In this document: in pieces, positions 1-64,000 of the stretch
Numbering within the stretch: position 1 is the stretch's first letter
How the letters are laid out: each line of letters opens with the position of its first letter
Source of the DNA: Owenia fusiformis
Taxonomy: Eukaryota; Annelida; Polychaeta; Sabellida; Oweniidae
Reading direction: 5' to 3'
DNA: 64,000 nucleotides
Assembly: GCA_903813345.2 (NCBI GenBank)
Contig: CAIIXF020000009.1
Location: 10,720,030-10,784,029 of the forward strand
The notes under the pieces: model-generated
The model's input: only the letters and a program-made list of their open reading frames with translations
What the model was told of the DNA's origin: nothing
The model's database searches: none
Program-made: the position numbers and the translations under genes

Positions 1-368
1 CAGGTATCTTTGATTAATTTATATAGCGCGTGTATACGCGCAAAATAGTTATTAATTGCAAACCCACTGTTCGTTAATGCAGTGCCGTGATGACGGTTAA
101 TTCCTGAAACGATTTGCAATTTCGATGTTACCGAAACTGACCGACATTTTCGTCATTTCCAAACCTGTCTCCAATATTTTCGTAATTATGCATCAATAGG
201 GTCTAAGGGGGATACGGGACGGGGTGTATGTGTTTATAAGGTATGTATGCATGTTTGAATCACATTCTTTGTGTAATATTGCCATGTTTTCAGGGTTTAA
301 TTTGTTCCGCTTGTCGAAACCTGCTGAACGATTAAATTAACGCATCAAAGGCAAAATGGTCATGGAGG

Positions 369-428
369 TTAGACCTAGCCGGGCCATAACACATGTCAGA
401 TAAGAAACGAGGCCCGGGCTAGGTCTAA
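369..428. repeat. Hairpin repeat, 17-18 bp stem
   Basis: The arms TTAGACCTAGCCGGGCC and GGCCCGGGCTAGGTCTAA pair around a loop of about 25 bp, with one bulged base. Reverse-complemented, the stem-loop aligns with 26556-26600 (shared TTTCTTATCTGAC core and CCTAG ends), so this is a small dispersed foldback family rather than a unique hairpin. Confidence 0.6.
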
Positions 429-947
429 TGTTGTTGGACTAGGTCGATTGGACAATTTAGAGAAGGTCATTCTATTCTTTAAAGGTCTTACAGCACTGAT
501 TATGATTCCGTTCTCAATATAAGTAAAAATTAGATAATGCATGAGGAGTATGGTGCATGGTTTTAGACCTCAAGACCTGGCTCCTCTATAGCTGCATGGT
601 CTTTAATGGTGACCTGCGGGCAGGCGCGCTACCAAGGTAGATGACTGGCTTCAAATTGGGTATCTTCAAAAACTCAACCGTGAATTGTTCAGACTGTTGT
701 ACATAGTGATATTCCAGGAAATTGAATAAATATTATTATCATTATGAGATTATACTTGAATCTGAGTTGTATAGCAACACCTTCACAACAAAGGAACTAA
801 TAAAATAAACAAGAAATTTTGTATTATAATAGGTGAATTAGATACTTTATTCAGTGATACAAAAATGTTAAATATCACATTTTCAGGAAAAATGTTGCCC
901 TGGGTATTGGAATGTCATATTACTATAGTAACCATAACACTAATCAC

Positions 948-1080
948 ATTTCATCATTTTTTCTGAAACTTTATAATTTAAGTTGCAATACTTAAAGTAC
1001 AATTTGTGAAAACTTGAAGATACTCCGTGCAAAATTGACAAAATGCCAGCACCAGTCCTGTTACATTTGTAACACGCTGT
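948..1080 (-). mobile_element. Terminal fragment of a mariner-type element
   Basis: Read on the minus strand from about 1080, the sequence matches the left end of the element at 28682 over about 125 bp. Shared landmarks are GACTGGTGCTGGCATTTTG, ATTTTGCAC and TTTCACAAATTGTACTT. The terminus here is diverged (CAGCGTGTTACAAATGTAAC against CAGGGTGTTCCAAAAGTAAC). No second end was found nearby, so it is treated as a decayed fragment. Confidence 0.6.
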
Positions 1081-2354
1081 AAGATCTTAATTGTCACGCA
1101 CATACATTTTTAGGCATTATGTTTTTGATTACGTTACGATTCTCATTGGATCCAATGGTGCATTGATATTATGAAATGATAAAAAATCATTTTCGACATA
1201 GATGGGCCAGCACTATTATTGAAAGTTTTACATAGATCAAAACATATTGTGCGACATTTTTGGAAAAGGTGACACTACGGCGTATCCTCGAGACATCAAT
1301 GCTTTTAAAAGTGTTTCAAAAGTTCATACAAATCATAGATTGAATGGTTAACATAATATAACTGTAGACTGATCTATTCAACTATTAAAGTGGCGGAAAA
1401 TTCAAATATTTTTTTTCAGAAGTCACATTTTCCCAAAACGACTCAAATATAGTTTTCAAGTCATGAATTAAAAAGAAAGTTTTGAATGAATGATTAAACT
1501 ATATTTTCAAACTTTGCACAGTAGGAAACAAGGATAATGAGAAAAGTGAATTAGTCCAAAGACATACTTTTAATTTGTTACTAATTGTATCATGTATCAA
1601 TCGATAATTTCTAATTTGACCTCATTTGAAAACAATTAATTCAAACTAATGTCATAAAAATTCACCCGATTAGTTTTAATTAGTTTACAATTAATACATG
1701 GTTTAAATTTCAATAGCCAACATAACGTAGGGGAAAGAGCTAGATAATGACAGAACAGCTAGCTACATTGAGTAAAACAGAGCCGCACCATAAACATGTT
1801 GACAAATTGAATGAGTCGAAAATGCACAACTCTACAGAGAATGAACAGTGCAATATGCGTCATACTCCGCAACCATGTCAACGAGATGTGAGGTTATCTC
1901 GGAACAAGGCGTATCTCGGTATGCATGTTAGTGGTTAGTCAGGTCTTAATCCACGGGTAATATCTAAAGCCCCGCTATGATTGAAAAATCGCGAGCAAGT
2001 CCCCGCTGAAATCGCGAGCATAGTCCTGTTTATTTGTATCACTTTGGAAAATGAACCAAAAGGATGAAAATACTTATTACCGTTCTTTGATACTCCAGCA
2101 AAACTTTGAAAACAGATATATTTGACAAAAAATGACATGAAAAATGATTATTTTTTACTTGCATGAAGGAAAGGGGCGTCAACATGCACGTTTGCATAAT
2201 TTACTGTTCATATATTACCTTTATCGTTAAAATAAAGGCAATAAATACGATTTACATACTCCATAATAAATATCGGATCAATATGGTCTGTATTGATAAG
2301 TTACTGGACAATGACACCTGCCATGGGGGTCGAAATACATCATTAAAGGTGTTC

Positions 2355-2450
2355 CTGTGGCCCCGCTGAAAAAAATGAGGAGGCCCCGCTGAAAACATGA
2401 GGAGACCCCGCTGAAAACACGAGCAAATTTCACGACTACCCGCTTCGATC
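2355..2450. repeat. Left sub-terminal GCCCCGCTGAAAA repeats
   Basis: Three spaced copies of a CCCCGCTGAAAA motif, followed by (C/A)ATGAGGAG or CACGAG, run in one orientation. The reverse-complement set (TTTTCAGCGGG, three or more copies) lies at 5460-5560. The motif also occurs inside the TIR (CCCCGCTGAAATCGCGAG), so the ends consist of clustered short repeats, as expected of transposase-binding sites. Confidence 0.6.
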
Positions 2451-2734
2451 ACGAGGAAAGCTTCATCATTATTCCATGAATATAGTGAACTTCTTTATAT
2501 GAACGTACACGAATGTGCAAATAACGTATTAATGACAATCACATAACATATCATTCTATGGCAACATCAAAAATATTTCTTCTTCAACTTCAGGCAGTCT
2601 AATCCATCTGTCAGCGGCATGATCAAATTTTTATATGTAAATAGACTTTGTACATTTCGGAGTTAAATGTACATTCTACATAATTAACTATTCCAAGGAT
2701 TATACTTCTGAGGACAAATATATTTCATTGGTTT

Positions 2735-3320
2735 CTTTGTCCGACCGTTCATTCGTACGTGCATTCGACCGACCGTTCGTTCGTGCGTGCGTTCGTCCGA
2801 CGGTCCGTTCGTTCATGCGTGCGTTCATCCGACAGATTGATTGTTCGTGCGTGCATCGCCCAATCATGCGTTCGTGGCAGCGTTCGTCCGACCGTCCATT
2901 CGTTCGTTCGTGCGTGCATCCGTGCGATTGTCCATCCGTTTGTGTGCGCATGCGTTCGTCTGACCGTCCGTTTGTGCTTGCTTTCATCTGACTGCCCTTT
3001 CGTTCGTGGGTTCGTCCGTCTAGCCGTCCGTTCGTCCGTGCGTGCTTTCGTTCAACCGTCCATTCATGCGTGCGTTCGTCTGTTCGTTCTTTTTGCGTTC
3101 GTTTGTGTGTTCGTTCGTTCGTGCGTTCATTCGTGCGTTCGTTTGTAACTACGTTCTTGCGTGCGTGGGTTCGATCTTTTGTAAATTGTTTTCTTCTATC
3201 TTTCCTTCATGCGTTCTTTTGGCCGCCTATCCGTCCGTTTGTTCATTCATTGTTTTTTCGGCTGTTCTTCTGTCCATCCTTGCGTTCTTTCCTCGTTCGT
3301 TTGTTCGTTTGCAGGTTTTC
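2735..3320. repeat. TTCG/TGCG/TCCG tetranucleotide array
   Basis: About 590 bp of imperfect 4-bp repeats dominated by TTCG, TGCG, TCCG and ACCG. The lack of stop codons creates overlapping open frames on both strands (arginine, serine, valine and phenylalanine rich); they change with the array and are not genes. The array degrades into TTCT/TTTG-rich sequence at its right end. Confidence 0.85.
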
Positions 3321-3355
3321 ATCAAAATTTGTCTTTCCACTGCCATGAGAATGTA

Positions 3356-5095
3356 AATAATCAAGAAAGCAAGCAAGGATGTGAGGAAGTAAACAAGCAA
3401 CGAAGTAAGTAATTGAGTTAGCAAGCAAGTAAAGAAGGGATGGAGGAAGTAAATCGAAGAAGTGAAGGTGGGAGTAATATAAGTAAGCAAGGAAGGAAAA
3501 AAAGGAAGGAAGGAGGGAAGGAAAGAAGCAATGAAGCAAGGAAGGAAGGAAGAAAGGAAGGAAGTGAGGAAGAAATTTGTGAAGGAAGCGAGGAAGCAAA
3601 GAAGGGGGAAAGAAGGGAGCGAGGAAGGAAAAAAGCAAGGACGGAAAGAGGGAAACGAGGAAAGAAAGAAGCGAGGAAGCAAGGTAGGAAGTGAGGAAGG
3701 AAAGATTCCAAGGAAGGAAGGACGCAAGGAAGCAAAGAAGGAAGGAAGGAAGGAAGCAAGGAAGCAAGAAAACGAGGAAGCGAGGAGGGAAGAAAGTGAG
3801 GAAGCAAGGAAGGAAGGAACTGAGGAAGAAAGAAAGGACGGAAGCGAGGGAACAAGGAAGGAACGATGCGAGGAAGGAAGGAAGGAACTGAGGAAGCAAG
3901 GAAGGGAACGAGGAAGAAAGGAAGCCAGGAAGCAAAGAAGGAAGGAAACTATGAATCAAGGAAGGAAGGAAGCAAGCAAAGACGCAAGAAAGGAAGGAAG
4001 GAAAAAAGCAAGGAAGGAAGTAAGTAAGGAAAGAAGGCGAGAAAGCAAGGAGGGAAGGAAGTAAGGAAGGAATGAAGCGACAAAAGAACAACGCGAGGAA
4101 AGAATGAAGGGAACGAGGAAGCAAGGAAGGAGGAAAGAAGGAAGTGAGGAAGGGAGGAAGCAAGGAATGAAGGAGGGAAGTGAGGAAGGAAGGAAGCGAG
4201 GAAGGAAGGAAGGAAGGAAAGAAGGAAGCGAGGAAGCCAGGAAGAAAGCAAGCGAGGAAGCATGGAAGGAAGGAATGAAGCAAGGAAGGAAGGAGGAAAG
4301 GAAGTGAGGAAAAAATTTATGAAGAAAGCGAGGAAACAAAGGAGGAAAGAAGGGAGCGAGGAAGGAAAAAAGCATGGAAGGAAAGATGCTAGGAAGGAAG
4401 GAAGCGAGGAAGGAAGGAAGCGAGGAAGCAAGGTAGGAAGGAAGCGAGGAAGGAAAGATGCGAGGACGGGAGGAAGCGAGGAAGCAAGGAAGGAAGGAAG
4501 CAAGAAAAGAAGGGGCGAGGAAGGAAGGAATGAAGCAAGGAGGGAAGGAAGGAAGTGATGAAAGAGAGAGGCGAGGAAGCAAGGAAGGAATGAAGCGAGG
4601 GAGGAAGGAAGCGAGGAAGCAAGGTGGGAAGCAAGCGAGGAAGGAAAGATGCGAGGAAGGAAGGAAGCAAAGAAGGAAGGAAGCAAGAAAAGAAGAGTCG
4701 GAGAAGAAAGGAAGGTAGGAAGCGAGGAAGGAAAGAAGCAAGGAAGGAAGGAAGCGAGGAAGGAAAGAAGCGAGGAAGCAAGGAAGGAAGGAAGCGAGGA
4801 AGCAAGGAGGGAAAGAAGCAAGGGAGGGAGGAAGCAAGGAAAGGAGGAAGCAAGGAAGGAAGGATGCGAGGAAGGAAGTAAGCGAGGAAGCAATGAAGGA
4901 AGGAAGCAAGGAAGGAACGAAGCGAGGAAGGAAGGATGCAAGGAAGCGAAGAAGGAAGGAAGTGAGGAAGCAAGGAAGGGAGGATGCAAGAAACGAAGGA
5001 AGGAAGCAAGGATGGAAGGAAGGAAGCGAGGAAGGAAGGATGCAAGAATGCGAGGAAGCAAGGAAGGAAGGAAGCGAGGAAGGAAGCGAGAAGGG
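3356..5095. repeat. GGAA/GAAG/GCGA tetranucleotide array (1.7 kb)
   Basis: About 1.7 kb built from GGAA, GAAG, GCGA and GCAA words with 4-bp periodicity and local higher-order blocks such as GGAAGCGAGGAAGGAAGGAA. All frames stay open for long stretches: K/R/E/G-rich on plus, F/L/S/P-rich on minus, the longest 370 residues. They are artefacts of the composition. The strong purine/pyrimidine strand asymmetry is notable. Confidence 0.9.
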
Positions 5096-5975
5096 AATAT
5101 CGACTTGTACTCAAAGATGGAACAGAGGGGACAGTTGCAATACAGAGAATACAGAATATCTTATATTACTTCAAATTATGAAAATGAGGTTGAATGTTTA
5201 ACATTTCGTCCGATCTAATACTCATCACATTTCTCAGATGATCTTTCTTATTCTGTAAAATGGCATGGAAATATGATACTGCAGTTTTCCATAACAATGT
5301 ATCATAATATGAACTATATTAAACAGTTGTGTTTGCTGTTATTGAGAATTGTATTGACAAATAATGTATTCATCAAACTGGGTACAATAGTGGACGAAGG
5401 TGGGTACGAAAGTGGGAGATTTTCAGGGTATAATCGGGATTCACTCCATTTTTGAGAGACACTTGCTCCTGTTTTCAGCGGGAACTCCTCATGTTTTCAG
5501 CGGGTCCTCCTCCTGATTTCAGCGGGATCTTTGCTTAATTGCTCCTGCTAGAAGCGGGGCCTTGAGGGATATGATCAAATTTAAATATAAAATGTTCTGT
5601 AAAGCTTTAGGAAGTGAAACTCGGTACATCTTTATTTCATATCACTATCGTTATTTCAACCACAGGACAACATCGTTCTTCACCAATAACGTATAGAAAT
5701 ATATAGATAAAGATTCAAAAAGATACTTTCTCTCTTCAATTGACAAATAACGAACCACAGAACGACCGCTCGTGATACATTTTTTCCAGCAGTTGCTTTT
5801 TTAGTCTCAATACCATGTAATCATTGGGAAAAATTAAAAGAAAACGTTTTGTAAATCATACAATTCAAGAACACAAAAAAGAACCCATGACTTCTTTTTA
5901 TTCCTCGCGATTTCAGCGGGAACTTGCTCGCGATTTTTAAATCATAGCGGGGATTTAGATACTACCCGTGTAATC

Positions 5976-6827
5976 GGTAACCCGCCGATAGTACATTGCT
6001 GACCGGTATGTACCTTTATCAATTAATTAGTTGATCGGATATGATTCTGTTTTTTCCTGCGCTTGCGTTTGCACGGTAATCTGTTTGTTTTTCAAATGTC
6101 AGCCACATGTAATGCAGTGGTCACATTTGCTCCGACATTCAACACCGGTACCTGGCCCAAGAGGGGGGGGGGGGGAACCCCAGAGCTTTAGCGATGACGG
6201 ACATATAACGTCTCTTGCGTACCACCTTCGTTTGCGCAAATTCTCACCAGTTAGTAGAGAGGTTAGCAACACTACTTTTTACAACGTAAAACGCGAACGG
6301 GAAGGCACACGCAGGTTTTTCTTAGGACGTGACGTCATTTTGATCTACTTATTTCCCGGTTTACGTACATCCAAACGTGAAAAATCAAAGTCTAGGTAGG
6401 TCGTTCCGTAAGGATTTTTAGTACTTTATCAAGTTCGATCGAGATAAATATGATATAGGTCGAATGCATGAATAAGTTTGACACAAATCTGTGTATATAT
6501 CGAGATCATTTGTGTCCAATCTAATCAAATATAACTCGAATACTGGGGCACCCATTTCATATGTTAAATTAGGTGCATTCATGCACCCTCTGGGTCTCTG
6601 AGGATCGTGTTGGACCCAGGGGTGCATAACGTGCAATGTAAATTTATCAAATTTAAGAAATGCTGAAAAGTCCGGATCTGATGTTTTTGACTTTTCTCCA
6701 AAGATCTTACCTCGATCTTGAAAATTCTTTCACCACTGGATAGCGGGACCAAAAATCTTCAAAATGAACCCATAAAAGCTTCGCTTTATTACAGTAATTA
6801 TGTGTAATCGTTGCAGATAAGACGAAA
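5976..6827. other. Gene-free stretch with a CRE palindrome and a G tract
   Basis: No supported gene. A run of 13 G lies near 6163. The sequence around it (GAACCCCAGAG followed by GCGATGAC) resembles the left arm of the TIR repeat at 42107. A perfect cAMP-response-type palindrome TGACGTCA is at 6330-6337. An open frame over 6031-6399 shows no family resemblance. Confidence 0.4.
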
Positions 6828-6902
6828 TTACATTGCCGACCGGTCTTCTTGACATTTTCGCTGACCTAATTTCAAGTGCGCATGCGTTGCATAAATCAGT
6901 GA

Positions 6903-6942
6903 GATGATCACGTGACGTAATTTGATGATCACGTAACGTAAT
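6903..6942. repeat. 19-bp tandem pair with E-box and CRE-like half sites
   Basis: GATGATCACGT(G/A)ACGTAAT occurs at 6903-6921 and 6924-6942, differing at one base. The first copy contains CACGTG overlapping TGACGTAA. An NRF-1-like GCGCATGCG lies just upstream. The sites are seen; regulatory use is unproven. Confidence 0.45.
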
Positions 6943-7145
6943 GTTTTCCAATAACCAGTTGGTAAAACTGCTATAGTGGATTCTTGATTCAATATGTTTG
7001 TTATCACTTGTAACTGTTCTGGCTTCAAATCAAATCCAAACTTTGGTTTTATGATATGCGAATAGAGATCATTGATTTCTTCCATCGAATACATGATGGT
7101 CGAATGAATGATATAAACTCTGTATAGTAACATAGATGGCAGCAA
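6940..7145 (-). pseudogene. RecQ-like helicase N-terminal fragment
   Basis: The minus-strand frame reads into a RecQ-type helicase start. A Phe-Gly-Phe and Lys-Pro-Glu-Gln element (the motif 0 region) is followed about 20 residues later by LPTGYWKT, a Walker A box where the family has LPTG(F/Y)GKS. The second Gly of the box is replaced by Trp, so ATP binding would probably be lost. Downstream of the box the frame runs into a 21-bp direct repeat and no longer resembles helicase; no splice donor follows the Thr codon. A Met at the MEEINDLY segment could be the original start. RecQ-like copies are common repetitive genes in some invertebrates, so this looks like a truncated exon relic. Confidence 0.65.
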
Positions 7146-7423
7146 TATTCAATGGCTACTCTCGTCAAATCTCGTGAGAACTGAAGCCGCCATAAAGATT
7201 TTGTGAACATTAGCGACAAACGGCGATTTTGCTACAAAATTGGCACAATTCAACCTTCTACAACCACAAAGATATGGTAATTTTTTGTATAAATCATCAA
7301 TGTATCCATTTTGTTTATATTTCTCTGTAAATGACGCAGAGATTTAAGCAGAAGATTAAACTAAAGTGAACCGTCAAAAAATAATCAAGAAAAACTTAGA
7401 TTGGCATGAATTTACAAGGATAA

Positions 7424-7476
7424 ACACCGCCTCTAATGCAAGTCCATACGACAATCCAACGCATTAGAGGCGGTGT
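7424..7476. repeat. 16-bp perfect hairpin
   Basis: ACACCGCCTCTAATGC at 7424-7439 pairs perfectly with its reverse complement at 7461-7476 around a 21-bp loop. A partial third copy (CACCGTCTAATG) follows directly. It lies about 85 bp outside the TIR element that starts at 7561. Confidence 0.7.
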
Positions 7477-7560
7477 TCACCGTCTAATGTTAAATCTGAT
7501 GAGATTACATGCATAGCAATTGCCCACATGTCAACTCATCTTAATTCTACTATACATATT

Positions 7561-10394
7561 CACGGTGACCAAGAGTTAACAGTGCAAATCGGCCCGGTCG
7601 TGTTTTTTTAAACTCTTTAGTCGTGTTTTGTAAGAACATGGGATGCGACATTCGATAGAATGGAGCAAAATGGTAAGAATATTCTATATTTTACAAACTT
7701 ACATATCTTGACTTCTACCTAAGATGTTCTTCTTCATACCCACGAATCTATTTTGGGGATAAATCCATCATACTTCATATCAATCGCAATTTTATACCAA
7801 AAGTGCCAGAAATATGTACTTAATTTGCATTTAGTGTTATTTAATCAAGTTTAAACAGACAATCCATTCAACAACGTGGAATAATATTCACTACTCTAAA
7901 GATCGTGTAAATATTTTAACTGTATTTATCTTAAAATTGCCATAAATGACCGTAAATGTAGAAAGTGGAGTTAACTATGGAGAAGGGACAATATAACGCC
8001 ATGGACGTGTCTTATAATAAGCATGTTAACGTTTTGGAATTGTAAAGATAACGTTTTAGACGTGATAAAATTAACGACTTTGAATTGTCTTGTAATATTG
8101 TTCACATTAAGCATGTTTTGTTGCTTAATAATTTGTCTGTGCTTCTGAAAATAATCGTATTAGTACTTTGAAGATAAGTGTTTGTACTACATGACTATTC
8201 ACATATTTTGTAATTTCAGTTCCTCGGAATAAGTGTTACGCGTGCTCTTTCAAAAGCGCTCATAAGAACACTTTCCTTGAACATTATGAGAAGGTTCATC
8301 CGACTGATCTGTTCAGAATTGACATCCCTATCCACGATCTAGTACTAAAATAAATTGAAAAACTAAATTCTTACTATCTCGTATTTCTGCTAGAAGTTAA
8401 AACTCAAAAAGTATCTTCTTAATCAATAATATGATATATAGTTTATGTTGGTTTTATAATAATTTGCGTGCCTAGTGCGACACACACTATTAACCAGAAA
8501 CAAATAGTATGCATTATTACACAAGCAGATCCCCACCATCTGTTCATGTATTAGTATAAAACACGGGAATATACATTATGTGTCACCCGTTTATTGTAAT
8601 TTGTAGTCAAGATATGAATAAATAAGAATAAATAAAAAAGACAGATATATGATTTAACAAGATCAACAGATGTTGTAATTTAATTCGCTAGAAAACTATG
8701 TTACAGTACAGTTCATAGATCACTCATAGAAAGATGGCAGCATATGTAGCGTTTTTTACCTATTGCAATTTGAAAATTAAAATTGAAATTGTATTGCATT
8801 GTGTAAGGCGAATTTGGGAATAACATCGAATCAAATTGTTAAAAATCCTGAGGCAAACCTAATAGATATTGGGCATACGATTTTAATAACGGTGGAGTTA
8901 TTCCTTACATTAGGTGATCATATATATGCATTTACATGTAGTGCATCACAAACTAAACATTTCCTCTCATTTTAAATAAATTTATTTACGTTCATGACAG
9001 GGAAAAGTGAGTTTAAGGCCAATAGGGACGTTTTAAAACGTATTTGAGGCAAATTCAAAAATAGCAACGAGCCATTTAATGAGCGACAGGGCAATTAAAA
9101 AATAATATGACTGGTAAAATTTTCAAAATGACGAGCGACGAGGCAAAGCTCGCTTGCATTAACCATGCGTGTCTGATTCTAACCATTTTGATTTAAGTAT
9201 CAAATTCGGTAGTGATCCCATAGATCAATCTTGACATATTATGTCGTACATTTGATTATTGTTAATCATTTATAATTAAGATAGTGTCACTCAGACAACA
9301 ACTTCTTCCACATTGTGATCATTTTTTGGGAAATACATAATGTTAATTGTGCTGTTTCCCACTTCCAAATCGTTAAACCTCAATGTCTCTACACGTCTAG
9401 AACGTCTATGCTCTTTTGGATGCTCTTTTGGTTTCTTCGAAGAACAAAACTGCTCTCAATATGATTGCTCAGTATATCTGACCCATATGGTAACATTTCA
9501 ATCACATACAGTTATGCTGTTTTGTGTGTTTTTTTTTGTTTTTTGTTGTTGTTGTTTGTTTTTTACTAAACTGACTTATATTTCCTATAAGCTCTGCTGT
9601 ACCCCCTGATTTTGCCTCTGTTCCAAATAATGTTCAAACTATATTGTAAGTATATATGCACTCATTGGTGTAATTGTATTCAAGAACACTTTTGACATTA
9701 TGCCAAAACTTTACCTCATATTTGGTCTATAATGATGTGACAAACCAATACTTTCGTTCAAATAGATGAATACATAGGCAGGTCCCCAACTGCATTAAAT
9801 AGGTATGACAACACACATGTATTATTTTGTCTAATATTGGGAATATACACTTTTTAAAGTGTCACCCAGTTCATATATTGTATTTTGTGTGTATTTCAAA
9901 TAATAAATAAACATAAACAAAACATAAACGTTTCACTAACAGGTCAACGTCATTAACCGCAATCTTTTCAACACGTCTAAAGAGTTTAATCTAAAAAATA
10001 TTATTCGGTCAATTGCTACTTATTTAAGCTCTTCCAACTTTTGATTTTCGCACATATTGTGAATGCTTTCCTTATGAATCGATGTATTCATTGAATACAA
10101 GTCAGGCAAGTGATTTTCAGGCAAAAATATGTATAACACTGACAGAATTGCTCATTTCCCGATATAACAAGACTATAGCACACGATTCGTGCAAATAACA
10201 CGTTTACGAATACCTGAAGTTAAGATATATAGTATGGAAAGCAATATAAATTACTTACTTTTACATAAAGTCAAGTGACAGCAATTTCATGACCAAATTT
10301 ATCAACCTACCTCTCAAATTTTCAAAAAACACGACTAAAGAGTTTAAAAAAACACGACCGGGCCGATTTGCACTGTTAACTCTTGGTCACCGTG
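7561..10394. mobile_element. 2.8-kb TIR element, CACGGTG termini
   Basis: Near-perfect inverted repeats of about 68 bp lie at 7561-7628 and 10327-10394, starting CACGGTGACCAAGAG and containing TCGGCCCGGTCGTG. The terminal heptamer CACGGTG is the Transib-type start and one base from the RAG heptamer CACAGTG, but no 5-bp target duplication is visible (ATATT left, AGTTG right). The only convincing gene inside is the zinc-finger micropeptide beginning about 30 bp after the left TIR. A diverged direct duplication (about 8519-8640 and 9776-9910, both with GGGAATATACA and GTGTCACCC, both followed by AATAAA-rich sequence) occupies part of the interior. No transposase was recognised. Confidence 0.75.
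7660..8353 (+). CDS. Two-exon C2H2 zinc-finger micropeptide (48 aa)
   Basis: Exon 1 runs from the ATG at 7660 to 7672 and ends at a consensus donor (G|GTAAGAAT). Exon 2 runs from 8220, after the acceptor TTTCAG, to TAA at 8351-8353. The phase-1 join gives 48 residues. One C2H2 finger fills the middle: Cys10-x2-Cys13-x12-His26-x4-His31, with the CxxCSF start and an aromatic at the usual hydrophobic position. The tail ends IHDLVLK. The earlier ATG at 7638 hits a stop after six codons, which supports 7660. AATAAA signals lie near 8618-8634. The start is about 30 bp inside the left TIR of the 7561-10394 element, so the TIR may supply the promoter. The product may be an intact micropeptide or a short isoform of an element protein. 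No homologue was identified. Confidence 0.6.
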
Positions 10395-10395
10395 A

Positions 10396-12679
10396 GTTGG
10401 CCAATTTCCTTAAAAGGATAATTATTCTGATTTCGAAAACATATAGAGACGTCGCAAAAAGTTCGCGCACGTATTGTTACACATTTTCGCACAGAATGTG
10501 ACGTTTTTGAGAAAAATGTACACATATGGAAATCCTTTCGTCCTCCACATTTGGCTCTATATCTCAAAATATTTAAGACGAATAACTCTAATATCGTATA
10601 TATATTAACAATGGGTTAGGAGCATCGTAAAACACGAATCAATTGATATTTTAGGTGAAATAATCATATGTGTTGCGGTGTTTGAACTAGGTGAATCGCG
10701 TAAATTCGCCCTATTTTAATGATTTCTGAAAACCTTTCGTCCTCCACTTTTCCACATACAACAGAAAACACATACGTTTGCGAACAAAATCGACTATATA
10801 TTTATTAATCAACTAGAGTTTATGAGCAAATAAACATGTATGATTTATTAAAAATTGGTCTCGTATTTTTTGTTTAATGTACACCTGAAAAGTTGAAGGT
10901 AACAAAAATGAGCAAAAAAGGTCACTGTCGACAGATTCTATTTTTCAAACTATATGACGGCACAATATGGGACGCTTACTAGAATTCATCCTTTCAAATA
11001 ACACTTCCATTTACTTTTATCAAGACGAAAAAAAGTATAACACTCAAATATTGTTTGAGTTATGAGCGTTTAAAGACGAAAATTGTTCAAAATGTAACGT
11101 GTCGACAGCGGATATTTGCCAGATTTTGGGGTAAAAAACTCTTTTTAAAAAAGAACGCACAAGAATTGTGAAAAGAGTGTACTTGATTTGAAAACTTCAT
11201 TAATGTAGCTTTAAAATGATACATACATTTGATTAGAATAATATCTTATATTCCGAAGAATTAAAGTTACATTCATGCAATACCCTGATGTTATTAGGTT
11301 TCATGGAAATAACATTTTGTAAAAGTTTTGCACATTTTTGCTGATATCCGACTTTTTGTAATTGAGGAAAAATGAAAGTATTAAAAACTAGGTTCGTTTA
11401 TATTCATTTTTAGTATATCTATAATAGTTAAAAAGCGCCAAGATTATCTGTTAAAACACGGGGATGTAAGTTATGTACCCAAATTTCGAAACCGGAAATC
11501 AGGAATTGCATTTGTGTTAATTATATAAACATTGAGTTCAATTTTGAAAGACTGATACGAGGAAAAAGATTCCTCATATCCAGTTAATCCCTAGTGAAAT
11601 TAAAAAAGCAGCCAATTGAAGATAGCCGTTGAAATAAAAGTGAGAAACCACGCGACATGTGTACATTTTAATCAATATAAATGAAGGCGATATCCTCACA
11701 TCCTAAGCAATGCACATTCTGTGTTCGATGATGAGTTTGACTTGGTGAATCGGCCAAAATCAGTTTAAGAACGTTCTTCGGAATCTCAGTATCGGAAGTA
11801 ATGACAATATGATAACAGACTTAGCTGATGTCACTAAAGAAAAGGTGTTAATGAGATATTCAATATAGTCAGAATTTATGCGAAGAACAATTTAGATACA
11901 GCGATTACTGATTGTGAGTCAGAACTGCGGGGTGGGCATGAGACACATTACAATAAAGGAACTAAAATCTTAACAATGGTAGGTACAGCTTGGATCTAAC
12001 GGATTTTATTTCATTTTTTCATTTCTTTTTTTTGAGTTAAAATGATTTTAACAACAGCATAATGATTCAAAAATGAGCTAATGAGTCGGATAAGTACAGG
12101 TAGGTATGACAATACATAATTATACACTTATAAATAAATATGCTATTTGCTTATTGATTATAATTATATCTCTTTACCAAAACATAGTTTTAGATATTTT
12201 TCACAGAATAATAATCATAGAATATTAATTTCAGATGTCTTGATGACATTGGCATTAAACAGATTGAGTAAAGATCACGAATCAATATCTGTTTTGTGCA
12301 GCTAATTACATTTGATGTTGTCACAAATTAAAATATCAATTTTATTCATAAATCCTTTGGAGATATCCTAATCTAACATAGCAATGTTGTTCCGAAAGGA
12401 AGACACACAATACATTGAAGAAAAAGTTGTGCAACGTTTTTTATTATTAAAAAGTGGCCTCATTTCTTTGTCAAATTGGATTACAACTTATAAAACAAGC
12501 CCCACAAGGGCCTTCGATATTAGTTGAGATTTCGGGCAAAAATTTCCTTTTGTTGTATCTTTAATCTATTTATTATTGGTGGTAAGAATGGATTATAAAT
12601 GCCCATGTTAATGAAAAAACTCAACATTTTTTATGAAAATAAGTGTATTCTTGTACTTTTCTTATCCAACCACAATGTA
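10396..12679. other. Gene-free AT-rich stretch
   Basis: No supported gene. A short phrase, CTTTCGTCCTCCAC, occurs twice (about 10536 and 10735) and hints at a decayed duplicated repeat. Nothing else was recognised. Confidence 0.4.
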
Positions 12680-13339
12680 AAGGATAGGTATCGATATACT
12701 GAGCTATATCGAGAACTGAATTCAACAATGTTTTTCTCTTAAACCAATTATTGAAAACATTCTTTTAAAAACACGGTATTTTATGTAATGTTGACTGATT
12801 GACAACAATTTAATGCAAAAATTATTCAGAAATATTTTGTATAACTTTTTTTTAGTTAACATTTTTTGTTTTTTAGTGCAATTGTTTTTGCTCCTTTCTA
12901 CCAATTCTTGAGAATTAAATAAAATGTCTTTCCAAACCTTGTTGGAATAAAATAGCATATACAACATGTTTTAGATCTCTCAATATTATAGTTGTACAAA
13001 GGAATTTTTGGTTGATTTTAAAAAAGTATTCCAAAAATTAAAACAAAATCCCCCCAAAATAGATAAAAATCAAGATAAACCTTTTATTTCATTAACAAGC
13101 TAATTTTTTAAAATCAACCAACATTTTCTTTGTACAATTACAATATTGAAACACCTAAACGTGTTGTGTTTATGTCGTTTTCTTCCAATGAGGTTCGGAA
13201 AGATGTTTCATTTCACTCTGGAGACATGATACCAAGAACAAAACAAGTGTTAGATGACCATTAAATTGACGATGTGTAAAATTTTTAGATTTTTATGACT
13301 GGTTTATTAAGAGAGTTCACCATATCGATACCACTCCTT
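12680..13339. mobile_element. Foldback/MITE element, GGTATCGATAT family
   Basis: Termini AGGATAGGTATCGATAT and, inverted, GGAGTGGTATCGATAT bound about 660 bp. The internal arms match the copy at 41506-41725: AACAATGTTTTTCTCTTAAA on the left and GACGATGTGTAAAATTTT on the right. A second inverted pair is nested at about 12980-13022 and 13106-13148 (TTGGTTGATTTTA and its complement, TTGTACAA). There is no coding capacity; AT-rich frames crossing it are not genes. Confidence 0.65.
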
Positions 13340-13449
13340 TTAAAAAAATTTCAAAACAAAAACTGAAACTCGATTTAGAATCTCTCGAAAAGAAGTTAAT
13401 AAAGATGGATCCAGAGACTCAAGACGCACAAGTAGTGGATGTACTTTGA
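13270..13449 (+). other. Short open stretch, possible terminal-exon remnant
   Basis: A frame open for 59 codons starts within the right arm of the 12680-13339 element, with a possible acceptor TTTTTAG at 13282-13288. It continues outside the element into a charged, helix-like segment (LDLESLEKKLIKMDPETQ) before TGA at 13447. It belongs to no family I recognise and has no visible upstream exon. The composition outside the TIR looks more protein-like than the surroundings, but chance is a fair explanation. Confidence 0.2.
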
Positions 13450-14968
13450 GTCTTTTAATCAATTGATGATTTTCAGGAGCTTCAGACCTCTCTTACTTAA
13501 TGTCATATGTGAATTGACATTCACCTATCACAAGAATATGGCTTCAATCAAAATTGACTTATCTACTCTACTCATCTCATACGGACACCGAAAGTATTCC
13601 TGATCATGGACGCTATACTAGATATTGATGTGATAACTCAGAGAAATGTTGTGATGAGTTATTCTCGAAAGTCAGATTGTATTAACATTATGTCGTTATT
13701 TCTCAGAGAGAGTTATCAAGTACTGTTAATAGATTCATTGTATCCGTTGTCACCATAGACTCCGTCATTACACATGTTTCTTTGTTTAATTACTTATAAA
13801 CCCAGAAAATCCTAATTGAATGGAATTTTATGTCAAACTAGATAATTCTTGATCCCATCACATCATCTTCATTACATTATGTAAGGTTTTGATAAGATTG
13901 CGCGTATATAAATAAAGTCCTTAATTGTCCACCTATTTTCATAACTTCGCCCACTTGTTACACAATTGCCTCTGTGAGAATTCCTATTACCTTAAGTAAT
14001 TATCATGTACATGTGACATTGTTTAACGCATAAACATGTTCCGCAACAATCTTGATATTCTAAGAAAATCATAATTGGCAGTGTAATATCGTGTTTGACG
14101 AAACAACCTTGATAAGTGCGTCATCTTCATTCGAAAATGTTAATTGAGTCTTTAGCCCACTAGTAAACTACACAATGAATTCCATGTTGTTCAATTCACT
14201 TACATTTTACTAATTGGGTCCGCATAACAGAAAGATTTGGCACAACGTTTTTAGCTCAATGTATATAAAAACACAACGCAAAACAATTCCTAAACATGCA
14301 AAGAGTCGACATTTTTCCCCTGACATACACTTAATTAGCAACGGTTCTACTTTTCTACGATTTCCGAGATTCCTTCTACTGTACTTGTAGCAATCATAAC
14401 GCGTTTCTTGAGACGATTTTTATTAAACGTAAAAAGTTATTTGCATGTCACATTTGCATTTTACGATAACCTTATGTTCAGCTGGTTTATAACATGAAAA
14501 GTAGTGCTGCTGTAAATTAGCCATCTGTGTCATGTAAAATTACCCTCTATAAAAGGTAATTTCAGTAATGTGATATTGTGCGGTATCTATATATATAAAA
14601 GGTAATTTTAACAACGTTATTCCGGACGGTATTTACGATATATAAGATAGTGTTAACAATTGGGTAATTTCAAATTACCTAGTTTATAGGGTAATTCTAT
14701 GAAACCGGTGAATTGGGTCATTTACATCAACTTGGCTTGGATTGCAATTTGGAATTGTATTGTTTAAGCATTGCATATAGCATTATTGCATATTACATTG
14801 TAATTGTATGTTTTGTTTTGTATCATTGTAGTATAGAGCCATACTGTATTGTTTGCAATTGCATTGCATATATATAGTGCCATTACATTGTATATTGTAT
14901 TGTATAATGTTATCGAATTGTATTGTATTATTTTACATTACATTTATTGACTTGGATTCTTTTTATAG
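13450..14968. other. AT-rich upstream region of the GPCR gene
   Basis: It should contain the promoter and first exon of the GPCR, but neither could be placed. Around 14550-14700 a GGTAATTT phrase recurs in several copies. At 14740-14940 there is a low-complexity TTGCATTGTATTG-type tract. No gene was recognised. Confidence 0.4.
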
Positions 14969-17630
14969 GTTTGGTTTGAAAATGTTTCATCCGACAAGCC
15001 ATCACTGCTCCATTTGGACGGCGCACAGGCCACTATCTATATCACCATGAACGTTCTGGCATCTGTCATCGGCACAGTAGGCAACCTCGCTCTAATCGTC
15101 ATCCTTGTAGTGAACAAAAACTTCCAGAGGGTTGGCAGAGAATTTTTACTGAACCTAACGATATCTGATTTGACAGTGACTGCCTTTGCAAGCCCATTGT
15201 GCATCATAGGTGAATGGGTTTTGAATTATTCATCACTTTGACTAGTAAATACTGATAGCTCTATTAAAAAAGAATGGTCCTCAACATTCTTATAAAAATT
15301 GAATAAAAAGTTAAAATGGCCAAAAAGATAGTGATATGCGTTCCGCACATAAATAAAATGGCTGCCACAGTCTGATGGGAAAGAATAAACCAAACAATTT
15401 TATTGCAACACTTCTAATTGTTCTGTCAGAATCCACTGAAATTTGGGGAATATCCTCATAAGAGCGTAAAAACTTGAGTCTCAAGGAATTTATATTCTTT
15501 CTTTGTTTTATTAAAGATGGGTAACTAGGTAAACTATTATAAAACCCCATGTCATTACTAATCTTATATAAGATATATATATGCAAATCTAATTACAACC
15601 TTCAAACTATAAGTAGTAGTAGACTCAAGTACCATAACAGATATGAAATATCAATCATCTACTTCTATTATTGAATATGGGACATCACAAGGTTCTGTTT
15701 TAGGTCCCCTCTTATTTAATATCTTTATAAATGATATTTATTTAACATCAGATAAACTCAAATTTGTTCTCTATGCAGATGATACTGTTGACCGATGACA
15801 ACATTAATAATCTGAAGAAAGACATAAATGAAGAATTAAAAAAGGTTCATGACTGGATGATTTCTAATAGATTAACACTCAATGTAGAAAAAACTAAATT
15901 TATGATTTTTGACATGTTCGAATAAATGATCAAACATGATCTTATTAATCAATACCAGTGATACTTTGTGCTTCCATCTGTTTAATTTTCAATTAAATTC
16001 AAATTGCTTCTGGTTTATAAGTAAAACATGATTGTTGAAAATCTAATTAGCCATGAAATGTGGGGTGTCTTTTTCATGTATTGTATGAAACATTGTATGA
16101 TTGATTTTAATTTAATAAATTGAATTGTATTGTATTGGATAAGAACTCTCCCAAGCTAGGCTGAAAGGGTTAAATTATGTCCACCTAAGCTCCTTTTAAA
16201 TCATAATCACTTCTTGTCTTATCTCACGGCGCTGAGCCATGCGTCAACAGTATATAAGTACATGGGCATTCAACTAGAGTTGAATGTCCATGGTATATAC
16301 TATAAAAGCATTATTTCCCAGCCTCCGGTTTCGATTATTAACTTTCGATTATTGAAAATTCAAATCCTTCTTGAAACGCCTAGGTAGTGCTTGCTTAAAG
16401 TGGTTTACTTCATCTAAACACCAAAAAAACTGGGCGTATCATATATTTCAAATTTGACATGGAGAAGTTGATATAGAGCAAGACAATGATAATTTAAATT
16501 CAATGATAACGCATCATGATAGACCATGATATCTCATTTCTTCTCAGCCTTGAGATGTTGTAGGTGAAACAGAAAGATGCTATGAGTATCAGAATGATGA
16601 TAACGGTTCCAACCGTATCGTGGTCGTGCCATTGCTTCCGCTCATGCGTATACCAAGAGTGAAGGAACTCTTTTACAGACAAAATTAGAGAAACCCACCG
16701 GCGTGTACTCTGTACTATTCTGATTCACATCTTTTCCAAACAAGCATTATGAAAAGAATTATAAAAAATCTTAAAAGGGCCTAATCAGCCCGTGATAATG
16801 GTACACTATAAGTGATAACTTTGTCTTTTTCAGGTGCGGTGAAAGGGGAAGCGTATTTTGCCACAGTTCCTTACTTTTGCGAAATCGTAGCGGCTATGTG
16901 TTTGACGTCATGTTTTACAACATTCGTTAGCCTCCTATTTTTCACAATTAGTCGCACCTTCTTCATCAGAAGCAGGCATCGTTATCTCGACTTCGCCACC
17001 AAGCCACGTTTGATCGCGTTATGTCTGATTTGTTGGGTCATCGGGCTGACATTGGAAGCCCCAAATATTTTTGGATGGGGCCATACGTTCGATCAGAAGA
17101 GTCACTCGTGCATGTGGGATAGGACTGGCAACTACAAATACACGCTCTTCATTAGTATTGGTTGTATAGGTGCGCCTCTTGTGGCGATGGCGGTCTGTCA
17201 CGTTCTAACTTTTAAGCATATTCGGGATGCTAAATTGATGGTGTATAATCACAGCCTCATGAAGACATGGAAGGAAACCGTCAAATCGAGTAGGATCTTG
17301 TTGATTTTCTTTGCTGCTTTCGCCATCTGTTGGATACCGTATACGCTTGTGATCGCAATTGATCCACTTGATGAACTCCCGATGGAAGTTCATCTCTGGG
17401 TCACATTTCTCGCTCATACGCATTCGACATTGCATCCGATTATTTTGATCTTTACAAACAAGAGGATGCGCAAATTCTTCAATTTCAAAAACAGAGTCTC
17501 GCCCGTTGAAATGGATGTTAAAAAACACGTGTTTCAGACATCATCTAGCCTTAAAGGAAATGGAGATGATGTAAAACAATCTATTGGTGAAGCGAATTCA
17601 TATACTGCGCAAAGTACTTGCACTATATGA
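14969..17630 (+). CDS. Class A GPCR, melatonin/moody-like orphan (5' exon missing)
   Basis: Exons at 14969-15209 and 16834-17630 are joined in phase 1 (ATAG|GTGAAT donor, TTTTTCAG acceptor). The frame is open back to an acceptor TTTTATAG at 14968, so an upstream exon probably supplies the initiator; the first in-frame ATG here is 15047. The extracellular N-terminus carries an N-glycosylation site (NVS). TM1 has the GN motif (GTVGNLAL), TM2 has NLTISDLTVTAF, TM3 starts at PYFCEI with the conserved Cys, and TM6 has CWIPY. The DRY position reads SRT and the NPxxY position reads HPIIL, both atypical. The C-tail is Ser/Thr rich and ends STCTI. This is a seven-TM receptor acting at the plasma membrane; the ligand is unknown. 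Overall form is nearest to melatonin-like and Drosophila moody/Tre1-type receptors, which is inference. Confidence 0.85.
15643..16139 (+). mobile_element. 5'-truncated non-LTR retrotransposon (RT fragment)
   Basis: It lies in the GPCR intron. The frame gives the RT motif region TSQGSVLGPLLF, then YADDT, the catalytic box. A frameshift follows, then INNLKKDINEELKKVHDW and NRLTLNVEKTKFM, the usual CR1/Jockey-like segment after YADD. The 3' part is non-coding and ends in an ATTGTATTG-type tail. It is a dead 5'-truncated insertion, sense to the host gene. Confidence 0.8.
16261..16292. mobile_element. 32-bp terminal palindrome of the CATGGGC element family
   Basis: CATGGGCATTCAACTAGA matches 17 of 18 terminal bases of the 537-bp element at 43752-44288. 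It folds straight back on its partner arm (AGTTGAATGTCCATG), leaving essentially no interior. The flanks read GTATATA on both sides, but the left copy is offset by four bases, so the target duplication is uncertain. It lies in the GPCR intron. Confidence 0.6.
16502..16620. repeat. Dispersed 85-bp repeat, copy 1
   Basis: The stretch containing CTCAGCC(T/C)TGAGATGTT and GTGAAACAGAAAGATGCTAT matches 57570-57655 in the same orientation at roughly 85 percent identity by eye. The nature of the repeat is unknown. Confidence 0.6.
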
Positions 17631-18213
17631 ACTGGTTTCCAAAATGAATGCACCTAGTCCATCAAGCACTGTGCCATAGAATGGATATCATTGGACTGGT
17701 GCCTATGATCTAAGAAGTCAACTGGAACTCCCATGTCCCAGGCTATACTAGATACATGTAGTCTAGTAGGAAGGAATTGGTCCGTGAACCTAAGCTCAAT
17801 AAATCTTTATTCACTATTTTATATATGGTGTTTTGGGAATTGTGAGCTTAACATTGCCAACTTGTGTCCCATGGTGTCCGTTATTGAAAGGTTTTGCCCC
17901 CATTACCAGTACTTAATAGACTAAAAGGTATGTCCAATGAATTTATTTAATTATATGTATAAACCACAAAGCTATCATTAAGGACAATGCGACACAAAAT
18001 GTTATTTAATCATTAACATCCTTGGTAATGTAATGCTCGTGGTAGGCTTAGCAACCAGAGGGCAAAGTACAAAAGATAGCTTATCGTAGTCTGATTGTTA
18101 TTACACACTGAGTAATAAGGAACACAACACAATTTAAGCCATTAGCTGTGAATTAACGTTTGCCATTCCACAAATCTAAGGATAGCCTCCTGCGTTCATT
18201 TTCGATTTTTAAA
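17631..18213. other. Spacer: GPCR 3' flank and calcyphosine-like 5' flank
   Basis: No separate gene seen. The stretch should hold the GPCR 3' UTR and the promoter of the EF-hand gene; no clear TATA box or poly(A) signal was identified. Confidence 0.4.
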
Positions 18214-18843
18214 ATGGCGTGCACTGCTCGAGCGAATGAGGACCTGAAACGGAAGTATGAAAAACTGAAGCATAACACAAATGATCCAAGGCTTATGTTT
18301 CGAGCACACGTCCTGTCCTCAGGGGTAAACGGAATTAATACGCTAAGGAGGGCCTTCAAATTAACCGATCTTGACGGCAATGGAAGACTCTGTTTTAAGG
18401 AATTTAAACATGGACTTCATGATTCGGGACTTTTGCAAAAATTGGAACCCGAACAAGTACAACAATTATTTGACGATATTGATCGAGACGGAAGTGGAGC
18501 TATTGACATGGAAGAACTGTTCATCGCTCTGAGACCGCCTATGTCTCGACACCGGAAGGAGCTGATTGCATTGGCGTTCAAAAAGTTTGACAGAGATGGC
18601 GACGGTATGGTGACCATCAAGGATTTAAAGGGACGCTATAACGTCATAAATCACCCCAAGTTTAAAAATGGGCAATGGACAGAGGAACAATGTCTCCGGG
18701 AATTTCTTGATAGTTTTGATCTTAAAGACAAAGACGGAATCATCACCGAGGAAGAGTTTATGGACTATTATGCTGGATTGAGCGCATCCATCGAACACGA
18801 TGCATATTTTGATCTCATGATGCGATCTGCATGGAAACTCTAA
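18214..18843 (+). CDS. CAPSL: Calcyphosine-like EF-hand protein (intronless)
   Basis: The protein has 209 residues, the same size as vertebrate CAPSL. The start at 18214 (MACTAR) is preferred over the in-frame ATG at 18160 because the family begins MAGTAR. EF-hand loops: D52-E63 (DLDGNG), D90-E101 (DRDGSG), D126-D137 (DRDGDG) and a non-canonical fourth near 169-181 (DKDGIIT). Family landmarks present: RPPMS after loop 2, HPK(F)..G.W(T)EEQ, MDYYAG(L)SASI and the C-terminus MMR(S)AWKL. It is a cytosolic calcium sensor; family members are linked with ciliated cells, exact role unknown. There is no intron within the coding region, whereas vertebrate orthologues are split, so a retrocopy or intron loss is possible; the frame is fully intact. 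Confidence 0.93.
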   Translation: MACTARANEDLKRKYEKLKHNTNDPRLMFRAHVLSSGVNGINTLRRAFKLTDLDGNGRLCFKEFKHGLHDSGLLQKLEPEQVQQLFDDIDRDGSGAIDMEELFIALRPPMSRHRKELIALAFKKFDRDGDGMVTIKDLKGRYNVINHPKFKNGQWTEEQCLREFLDSFDLKDKDGIITEEEFMDYYAGLSASIEHDAYFDLMMRSAWKL

Positions 18844-19337
18844 ACGTTTTAACGTTCGGTTTTCACGATGAACATAAACAGTTCATGCTGACTTTGTTAT
18901 TTGAAATTTCTAATATCCCCCTAGACATTAACTTCAGACTTAGCTTTGAACTAATTAAAATGCTGTTTGTCATGATCACATACTGTAGCATGTTTTAAGA
19001 GCATTTCGAAAATGAAAGCAATAACTACTATTATTTGTAATTATCAAAATGTTAATCATTTCTTAGACGCAATAGTTGGATGATTATGGGTTAGTGCTAA
19101 TTTTAGAATTATTATTTGACAGTATAATACTTTTAATAATCTTATAATACTGCACATTGATTTCACGGGCATGTTGTATTCGCGTGTGAATACCACTCGC
19201 AAACAGCGCGAAAATTACATGCAGGCGAATATTATGTGTTTCACAGTATTTGAATGATTAATGTTGAACATAAAATCTAAGTGGAGGGAGGACATGTTCA
19301 GAGACAACTGTTTCGGAACCTTGCTACGCCCTTGCTA
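18844..19337. other. Gene-free 3' flank
   Basis: 3' flank of the calcyphosine-like gene; AT-rich, no feature recognised. Confidence 0.4.
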
Positions 19338-20285
19338 CGCACGTGATACGGAAGTACGCAATTGTCAATTGCATCGATTGAACGAACAAGTAAAACGTTA
19401 TAAATTATTATAATGATTACTGAACCAACAGTACTGTGTATCGAATATATTAACTTAGCAGAAGTATCAGTCACCAATCTCGCGTAATAAACTTACTCAA
19501 TCAATCCAGGATTCATATATTAGTACTCGACGCACTAACTATATTGGTAATCCAGCGTAGTTTTACATTTAGAGTCGATTCTCGCAACCAATCAAATCAA
19601 GGCTTGCTGTATCACGTTTTCACCTGCGGTATATGTCATATTCACCAGCGGTATATGGCATATTCCGCAAGTGAGTATAACATATTCCGCAGGTGAGTAT
19701 CGGGTATTCACTGAAATCAATGTATCGCATATTCACTGCGGAATATCGCATACTCACCTGCGGAATATGCCATGAATGTTGCCGCGCAACCATCAATGTT
19801 TGCCATATACTGCATAACATCGTATATCTTCATGGTTGAACCGAACCCTTGATTGGATTAACATTTGTTTCTGCATATACTGTTACGCAGTAAACACGAT
19901 ACAAAAATATGTCATATTCCGCAACGAATATGGCATATTCACTTGCGGTGTATGACATATTCACCTGCGGTATATGGCAAACAGCACACTGACCAATGAG
20001 AACGTGATACGGAAGTACGCAATTGTCAATTGCGTAGATTGAACGAACAAGTAAAACGTTATAAATTATTATAATGATTACTGAATCAACAGTACTGTGT
20101 ATCGAATATATTAACTTAGCAGAAGTATCAGTCTCCAATCTCGCGTAATAAACTTACTCAATCAATCCAGGATTCGTGTATTAGTACTCGACGCACTAAC
20201 TATATTGGTAATCCAGCGTAGTTTTACATTTAGAGTCGATTCTTGCAACCAATCAAATCAAGGCTTTCTGTATCACATTTTCATT
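19338..20285. repeat. Direct duplication of about 285 bp, spacing about 660 bp
   Basis: The segment from ACGTGATACGGAAGTACGCA to AGGCTT(G/T)CTGTATCAC occurs at 19340-19620 and again at 20001-20278 with only scattered differences. The region between the copies and the sequence after the second consist of the palindromic CATATTCACCTGCGG repeat, so the whole is a two-copy higher-order unit. Confidence 0.8.
19615..20000. repeat. CATATTCACCTGCGGTATATG repeat cluster 1
   Basis: Roughly 20-25 bp units based on ATATTCACCTGCGG and GGTATATGGCATATTC occur in direct and inverted orientation. At least eight recognisable partial copies lie here. The word CATATTC(C/A)C flips orientation repeatedly, so the cluster can form many small hairpins. 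Short open frames across it are artefacts. Confidence 0.7.
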
Positions 20286-20470
20286 TATATGTCATATTCA
20301 CCTGAAGTATATGGCGGGTATTCACTGAATTCAATGTATTGCATATTCACTGCGGAATATCGCATATTCACCTGCGGGATATGCCATATACCGCAGGTGA
20401 GTATGGCATATTCACCCGTATCACAAATACCGCACAACCATGAATGTATGCCATATACCGCGTAACATAT
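20275..20470. repeat. CATATTCACCTGCGG repeat cluster 2
   Basis: Second cluster of the same unit after the second duplication copy: GCATATTCACTGCGGAATA, CATATTCACCTGCGGGATA and, inverted, TACCGCAGGTGAGTATGGC. It ends near CATATACCGCGTAACATAT. Confidence 0.7.
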
Positions 20471-21487
20471 ACTACTAAAATGCTACATGATTGTGTGTTA
20501 ATGTGCTCAACCTGAGACATGGGAATGTAATAATAAGATATCAAAATCACGTTTTCTATCTTTTCTTTTGTATGCTTTGTGTGTTCTACTTTAATGCAAC
20601 ATGAGCGTTGCCTCAGCAATTTCGTGTTTCATGCTTGGGAATCTTTCACAAATAATACTTTGTGGTCCGTTAAATATCGGGGGCTGCAGTGATCGCTAAT
20701 CTAAGATTGAAAAAATAACACATGTGCAGTATATATACGAAATACGAGTGACAGTGACCAGTGACTGTCCGAAATTACCTGTGTAAATGTCAAGCACTCT
20801 CTCGAATACAGAGCCCCGGAAATTCACTTGTTCAACTTGGTCAAAGTATAAATGTCTATGTACAAGGCGACGATGCATGAAGATAAAACAAAACAAATGT
20901 TTTAATTAAAAACGTTAGTTCTTTTCAGTTACTAAGATAGATGGCACATCAGTCTATCAGTATAAAACATTTCAAACCTAATAAGCTTTCAAACATGATA
21001 GGCTTTTTCACATGATAAGCTTTCACACAGAGGTACAAAAACGGAGGTCCTAATAATCTCTTCTTGAATAATAAGGCATGGCGTCAATTTTAATAGTCTT
21101 GTTTATTATCTTCAATGTCTGACAAAATGATATACAACTTTTGTGTATTTTTGATAATGGCCCGTTAATTAATGTTATACTTTATTAATGCTATGTACAT
21201 TTACGTTTGATGTTACATTAAAAAAAGTTTAAGACCCAAATTATTCATTTGTAAGCAAAGTTCATTAATATTTTAAACTCACTTGTGTCTTATAATTTTA
21301 CAATTTTTTATGCTGTATTTACTTTAATTTGTAGTTTAGTCTGGTTTAAAGGGAGAATCAGACCCATTGGAAGTGACAAAATTGCAAAAAACATGTACAG
21401 TTGACCTCCAAAACATATTTAACGTTGATGTGGCTAAAAGGGGCATTGGGAGAAAGTGGCCATTGTGGCATCAAAACAAGAACACCA
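20471..21487. other. Gene-free stretch
   Basis: No gene or defined repeat recognised; AT-rich towards the right. Confidence 0.4.
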
Positions 21488-21788
21488 GGGGCCGTGAATT
21501 CGTTCGATCCCCAATCCAATCCAGATAAATTTTATCTTTTGGGACAAATCTTGGATTACTATGAGGAGGAATTCCCAAGATTTATCCAATTTGCATTGGA
21601 ATTCGGATAAAATTTATCCAAAAAGTAATCCACCTCAAGAGGTGGATTGAGATTTATCCTGAGATTAATCCCAGGATCGTACGAATTCACCGATTTTTGG
21701 ATAAATTCTTGGATTAATCCCACAATGCATCATTACCATGACGAAATTTATCCAGATCGGATCGCAGATCGTACGAATTCACGGCCCC
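21488..21788. mobile_element. 301-bp MITE with GGGGCCGTGAATTCG termini
   Basis: GGGGCCGTGAATTCGTTCGA at the left is inverted at the right end (GGGGCCGTGAATTCGTACGA when complemented). The interior carries many GGATAAAT/ATTTATCC words in both orientations, giving a strongly self-complementary element. No target duplication was resolved and there is no coding capacity. Confidence 0.75.
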
Positions 21789-21902
21789 AGATGTTATACA
21801 CATTATCAGTGATCAAAGATGTCGCAACAGTTCTCCCTTAGTGGCCCATGTAATTCCACAGCTAAAATAATATTTATTCAGCAATTTGAAAACCCATCCT
21901 GT

Positions 21903-24152
21903 TTAAAAATCAGTTTTTGGTCGTGTTTGCACCCATTTTGCTATGTTCGGGTTTTCAGCGACACATTTGTATATTGTCAAAAGTTTTGGGCTGTTGTCAT
22001 TTAAGATCTTCTCTACGTCTTGTCCGAAATCTGACAGGATGTCCATCAAGTTGAAGAGGCATATATCGGCCCATGTTATCTGTAACAAAAATAAGTCATA
22101 ATAGGTCTATTATAAAGTGCCGCACAAAGCAAAGGAAACACTTATATCTAGCCTCTGATCCTACGACAAACTGCTTTGATAACTGAAAAACACACTCAAC
22201 CTGGACATGGGTGAGTCTGTCATGATTATTTTGGACATTGAAATATAACTACTTCAAATCTACTCACTACTTCAAATCATACAATGTAGTAGATTGTATC
22301 ACCTACCTCTTTTCCAACAAGGAAGCTGCCCCCAGGATTGTTTGCCATAAAAGATTTCTCGACACTACCAAGAGCATTCTTTCCTTCTTTCCCAACGACA
22401 GCTCCGAGGGCGGCAGGCTGTAATTAAAGGGTGTATATGCTATATACAAGTGTACATGGTGTCCATAAAATCCCTTTACAATAACAATAAAAATTCTCCA
22501 ATTACCCTTGTAAATATACTTTATGAATACCATGTATATTCAACACGCTCCATAATGGACTTGTCTCCTTACGTTAAATCGTTGTGTGCGATGCTCTGGC
22601 TTTAAATTTGTTTCTCCGCTCGAATACTGTTGGCCTGACACTGTTCATACTTCATAAGTATCTGACTACAAGATCTTTAATTTATAAATGTGTTTCATAT
22701 ACTTAATTACCCATTTCTAAAACAGATCGTATCAATATGGAACAAGTAATATAAATGGACGAAAGTTCACGCATCATTTTACCACTTACTAGTTTGTCAG
22801 GACCGCCTGCACTGAAGATCGCTTTCATAGCTGCAGCCCCAAACTCATTCAATACTTCTACTATCATGTCTGCTTGGGCCTTCTCAACAACAGTTTTACC
22901 TGCAATACCTACAAAAAGAGCATCATCAACTACAATGTTAACTGCTTGCGTGTAATGAGTTTCATCAACTACAATGTTAACTGCTTGCGTGTAATGAGTT
23001 TCGGACAGAGTTGGACTTACATTGTCATTTGTGACAAATCGGAATCGAAACCTAAGTATTGATGATGATTCCATTTTTATCAAGACAATAACTAATAAAC
23101 AAAAGTATAGATGTCGTAAACCGCTACAAGATGAATTAATACATTTATATTTTGATATTTAGTTTAACAATTAAACTGTTAGGTTTGCCCAAGACTATCA
23201 AATACCTGTTTCGTTTGCAGCGAAGCGAGCAATTGTTAAACTTTCTGAAATTGTCACATTCCCAACTTGAAGCACCGGCAAATGGCCCATAGGGGTATCT
23301 GAAAACATGAAAAAGACTTTCTGAAATTGTCACATTTCTAACTTGAAGCACCGGCAAATGGCCCATACGGGTATCTGAAAACATGAAAAAGACTTTCTGA
23401 AATTGTCACATTTCCAACTTGAAGCACCGGCAAATGGCCCATAGGAGTATCTGAAAACATAAAAAAGCATTGTCATATCTGACAATTTTGAAAAGCTCAC
23501 AAAGGAATACGGAAGTAGACTAAGCCCAACTGTTTGAATATACATTTTGCATTTTCTAACAGCTATTGAATTCCTAATTGAAAGGCATAGTTATATATGG
23601 TCATGAGATGTGTCTACATCAAACTAAATTACCCAAGCCAAATAGAGAAATGTCTGTAGAATGCAAACCTGAGATAAATAAGGCATAAAAATAAAGAAAT
23701 TTAGAGTCTGGAAAAACTTTGGGCCCCTAAAATCAAAAATTAGGTCCACATTTTGAAAAATCAAGGCCCATTTTTTGATAATTAAGCCCAAAAAAGCCGA
23801 ATTATGCCCAAAAAGCCCATTTATTGAAGCCCTACAAAATGTTGGTGTCCTACCCACTCCCCGGATCTGCCACTAAAATACACATTCCTACCAAAAATTG
23901 TTACATAGAAATGTCTCATACTCTCATTATTAATTGAACAAACTTGTACAAGAATTATCATTCGACTTGAAAAGGTCACTCACTTGCCCATGATAATATT
24001 GTTTTATACTCACTTGGTTTCAATGCTTCCCAATCTTCTTTTCCCACTCTATAATCCTCGAAATTTATATTTTTCGAGTGGAAAATCAGGCGAATGAGCT
24101 CTGCCCTTCCTTTTCCATTAAAGTACGTGAGCTTATATGTTGGCTTAGACAT
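21903..24152 (-). CDS. Sigma-class glutathione S-transferase, five exons
   Basis: Exons (minus): 24152-24014, 23298-23206, 22908-22790, 22417-22307, 22079-21903; all junctions are GT-AG and phases agree, giving 212 residues. The N-terminal thioredoxin-like domain begins MSKPTYKLTYFNGKGRAELI, with the catalytic Tyr at residue 10. The cis-Pro segment HLPVLQ and the glutathione-binding Glu65-Ser66 (TISESLTIARFAA) follow. The C-terminal helical domain has QADMIVE, then TWADICLFNLMD, and ends KWVQTRPKTDF, as in sigma GSTs and prostaglandin D synthase-like relatives. It would conjugate glutathione in the cytosol; isomerase activity is possible. Exon 3 has two possible acceptors 9 bp apart; TTTTTGTAG at 22909-22910 gives the family GIAGKT junction. 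Exon 2 is preceded by extra copies of its own acceptor and first half. Confidence 0.93.
22923..23000. repeat. 39-bp tandem duplication in GST intron 2
   Basis: CATCAACTACAATGTTAACT through GTGTAATGAGTTT is present twice in direct tandem, ending about 14 bp from the exon 3 acceptor. It would fall in the branch-point and pyrimidine-tract zone of that intron. Confidence 0.85.
23231..23460. repeat. 76-bp tandem triplication of the GST exon 2 acceptor and 5' half
   Basis: Acceptors at 23299-23300, 23375-23376 and 23451-23452 are exactly 76 bp apart. Each copy contains the pyrimidine tract, TTTTCAG and the codons for TPMGHLPVLQ through TISES. Only the copy nearest the donor carries the second half of exon 2. 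As 76 is not a multiple of three, use of an outer acceptor without internal splicing shifts frame and reaches a stop soon after. Confidence 0.9.
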
Positions 24153-25207
24153 GTTGTTTTTCGCTCGGTGTATCTCACTAGTTCCCAGCCGGTGCTCTTC
24201 TGAGTAAGGTACAGTGTGTACTGTAGTAATATAGACTACAACATCGATTTTTCTAGCTTATTCCTTTACTAGGCCATATGCATTACTAGACTGCAAGTCA
24301 TCCTCATATTTGTTTGCATTGATATTTCCTTTTATACACGCCATAGAAATAAAACATAACACATCAATAGGAACCTCCTGTTGGACTGAGCTGAGAATGA
24401 TTCAGCATAATATACTCATGTAAACGAATCATATACTATATAAACAAAAAGGGATATTTTACCAAGTCCAGGACTTAATGAATTGTAGATGATTTAAACC
24501 ATGTTAGTATTTCATGTATCAAGACTTTGAATGAGAGCGAGAGGTATTTGTATAGTAATAACATAAAAAAAAATTTCAAAAGGGAAACTTGTTTGCAAGA
24601 GTTTTTAATATATTATTTAAAGATTTTCACTCAAATCCCAACTTAAAATTATGAAATTAAAATTTTAATTTTATTATATTTAGATTTTAATTGTTCCTCT
24701 TCACCCAATTTAGGGTATTAGAGTCTCAAGCAGCACACATTTTAGCAACAGTAATCAAAAAAACTGAATCTGAAAAATAGCCATGTTGCATTCTGTAGCA
24801 AAATTAAGAATGTATATCATTTGAAATACTGTGTTCTGATTGGCTGGAATCTGATACGTTATGCCTAGCTATGTGTAAATGAAAAATGATTAAAAAGTAA
24901 AATTGTTATTAAATAGTATATTTGGTAAAATTATGAGATCGTATACATATGCAACAGCATTCAGTTAGTTTACATTCCTTCAATAAGTCTGGAAACCAGG
25001 ACTCCCTTTTGAGGTCACTCCTCAAATCCTGGTTATGTTATTTTAACAAAATCAAGACTCAAATATTGACAGGCTTCCATATATTATCCGATTGGCAAAC
25101 TTATGGAGGGAAGTGAAAATTGGGGTACGTTTTGTCTATTCTTAACATATGCAATATAATATGTTAGACACGGGTGACATCTATTGCCTGACACGTTCTT
25201 CCTTGTA
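24153..25207. other. Spacer between the GST and channel-subunit genes
   Basis: No gene seen. The first 100 bp should hold the GST 5' UTR and promoter. A short GGCAAACTTATGGAGGGAAGTG near 25094 resembles the terminus of the Tc1-type MITE at 29334-30208 and is probably a relic end. The remainder is AT-rich. Confidence 0.4.
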
Positions 25208-25381
25208 CAGTATAACCTGTCTAAGTGCAACAACTTTGGTACCTCTAAAAAGTGTTCCACTTTGGAGGTGTTCCGCTTACAAAAGTTCATTTAACATTAA
25301 AGTCAGTTGGTCTTGGTACTCTGAAAACAGAGGTGTTTCGCTTCAAGAGGTGTCCCAAGTCCCACCTTACAGGTTTCACTG
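25208..25381. mobile_element. 174-bp pogo/Tc1-type MITE
   Basis: CAGTATAACCTGTCTAAG at the left and, inverted, CAGTGAAACCTGTAAG at the right are flanked by TA on both sides, the duplication expected of Tc1/mariner/pogo elements. The CAGT..AACCT start resembles pogo-like termini. No coding sequence. Confidence 0.7.
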
Positions 25382-25608
25382 TACTTTCACTGTACTTCTC
25401 GTCTCGCCGCGCTTATATTTTTACAACAACGGCTTTATAATCACCAGTCTCGCATCAAGTCTGTGCGTTTACCCAACAAATTCCTCCCACCATAAAAATT
25501 ACAAGGTAAGGGAAGTAGAATTCACATCATGGTATCGAAGGTTCGTGCGCTCACTGAAGCTGATATAGAGCTGGGTATCATATTGATCAAGTAAGTCATG
25601 CAAGAACT

Positions 25609-27648
25609 CTAATATTTCACTGAAGGTTGATCAATGATGCTATACACGGAATCAAAACTGTCCTTTGAAGCCATACGTGGCAGCGTAGAGTCAGGCAAAC
25701 CGGAAGACGCTGTGCATGGTAAATTGTTCCACTTGCGATATACAAACACGACAACAATCAATGCTGCAAAAAGTAAAACTCCTGGGACTATAGCCGACCA
25801 GAGTGGTATATCCGCTGTGTCATATCGCTCAAGAACGACCTGGCTGGCGTTGAAAGGGTTAACGTAACAAATAACGTCAGTAGTTATCCGCCTGTCCCAA
25901 TATAGTCTCTGTTCGTCTATCCATAAAGAATTCGTTTGCTCTTGCTCGTAGCATATATTCGTTGAGCACTGAAAAATATTGTAGATATGTATTAATGTCA
26001 AGCACAAATGACAAAGGGTATAAAGCTAACACTACAGTTAAAGAGATAAGTATTTATAATATACAATATGTTAATAACCTTAACTGTGTACAAACTGTAC
26101 ACTAACTGTGACACGATGAACAAAATAAACACCAATATCCCAAAACGCGTATAGAAACAGTATTCATTGATGTAAATGTTGTTGATTCGTTAAGTAAGTC
26201 ATTGACGTTATTTTCCTGATCTTAGTGTACTTGACAAATATCACGCTGAAGCATAAAAATACAAAATGATTCACTATGAACCAAAACATCAAACTAAGCC
26301 CTGAACTTTGATCGTAGAGGCTCGTATAAACAAAAGCTTGACGCGTGTAGAGGAGGACGTTGTCCTTCGCTGCAATTGACCCCCTACCCCTCTATTTCAA
26401 TCTTAGCTATACTCAACCAGCCTCATTTCCAATAGCTTGATTTCAGAGATCTTTACACTAATTTACACGGCTCTGTAAACTCAAGGTATTCTATCTTGGA
26501 CCATATGAAAAAGGAGAATTTTCCCGGAGGGGGGGGGGTAGTTCAACAAGTTAAACCTAGTCTGGACCTTATTTCTTATCTGACCTATCTTGTGGCCTAG
26601 AACATTCAGATTAATAAATGAAAGCCGTGGTATTGGGTTTAACTTGTTGAACTAGGGGGGTGGGGGTGGGGGGGGGGCGGGGTGCTATCATTTTCTCGAG
26701 ATCTAGATTTTTTCAATCGACCTTCTAGATAGGGTTTCTTTTTTGTATTCAGAACAGACTTTGTTGTAGAGTGGTATATCCTTCTACCTACATGAACGTG
26801 TCCACTTAAGTTACACAATCGTAACCTAATCATAACGCCCTCGCACTCAAAGCTAGATATTATTAATTGCTTATATACGAAATGTTTTTAGGAAGCGACG
26901 AAGGCATTTGCGATTACAAGACATGCTGGCAATACGTGAATTCAACTTTATCCAATGCATCTTTACGATCATAACTTAAAGGGGCAGCAAAAAGTGTAAA
27001 AATGAAACTTGATGGGCATGGAGAGCGAAAAATATTGTAACATTATGACAAAAGTTCTTCTTATCTAGCCTAGTCTCATAAAATGATATAAAATTATGAA
27101 ACTGATGAAAAGATATTGTAAAATTATGGAAATGGTTATTCTTATCTAGTCTCATAAAATGATACAAAATGATGAAACTGATGAAAAAATATTGTAGAAA
27201 TTATGACAAAAGTTCTTTTCTAGTCTCCAGTCTTTGACGCCCCTTTAAATGCACTTATTTCCAATTATATTACCTCTGGATAAGTATCGAGTTGCATATA
27301 TGTTTCGAACATCAATGCTTTAACCTGCTCCCCCGAATGTCTGTGGTACACGACATCAACATTTAAACATGGGAAACTAGAGGTAATACACCCTGTGTCT
27401 GTATGGTGACCATTCTCATTATTCCCATTCGCAATTGTTCTTTCACCGTCGCATTTTTTACATGGAATCCATTTTTGTTTGTCAGGATAATGACTTGCCT
27501 GTACCGTACATACAGTTTCCTCGAAGTCTTTTTGACAGTCAGATAAAATATCCCTTGAATATATAGAGCACATTGCTACCGTTACGATCAGTAGGCTTAT
27601 CACGATCGCCCCTGATACTACCACAAATATGCGTTTTCTGTTTGACAT
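25609..27648 (-). CDS. BK channel beta-subunit-like two-TM membrane protein
   Basis: Two exons: 27648-27274 and 25968-25609, joined in phase 0 (GAG|GTAATA donor, TTTTTCAG acceptor), 244 residues. A short cytosolic N-terminus (MSNRKR) is followed by TM1 at about 7-28, a large extracellular loop of about 150 residues, TM2 at about 181-202 and a Ser-rich cytosolic tail ending DQPSVKY. The loop contains paired cysteines in the KCNMB arrangement: SFPCLNVDVVY resembles the (Y/F)PCLQV motif, and CYVNPFNASQ resembles CYYDP before TM2. One N-glycosylation site (NAS) sits near residue 165. Topology and loop motifs point to a regulatory beta subunit of a calcium-activated (Slo) potassium channel; insect TipE-type subunits share the topology and are the main alternative. 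The partner is inferred only. Confidence 0.8.
26539..26654. repeat. Foldback hairpin flanked by G tracts
   Basis: TAGTTCAACAAGTTAAACC (26539-26557) and its complement (26635-26654) bound a 116-bp hairpin in the intron of the channel-subunit gene. The core resembles the hairpin at 369-428 in reverse complement. Long G runs lie just outside on both sides (about 26528-26538 and 26655-26683). Confidence 0.65.
27045..27225. repeat. Short tandem repeat in the channel-subunit intron
   Basis: Two to three diverged copies of a unit of about 70 bp containing TTCTTATCTAG, TCTCATAAAATGATA and GAAACTGATGAAAA. It is non-coding and may affect intron length. Confidence 0.65.
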
Positions 27649-28681
27649 ATCATTGTTTCTGAGATGTTCTCTAAATCTAATATTCCAAATATTACAAAGA
27701 CTGTATGTATGTTCTCCGATATTGAATCAGTTTCCTTTATCTTGTGTAATATGGACCATCACCCTGCTACTCAGTGCCAAACACCCCGACATTTCACCTC
27801 ATGAATCAATTTGAGTAACCTCATTTTGTTCAACGTTTCGACGATAGTGTATTGAGTACCATCTAATCGATCATGTTTCGGTACAAGGAAGTAGGCTAAA
27901 TTAGGTCAGACTCGGTTTCGAACGCTAAACCTGATCGCGATCATGATCAGCTGGTTTCGCAGTCTCAAATAACATTTCAGATCTAACCCAATATCGACCT
28001 TATCCACGATTCTATCGAGTTATATCAAACATGTCATCAAAACTTAATCCACAGTATTTCGTTTCAAGTTTCTAGCTAATTCATCATCTACATCCGTTTA
28101 CTAGAACTTCCAAATCATCAACCTATTCATATTTTTACCGAACGCTGTGATCGCTAACATTATTTCTTTGTTTACATTTCTCTTCTTCAGGGCGCTGTGA
28201 CCTTCGTCGGTGCAACTTTTAACTACAAAAAGCTAGAACTGAACTTATACATAAACGTCTGGCAACTTTCAATGAAAAAGAAACTAAAAACCCCTCCCTC
28301 GAAAGCCCTTGAAACATGCTTTGAACAAAACACGTTTCGGCGTGATAAGTTGGACACTTTTACAACGACACTTGTTGTTTTTCTAAAGTTCTAAATGTAA
28401 AATGTAAATAGTTTCTATTTACAGTAGTAACAACCTAATTAATTTACTACATGCTAAATAAAAAAACAATTTCTTATATCCTAGCAACTTTTGATTTATT
28501 TTTGACAATAACAATATAATTTTATCGAAAATTTATCGAAGTTCCTGAAATGACAACTAGATGGGAGAATTGTTTTATGTAGGCTACTATTGTAAAAACA
28601 TCAGTTACTCTTGATTCATCAATTAATTATAATACCGTAATTGGAATGACGTAGCCCAAAATGAACTCGTTGACATACATA
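27649..28681. other. 5' flank of the channel-subunit gene, otherwise gene-free
   Basis: Presumed promoter region of the minus-strand gene. A palindromic GATCGCGATC lies near 27933. No other feature recognised. Confidence 0.4.
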
Positions 28682-30285
28682 CAGGGTGTTCCAAAAGTAA
28701 CACGACTGGTGCTGGCATTTTGTCAATTTTGCACAGAGTGTCTTCAGATTTTCACAAATTGTACTTTGAAGTATTGCAACTAGAATTGTAAAGTTTCAGA
28801 AAAATTGTAAAATGCGGGTAGAGGATGCTTGTGATTGTACCATCTCCCCGAGATGGGTCCATGTATGGTAATCAACCACATTAGGCATCGGGGCTGTTGG
28901 GTGGCCAGGCATCGAGATCAATCAAATTGACACCTTGTTTGCAAAGAAATGCCAATGTCTCCTTTGATCTTTGGTACGAGGCAAGCAATGTCTTGTTGAA
29001 AAATAAAATCCTTACCACATATACATTTTATGTCTTTTAACAGACCCCTTTTGAGAACTTATTGATAATAAACAACACTGAGATTCATAAACAATAAGTT
29101 TAGTCACACAATCACGCAAATATGCAAGCTTGTATTCACCTAACAAAATGATATTCTAATAAATAAAAAATTAACATAATCCTGCAGATTTACTATTTTC
29201 TCCCTAAAATATAGAGACCCTAAATAGCAACCCGGCCTCCCAAATAAGTATAATAAAACTTTACTATTGATTGTATGACATAGTGCTATCTACCAAATTG
29301 TTTGAAAATGAATTACCTTTAAAATGATATATACACTCCCCTCCATAAGTTTGGCAACCTTTTTTCCCCATTGAACTATGTGTTAAAGCCTCTTTACCTT
29401 TGAATTTTTATTTACTTAACCTGCGATTGAAATACTTATACTATTGATGGAAACGTAATTTGACTTTAATTCCAATACCTCCAAATTTTCTCAATTTTTT
29501 TCCTCAATTACAATAGGCCGAAAATTGATGATAAATTTGATGAATTTTTGAAAATCGACATTCCCATGTTAACCAATGGGAAATGGTAGGTTTGCCGCAA
29601 GTCATATGACAGAATATCCATCCATCCGAGTCCTTGCAAAAAATACGAGTTAGGCAGGCAATTGAATTTGCTAGCTTTATTTAACAAAAAATTGATATGT
29701 TTCTTCAGGTTCAACAAAGTTATAGGGCTTTAAAGTCAAAATTGTTTTTCAAAAAACCTCTCCCATTGAAATAACACAGGAGGCGAAAAATTATTTTCAA
29801 AAATGACTTTGAAGCGCTGTAACTTTAATATTCATCAAATAAACTAAACACTTAGTGTTCAAAAAAGTTAGACAATTCAATTTTCTATATAAAAATATTT
29901 TTTGCTGAATCTTTTATTGAAAAGATATCCTGATTTCTGATTTGCCCCGAACCCTCCATTTCCCATTGGATTACATGGGAATGACGATTTTCAAAAATTC
30001 ATCAAATTTATCATCAATTTTCGACCTATTGTAATCGAGGAAAAAAATTGAGAAAATTTGGAGGTATTGGAAACAAGGTCAAGTTACGTTACCATCAATA
30101 TTATAAGTTATTTCATCGCCAGTTAAGTAAATAAAAATTCAAACGTAAAGAGGCTTTAACACATAGTTCAATGGGGAAAAAAGGTTGCCAAACTTATGGA
30201 GGGGAGTGTACGTCAATGTACCATATTGAAGGTAACTATTTTTTACCTGATTTAAAGTTGGGTATTGTTTTTTTGGCCCACCCTG
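28682..30285 (-). mobile_element. IS630/mariner-type element with transposase relic
   Basis: Ends CAGGGTGTTCCAAAAGTAAC (left) and CAGGGTGGGCCAAAAAAAC (right, complemented) bound 1.6 kb. On the minus strand at about 28830-28960 the frame contains WPPNSPDANVVDY, the conserved block around the third catalytic acidic residue of IS630/Tc1/mariner transposases (WPPNSPDLNP(V/I)D). Only this segment survives. A Tc1-type MITE is nested at 29334-30208. The sequence at 948-1080 is a second copy of the left end. Confidence 0.75.
29334..30208. mobile_element. 875-bp Tc1-type MITE with 254-bp inverted arms
   Basis: Arms at 29334-29587 and 29955-30208, start CACTCCCCTCCATAAGTTTG, differ by only a few substitutions. 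TA lies outside both ends, the canonical Tc1/mariner target duplication. The centre has no coding sequence. It is nested inside the older mariner-type relic, so it inserted later. Confidence 0.88.
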
Positions 30286-30756
30286 CACAGTGAGATACAA
30301 ACTACTGATTGGAATAATTATAAAAAATTGACTGTATTACATATAATATGTTAGATATAGGACCAAGCGCAATAACGCATCACAACACTTCTCAAAAACA
30401 GTTATTAGGGGTGGGAGGGAGGGGTAACAGATTGACTGTTCAAATACAGTTATAGTAATCATCCTGCATTGAACTTTTGAGATACTCCCCTAGCTTCTTT
30501 GCTCTATTAGCGCATCACCAATAATATACTAGTATGATTGTACAAACACATGATACGTTTTAAAATTAAATTTTATTTAGTAGTAAAGATAGATTTCGCT
30601 CTCCACCTGAGATAACGGTCCCCTTCCTACATAGCCCCGACGGGCTGGCTAATTCATTTAAAACATGTACATTTTAATAGAAATAGAATTTATGTGTAAA
30701 TTTATAAGAGGAACAATAAAGACTGGGGCTGGGGACATCGATCCAAACCGCAACGT

Positions 30757-32877
30757 TCATGGCCGTATTGTAATGGTAGTCGTTGCAGCTGTCGAAGTTG
30801 GGCAGGGTTCAAAAGGGTCCTCACTTCCGTCTCCGCATGGAGGACAGGTGTTCTCTGGCCAGTTACAGAGTTGCCTGGGTTCGTCATACACGAGACCTAA
30901 TGAGAAAATTTGAAGTGCAAGTAATACGAGGCTAGGGTTGTCCCAGAGCTAAAGTTTCCATTCCGAAAGCTAACGAAAAACGAATGCTCCAGTCTGAGTG
31001 TCCCGCCACACTGCGGTTGCCATAGTAGCCATCATGACTTCACCATTTGCAATAAATTAAATGTACACTATAGATACGTATCGGCTACAACTGTAAAATG
31101 TAATTTTGGTGAATGATAACTTTGGTGTGCTTGATATTTTGAAAGCCCTACGTTGAATTTGTACGGATTGTACGATGTGCTTTGAATACGTACCTGCTGG
31201 ACAAAGATTGTTTGCCTGGAACTGCTCATTCAGACAATAATGATAGGACAAGCAAGCATCGTCATAGTTGGTATAGTAACCATCAGCCTTTCCTGTACAA
31301 TTCCGGTACACTCCGCAAGGGGGCGCCACATTTTCAGGACTGTAAAATATTTTCTGAATAAGTCGTCGTCCAAGTTTTTTTTGTAAAGAGGGTGCAGAAT
31401 CATCATTTCGTCAATGTAGCCTTGCCCAAGTCGGTCTCTTTTACTTATCTTAATTTCTATTGGTAATAATTCAAGATCAGACAAGTAAAAAATACCGACT
31501 TGGGCAAGGCTACCGTCAATGGTGTAAACGCTAATTATTCTAAAGAACGCTCGTATATACAAAGACACGATCGTACGTACTCGTCGCATCCACCGACCTC
31601 TACGTCAACAACCTGGCCTACTGGACATTGTACGGTTACATCAGTGCCACTCTGGCAATAAATATAGTATGTGCAGCCAGCCTCACATATTGTATTGTCG
31701 GGGTCAACTGCACAATTACACTGACTCAAGACACCTAAATGATAGAATTTTATCAGTTCAGGCCTTTTACACCCCAGTCACATTTGTCGTACGGCGGCCG
31801 TACGTCGACCGCAGATCAATTAAATCGGTGTATTTCTGCGGCGAGCGTAGGTAAACTGCGCTCGCCTTGCGGTCTCCGTACGGCGTATCATGTTTTTTAC
31901 AGGCCGCAGGGTCGCCGTAGAAATTGTAGAATATTGGTTCATTTCTGCGGTGCCCGTAGAAATGATAGACCGCATGGCGACCGTAGGAAATGTGATATTT
32001 CGCTAATTACATTTTTAGACTCGTCGATTTGCAAAAATGCTGTGTGAAATAGAGGGTTATGAATATGCAGGAAAAACAAGAGAATTAGCATATATTGTTG
32101 TGTGGCATACTGCTTTTACAATCTGAACAAGGCGTCTAGCTCTTTAGAAGATACGACATTTCAAGTAATTAGAGTTGATAGGAAAGCTAATATGGCACCA
32201 ACAATGGTGAAGACAGTGCTTATTTATTAGAAATTTTCGTCAAACACAATTTCATACAACATACAAAAAGAGACTCTACAGTTGATACCTTAAAATTTAT
32301 ATCATCGATAAAACTATAATTGGACAATTAAAAGACTGGTTTTATGATGTTACATTACATTTTTATAATGTTATGTTAAATGACTTTACGTTACGTTACA
32401 TTGCGTTACGTTTCATACGTTACGTTATGCTATGTTATGTTAATTATGCTAATATCAAAACGTACCATCTATTACGGGAATCATTTAAGACTTGAATTTA
32501 TAATTAATTTGATAAAAATGTTATGTATTTAGGTTAGACCCAATTGGATATAATTCAATGTAAACGTGTTCGTAAATTTTGTTTTTGTCTATTTGTATCT
32601 ATTTTACATGAAACGGATGTGAAAGTATCCTAACAATAAACATATTAACACAGGCATTGTATATTAAGTGATCAAATAAAATCAGGAAAGGTTGCTGTTA
32701 AAGCCATGATCCAAATACTCTTCTTTTACAAACAAATAACTAACCGACATTTAAAAAAGATTATATTGAAACTATAAAAGACAAGCTTATCATGTCAGAA
32801 GTATTTAACTGAATTAACTTACCTTCGCAAAATGATAATACGAATGCAAAGACCAACAAACTTTTTGACACTGACAT
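30757..32877 (-). CDS. Secreted CBM14 chitin-binding protein A, four exons
   Basis: Exons (minus): 32877-32823, 31734-31581, 31339-31194, 30896-30757; phases 1, 0-based remainder 2, and 1 agree at every GT-AG junction, 164 residues. Exon 1 is a signal peptide (MSVSKSLLVFAFVLSFCEG). Exon 2 encodes a Cys-rich domain, C-x1-C-x8-C-x3-C-x5-C-x9-C-x12-C. Exons 3 and 4 form a canonical peritrophin-A/CBM14 domain, C-x14-C-x5-C-x10-C-x12-C-x6-C, with aromatic YYTNYDD and SYHYC and the CP.GLVYD and CNWP signatures. The tail is short and Thr-rich (TSTAATTTIT). It is likely an extracellular chitin-binding protein of gut lining, cuticle, shell or defence; the site is unknown. It is a paralogue of genes B and C. 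Confidence 0.92.
31766..32008. mobile_element. GC-rich MITE in intron 1 of CBM14 gene A
   Basis: CACATTTGTCGTACGGCGGC at the left resembles the complement of the right end (CACATTTCCTACGGTCGCC). The interior is rich in CGTACGG, GCGGTC and CCGTAGAAAT words in both orientations and has much higher GC than its surroundings. No target duplication was fixed. Confidence 0.6.
32340..32460. repeat. TTACG/TTATG simple repeat
   Basis: Imperfect 5-bp repeat (GTTAC, GTTACGTTA, TTATG) over about 120 bp in intron 1 of gene A. Confidence 0.7.
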
Positions 32878-34167
32878 GATCGCTGTTTTGTTTTTTATGT
32901 CGTCGCCTTGTTTGAATATTTAAAAAATAGAAATATTACTGATATCTATAAGGTTGGGCGTTGGGACAAAATGATAACCTATAACGCATGCGCACAAAGA
33001 AAATATATGGTTTTCGTCAGAAACATTTATAGTCCCTGATCTGGACCCTCTGAAAAAAAGTTTTGTTGTCCGGTACTTTCCCACATAAAATGATTGTACC
33101 GTTTGAAAGAACAGACTTCCCTCTTAAAGAAAACACCTCTTCTATTGATGTAAACAGGGGCAAAAGGCACCAAAACGGGGTTAGACAAGGTGGCATTCTG
33201 AAGTCTCACTTTCTTGTCATCATGATTCAAGGTAAACCATCAGACGGATTTACTTCAAATTTTCACACATGTTACATGGTAAGAAGTTCTAGAGCTGATT
33301 AACTTTGCGGTGGCCATCTTGCATTCTGGCGGCCATCTTGGAATTTTTTTCAGATAAATATTGTCATCGCGATTCCACAAAAACCACATAACAGATGTAC
33401 TTCAAATGTTCACACATGTAACATGGTAAAAAGTCCTAGACCTCATTATTTTTTCGGTGGCCATCTTGCATTCTGGCAGCCATCTTGGAAGTTTTAAGAT
33501 AAATCTTGTCATCACGATTTCAGGAAATCCAAACGGATTTACTTCTAATTTCCACACATGTTATATGGTAAGAAAATATAGAGGTGAATAACTTTTCGGC
33601 AGCCATCTTGCATTCTTGCGGCCATCTTGGATATTTTGGGATAAATCTTGTCATCGTGATTCCAGGAAAACAACCTAACAGATTAACTTCAAATGTTCAC
33701 ACATGTTACATGGTATGAAGTTCTAGAGCTGATTAACTTTTCAGTGGCCATCTTGCATTCTGGCAGCCATTTTGGAAGGTTTATAGATAAATCTTGTAAT
33801 CACGATTCCAGAAAAACCACTTAACAGTTTTACTTCGAATTTTCACACATGTTACATGGTATGAAGTTCTAGAGCTGACCAACTTTTCGGTGGCCATGTT
33901 GCATTCCGTCGGCCATCTTGGAAGTTTTTAGATAAATCTTGTCATCACGATTCCATGAAAACCACGTAACAGTTTTACTTCAAATTTTCACACATGTTAC
34001 ATGATTAACTTTCTGATAGCCATCTTGCATTCTGGCGGCCATCTTGGAAGTTTGTAGATAAATCTTGTCATCACGATTCCAGAAAAAACACTTTACAGAT
34101 TTGCTTCAAATTTTCACACTTTATACATTTACATTCACAATGGTTACCTCCTGGTATATTTCTTAGG

Positions 34168-34354
34168 TTTTATGACTGTTAAATTCTATAGTCTTGTTAA
34201 GACCACTTTATAAACAGGTTTATTATTACTTTTATGACTGTTAAATTCTATAGTCTTGTTAAGACCACTTTATAAACAGGTTTATTATTACTTTTATGAC
34301 TGTTAAATTATATAGTCTAGTCAACACCACTTTATAAACAGGTTTGTTATTACT
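34168..34354. repeat. 61-62 bp tandem repeat, three copies
   Basis: TTTTATGACTGTTAAATT through AAACAGGTTT(A/G)TTATTACT is repeated three times; the third copy is slightly diverged. It lies in the centre of the 4.5-kb inverted-repeat structure. Confidence 0.85.
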
Positions 34355-34400
34355 GGTGTAACGACGAAAAAAAATATAATTAATTTATTTGATCTTATAC

Positions 34401-34950
34401 AAGGGCCGATCAAAAAGTTTCTTACCGCTGGCTCTAGATTTTATAATAAGAGGAGTTGGATGCTCAAACTTTTACATAAGACAGGGTTGTAAGTTTGCTT
34501 GAGACTGTCTGAGTTTCATTTAAATTGGTTCATTGGTAGTGACACAGAGTCAATACATATTTTCAATGATTGAATTAGGTGGAGCAGCGTTTTTTATAAA
34601 AAATTGTGCTAACCTGCAGTTTTGGAAATTTCTAACACAAAGTAGTGTCATCTGTCAACAGACTGTAGTTTAATCATGTTTAATTAGTTTTTCTGCTAAT
34701 ATTCATTCCCATTCAAAATATTCAACCCCAGTTGCAATGCACTTCCTATATCTGTCCACTAGATCCAAAAACACATGTTTAAGGACTTCATATGAGGGGT
34801 TTGAAACGATGTCGGTAAATTTCAAGAACCACAACTCGGCAGATATTTTATATATAACGCTGCTCCACCTAACTTTGTCATTGAAAATATGAATTGACTC
34901 TGTGTCACTACCAATAAACCAATTTATATGAAACTCGTACAGTTTCAAGC
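34401..34950 (-). mobile_element. Mariner-like transposase C-terminal relic
   Basis: The minus-strand frame 34948-34703 ends in LVDRYRKCIATGVEYFEWE, similar to the mariner C-terminus (W..R..KCI...G.YFE). About 300 bp further left, GGGCCGATCAAAAAGTTTCT looks like a mariner terminus. Part of the frame is repeated in inverted orientation (about 34508-34640 against 34820-34945), so the copy is rearranged and dead. Confidence 0.55.
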
Positions 34951-35369
34951 AAACTAACTAGCCATGAAATTATTTTTTCTTTTCGATAAAACATTGCTTA
35001 TTAGAAATATATTTAGTTGAAAACTTAGAGTAAACAATCAGTTCTTCTATCACAAAGTTTATTTTGGTTCAGTAGATTTTTCTATACATTATTTTTATGT
35101 CACCACCACTAGTGATTGGGTGACATATTGTAATAGCTTCGAACGTTTATCTTGACACTGTTCAGTAGTTAATGTGTACTGTATACTTAACAAGGTGTGG
35201 TGACATTTTGCATGTTTCTGCATCGTCACTACTATTGAAAGCTTATGTTGATATTGTAGCAGTATTTTTTAAGTTCTTTTTGTTGGTACAATTAGTTTCC
35301 AAACCCTATACTTATATCGATCTGACACAGTTTAGTGCAGGTTTAAGTGATTTTGTTGATTATTAAACG

Positions 35370-35470
35370 GAAAGAGCACATGTGTCTCGAACTCGCAACA
35401 TTGTGGATACAGAGCCCATTCACATAGTTTGACATGCTGCTGCTCTGAACCAGCTCGTTAGTTAATATCT
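35370..35470 (-). repeat. tRNA-like SINE head candidate
   Basis: On the minus strand, ACGAGCTGGTTCAGAGC resembles a tRNA D arm/A box, and about 55 bases later GCGAGTTCGAGAC resembles a T arm/B box. The stems do not pair well enough for a functional tRNA. A diverged tRNA-derived SINE is the best reading. Confidence 0.35.
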
Positions 35471-36046
35471 GACTAATGCGATGAAGAAACGTTATCTGCA
35501 GCGTTTATGAGTACTATAGTATCTACAACTATTTTTGATCTTATGAGTATTGGATATCATTATTTTTCTTCAACATGTATTTTAATGACTTCAGTATGAA
35601 TGGAATGTCCCTCGGAGTTGTGGTCGTTGATGACGAATTGGTCATTGAACGGTGTGGATGCTGTTTATTCCCATATTAGATTATTGTCTTGGGATATTCA
35701 GGTTTGATTTTTGTTTGCCAGTTTTACACTTTACAGTTTGCTTTTCCCACTAGGTTGCTTTACACTTTTTTCCTTTCTCATTTGTCATTTTTGTTTATAT
35801 TTAGTAAGGATTATGATACGCAGGTCTCTCCTTCTGTGTGATCACCTGTCCAGAAGATAATTCAACTGCATGAAGAACATTTCGTTGACATGATGCACAG
35901 TGAAAGGTTTTCCACACATTTACATTTTCGTTTAAAAGAGCTTTAATTCCGTTATATACTCAGATCAGGGCCAATTTAGCATACATTTCGCTCTCAAAAA
36001 TCGCTGTGCAATAATGGATTTCAAAGAAATGTTTGACGTTTTCAAT

Positions 36047-36548
36047 AGGCTTTGTATAAAAAACCTCCTACCTCATACCCACCTACCCACCTACGTGGAA
36101 CATGATACAGTCATTGAAGGGTTCAATTTGAAAGATTATTAAATCTCAAAATAGCTCAAATTATTAACATTTCTACAATTCCGGTTTTATTTTATGACTA
36201 GACAGATGACAGATCCATAAATAAAGGCATATGTATGCATTTTAATGTGTAATGACCCGAGGGCGCCCCAGGGGAATAAATAACTTACGACCGCGAGCAT
36301 AGATCCAACAAGCCAGATAAAGAAATTGATAGAAAGTGTTCTAAATTCGATGCCCCTTGTGGGAATCGAACCCAGCTGGGATGTAGTAGCAACTTGCTAT
36401 CAAGGGTCATTACAAATGCATCTATAGTTCATCATAAACTAAGATTTAATAAACTAAGATCTTTAAAATCGAACCCTTCAAAGACTGCATCATGTCCCAC
36501 GTACGTGGGTAGGTGGGTATGAGGTAGGAGGTTTTTTATACAAAGCCT
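36047..36548. mobile_element. Foldback element with 100-bp arms and a tRNA-like core
   Basis: Arms at about 36047-36145 and 36449-36548 (GGCTTTGTATAAAAAACCTC, then CCACCTACCCACCTACGT) are inverted copies. The core, on the minus strand, carries GGGTTCGATTCCCAC, a good B-box/T-loop match, preceded by TAGCAAGTTGCTACTAC, so a tRNA-derived sequence may be captured inside. Confidence 0.65.
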
Positions 36549-37589
36549 TTTCAATAATCTTTTTTCTTTTTGATGAAATGTAGTTATTTATTCTAAAAAT
36601 CAATCGATGTCATACACAAAATGCATTTAAGTGGTATAAAGTACAGAAGCAGAGTAAAAATATGTATTTTAGAATATCACCATGTGTTACCCCATTGTAG
36701 CGCCTCTTGCCCATGTTTTTATCAATATAAAACATGATATCATACACCAAATATGCATTTATGTCAAATTATGTGGTTTAAAATACAGAAAAATAGATAA
36801 CATTCTCCTTAGAATACCACCTTGTGTAACCCCACTTTACTGCCTTTTGCCCCTGTTTATATCAATATAAAAGGTAGCATGTAACCTTCCTTGTAACATG
36901 TGTAAATGTTTCAAGAAAATCAGTAAAGTGGTTTTCCTGGAATCACAATGACAAGATTTATCGAAAAAACTTCCAAGATGGCCGCCAGAATGCAAGATGG
37001 CCACCGAAAGGTTAATTAGCTCTAGAACTTCTTACCATGTAATATGTGTGAAAATTTGAAGTAAATCCGTTTGGTTTTCCTGAAATCGTGATGACAAGAT
37101 TTATCTTTAAACTTCTAAGATGGCTGCCAGAATGCAAGATGGCCACCAAAAAAATAATGAGGTCTAGAACTTTTTACCATGTTACATGTGTGAACATTTG
37201 AAGTACATCTGTTATGTGGTTTTTGTGGAATCGCGATGACAATATTTATCTGAAAAAAATTCCAAGATGGCCGCCAGAATGCAAGATGGCCGCCGCAAAG
37301 TTAATCAGCTCTAGAACTTCTTACCATGTAACATGTGTGAAAATTTGAAGTAAATCCGTCTAATGGTTTACCTGGAATCGTGATGACAAGAAAGTGAGAC
37401 TTCAGAATGCCACCTTGTCTAACCCCGTTTTGGTGCCTTTTGCCCCTGTTTACATCAATAGAAGAGGTGTTTTCTTTAAGAGGTAAGTCTGTTCTTTCAA
37501 ACGGTACAATCATTTTATGTGGGAAAGTACCGGACAACAAAACCCCTTTTCTAGAGCCCTTTTGGGAATCAGATCGGGGACTATTATAA

Positions 37590-38927
37590 GAATACGAAGA
37601 TAATATTATATCTCGTAAATTGTTTTTGGAAAATTGAGGGGATGACATTTTGTATAGATTAACGAAAAATTAGAATACGAAAAATTAGAAAGACTACGAC
37701 AAATGTATGGTACCAACAAAAAAATTTAGACCTTCGTCCACAACATGTGAACGTATGAAAGGATTCTTCCAGATAATAAGGGAAATAAAGCCTGTTGCAA
37801 CAGTTCACTTTTTTGGACCACCCGGTATATTTTACCGTTATAACATAGGCGCAGGATTGAGGAATTTAAAATTTTAGACTTTCTGCAATTTACCAATCAT
37901 AATGTTGCGTTATTTCAATCCTAAATTTTATCTATATTCACCACCAAATTAGACCCTGAATGGAATCTTTTGGTGTCGTTAAGAATCGATAGTCGCCTGC
38001 TGAATGGTGTCAATCGAGTGTCGACAGTGTACCGAATAAACATCATAATGCCCCAAAATAACGATTACTTATGTTATAGTAGAAAACAGAAATTTCGCAA
38101 AAATCCTATAGCCTTTATAGGCTACATTGAGACAAACCGTGTTTAAAGTTTCGTATGTGTGATTCAAATATTTGATTTATTGCCCCACAGAAACACCTGT
38201 TTCTCTCTATTGTATACATTTTATGTTTTCGTCTTAGCTTGTTAAAGTACATTTAGTAAAGTAGATTTGACACCCCAAAAAGTTTGGAAATATCGGAAAG
38301 ACCTTGCCAGAGAGAAACATAAATTAATTAATAAAGGACTGATAGATTACACTAAACTACAGAGTTCGCTTATCGAGGACATTTATTTATAGTCGAGGTT
38401 CGATTTCATCTTCGCATGGAGACAGGTTTATTCAAGAATGTATTTCTTTACTTAGGATTGACTCCCCGAGTGCAACATCGATATTTTTGCCATATATGGG
38501 CATGTCGTGTCCTTGTATAAATATATATCATGTGTTACTAAGACAAATAAAGATTACGAAGGAAGTATTTCGCAGAAATGAAATCACATGATTCGCAAAT
38601 CTGAACTTCACCGCTGAATTATTTTAGTTATCTTGCATATTCTAGATGGGTCCATATTATCTCAAATTAAAATCCATCATTTTTTGGCGTCTTATTTTCT
38701 AAAACTTATTTTGGCGGTGTAAGTTAACGTAAGGCGTACGTTTTGTTATCGTTTTTAAGTACAATGTAATAAGCCACACCAAGATATATTTTTTAGAAAT
38801 CGTAAATACATCACATACAGGCGCGTTTAGTAGGCGTTTTTATGCATGACAAAGTTAAATGATCAGTTAAGCATTGTATTCACAGAATAATATATTTGAA
38901 AAAAAGATCGGCTTGGCAATCTTCGAT
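37590..38927. other. Upstream flank of CBM14 gene B
   Basis: No gene recognised. TGGACCACCCGGTATATTTT near 37814 looks like an isolated mariner-type terminus. An AATAATATAT about 40 bp before the gene B start codon could serve as a TATA box. Confidence 0.35.
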
Positions 38928-41900
38928 ATGGCACTTTTGACAATCATATCTGTTTTTGTGTTGATATGCGCAGTACCACAACGTGAGTCTAAATATGCCA
39001 ATTAGCTTTTTGGAATATAAAAACTTTAAATATCATATATTTGAATTCAGTGGTAGCATATATTAACAGTATTCACGGTTGAAAAATGTGTCTCATTTAC
39101 TAGATTTTGTAAAATCATACAGTATTAAGTTCTGTGTCCAAAAAAATTAATTTCTTTTTTTCTATTTCTTGTAGGTACGTTTTGCCAAGGGTGTTACTTG
39201 CCTATGAATATCGTGCTTTCTCTTCTAGACACTTTTGACCAATCAAGGCTATAACCACGGTGTTATAGCATGACGGTTACGTCAAGGCGATTTGCAAAAT
39301 TTTGCGGTAACGATAACAAAAAATCGCGGATGGGAGAGACAGCATGTCCTCTTTCTCGCCTGTAGGCAAGATTCACAGATAAGATTTCCTTTTCAACTAG
39401 TTCCATTCGGTGATGTATATATGAATGGTTATAAAGACCGGGTCAAATCTGCCAGGTGGTTTACTAGAAGCTTAATATAAGGTGTAAACTTACCGACTGA
39501 GATGCCCAAGTTCATATTTTTAGTCCATTCTCGTGATTTCTCAGTATATGTGCCTCAGGGCCACTCAAACTATTAACAGTAAGTAAACTGTGTATAAACA
39601 AGCCATGAAATGACAAATCCAGAACAGGAACGTGGTCATAGCGTAAATAATAAGGTTTCAAACGCAATGTCGTTAGACGACTACGTATGAATTCTATAGA
39701 CGGTAACGTATTGTATAAGATGTACATTAGATATTTAGCGGACGGTTACGTGCATGTACATCTTTCAAGTTAAAGCTGCTAGATCTGATAGCCTCTCTCC
39801 ATGTAATTGTTATAATGGGTAAGAAATGGAATATTGAATTGCTTATATTTGTTTTCAGGACTCGCAAGAGACGCTCTTGTTTGAGCCTCTATAGGGCAAG
39901 GAAAAAAATTGTGTCTTGCTTTATTTATGAAACCAATTTAAGTAAAAAAGATAGCAATGAAGAGGCAAAAGAAGAATTAGCATCAAGTACTGATGAATAT
40001 GACAAAATTAAACGGTTAGCGTAACCGTCAATCAATTTTTTGCGTAACCGCAAATTAAAAATACAATATTATGGCTTAGGTAGAACATATTAGGTGGTTT
40101 CCAATGCTCAATTGGCTTTTTATGATCGCATGTAGGTTACATCTATATACCACGAGGCCGTTAGGCAATGTAGACCATGCCCTAACGACAAAAATAAACA
40201 AATTACTAAATTTTGTGTAGTTTTGAATTTCAAGCTCAACAGTTTTTCGCTTATTTCATGTTATCCCAGGGCATCAATTTGCAAAGAATACGTTCAAAAT
40301 ATACATTACTAAATGCATCACCGAATGCGATGCCTACGAAAATCGTTCATCCTTTCATTGATACACAGTAGAAGAAAATAATGCACCAACCTTAGTTTTC
40401 TGTTCCATCGCGGCCATTTTATTGGATATATCAGTGATCGTAGTCGTCTAATCTCGTTTTCAGGGGTGTCGTAACCGTCATGCTATAACACCGTGATATC
40501 TGTGCTATAAATATTTTGCTTTCTCTTATAGGCACGTTTGGCCAAGATTGTAACTGCGTTCATAAATATTTTTTCTCTTACAGGCACGTTTAACCAAGGC
40601 TAACTGTGTCTACTGGTATTTTGCTTTCTCTTAAAGGCACGTTTGACCAAGGCTGTAACTGTGCCTATTGATATTGTGATTTTTCTTATAAGCACGTTTT
40701 GGCCAAGGCTGTAACTATACCTATTAATATTTTGCTTTCTCTAATAGGCGCGTTGGGTCAAGGCTGTAATTGTGCCTTTGATCCCGACGGCACCCTCTGT
40801 GAAGCAGCTTGCACGTACTACAGCTATTGTGAAAATTTCCAAGTCGTCACGGTACAATGCCAAGAGGGTGAAGTGGTGGATATTGAAGTAGGAGGTTGCA
40901 ACTCGTGAGTTTAGAATGACAGATAGTCCTCATCTCACCTCTTAAGATGTAGTAGATAGGGGGGGGGGGGGGGGGGGGGTAGACTTGAAGCTAATAAAGG
41001 TGTGGTTCAATTACAATTATATAGAGTGGCGTACGGTTCTCGAGATTTCGTTGGAACAGACGTATTTTACCTATGGTGACGTCATTGACAAACACTTCCA
41101 TCTTTACAACTTGATAAAAATCTAGTGTCCTTTCTTGCCCTGGTCTCTCGTAGTAAACCGTAACATTGTACTAGCGGTATCCGGCTGGTGTTTTCAGTCT
41201 AAAGTCTATAAAGGGCCAGGAATTACCACATTTCTAATTGGGTCGAAAAGGGAGCGATAAGAAACACTCGAGTAAGCTAATATTGGGATCAGATTTAATT
41301 TTGCATACGTACTTATAGGACGGCGAATGTGGCGCCCCCTTGTGGCGTGTGGCGGGACTGTTCGAATAAAGCCGATGGTTACTATGCCAACGAAGATGAC
41401 AACTGTTTTTCCTATCACTATTGCTTAAATGGCCAATTCATGAGTAACAATCTTTGTCCGACTGGTAGGTTTAAAGATCTGAAACTCTAAATAAAATACC
41501 TAGGGGGATTGGTATCGATAGGGCGAACTTTTTGAACCCACGTTTCTCTTAAACCAGTCATCAAAAGATTCTGAAAATTTTACACATCGTCAGTTTAATT
41601 TTCGCATCAAATTGTTGCCAATCAGTCAACATTACATAAAGAACCGTGTTTATTACAGAATGTTTTCAATAATTGGTTTAAAAGAAAAACATTGTTGAAT
41701 TCAGTTCACCATATCGATACCAATCCTTTAGCGGACCTTGAAAACGTTCAAATGGCCCTCACCAGCTCATTTTTTATAGTTGTACAAGCTTTATTTTATT
41801 TAGATTCAATAACTTACAGCAAAATCAAAAGAAAATCTAACAGAAATAAACATTGCAAGGTTTCGTTGGTTTATTTATATAATTTTTTTTATTTTTTTTC

Positions 41901-42687
41901 ATTGAAAATCGCTGTTATGTACAGGGTGTACCAGAAATGCAACCTACCTAACAATGCTTATTTAAACAAAAGAGCACTACAAATCGTTTTCGGCATTATT
42001 AAAGTTGGTTCATCACTAGTGCGTGACCCGTTTGACTACCTCTCTGTACGACAAAATCCGGTATTTTACATGTTCTGTCTTTGGGTTCTTGTTGTTTTTG
42101 GTGGCGAGTAAGAGGGGGAGAAACCCCAGGGTTCAAAGATGACATACGCTTATAATGTAAATCTGTATTGAGATGACATCGTCGCTGATTGGATTAGCTA
42201 GTCGATCGTTGATAGGTTTAAAACTAGGTCAATTTGAAAACTTTGAAAACAAGATGGAGGGAAGTATAAATATACGTACTTCCGGGAAAGGAGGTGCGCG
42301 AAGGAAATCGTATGTCATCAATTGAATCATAGGGTTTTCCCACCTCTTGTGGCGAGTATAAAATTGTTATTTTACAAAGAAAGAGAACAATATACTTGCC
42401 CTGAAGTCTGCAACATAACTTTTATAATACTTAGTCGCTTTGGGGGGGGGGGGGTCATTTGGACCCCCTGCAATTTTTAATACTTGTCTGATTTCATTAT
42501 TGTTGTAAAACCTATTCAATTACCCCTACGCAAAGTTTCATTAGGATTCTGATGATTCAAATGTCAACGTATGAATGTGTTTTTAGATTTGGTGTTCGAC
42601 AACCCGAGGCAGCTGTGCAACTGGCCAGGGAATGTGTGTCCCCCATGTGGGGATGGCAGTGACGATCCATTTGCACCGTGCAACTGA
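38928..42687 (+). CDS. Secreted CBM14 chitin-binding protein B, four exons
   Basis: Exons: 38928-38982, 40748-40904, 41319-41464, 42587-42687; all GT-AG and in phase, 152 residues. Exon 1 is a signal peptide (MALLTIISVFVLICAVPQ) of exactly 55 bp, as in genes A and C. Exon 2 gives the first Cys-rich domain (QGCNCAFDPDGTLCEAACT, then YYSYC). Exons 3 and 4 give the CBM14 domain with KADGYYANEDDNC, SYHYC, CNWPGNVCPPCG. It ends early (DPFAPCN) without the Thr-rich tail of A and C. Intron 1 holds six decoy copies of the exon 2 acceptor and a 1.2-kb DNA transposon; intron 3 holds two MITEs. It is extracellular by its signal peptide. Confidence 0.9.
39160..40770 (+). repeat. Tandem array of exon 2 splice acceptors (gene B)
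   Basis: A unit of about 54 bp, TTTGCTTTCTCTTATAG followed by GCACGTTTGACCAAGGCTGT, is repeated seven times. Putative exon starts: 39175, 39229, 40532, 40584, 40637, 40693 and 40748 (the functional one). Right-hand spacings are 52, 53, 56 and 55 bp. Most copies keep a pyrimidine tract and an AG and would encode T-F-x-Q-G-C-N-C-like residues, then hit a stop because the rest of the exon is absent. A transposon at 39256-40495 has split the array after copy two. Confidence 0.9.
39256..40495. mobile_element. 1.24-kb DNA transposon, CACGGTG termini, Transib-like
   Basis: A perfect 26-bp inverted repeat beginning CACGGTGTTATAGCATGACG lies at both ends. Flanks ATAAC (left) and ATATC (right) match at four of five bases, a likely 5-bp target duplication. 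CACGGTG ends and 5-bp duplications are Transib traits. Possible coding remnants: a plus-strand exon-like stretch after TTTGTTTTCAG near 39858, basic then acidic, ending at 40024, and a minus-strand ATG near 40420. No transposase core was recognised. It is inserted in intron 1 of gene B. Confidence 0.75.
41506..41725. mobile_element. Foldback MITE, GGTATCGATA family
   Basis: GATTGGTATCGATAGGGCGA at the left and, inverted, GATTGGTATCGATATGGTGA at the right; imperfect arms of about 80 bp make the whole 220-bp element self-complementary. It is homologous to the larger copy at 12680-13339 and sits in intron 3 of gene B. Confidence 0.75.
42107..42350. mobile_element. TIR repeat in intron 3 of gene B
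   Basis: The left end (GAGTAAGAGGGGGAGAAACC, then GATGACATACG) pairs imperfectly with the right end (GTATGTCATC, then GGGTTTTCCCACCTCTTGTGG). The start resembles the G-tract region at 6155-6205. No target duplication was resolved. Confidence 0.5.
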
Positions 42688-42801
42688 AGAAAATACATAT
42701 GATCCTGTATAGAATTGAATAAATGGAAAATCTGTCATTTTTAATTGCATGTAGTGTTATATACATGTAGATAAAGATAGATTGTTCCGATAAATCCTTC
42801 C

Positions 42802-44950
42802 ACCTTTTGATACGACATTAGAAAAACGATGATATATTGGCTAAATTGATGATGTCATTGGTTGTAGCTAGGTAGGAATCTAACCATGCAAAAACAAGAT
42901 TAACTCATTGCTAATATCAAAAAATACAACCTATGACATCATCAAGCTAGCTAATATATCAAAAGGTGACAGGATTCATTGGAAAGATCGATTCCAAAGA
43001 ATATCAACATTTTATTAAGTTGAGTGTGCTTCCACATGGCGTGCTGTTGCTTTAGATCAGGTATTATGGGCCAAAGTACAATAGTACAACAGTATATTGA
43101 TCTGATCACATTTTGATACATTAGAAAAACTATATTGACTAAATCTATGATGTCATTGGTTGTAGGTAGAAATCTGACCATGCAAAACAAGATTAATTCA
43201 TTGCTAATTTTAAAAATGACAACCTATGACATCATCAAGCTAGCCAATATATCAAAAGGTGACAGGATTCATTGGAAAGATCGATTCCAAAGAATATCAA
43301 CATTTTATTTAGTTGAGTGTGCTTCCACATGGCGTGCTGTTGCTTTAGATCAGGTATTATGGGCCATAGTACAATAGTACAACAGTATATTGATCTGATC
43401 ACACTTTGATACATTAGAAAAACTATATTGACTAAATTGATGATGTCATTGGTTGTAGGTAGAAATCTGACCATGCAAAACAAGATTAATTCATTGCTAA
43501 TTTTAAAAATGACAACCTATGACATCATCAAGCTAGCCAATATATCAAAAGGTGACAGGATTCATTGGAAAGATCGATTCCAAAGAATATCAACATTTTA
43601 TTTAGTTGAGTGTGCTTCCACATGGCGTGCTGTTGCTTTAGATCAGGTATTATGGGCCATAGTACAATAGTACAACAGTATATTGATCTGATCACACTTT
43701 GATACATTAGAAAAACTATATTGACTAAATTGATGATGTCATTGGTTGTAGCATGGGCTTTCAACTAGAAGGGTAGGCAACTTCCCATATTTCATACATA
43801 AACATTGCCATAGGTTTTCAAAATTGGAGAATGTGCACATTCCAAGAAAATCTTATTTTGTACTTTTTATTGATGATTAAGAGAAATAACTCAAAAACAA
43901 AAACATGATCTTCTACATACATCTTGATAATTTAATAAAAATTGGAATTCATCATAATTATGACAATACTGAAAGTGAACATTCTCCCACAAATTATGTT
44001 TTTATTGGAATGTGTTCTTGAATAATTACCCACAATGCAATACTCAAAGAGAACATCTTGATAACTCTTATTCTTATTGGTCTCTTTTGTTTACTTTTAT
44101 ATGATATTGAATATATTTTATGCTTAAATCATATTAAAAATTGATTTTTATTCAAAATAATACTAAAACATATACATTTATCTAATACTTTTTGAAATAT
44201 TGCCATAAAAGGGAAGCATGTCATTGCTCATTTTGAAGGTCTAATGTTATTACATAGAGTTGCATACCCTTCTAGTTGAAAGCCCATGGTTGTAGGTAGA
44301 AATCTGACCATGCAAAACAAGATTAATTCATTGCTAATTTTAAAAATGACAACCTATGACATCATCAAGCTAGCCAATATATCAAAAGGTGACAGGATTC
44401 ATTGGAAAGATCGATTCCAAAGAATATCAACATTTTATTTAGTTGAGTGTGCTTCCACATGGCGTGCTGTTGCTTTAGATCAGGTATTATGGGCCATAGT
44501 ACAATAGTACAACAGTATATTGATCTGATCACACTTTGATACATTAGAAAAACTATATTGACTAAATTGATGATGTCATTGGTTGTAGGTAGAAATCTGA
44601 CCATGCAAAACAAGATTAATTCATTGCTAATTTTAAAAATGACAACCTATGACATCATCAAGCTAGCCAATATATCAAAAGGTGACAGGATTCATTGGAA
44701 AGATCGATTCCAAAGAATATCAACATTTTATTTAGTTGAGTGTGCTTCCACATGGCGTGCTGTTGCTTTAGATCAGGTATTATGGGCCATAGTACAATAG
44801 TACAACAGTATATTGATCTGATCACACTTTGATACATTAGAAAAACTATATTGACTAAATTGATGATGTCATTGGTTGTAGGTAGAAATCTGACCATGCA
44901 AAAACAAGATTAACTCATTGCTAATTTCAAAAGTCACAATCAAAAGGTAT
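42802..44950. repeat. 293-bp satellite array built on a MITE-like unit
   Basis: The landmark GTAGGTAGAAATCTGACC recurs at 43163, 43456, 44293, 44586 and 44879, with a diverged first copy at 42870, at exactly 293-bp steps apart from one interruption. Each unit contains an internal inverted repeat (GATGATGTCATTGGTTGTA and its complement near TACAACCTATGACATCATC, with (C)TTTTGATA at the outer edge), suggesting descent from a MITE plus spacer. Inner units are nearly identical; the outer ones are diverged. Identical short open frames on both strands are by-products. It lies downstream of CBM14 gene B. Confidence 0.9.
43752..44288. mobile_element. 537-bp DNA element, CATGGGC termini, 7-bp TSD
   Basis: Inverted repeats match at 29 of 30 terminal bases, beginning CATGGGCTTTCAACTAGAAG. 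GTTGTAG flanks both sides (43745-43751 and 44289-44295). The insertion interrupts the 293-bp satellite, and the offset of the next unit (544 bp) equals 537 plus the 7-bp duplication, so both boundaries are confirmed by the array itself. No coding capacity. Two near-interior-less relatives occur at 16261-16292 and 52861-52887. Confidence 0.92.
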
Positions 44951-44963
44951 CGGAAAGATTAGT

Positions 44964-45070
44964 CTAGCTCCAAGACACTGTGACCCCCATCTACTAGACT
45001 AAACACTTGCTCACACTTGTGGTGAGGTGTTTAGGGGGGGGGGGGTCACAGTGGCTTGTAGCTAGACCAC
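44964..45070. repeat. Small foldback repeat with G tract
   Basis: GTCTAGCTCCAAGACACTGT at the left and, inverted, GTCTAGCTACAAGCCACTGT at the right form arms of about 27 bp, closing over a loop that includes a run of G. Confidence 0.7.
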
Positions 45071-45287
45071 GGAAAGATGTGTACCTACAATGATGCTGTA
45101 GTACATGATGTGCATGTAATAAATTGCACAACATTAGAATAAAATACACACCCATTTGACACTATTTCCTTTTTATTAGGTCTCCTCTACATATATATGA
45201 ATATAACTGAGTACCCAGCAACATGCCATAGTTTATGAAATATCACAAATTCAAAAATGTGTGCACCGCGCGCACGATTATTTTTTA

Positions 45288-46280
45288 CAGGGCGTATCAA
45301 AAAAAACGCAACAAGTAGTTATCTTGTAAAATCACAAAACTAGTGATGACTACATCAATTTCATTTAATGTATCATAAAGCCACATCTCTCCTCTTTCCG
45401 ATGATATGTCTATTATTCACATGTGATAATGGTTGGGTGAGAAATCCTTCCGTTTACACAGTGGGTCAAAATCGGCTCTTGGCCAAGTTTTAGATATTGC
45501 AAAAATCAGTGCAAGGGCTAAGTGCCAATGGAAGTTCCTCTGAATTGAATTGTTGTGACTTTTTCTTTTGGAGCTATCTCAGGAGCATCTGTGCTCACAA
45601 TTCCTCCACCAGATATTGCAAAACCTCGAGAAAGAATTGCCCATGGGCTGCTTTTCTCTGCTTTAACCCACAGATGACTCAGGGCTGAACCATGCATGAC
45701 GTGGGCAGATGAGCGCATCTTTATGTGCAAGGAAGTGGTGGCAATTTGGAGAGGTATAGGATGTATTCTTGCAAGAGTATGAGTATGGACACTTAACTGT
45801 CTATGCCACACCTGTCACACCTTCTTCCAATAGCCCCTATGCCCTTTGTACTGGCTTTTGCAATTTTTAAAACTTGGGTCCGAGCTGAATTTTGCCCCAC
45901 TTTGCAAAATTAATGATTATTCGGCCAGTCATGACTCCCTGTGAATGAATGATATTCCATTGCAAAGAGGAGTAATTTGGCTTTTTGGTACATTGAATGA
46001 AAAGGATGCAGTCAGCATTGGTTTTATGTTTTTTTCCAATATTGCATCAGGCTCCGTACACTGACTTTTGCGATGTTTATAACTTGGCCAAAAGCTAATT
46101 TTGGCCCACTTTGCAAATGGAATGATTACTCGCCCAACCATGACCAAATATCAATGAATGATATATCATTGTAAAGAGGAGACACATGGCTTTATGGTGC
46201 ATTGAATGAAATTAATGCTGTTATCATTGGTTTTGTGCTTTTCCGAGATAATATTCTGTTGCGTTTTTTTATACGCACTG
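45288..46280 (+). mobile_element. 1-kb mariner-type element with transposase relic
   Basis: Ends CAGGGCGTATCAAAAAAAAC and, inverted, CAGTGCGTATAAAAAAACGC, flanked by TA. About 200 bp of each end forms a long inverted repeat, and the right arm has an extra tandem copy (about 45850-46040 and 46065-46240). The middle encodes CDFFFWSYLRS, the block around the third catalytic Asp of mariner transposases (DFFLWG.LK). The frame is broken on both sides. Confidence 0.75.
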
Positions 46281-46784
46281 TATAGGACAGTCTGCATATG
46301 GTGTGATAGAATAATTCAGATTTAAATCGCCTTTCTTCTTGATGAAATTAAAATTATGAAAATAAAAATTTCATAACGTCTTGATAACCAGGTGGTGCCA
46401 GTGACACTTCCCATTAAGAGTTATGTCATTTGCACTATATATGTTGGGAAAACTTCTTTAAGACTGGGCATATAAACTGACATCATTTGAATGCCAAATT
46501 ACCGATCTACGTAAATTGATGAAACTAAACAATATGGAAAATATGAAGTCTATTTAAATCAAGGGCCTTAAAAGTATTTTTCTCGATACAGGTTATGTTT
46601 ATAAAATTCAAAGACGCGGTAACACATAAACCAGTGGTGTAATTAAGGTTGCGAAACTTTTTGACGCGAGTGTAGGAGTATATCAAATTTAGTGAGAACA
46701 TACCATAAAATGGAATAAAATCCAATTTTATTGCAAAACCCAAATCAATTGATATCGTGATATTTTTAATAAACAAATTATAGC

Positions 46785-49700
46785 CTATGGAAGTCCAGTG
46801 GTGGGTTGTACAGTTGTAGTTGTTGTTGTAGTAGTAGGGCAGGGCTCGTACACATCACCAGTGCCATCTCCACACGGAGGGCAGACATTATATTGCCAGT
46901 TACACACCCCTCTCGGGTCATCGAACACAAGTCCTACAAGGATAATAAATGCATTGCAGCTATCATAGGTAATGTGGAATAATTAAAGGCCCACTTTGCG
47001 TATTTTCAACGTTTTTGGGCAAAATAAAGACTTACATTTCAATTCTATAGTATTCCAATGTATTGATATCTTTCATTTAACACCAACAACAGCTCCAACG
47101 GACCACATCAAAGCTTACAACAAAGTATCAAAATATATTTTTTATCAATGTCATTGAAAGATGGCAAAGTTGTTTGTATTACATGATACATTCATTTTCA
47201 GTGTCGCCATCTTTCAAATCAACAGTAATTTAAAACATGCACTTTGTGCATGCACTTCTAATGATCTCTTAACTTCAAATGCTTTTTTCTATGTGAGTTA
47301 TGTTTTTTTGGTTCAATATTAAAGCAAAGCAAACTTTGTGTCATATTTGAGCGTGTGTGTGAGTAACATGTTTCAATGGTTATTTTTTTGAATTTTTTCT
47401 TCTTAATTAAGTATAGTGGGCCTAAGTCTGGAGAATACATATGTATGATTAATGATTAATGACTAATGTATAATATATAAATCTGTATTTTAAGATATCC
47501 GTGTAAAGGTTGATCCTAATATTTCCTGAATGATTTTACTATTTTGTTGAAGATCGACATGATGCCTTATCGTTCATTTTATGTAAGTAATAGAAGGCCA
47601 GATTGAGGACAAAGTTTTCAAAAGTAGATAATGCAACAAAATGTAAATGCTCCAATGCTTCATTTACGTCAAAACCCCTTCTTCGTTTGAATAAACTTGC
47701 ATGTCCGTTGGATTAGGGAAAAGTTGTTAGTGAAAAATTACAGACCATGAGGGCAAATCGAGAGAAATGATCCACATTGTATACAGGGGATGGAAACCGC
47801 CAAAAACAAAAAATGGCAAATGGCCGGTCGTACTCCACGAAAATACTTTACACGTTTCCAATGATTCACAAACTTACCTGTTGGACACAGATTGTTTGCT
47901 TGAAATTGTCCATCTACACAGTAGTGGTATGAGAGGCAATTGTCATATTCGTTGGCATAGTAGCCGTCCTCTTTTCCGGTACAGTCGTGGTATACACCGC
48001 ACGGTGGCTCCACCTTTTCAGGCCTGAAATTGTAGTTCACTGGTGATCCACTCGATTACGCTGGTTAACGAAACGGTTCGTTTCGGTAGCAAAATGTCGG
48101 AACGTCGAAGGTACGATTTTTCTTTTTTCCTTATTTCACGCGTTGTAGGCGGAATCCCTACGACGTTTTTACACATAAACATGCATCAGCATCATATGTT
48201 TTAGAAAATGTACATGTTTGCGAAAAAATAGCTCAGAAGACAACAGAGTCGTCGATTCAATTCCTCACTTAAGTTACATAAACGGTTTGGGTTAAAAGTG
48301 CAGATCTTAACTGTTTTCGAAAAACCGTTTATGTAACTTAAGTGAGGAATTAAATCGACGATACTGTTGTCTTCTGAACTATTTGTTCGCAAATACGTAC
48401 ATTTTCTAAAACATATGATGCTGAGGCACGTTTGTGTTAAAAATGTCGTGGGAATTCTGCCTACAACGTGTGAAATAAGGAAAAAAGAAAAATCGTACCT
48501 TCGACGTTCCAACATTTTGTTACCAAAACGAACCGTTTCGGTAACCAGCGTAATCGAGTGGATCATCAGTGATCAAGCAGCCCGACCGGTCCCATTTAAT
48601 TAATGCTTTATTTATCTGGCGATTTTTAAAATATTTGATAAATGTATGACACGCCGGCCAAATGGCGTTCACGGTGTTCCAGATAAAATTACTTCTAGCC
48701 AAGAATTGGCTAAAGACTCGAGTAACGTGCAGTAGTTATTTCAATTATTCCCTTACGTTTCTTAGTTTCCTTACTTCTTATTTATCAGATACCAATAACA
48801 AGGTTGGTGGTCCATGATGCGACTCAAATTCACAATTACACAACTCTGTGTAAAATTACACAAGTCTGTGTAAAAAAGGTAGTGATGATTCTTCATTGTC
48901 TCGTGAAATCAAGGAAAGATAAAATATGTCGAAATCGTTTGCGCCATTTTGTTACGAAAATGGATCCGTTTTCGTAACGGGCTTTGAGTTCCTCCATAGT
49001 GAAATTGCTAGGGCTCTGATTTTAACTCCAAACAATTCCATGTATTCCTCAAGTTAAAAAATATATATGCTTGCTCAAGTGCCAATGGGTAAACTCAAAC
49101 ATGGTTTCAGAACACAGCGAGAAAAAGAAAACATCTAAGAGTACACCAGTCATAAAACCCCAACTATCCTTTTAAAACCATAATCCATCGTGAAAAGAAA
49201 CGGTCTAATACCCCTCCCCCACACGTAGATACATACACGTCACAAGTCCCTGTCTCTACATCAAGAACCTGACCGGAAGGACACTGCAGGGTCTCCTCTG
49301 TACCGTTAAAACAGTAGATATAGTACGTGCACCCTGATTCACATAATGTATTGTCGGGATCTACTGCACAATCACATTGATCACACCAGGCTCCTAGAAC
49401 GCAGATGCAAGTTCGAAATTCAGTTTTTAACCAATCGATTTGATGCTGTCATGCATGAATAACTAGGTGGCAATAGTGTTTTGGTCTAGTTTCCATTAAA
49501 GAGTATGCTACAACCGTCAAAGATCACTTGATCTCTTGATTGAACGAATATTTCTAATAGACTAGATGCGAGTAGAAATAATCTTGATTTACGTCATTAA
49601 TTATTCAAAATTCGGTCAAAGTGATGTCATATTTGAAATCTGCATGTAAAAGTACATCTAGAAATATGATTTCGAAAATTGTCTATCAACTTTGAAAATT

Positions 49701-50955
49701 TAATTTTTTTTGAAAATGTGACTTCTTGTTCGGGTTGATTCCCCATAGACCCCATATTACAAAATCACAAAAAGTGAAATATCTTTTCTTGTATTGGACA
49801 GATAACATTTTCTTTTACTGGAAATATTTTAATTTGCAGAACAATTAGATACATAAGGGTTATATGAAAATTGAACCACGCAAATAGATGTAATTTAAGT
49901 TAAAGGGAACTTTCTACTATACCCGCCATGCTATCTGACCCGAACGAGCCACCTGGTGGTGAATCTGGTAACTACCTACTCGCATCTGCGTTATTGGAAA
50001 ATCAGTGACATACAGCAACAGTAGATGACCTTCTACAAATAGTGATACACTCGATTACTCTGGTTACCCGGTAACAAAATGTCGGAACCTCGGAGGTACG
50101 ATTTTTCTTTTTTCCTTATTTCACGCGTTGTGGGGAAATTTTTCACGACATTTTTATCACAAACATGTGTCAGTATCATATGTTTAAGAAAATGTACATG
50201 TTTGCGAACAAATAGTTCAGAAGACAATAGAATCGTCAATTTAATACCTCACTTAAGTTACGTAAACAGAATCGGTTAGAAATGCAAATCTTAACCGTTT
50301 TTCCGTTTACGTAACTTAAGTGAGGTGTTAAATCGACGATTCTGTGGTCGTCTGAACTATTTCTTCGCAAACATGTACATTTTCTTACACATATGATACT
50401 GACACATGTTTGTTATAAAAATGTCATGGGGATTTTGCAATACGTGGAATAAGGATATGGGAAAAATCGTACCTTTGAGGTTCCGACATTTTGTAAACGA
50501 AACGGTTCAGCGTAATCGAGTGGATCACCAGTGTACCCGAAGCAGGAAGGAACAGAGTTTTTTTTATGTCTAGACCCCTACGTTCGGAGGATGAATTGTA
50601 GAAGTCAATACGAATGAGAAGAAAGCACTTAATTATTGAAACCAATATTACTTATGAAAAATTGTACAAATGAAATTTTATATCATTTATTAAAAAAGAA
50701 TGTCGATAAAAAGTATATTCTCTATAAAACAAAATATGTATTCGATTTTATTCCGATTTTTCCAGAATAGGAACAAGTACCCGCATGGCGGTAGTTATGC
50801 GAGGCAACTGCTTGCAATGGGCCTCGCCAAAATTTACAAAAATATACAAATAGTCTCGCCTTTTTAAATTCGCCTGGCCGAAGCGCGTTCTATTACTTAC
50901 CTATGAAAAGAGAAGATGCAATTGCAAATATCGTGAAAAAGTTAGAACTTGCCAT
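46785..50955 (-). CDS. Secreted CBM14 chitin-binding protein C, four exons
   Basis: Exons (minus): 50955-50901, 49393-49237, 48023-47878, 46933-46785; all GT-AG with the same phases as A and B, 168 residues. Exon 1 is a signal peptide (MASSNFFTIFAIASSLFIG). Exon 2 encodes the first Cys-rich domain (CDQCDCAVDPDNTLCESGC, then YYIYC). Exons 3 and 4 encode the CBM14 domain (KEDGYYANEYDNC, SYHYC, QANNLCPTGLVFDD, CNWQYNVCPPCG). The tail contains a run of eight Thr and ends TTGLP, suggesting a short O-glycosylated stem. Two foldback elements of the same family occupy introns 1 and 2; the one in intron 2 begins only about 16 bp from the exon 3 acceptor. It is presumably extracellular and chitin-binding. 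Confidence 0.92.
48039..48570. mobile_element. 530-bp foldback element, copy 1 (intron 2 of gene C)
   Basis: Two arms of about 255 bp are near-perfect inverted copies, starting GATCCACTCGATTACGCTGG and meeting near 48300. Arm landmarks are CGGAA(C)GTCGAAGGTACGAT and ACTTAAGTGAGGAATT. A single-stranded transcript would fold into one long hairpin. Copy 2 is at 50041-50534. Confidence 0.88.
50041..50534. mobile_element. Foldback element, copy 2 (intron 1 of gene C)
   Basis: Same family as 48039-48570: ends (C)ACTCGATTAC(T/G)CTGGTTAC and the complement CGTAATCGAGTGGATCAC, internal GGTACGATTTTTC and CTTAAGTGAGG. The arms are about 240 bp and slightly more diverged. No coding capacity. Confidence 0.85.
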
Positions 50956-51010
50956 TATTTTGATCTTAAACTTATTCTTGTAGCTGAAAATATAATTTCA
51001 TATATTTGTA

Positions 51011-51023
51011 TTATTTATATGTT
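51011..51023 (-). promoter_or_regulatory. Candidate TATA box of CBM14 gene C
   Basis: Read on the minus strand, ACATATAAATAAT lies 56-68 bp upstream of the gene C start codon at 50955, which would place transcription start near 50985. No other core element is evident, so this is a positional argument only. Confidence 0.4.
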
Positions 51024-51164
51024 TTATTGATTCTATGATGTCATTACAATGACATATTAATGATATACTATATAATAGTAGCCTATATACGTGCTAAAAT
51101 GAACTATAGCAAAGTTTATCGCGGTAGCTAGATTAATTCTGTACCTAAAATAAACAGGCATACA

Positions 51165-52418
51165 CAGGGTGTGCTCCTAAAATAAACCGATTGTGTTATT
51201 CACATGGTGACCAAGTGACTCACTGTACTCCGCGTTCTCCATCGTGGCGTACAAACGGAAGTTTACGAAGTGTTTTCAGTTGAAACTGGTACCTGGTAAG
51301 TATCGAATATGCAATTTTGTCTCGTTTATTAACTTTTTCTAATTTCACTTTCACCCATAGGCGGAGGTTAAGTACTATAGTAAACCATATAAGAATTCAC
51401 AGGTAAACAATTAGGATTGAAAAATTTTCAAAAACTTGCCGTCTTGGTACGAGTTCTCCTTACTGGTATCGAGTCGTACCACCAAATCTCCCAAGAATCT
51501 TCTCCAAAGTGTTTTCAAAACGTATATTGTTGAATATTTCAAATCTATATCCTAACTCTTCGATAAGACTGCATAGAAAACACCAACTGTACGAATCTGC
51601 AATTGCCCGGCAAGTTGAAACTTCCAGATACATGGAAAGATTGAATCTTGTAACGATTGATTTCATTGGTTGTAATTAGAAGTTTAAAATTCCAAGAAAA
51701 ATGTTAATTTCACCATTTAAATTGGGTTTAAAAAGATATTATATGAAACAGATGTTTTGATAAATAATTATTAAGTACACCTTTTATAATTTTGTACACT
51801 TTAATTGATTGTTATATCTAGAATATGAATTACATTTTAGAGAACCAGATAGGTGTCACTGGTGGCGGTTAGCAGGAACCAATTAAATTCCTTGTTTCAA
51901 ACTTCCATTTACACGGAAATCCGGGTAACTTGCCAGACAATTGTAGGTTTTCAGAATATCTCGCCTCGAGCGGCTTTATTCACTCTATATCACTTGAATG
52001 GGGTTGATTCATAGGTAAGAATTGCGAACTATCAATTTTGGATCAACTCTGCATTGTTTTTTGAAAAATTATACACAAATAATGTTAAAATCGCCATGTT
52101 AACAAGTGGCCTAAATCCTAGTTGTTCACCTGTCTCTTCTATATACGGCTTACTTTTACTTTACCCTTGGCCTATGCTTTCACCAATTTTCTCAGGAGCA
52201 GGTCAGATTTACTACGGTTGGAGACGTGGAAGGCCTAAGAGGGATTCTACTCATAAGAAAACTGTACAATGTGAAGTGTGTGATCATGAACAGCTTGGGG
52301 TCAAGTAATATTAGTATCCTGCATATGACACAGAATGTGGCAAACAATTGATAATATTGGTCATGTCTGAGAACATACTCGTATACCAAGAATGGGTCAT
52401 ACTTATTAGACAACCCTG
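51165..52418. mobile_element. 1.25-kb mariner-like TIR element
   Basis: CAGGGTGTGCTCCTAAAATA at the left and, inverted, CAGGGTTGTCTAATAAGTAT at the right; TACA lies outside both ends. No transposase block was recognised. One exon-like stretch near 52197-52308, after TTTTCTCAG, reads RRGRPKR (AT-hook-like) then CEVCDH, too short to name. A minus-strand frame at 51666-51460 is also unassigned. Confidence 0.5.
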
Positions 52419-52860
52419 TACATTTCGAATCAAACACGCCCAAAATCACTGATAGCGAGTGAAAAGCACATCTGGTCTTAAAAAGGTGATATTATAGCAT
52501 AAATGCAATGGGAACAGTTCTAAATCTTACTATATACTGTAATATGTCCGTTGGTGTGTGTGTGTGTGTGTGTGGGGGGGGGGGTTGAGGCTTCGAGGGC
52601 AAAAAATAAATAGCTAAGTGGCAATCCCGACATCTATGATACTGTGCTTTATATTCATTCCGCTATTTATTATATTATACTAGGACGTGGTATGATCGGA
52701 CATAGACTCCGCCAATTTAATTCAAGCACAGGTTGACGTGTAATTCAATTGTCTATTTTCCACTACTTGCAAAATGTGCTCTTCAAAAGAATAAGAGGCA
52801 AAAATTAAGCAAAAATGTGATTTCCAATGAAAGAAAACAATTTTGAAAGTGACTCCTGAC

Positions 52861-52887
52861 CATGGGCTCTACCTGATAGAGCCCATG
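52861..52887. mobile_element. 27-bp minimal palindrome with 7-bp TSD (CATGGGC family)
   Basis: CATGGGCTCTA, a 5-bp loop, then TAGAGCCCATG: a perfect 11-bp stem. TCCTGAC occurs on both sides (52854-52860 and 52888-52894), a 7-bp duplication. It shares the first eight bases and the duplication length with the element at 43752-44288. Confidence 0.65.
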
Positions 52888-52894
52888 TCCTGAC

Positions 52895-54789
52895 CAAAAA
52901 TAGTATTTTCTAGCGTTGGTGCATCACGTGCATTGCATCACTGAGGTTTTACATGTTCAAAATTCTCTGATTTTTATCATAAATTAGGGACCATTTTTGA
53001 CGTTATTTCCCAATCAGACAATTTATGCTCGGTATAAAGTTTGCTTTATTTGTACAATTTAATTCCTTTTGATGGTATTAGAACATACTTGGCCTAAAAT
53101 GCAAGGTACAAACCTATTATCGCCCATCTCAAAATAGATCGTTTTTTCTGTATTCTCAGTCTTTTACCCAAGAAAAATTTATACATCTCTCTTATTTCCA
53201 TCTTTGCACATACCTCGAATATCTAAGGTTATCAAAAAACGATAAATTACTGAAATACTGTAAAATATTAACCCAAAATGGGGGGGGGGTCGCCTGCATA
53301 ATTGCCGGAAAGGGTGGGTTCGACATTTTTTGGTCAAGAATTATTTTTTTTGGGGGGGGGTACGCACGAACCCTCCGAACCCCCTCTCCCTACTGTTATG
53401 AGACAATAAACACCGAGTTGTAACAGAGCATAAACAGAAACAGTTTCTACTTGATCAGTCATTTATTGAATCCAGAACGAGGCTATGACGTCACATCACA
53501 TTTAAAGGGATGCTATAACTTTAGTCTAACATGATTATATGACACCTACGGCCCTGAATAAGCTTAATTCTTTCAAGATCATGCAGTTTTTACCATTCTG
53601 AGCATTTTTCATTTAAGTTTTGGCCAAATGAGGAGGAAAATTAGCGCAACAGATTTTGGAAGTCATATGTTGGATTTTGGCCATTTTCTGAGGATTAAAC
53701 TGGTGCATATGTTAGGCCAATGCATCAACTCCAGAAAAGCACTTCTAGAGATGATAAAATAATTTCGACTTAGATGTAAATGCAAACAACCCACCCACGT
53801 GTTTCTCTAGCTGAAATGTTTTCCTGATTTTCAACAGCTTCCATCTCTGCTTTTTTATTTTTTCTTGCATCAATATGTTGCGTTTTGACACACCCCTTTA
53901 AAGGAATAGGTGATTCCTTGTATATAAATTTAAAGTGGAAAAAAACACTTCCCATGTTATTTTCACATAGGGAAAACTCATGCGATCCATTGCTTTCAGC
54001 TAAATTTGGTCACCCATAATGGATATCTTTAAAACCCCTGAAGGATGGGTAGATGGGTCCTAGTTTTGTTTTATTTTTTTAGTTTGTATTTCAACTAACA
54101 TCTGTATGTGTAAACAATTAATACGATTATATTAGATAATTACCAATTACAAACAATTCCGCAAAAATACAGTACAATACATAATATTCAAAACTTACTT
54201 CTTTCACAAAAAGCATGGTTGCAGTACGTTAAATGATTAAGGTAGTCATATTTTTTACCATATTTGCTGTAATCTAAAAAATAGTTATGTTTCCATCAAA
54301 TTGTTAGAAAAATAAAAATATCAATCCTACTCTCCAAAACACTGTTTCAAAATGAAAGACTTAAATTCCAAAATTGACATTCCGTGTCTAATTTTAACAT
54401 AACAAAATCTGTGCACCTTAGTTGATGGAAAACATAGGAAATATCGCATTTATGGTCGGAATTACTCATGGTAAAATAAATAGTTGAACATATTTAAGCT
54501 CCCTTTTCAATTGTAATCAATTAGGATGTCTCTGTATCTTAAATTATTAACCCTAATGTCTGCAGGTGGGGGGGGGGGCAAAGTTTTTTGTCTCTCCGTT
54601 ATTTTTGTAGCTTGAGCCACAGATATAAGGCACTTTTGGCGTAAAAACCAAGGTGATTTGCGGTAGAGGGGCAAAGTTATGATAGTTGGAACTTGATGCC
54701 AATAAAATTAAAATTCAGTGAAAAGTTTTAGGGTTCAAATGTTTCATATTTCATTCGACATTGCAAGAATGTATTTGCGCTTATACTAT
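52895..54789. other. Gene-free stretch with G tracts
   Basis: No gene recognised. Runs of about 9-11 G occur near 53281, 53349 and 54567. CCTTTAAA words near 53502 and 53894 suggest decayed inverted-repeat ends. The last part is the 3' flank of the minus-strand GPCR. Confidence 0.4.
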
Positions 54790-56568
54790 TCACATAGGAA
54801 CGGGACCCTGCTTACATGTAAGTATATGTTTGAAAGCTTTCCTGTAATCCTTGCTCCTAGTAAGATAGACAATGACATTTGTGAATGAATTGCAAACAAG
54901 TAAAGTTCCAGTAATGTAGTTTACATTTGCATTAATAGAATTCCCGGGTTGGATTGAATAAAGGAATAAACAAACAAAAAACGGAACATAGCAAATGACA
55001 AAAGATATCAGTATGAAACTTATAAGCTTAGCAACTCTTGACATACGACGTGACCATTGATATTGAAGCCTGTTTTGATGTACGTCATTATTTTGCAAAT
55101 CACTCTGAATCTGATGTGATCTGATGCGTTCCGTAGTTGAATTGGAACATCCATGAGTTGAATCGGGCAATTGAAGATTCTGACCGTTGGATGCGTTATT
55201 TGAACTGAAACATCTAGGAGTTGGATCGCGCAGTCGAAGATTCCGACCGTGGAATTCGTTATTTGAGCTGGAACGTCCAGGAGTTGAATCGGGTAATCCT
55301 GGATTCTGATCGTCGAATTCGTAATTTGAACTGGAACATCCAGGAGTTGGATCGCGTAGTCGAAGATTCCGACCGTGGAATTCGTTATTTGAGCTGGAAC
55401 GTCCAGGAGTTGAATCGGGTAATCCTGGATTCTGATCGTCGAATTCGTAATTTGAACTGGAACATCCAGGAGTTGGATCGCGTAGTCGAATATTCCGACC
55501 GTGGAATTCGTTATTTGAGCTGGAACGTCCAGGAGTTGAATCGGGTAATCCTGGATTCTGATCGTCGAATTCGTAATTTGAACTGGAACATCCAGGAGTT
55601 GGATCGGGCAGTCGAGGATTCTGACCGTCGAACTCGTTATTTGAACTTGAACATCCAGGAGTTGGACCGAGCAATGGTGGATTCTTGCCGTTGAATTCGC
55701 TAGTTGAATTGGAATACCCAATATTTGGATCAGGCGATTGGAGAGTTTGACGGCAGAATCCAGAAGCGCTCTTCTCTAAGGTCTTTGGATTGTCAGTCTT
55801 CAAATTTTGGTCAATATTGAAAGGTGATACTCTAATATGTCTTATGTTTGTTCTAAAGTACCTTTTAGAATTTTGTGGTACTACACCATGTTCTTTAAGA
55901 TGTGCCACGTGTTTGTGAAGATTCCAGAATGTTAGACATTGTAGGATGAGGAGTACTATCAAGTGTAGAAACATGATGATACATACCCCTATCAAGTGAT
56001 TTTCATGGATAAGGCCATTGCCCAAATGGCAAGCTTTGTCTATACGCTTGTTTTTATGAAACAAAGTAAAGCTAATGCAGTACACTAGCCATAGAGCTAC
56101 TGTCACTACGATGAGAGCAAAAGCAGTTTTCCTACTAAATGCCCCATTTATACATTTTCGCTTTGTTGCTAGAAACATTTCAATCCATAGCAGTAGAACT
56201 CCTGACATGGTTACTCCTGCTGATGAGTTTACAAAAACGTTAATGATGATACATGGCATTGTCTTGCTTAATGTTCCAGATAGTTCTAAGATTCCTCTCA
56301 GGGCTAATAATGCTCCAAATATACTGTCATTCATAGCTAAGTGACCACGAAATATATTTGAAACTGTCTGCAATTTTTTATAGCGCTTAATTGACGCGAC
56401 GACTAAAAGATTCACAAAAAATATTATAACTGCTATTGCGATCTGCAGAGTTGGTGCTAATAAATTTCTGTTTCCTGTCATTTCACTTGCTCCCTGCATT
56501 CGAGTGACATTTGTACATTTGTCATCACTGCTGAGAATGAGATTACTAAAAAGTGTGCAGTTAGCCAT
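54790..56568 (-). CDS. Class A-like orphan GPCR with a repeat-expanded third loop
   Basis: A single exon encodes 592 residues. Seven TM segments can be placed: TM1 near 40-60 with the conserved Asn (FFVNLLVV), TM2 with HLAMNDSIF, TM3 with the disulfide Cys (MPCIIIN), TM4 and TM5, TM6 with CYVP (the CWxP position) and TM7 ending NVIVY (degenerate NPxxY). The DRY position reads IEMF, so the usual ionic-lock Arg is missing. The N-terminus has glycosylation sites (NCT, NVT). About 280 residues separate TM5 and TM6; some 190 of these are nine 21-residue repeats, consensus SSSN(N/Y)EFD.(Q/R)NP.LPD.TPG. The ligand is unknown; the fold is closest to aminergic/adenosine-like orphan receptors by general form only. 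It is flanked by a TATA-like box upstream. Confidence 0.87.
   Translation of the reverse strand: MANCTLFSNLILSSDDKCTNVTRMQGASEMTGNRNLLAPTLQIAIAVIIFFVNLLVVASIKRYKKLQTVSNIFRGHLAMNDSIFGALLALRGILELSGTLSKTMPCIIINVFVNSSAGVTMSGVLLLWIEMFLATKRKCINGAFSRKTAFALIVVTVALWLVYCISFTLFHKNKRIDKACHLGNGLIHENHLIGVCIIMFLHLIVLLILQCLTFWNLHKHVAHLKEHGVVPQNSKRYFRTNIRHIRVSPFNIDQNLKTDNPKTLEKSASGFCRQTLQSPDPNIGYSNSTSEFNGKNPPLLGPTPGCSSSNNEFDGQNPRLPDPTPGCSSSNYEFDDQNPGLPDSTPGRSSSNNEFHGRNIRLRDPTPGCSSSNYEFDDQNPGLPDSTPGRSSSNNEFHGRNLRLRDPTPGCSSSNYEFDDQNPGLPDSTPGRSSSNNEFHGRNLRLRDPTPRCFSSNNASNGQNLQLPDSTHGCSNSTTERIRSHQIQSDLQNNDVHQNRLQYQWSRRMSRVAKLISFILISFVICYVPFFVCLFLYSIQPGNSINANVNYITGTLLVCNSFTNVIVYLTRSKDYRKAFKHILTCKQGPVPM
55145..55715 (-). 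repeat. 63-bp coding minisatellite in GPCR loop 3
   Basis: Nine units of 63 bp lie in the coding frame. The central six alternate as three nearly identical 126-bp dimers (EFDDQNPGLPDSTPGR then EFHGRN(L/I)RLRDPTPGC). Because the unit is a multiple of three and lacks stops, a second minus-strand frame (55721-55020) and a plus-strand frame (55221-55694) are also open. Units at the edges are more diverged than those in the middle, as in a growing array. Confidence 0.92.
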
Positions 56569-56636
56569 CGTGACTGCTCTATGGCTGACGATTCTGAGTC
56601 TTCAGCTCAACTACTCAACTTGACACTATGTATGAT

Positions 56637-56644
56637 ATTATATA
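56637..56644 (-). promoter_or_regulatory. Candidate TATA box of the loop-expanded GPCR
   Basis: On the minus strand CCTATATAATATC lies 69-76 bp upstream of the start codon at 56568, with CCACGCC just above it. This predicts a short 5' UTR of about 40-45 bases without an intron. Position and sequence fit a core promoter; nothing else supports it. Confidence 0.5.
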
Positions 56645-57504
56645 GGCGTGGTGGAGAACATCATGTATTATTTACCTTATTAACCCACCGAACGTAGTTT
56701 GAGCTGGGATAAAGATAAGTTGTCCTTCCGTCTATTCAGTCTATCAAAATCTGATTGGAACTATACCATCGGATCACTGTGGGAAATTCCTAATGGAGAA
56801 AATTCTTGGGATTGGAAGGAATGGTACATTTACCATTTGAGAAATTATTGGCATACATGAAACCTATTTAAAAAAGCATTTATATTATTTAATAGCAAAT
56901 AGGATACATGATTCCCAGTCCTCTGAAGTTGAAAAAAATAAACATAACCTGGGTATTAATCCATAGATAATCTCTGAAAATGAGAAATATTTTTTTGAAG
57001 TAATATCGTGCAATCTTATAGTCAATAAAATGTTTAAAGGTGTGTTGATGTTTTTAGAGGAAAAACACAAGCGAAATGCATGAAAAAACTCCCTCAATTC
57101 ATTCCACAAACAACTAGCGGTCCTTTAAGGAAACTAAGAGAGTTTCAGTTAGGTATATTCCGTTCATTTAGGAGTACTGGGTTTTAGGAGGAATATTAGC
57201 CGACTGCCCAAGGGCTTATTTAATACCCGGGGCTTAGTTGTGTGCCAAACAAAACGAGAAACGACATGCCATTCGGGGCTTTGTTTGGTCTTCATTAGAC
57301 AATGGTGTATACCAAACGCCAATTTGCGAACGTTCCGGGTATTACGTTCGCCCTTGGACTGCCTTGGCCCGAGGCTATTAGTTCCCCTCAGACCCAGTGC
57401 GAATGGTTTATCTAACTTAAACCCACACTGACTTATGAATGACCCATGGTCCAATTTTAGATTTCTTTTGTATCGACTATGAGGTAAGTGTATTAAAATG
57501 TGAG
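56645..57504. other. Gene-free stretch
   Basis: No supported gene. A minus-strand frame covers 57586-57164 (140 residues) but shows no family motif, signal peptide or membrane segment and runs into the downstream tandem repeat, so it is left unassigned. Confidence 0.4.
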
Positions 57505-57990
57505 TTGTTGTAAAAAGTTCAGCTTCAGTGCAATGCATGTAACAGAGTTTAATGTCTGATTCCCTTTGTGCATCGTGATAAACCATGACACCTCAAATCT
57601 TCTCAGCCCTGAGATGTTTCAGGTGAAACAGAAAGATGCTATGAGGATCAGAATGCCCTTTGTGTTTAACATTCAACTATTGAATATGGTATGATTAGTT
57701 CAGCTTCAGTGCAATGCATTGTAACAGAGTTTAAAATCGGATTTCTTTTACGTTTACTATTCAGCTATTGAATATGGTATGATTAGTTCAGCTTCAGTGC
57801 AATGCATGTAACAGAGTTTATATCTGATTTCTTTTGCGTTTACTGTTCAGCTATTGAATGGGTGAATATTGTATGGTTAATTCAGCTTCAGTGCAATGCA
57901 TGTAACAAAGTTTAATATCTGATTTCTTTTGCGTTTACTATTCAGCTATTGAATGGATGAATATGGTATGATTAGTTCAGCTTTAGTGTT
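57505..57990. repeat. 88-95 bp tandem repeat with an inserted dispersed repeat
   Basis: The phrase TTCAGCTTCAGTGCAATGCA recurs near 57519, 57699, 57787 and 57882, with a partial copy at 57977. Units of about 88-95 bp also contain TGTAACAGAGTTTA, TCTGATTTCTTTTGCG and TTCAGCTATTGAAT. The longer first spacing is due to an insertion of the 85-bp dispersed repeat (57570-57655) also seen at 16502-16620. Confidence 0.85.
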
Positions 57991-58080
57991 TAGTTTATTT
58001 CAAACAAATAAAAGTTCTCGGGTCCATAGTTTTACAAATATAACAATACGTCATGTTTACATCAATTTAGTAGCTCCTGC

Positions 58081-58700
58081 CTTAAATTAAATGCTTTGAA
58101 GCAGAAAGTAGCTAAGTTACATACATAATTTACCCCTTTGTAGACATTAAATTAATATAGTTTTGTTGTGATGGTAAAATATAATAATACCTTTTGATGT
58201 AATCTCCCCTTAGATCAATATATGACGGGCAGATTAAAATAAAATGAAATACATCCTCCAAGATATGTATACCTTGGTATGATGCACAAAGAGGGTATAT
58301 GCGATTCTCCTTTGAAATATTTTGATGTCTACCAATTTCAATTTTCAGTTTATGATTGGAACATCTTAACCTTGTTAAAGCTCTTCTATATTTGACAATA
58401 TTTGCTTCTGATAAATATGTTTCAACTTTTGTTTTGCCTAAATTAACTTTCATACCCCAGTTTTAACAAAACTGCTCAAGAATTCTGATTTGACCTTCCT
58501 AGCAATCTACCAACAGTTCATTGGCTATATCATCTGCATATAGCAGCATTACAACATTATTATGATTTTTGTTTACATATATTCCATTAAAATTTGCTTT
58601 CATCATTGAAATTAACTGATTTAAATACATAATGAATAGCTGTGGGCTAAGCATACAGCCCTGTCGTTTGCCAACAGAACATGCAAAATACTCTGTTAAT
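58081..58700 (-). mobile_element. LINE relic 1: RT and C-terminal domain
   Basis: On the minus strand: VGKRQGCMLSPQLFIMYL (RT fingers/palm), then YADDIA, the catalytic box, stops, then GMKVNLGKTKVE and a C-terminal segment with RLRCSNHKLKIEIGRH and YPLC followed by FHFILICP, typical of CR1/L2-type LINEs. The frame is interrupted by at least two stops, so it is dead. It differs from relic 2 in sequence. Confidence 0.82.
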
Positions 58701-59328
58701 GTGTTAGAAAATGTCTCAGAAGATTCTGGATTCTGGATTCTCTTACATACGACCTTAACTTTTCATACATAGATCTAATCACCTTTATTATATTACCATG
58801 CATATTACAGTTTTTGATCAATTGATACCATAATAAATCATTCATATGTTTTCTTTATTTCATGATAACATGTCATACAATACAGTAGTACAGCGCCTAC
58901 GCCTAGGGATTATTGGCCCTGTTTAAATTAACTATATAACAATACAAATATAAAACATGTTTGGTTAAGAAAAGAATCAGGAAAACTTGAAGACAGGGTA
59001 GAGGAATGTATATACAGGGTATCAAAAAACAACGGCACCCCCATCTACAGCAAAAAGTGCTTAATGTTACATGGTGTGTCATATCTCATTTTAAAGACAA
59101 TTTAATTCTGGAGTTACCATATATAATTTTACAGATTTACAGCTGATTCTTGGTAGTTTGTATGACCACCAGTTGCTGCTCGAACAGCAGCTTACCTGGA
59201 TAGATGTGATTTCAATAAAAATTCAGATATAGGTGTATTATTGAATTGTGAGTTATTTACTGACTTCCCTGAAGATAGCAAGTAAAAAATCAGCTGTAAG
59301 TTCAATAACCTTTTTATTTGTAATTGAG
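58701..59328. other. Spacer with mariner-type terminus
   Basis: CAGGGTATCAAAAAACAACG at 59020 resembles mariner-type termini. About 150 bp further, the minus strand reads VRAATGGHTNY, like the C-terminal end of some IS630/mariner transposases. This is a weak relic call; the rest is AT-rich with no gene. Confidence 0.35.
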
Positions 59329-62290
59329 TCAAGAGATGCATCGGCAAAAAGTAAAAGATAGTACCCTGTCTTCCTGTCTTCTATGATTAAAGGAGTTTAA
59401 ATTAAAGGATTGCAGTCCCCCTAGTTCTCTGTGGAAGTTGAGTCTTAAATTATTAAAAAGAGGACATTGGAGCAAAAGGTGTTTGGTTGATTCAGAAGAT
59501 TGACCACATTTACATTTGGCATTTGGGATATTTTTAAAGTTATGTGTAAATAGGTGTTGCCTAAAAATTAAATCACATCTTGTTTTATTTAGAACCATTT
59601 TCTTTTTCTCTGTTTAGGTTTAATTTTGGTGTAGTAAATTCCTTCTTTTTACCATTTAAAAATGTTCCAATTTGATATTTAAAAGAGTTGCGTGAATTTG
59701 CTCACCAGGTAACTGATTCCATAACTTAATAAAAGATAAGGCTGTGAATTTTCTTAATTTAGTTGATGCTTTAGGTGGGATAATGAAGCTATTTGTGCGT
59801 CGCAGTCTAGGATCATTTACTTGATTCCTATGCTGTTCAAAAACATTTGGGACATATGCTAGAATTTTGTAATTTGTTGCAAGATCAAACATAGAAACCA
59901 ACAGGGTTCGTACACACCTGGAAATGTCAGGGAATTCTAAAATTGGGTCAAAAAGGGCCAAAAATGTCAGGGAATTTTGAAACAGTAGATATGTCAGGGA
60001 AATGTCAGGGAATTTTGTATCAGAATAAATAATGTTCCAACAAAATACATTTTAGAGCTATGACAGGATATCAATGAAATCCAAAATCTAACATTTAGAT
60101 GTTTCCACAAATCGGAAATATTTTTATTAGGGTTGATTGAATGAGATTCTATCTGGCATTGTCTTTTGGTCAGAACAGTGAGAACATTATACTGAAACCG
60201 AACAATAAAGAATATACAATTATGCCTTAGGGACAAAAGAAGAAACATTCAAGATGGTCTCTGAATTCAAAAAGGCCAGCATTTTTTATGAAATTCTTGA
60301 TAATTTAAAGAAAAATGTTTCTTGGTAACACAAATACCAATAACTTGATTTGGTATCATAGGCCTGTGCCTTAGAGTGACACTACTTGAGAAGAGATTTC
60401 TGATGTGGTATCATATGTTGGTGCAGATTTCCCAAAAGGAAGAAGACAAGACAGGTTCACATAATGTTCGCAATGATCAGTATTTGATAAAATATGTTTC
60501 ATTATGTGGAAATTGCCCATCTGGCCTCAGGGGAGTTGCTATTTTCTAGTATGATTTTTGATCAAAATTTTCTGTTGTCATTTGGATTTATTACAAAACA
60601 TTAACAATTTATTGTTTGAAATTCTAAGAATGCACCATAAACAATGTAAATTTACAAAAATTTCCGGGGATGAACCCCCGTACCCCCTTTTTGGTTTCAC
60701 TTGCTTGCAGTGATGCAAACCCAAAAAAATACAACCCTTTGACATTTGCTGGCTACACACCTGTACACCCCTTATGCAATGTAAAATTAGAAAATATTGG
60801 TGAATAAGGTTTAAGAAGTAAAGTCATAAGGAGGATTGGCTCTTAGAGTGCAACATCGATATTCTGTTCCATATTCGAACTTTGCTCACTTCAACATTTG
60901 TATCATGAATTTTGGTCTTATTTCCTAACGAGAAATCCCAAAACTCACAAGAAATGATCGAGATATTGGTGGTTCGAATCTTCTGGACTGTTTATTGTGA
61001 TTAATCGGTTATAATTTCAAAAAATAAAAATATTTTCTTTGTTTGGAAATAACGAGTTTCGATCCTTGGAGCCAATCCTCCTTGGTGAAGTCATGAGAAA
61101 TGGTACAAAAAGAGAAACCCAAAATGTTTCAAAATAAGTTTTTCAAATATCAGTTGTTTGAGACTTTTTAGTAGGCCGTGCAAGCAAAACTAGATCTGGA
61201 TATTTCCTTTTTTGTCTGGAAATGTCAGGGAAATGTCAGGGAATTTTATTTTGAAAAAAGTGTACGAACCCTGACCAATTTTCGATCAGATAAAGTTCTC
61301 CAACCCAGACATGTCGTAACTTTCTCCGAATTTGAGCCTTGGATGCATCCACTTACTATAAGACCGGCTCTACATTGGACTCTATCTAAACTTGCTAAGA
61401 GGTTTAGATTTGCGCTGTCAAAAATAATATTGCCATATTCAAGATGTGGGAGAATGAACGCCATGTAAATAGTTTGCAAATGCTTCGATCTTACAGAAAA
61501 TTTGAGTGGATTTAGCATTTTATTGCAGCTAGTAATTACAGAATTAATATATGTTCTTCAAAGGTAAGGTTTCTGTCTAAAATAATGTCTAAATGTTTAT
61601 AGCTGTTTACAAGAGGTATCTGCTCATTGTTCATAGTTACTGGAATTTGTTTCTTGACTTTTCAAGTATTTCATGAACCATTCAGCCATTTCATTGATGT
61701 TTAAATAATAATCATGAGAAATCGAATCAAACGCCTTACTAAAATCTACATACAGAATATATAGTAACAACGCCCTCCTTTCTTTGATAAATACTTTTGT
61801 ACAATAGCAGATGAATAAAAAAATCGATCAACAGTACTGTATCCAGTTCTGTACCCTGCTTGTTCTTCATAGAATAAGCCATTATCTAGACAAAATTGTA
61901 ATATCCTGTTGTTCATCACTTTTGTATAGACCTTTCAGGTGTACCTAAAATGCTTAAAATGAAATACCTCTAAAATTGTTTTCATCATCTTTAACCACCT
62001 TTATACAATCTACATAGAATTGCATCACTCCAACGTTCACAATCAAACAATATTTTGTTATATAACTTAACAAGTCTTGGTGTGACCTTGTTGCTACATT
62101 TCTTTAACATTTCATTTACAAGACCATCATTAGCTCAAGATTTTCCATTTGGTAACAATTTTATGCAGTTATATATTTCATCAAATGTAAGTTCTTTATT
62201 CATAATTTCAGGATCATTTTGAATACAAGCGTTACAGTGATCATCATGATTTGCTGAGAATCTTTGTTCCATATCAATTTGCTCCTGCTT
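59329..62290 (-). mobile_element. LINE relic 2, split by a DNA element
   Basis: On the minus strand from about 62150: NDGLVNEMLKKCSNKVTPRL, then a frame with GYRT and YVDFSKAFDSISHD (RT motifs), a segment with LQTIYMAFILPHLEYGN, then GWRTLSDRKL. The frame is interrupted by the element at 59902-61273 and resumes as SMFDLATNY, RNQVNDPRLRRTNSF and LWNQLPG, ending with a Cys/His segment (CKCGQSS, then HLLLQCPLF). The order of motifs is that of a CR1/Jockey-like ORF2 C-terminal half. Frameshifts and stops occur in the RT part, so it is not active. YADD itself is not visible here. Confidence 0.85.
59902..61273. mobile_element. 1.37-kb DNA element inserted in LINE relic 2 (TSD ACCAA)
   Basis: Inverted ends CAGGGTTCGTACAC, followed on the left by CTGGAAATGTCAGGG and on the right, complemented, by TTCAAAATAAAATTCCCTGA. 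The 5-bp duplication ACCAA lies at 59897-59901 and 61274-61278. Removing the element and one ACCAA restores the LINE reading frame across the junction. Several AATGTCAGGGAA repeats sit just inside both ends. No transposase was recognised. Confidence 0.85.
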
Positions 62291-62696
62291 AACATCTTAT
62301 AGACCAATACGCGATTTAACCAAATTCTCCCAACCTTAAAACCATGTTTTTGCGTATTGTCGGGACGATAAAGGTCACATTAATATCAAGTTACAACCCT
62401 CACAATTTGCTTTCATTTTTAAATCACAATCTTACCATGAGACACTCAAGCATTACACATATAAAAAATATTTGCACTGAATAATAATAAAAATGCAGTT
62501 ATAATAAGACATTTTGCGCGTGTGTGACCGGCCATGTAACCAATGGATTAATTTTTAATCAGAAAAACTGCAGGATTGACGTCAATCTTCTAAGGTAAGA
62601 ATATGCTCGGTTCTAGAATAATTGTTTTCATCGTGGAAACCACAATGTATTAATTAGAGAAGGGCAATAGACTTAGGAATTCTTAAAGGCCCCATC
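62291..62696. other. Gene-free spacer
   Basis: AT-rich, no feature recognised. Confidence 0.35.
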
Positions 62697-63138
62697 TAAT
62701 ATGTTCTTATCATTCATTTACTATTTTTCATGACTTTAAAAGTTATTTTTGAGATTTTTGAAAAAGAATTAAGGGGCTATTTTTCAAATAAAAGTTGAAA
62801 TTTTTAATCATCAAATATTTGATTATTCAGTGTAAAAATATTAACTTTTTAACACCATACAGTGAAGATTAAACAAAGGACGTACTATTTGAATAATAAA
62901 ATGTCATACCTAATGTGCCACTTAAATGTAATAGCATATCAAAAAACGTTTGCAGCCTAAATTTCTTTTCTCAATTTTTATGAATGCTTATACGCATTGG
63001 TTTGAATTATCTCTTATCAAAACATATTTGTGAGTTATAAGATTTAGCTTTAAATAAATTCACGAAATTAAAAAACAAGAGTTTCAGATATCACATTTTG
63101 ATTACAAGCAAAATGGGTTTAAACTTTATATGGGGCCT
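62697..63138. mobile_element. 442-bp MITE with TTAA target duplication
   Basis: AGGCCCCATCTAA at the left and, inverted, AGGCCCCATATAA at the right; TTAA lies directly outside both ends (62693-62696 and 63139-63142). TTAA duplications are typical of piggyBac and Kolobok elements; the AGG start fits Kolobok better. Non-coding and AT-rich. Confidence 0.72.
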
Positions 63139-63485
63139 TTAACTTTAATTACTCTTTTGTTTTCTTTGTAACCAACAGCATTTAATTAGATGTATAATCA
63201 CCTTAGACCCAAGTCAACTCGAACCTTAAGTCAACTTGTACGTAGGTTATTTTAGATAATTGAATTATTATTATTCAAGAGAGTTAGGAATTCTCAACAA
63301 CTTTGAATACTCTTTTGTTTTTATTGTCATCGGGATTTTGAGCTGACATCCAACAGTATTTAAAAAATTTCTAATCATTTGGACCCAAGACAACTCAGAC
63401 ATTAGTAAACTCAAATTCAACTTCGACTCAGTTAACAGTCAACTTGTAATGTAGCAAGGTTAACGAGGCGAATAGCCTCTTTATA

Positions 63486-63888
63486 TTTTCGTGAAGCCAC
63501 TCAGTAAAATTACGATTTCTCTGCAACGTGATGTCCAATCAAGATCATTCAAGTATCTTTGCGTTTCTGACACGTTTGGGCGTCCTGGAATAACAACGTC
63601 TACCCAAAATTTACGTTATTAATGACCAAAATCGGGAAGACAAAATGTGAGATTCACAAACAAAAATGCTTGTGAAAACTATTTACATAAGTGTTCCAGA
63701 GACTCTAATCTACTTGGCTAAAGTTTTATTTGAAGATACATGGCCTTATTAAGCAAATGCTATGAGTAGACGTTGTCATTACCGGATGTCCAAACGTATC
63801 AGGAACACAAAGATACTCGGATGATCTTGATTGGACATAAAGGTGCAGAGAAATCGTAATTTTACTGAGTGGCTTAACGAAAAAATAA
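63486..63888. mobile_element. Foldback MITE with 118-bp arms
   Basis: Arms at about 63486-63603 and 63766-63888 are inverted copies (AAGCCACTCAGTAAAATTAC, TGTCCAATCAAGATCATTC, ACAACGTCTAC) around a 160-bp centre. No coding capacity; no clear target duplication. Confidence 0.8.
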
Positions 63889-64000
63889 GCAGCATTTTAA
63901 GCCACCTTAACTAAAGATATTTTGGAAATAGTTTTACTTTTTATTCTAAAAACCGACTAATGATAATAAATGAACTAGAAAAACAGCAACTCCACGGGGT

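Follow-up and report, generated by a model that had tools for sequence, protein, structure and literature searches.

The window analyzed here (the whole stretch of DNA, 64,000 nucleotides) contains a cluster of three CBM14 genes, with gene B on the plus strand and paralogs A and C both on the minus strand. Gene B consists of four plus-strand exons that are open throughout and yield a 152-aa protein. Exon 1 (38928-38982, 55 nt) encodes a predicted signal-peptide-like sequence, MALLTIISVFVLICAVPQ, and ends at the phase-1 donor AAC/GTGAGT (here and below, a slash marks a splice junction); exon 2 (40748-40904, 157 nt including the start contributed by copy 7 of the array described below; donor CTC/GTGAGT) is homologous to exon 2 of both paralogs; exon 3 (41319-41464) corresponds to CBM14; and exon 4 (42587-42687) runs to the stop codon. 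Paralog A (30757-32877; exons 32823-32877, 31581-31734, 31194-31339, and 30757-30896) and paralog C (46785-50955; exons 50901-50955, 49237-49393, 47878-48023, and 46785-46933) have in common with gene B this four-exon plan with a 55-nt first exon. The Pfam CBM_14 profile matched gene B with 48.1 bits (E = 1.3e-12), gene C with 64.8 bits, and gene A with 61 bits (curated cut-off, 22.1 bits). Comparison of gene B with paralog A gave pN 0.21 and pS 0.81, and with paralog C, pN 0.28 and pS 0.79, computed on a version of gene B whose exon 2 ended with one extra residue; only these two quantities are given, as dS was infinite, making dN/dS ratios meaningless, and pS is near saturation, such that the values are no gauge of how far gene B has been under purifying selection since the array originated. 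A search of IMG/VR with the gene B protein, a single-protein query that captures close relatives only, returned eight pattern matches and no relatives. The G+C content of the window is 0.29-0.44 in 2-kb steps and about 35% overall, below the roughly 41% of Branchiostoma.

Elsewhere in the window, a 63-bp tandem repeat (55137-55714, minus strand, 9.2 copies) lies within a 592-aa open reading frame (54790-56568) that encodes a putative seven-transmembrane receptor and is overlapped by long open reading frames, one in another frame on each strand. Long open frames, probably spurious, are also found in several frames of a 1.6-kb AAGGAAGG array at 3481-5086.

A multiplied intron 1/exon 2 boundary in gene B

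The boundary between intron 1 and exon 2 of gene B is present as seven head-to-tail copies. The unit comprises the last ~25 bases of the intron, with a branch-like sequence, a pyrimidine tract and the AG, and the first ~30 bases of the exon. Copy 1 (39149-39203), at the left edge, has its acceptor at 39175 (tttcttgtag/GTACGT), with the top-scoring tract and an AG/GT dual motif. Copy 2 (acceptor 39229) is cut by a transposon into a left part (39204-39255), which ends with the probable target-site copy ATAAC, and a remainder (40496-40531) with an exon-like end that leads into the tract of copy 3. Copies 3 (40532-40583; acceptor 40532, TAG/GCACGT), 4 (40584-40636; acceptor 40584, CAG/GCACGT), and 5 (40637-40692; acceptor 40637, AAG/GCACGT) are each delimited here by the next AG, and copy 6 (40693-40747; acceptor 40693, AAG/CACG) extends to the AG of copy 7 and has lost the consensus AG, in place of which an AG lies one base further on. 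Copy 7 starts at 40748, where the acceptor is contiguous with the rest of exon 2.

All seven AG acceptors listed in the preliminary description are in place, and its proposal that a single 3' splice site was copied repeatedly, to give seven copies, is borne out by several analyses. With the transposon removed, the copies are spaced by 54, 58, 52, 53, 56, and 55 bases; TRF independently identified a 55-bp array at 40500-40777 (5.1 copies, 76% matches). A 21-base core covering the tract, the AG and the exon start occurs six times with at most three mismatches, a threshold that leaves copy 1 undetected, whereas 100 shuffles contained 0.00 on average. The mean local alignment score of the 21 copy pairs is 46.2, against 14.0 in dinucleotide shuffles (n = 300; SD 2.4, maximum 28). 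The weakest member is copy 1, three of whose six pairs (scores of 24, 26, and 27) fall below the shuffled maximum of 28; this copy is 56-66% identical to the rest, compared to 75-86% pairwise identity among copies 2 to 7. Its mismatches are concentrated on the intron side (12 of 25 intron columns vs 4 of 28 exon columns; Fisher P = 0.015), and copy 1 is probably the edge of the array, with a pyrimidine tract unlike that of the other copies. A FastTree tree of copy order, built from 60 columns, had supports of 0.18-0.86 and was not used.

No such array was detected in intron 1 of paralogs A and C, where TRF reported no array of the 50-bp type and BLASTN with the gene B array gave a single weak match to each gene (E = 0.015 and 0.18), covering 24 bases where exon 2 begins.

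The transposon that splits copy 2 is a 1240-bp DNA element (39256-40495, plus strand) with 29-bp terminal inverted repeats (39256-39284 and 40467-40495) that are 97% complementary, and it accounts for the 1.3-kb gap that separates copy 2 from copy 3. It starts with CACGGTG and is flanked by ATAAC (39251-39255) and ATATC (40496-40500), which differ by one mismatch and probably represent a 5-bp target duplication. We take the CAC..TG heptamer and the 5-bp duplication to resemble ends of the Transib/RAG type. No transposase was recognized in the element, whose longest open frame found (97 aa) had no Pfam match at E 0.1, and no further copies of the element were found within the 64-kb window. When the flanks are rejoined, they read GGCTATAACTGTGC, which fits the array unit GGCTGTAACTGTGC; the array therefore predates the insertion. 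By coordinates, the transposon lengthened intron 1 of gene B from about 520 nt to 1765 nt, and exons starting at copy 1 or copy 2 would span 1730 and 1676 nt, respectively, a lengthening that may have helped to silence these two copies.

Other elements with inverted ends are present in the window. One at 43752-44290, with ends of the form GGGCTTTCAACTAGAAGGGTA..., interrupts a 293-bp satellite and has (G)GTTGTAG on both flanks, which looks like a 7-8-bp target duplication. Two related palindromic elements with ACTCGATTACGCTGG-type ends lie within paralog C, one in intron 2 (48035-48570) and the other in intron 1 (about 50050-50560).

Reading frame and acceptor strength of the copies

Copy 7 alone keeps the frame and reads on into exon 2, in agreement with the earlier observation that only the last copy is joined to the body of the exon, and because of this junction, gene B is still able to make protein. 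Reading from each of copies 1 to 6 runs into a stop within the array, 177-1650 nt before the exon 2 donor. The upstream acceptors had been described as giving TF-type residues followed by a stop: the stop is found in all six, and the TF-type start in five (RTFCQG, HTFDQ, RTFGQD, RTFNQG, and RTFDQG), the exception being copy 6, in which the one-base shift yields PRFGQG. Messages with such early stops are expected to be decayed.

Acceptors were scored with a rough weight matrix. On this scale, copies 1 to 7 score 9.3, 5.7, 7.5, 3.7, 5.0, -2.5, and 5.2, such that copies 1, 2, and 3 outscore copy 7, and copy 5 nearly equals it. Twelve other modeled acceptors were scored, three of them in a second array described below; the nine not belonging to an array have scores between -7.4 and 3.5. 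Only 0.9% of the 6387 AGs in the window reach a score of 5. Thus, by this rough measure, most decoys look usable as acceptors.

The preliminary description held further that the copies keep splice-like features rather than decaying evenly, and this was not upheld. When the observed number of substitutions was scattered at random over the unit, a simulation that has low power given the few copies, the mean score of copies 2 to 6 was 4.74, compared to 4.99 simulated (P = 0.59), and one AG was lost in these copies, compared to 1.10 expected. With copy 1 included, the mean was higher than simulated (5.49 vs 4.04), but not significantly (P = 0.19). In this test, gaps were filled with the consensus, so that copy 4 scored 9.6 there vs 3.7 as it stands, and copy 6 scored -4.1 vs -2.5. 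Within the low power of the test, decoys 2 to 6 decay as random mutation of the consensus predicts.

Similar arrays in the window and in other genomes

A second boundary array (23206-23467, minus strand) is located in a gene for a glutathione S-transferase (GST), where three 76-bp copies (23240-23467) occupy the acceptor of exon 2, with acceptors at 23450, 23374, and 23298. Exon 1 of this gene lies at 24014-24152 and exon 2 proper at 23206-23298, both on the minus strand. The partial protein matched GST_N (2.1e-6) and prostaglandin D synthases in the PDB (1.1e-26) and is of the sigma type; the PDB search listed 41 sequences, all under names of the GST, prostaglandin D synthase or S-crystallin type. 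The copies are 94.7-96.1% identical, with acceptor scores of 4.3 to 4.4 for the three (same rough matrix). Only the last copy (23298) keeps the frame; the first (23450) meets a stop, and the middle one (23374) shifts the frame with no stop inside the exon. Judging from copy identity (95-96% vs 75-86%), the GST and gene B arrays are of different age. In the next intron of the GST gene, there is a perfect 39-bp tandem duplication (22923-23002, minus strand); its end lies 14 bases short of 22908, where the following exon starts, and it does not include the AG of that exon.

To assess the association of tandem arrays with splice junctions, 43 TRF rows were merged by hand into 30 arrays, of which 13 with a period of at least 30 were kept, and these were compared with 22 modeled junctions. 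Two of the 13 arrays hold a modeled junction (2 of 11 acceptors and 0 of 11 donors), and random placement gave at least two in about 42% of trials. Two junction arrays are therefore no more than expected by chance, and no junction-targeting mechanism is claimed.

Minisatellites that multiply splice sites are familiar from other systems. Canestro 2002 is reportedly the founding paper on the amphioxus arrays known as mirages. The human gene 6-16/G1P3 (IFI6) is said to contain a minisatellite with multiple splice donor sites, and it likewise multiplies a splice site, but a donor rather than an acceptor. The amphioxus globin gene BflGb6 is described as carrying tandem copies in which an intron 3' end is joined to the 5' portion of exon 2, and the name mirages is taken from the earlier Adh3 cases (PMC3087553). 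BflGb6 units are 150-160 bp long, with copies 81-100% identical, and Adh3 units are 10-72 bp; the Adh3 mirage shows haplotype length differences and somatic instability, and the Adh3 data together with RT-PCR suggest that regular splicing is undisturbed by mirages (PMC3087553). PGBD5 was added and troponin C cited as further cases (PMC3902484), and the hosts named in the available text of these two papers are all cephalochordate. In the literature searched, we found no multi-copy mirages beyond amphioxus.

The gene B array has the structure by which mirages are recognized: the tandem unit crosses an exon-intron boundary, one authentic copy is contiguous with the exon while the others are duplicates, and the unit length (52-58 bp in gene B and 76 bp in the GST gene) falls within the 10-160 bp range. 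As in the amphioxus cases (Adh3, BflGb6/BflGb9, troponin C, and PGBD5), the repeated units cross an intron/exon boundary, and BflGb6 is of the same 3' type. The gene B copies differ from these in being more diverged (75-86%, with the edge copy at 56-66%), in being split by a transposon, and in belonging to a CBM14 gene. By structure, and as part of the interpretation favored below, the gene B array is thus quite probably a boundary-spanning minisatellite of the mirage kind; this kind of boundary repeat has already been described in lancelets, and the gene B case, though genuine and unusual, represents no new type.

Two other systems bear a partial resemblance. In potato RdRp, an intron was gained when a segment straddling the intron 1/exon 2 boundary was duplicated in tandem, documented by 106 RNA-seq junction reads (PMC4974935). 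There, too, the branch site, tract, AG, and exon start were duplicated, but potato has two copies and a new spliced intron, whereas gene B has seven copies and only weak internal donors. Dual-specific AGGT splice sites have been documented and are enriched in tandem repeat genes (PMC10809524). The tandem dual-specific sites of UBC likewise place a series of potential splice sites within tandem repeats, but the UBC units are in-frame coding units that can be spliced out as whole monomers, whereas those of gene B break the frame and only copy 1 carries AG/GT.

Origin of the array and competing explanations

We consider it likely that the array arose by tandem duplication spanning the boundary and is mostly a by-product of this process, with copy 7 serving as the productive acceptor. 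Under this scenario, gene B would have acquired head-to-tail duplicates of the boundary segment, with an origin after the split from paralogs A and C as the simplest timing, the array would have grown to seven copies, and the transposon would have landed later in copy 2. The preliminary description had already suggested repeated duplication at this boundary, an inference that appears to be right. The donor and internal enhancers of exon 2 would let it be recognized as one unit, so that the nearest acceptor, that of copy 7, would be favored; splicing to copies 1 to 6 would shift the frame and introduce early stops, and the resulting messages would probably be degraded; and the array as such would have little or no selected function. 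The by-product interpretation is favored because the decoys decay like random mutation, no array of this kind was found in paralogs A and C, the transposon-free site fits the unit consensus, all four exons of gene B are open and the gene has its CBM_14 match and pN values below pS relative to both paralogs, the GST gene in the same window has a like structure, and there is a precedent in amphioxus (PMC3087553). We counted against it that three decoys outscore copy 7 with the rough matrix and that the occurrence of two arrays is at chance level.

Published observations bear on the choice of acceptor in both directions. In a survey of how alternative splice sites are used, the sites nearest to each other across the exon are preferred with large flanking introns (exon definition), but of two competing 3' sites, the upstream one is preferred overall, a preference that is described as reduced with long introns and, in the part of the paper available, not as reversed (PMC9225289). 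Only 192 nt separate the exon 1 donor from the acceptor of copy 1. Given this distance and the upstream preference, copy 1 could be used frequently, or splicing could leak to it.

That upstream acceptors are used in some tissues, such that copy number tunes output through regulated unproductive splicing, appears unlikely: although all six decoys lead to a stop upstream of the exon 2 donor and five of the six score at least 3.7, above the nine acceptors outside arrays (rough matrix), the copies show no sign of kept splice features whether copy 1 is left out or included, the AG of copy 6 is shifted, copy 5 has AAG, and neither paralog A nor paralog C was found to carry such an array. We are equally skeptical of a splicing rheostat in which strong acceptors would compete, copy 1 would act either through its recursive AG/GT or as an intron-defined default, and copy number and the transposon would set the share of splicing that reaches copy 7; if this were true, changes in allele length would change the output of a chitin-binding protein. 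Still more doubtful is recursive splicing, whereby copy 1 would function as a zero-length exon whose recreated donor splices to copy 7, rendering the strongest decoy harmless. The dual motif of copy 1 scores 9.3 as a 3' splice site and, before any joining, 3.8 as a 5' splice site; two exons of paralog A have GTACGT as their inferred donor, and the joined donor (0.8) is close to the inferred donors of exon 2 in paralogs A (0.9) and C (0.2); the dual-specific AGGT sites discussed above offer a precedent (PMC10809524). However, the joined donor falls far short of the 3.4 scored by the original donor of exon 1, a single transition from the GCACGT of the unit creates the motif, and the motif is present in only one of the seven copies, leaving copies 2 to 6 as decoys.

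The same high degree of doubt applies to nascent exons, namely, 18-nt in-frame microexons formed by copies 3, 5, and 6 ahead of copy 7, each adding six residues, e.g., RTFGQD, as a step in intron or exon gain. The distance from the acceptor to GTAACT is indeed 18 nt in these three copies, the remaining intron to copy 7 would be 198 nt from copy 3 and 93 nt from copy 5 (from coordinates), and intron gain in potato RdRp (PMC4974935) and a similar model proposed for the globin mirages (PMC3087553) provide precedents. Nevertheless, the GTAACT donors have scores of only -2.2, -1.5, and -1.5, all lower than those of the seven donors of genes A, B, and C (0.2 to 7.7, gene B exon 2 excluded), and from copy 6 the remaining intron would be only 37 nt. 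Least probable of all, to an extreme degree, is misassembly of one boundary into false copies: tandem arrays are hard to assemble, and a globin mirage was seemingly aberrantly assembled in a draft genome (PMC3087553), but copies 2 to 7 differ from one another by 14-25% and have private indels, whereas artefactual copies would be near identical, and copy 2 is split by a transposon with a probable target duplication.

Gene B amounts to a natural competition test, in which seven related 3' splice sites share one intron and only the last is useful. The locus could show which factor governs the choice of acceptor: proximity, exon definition, or tract strength. If the host is not a lancelet, multi-copy boundary arrays would extend beyond the group of the reported cases, as these are represented in the available text of the two mirage reports (PMC3087553, PMC3902484).
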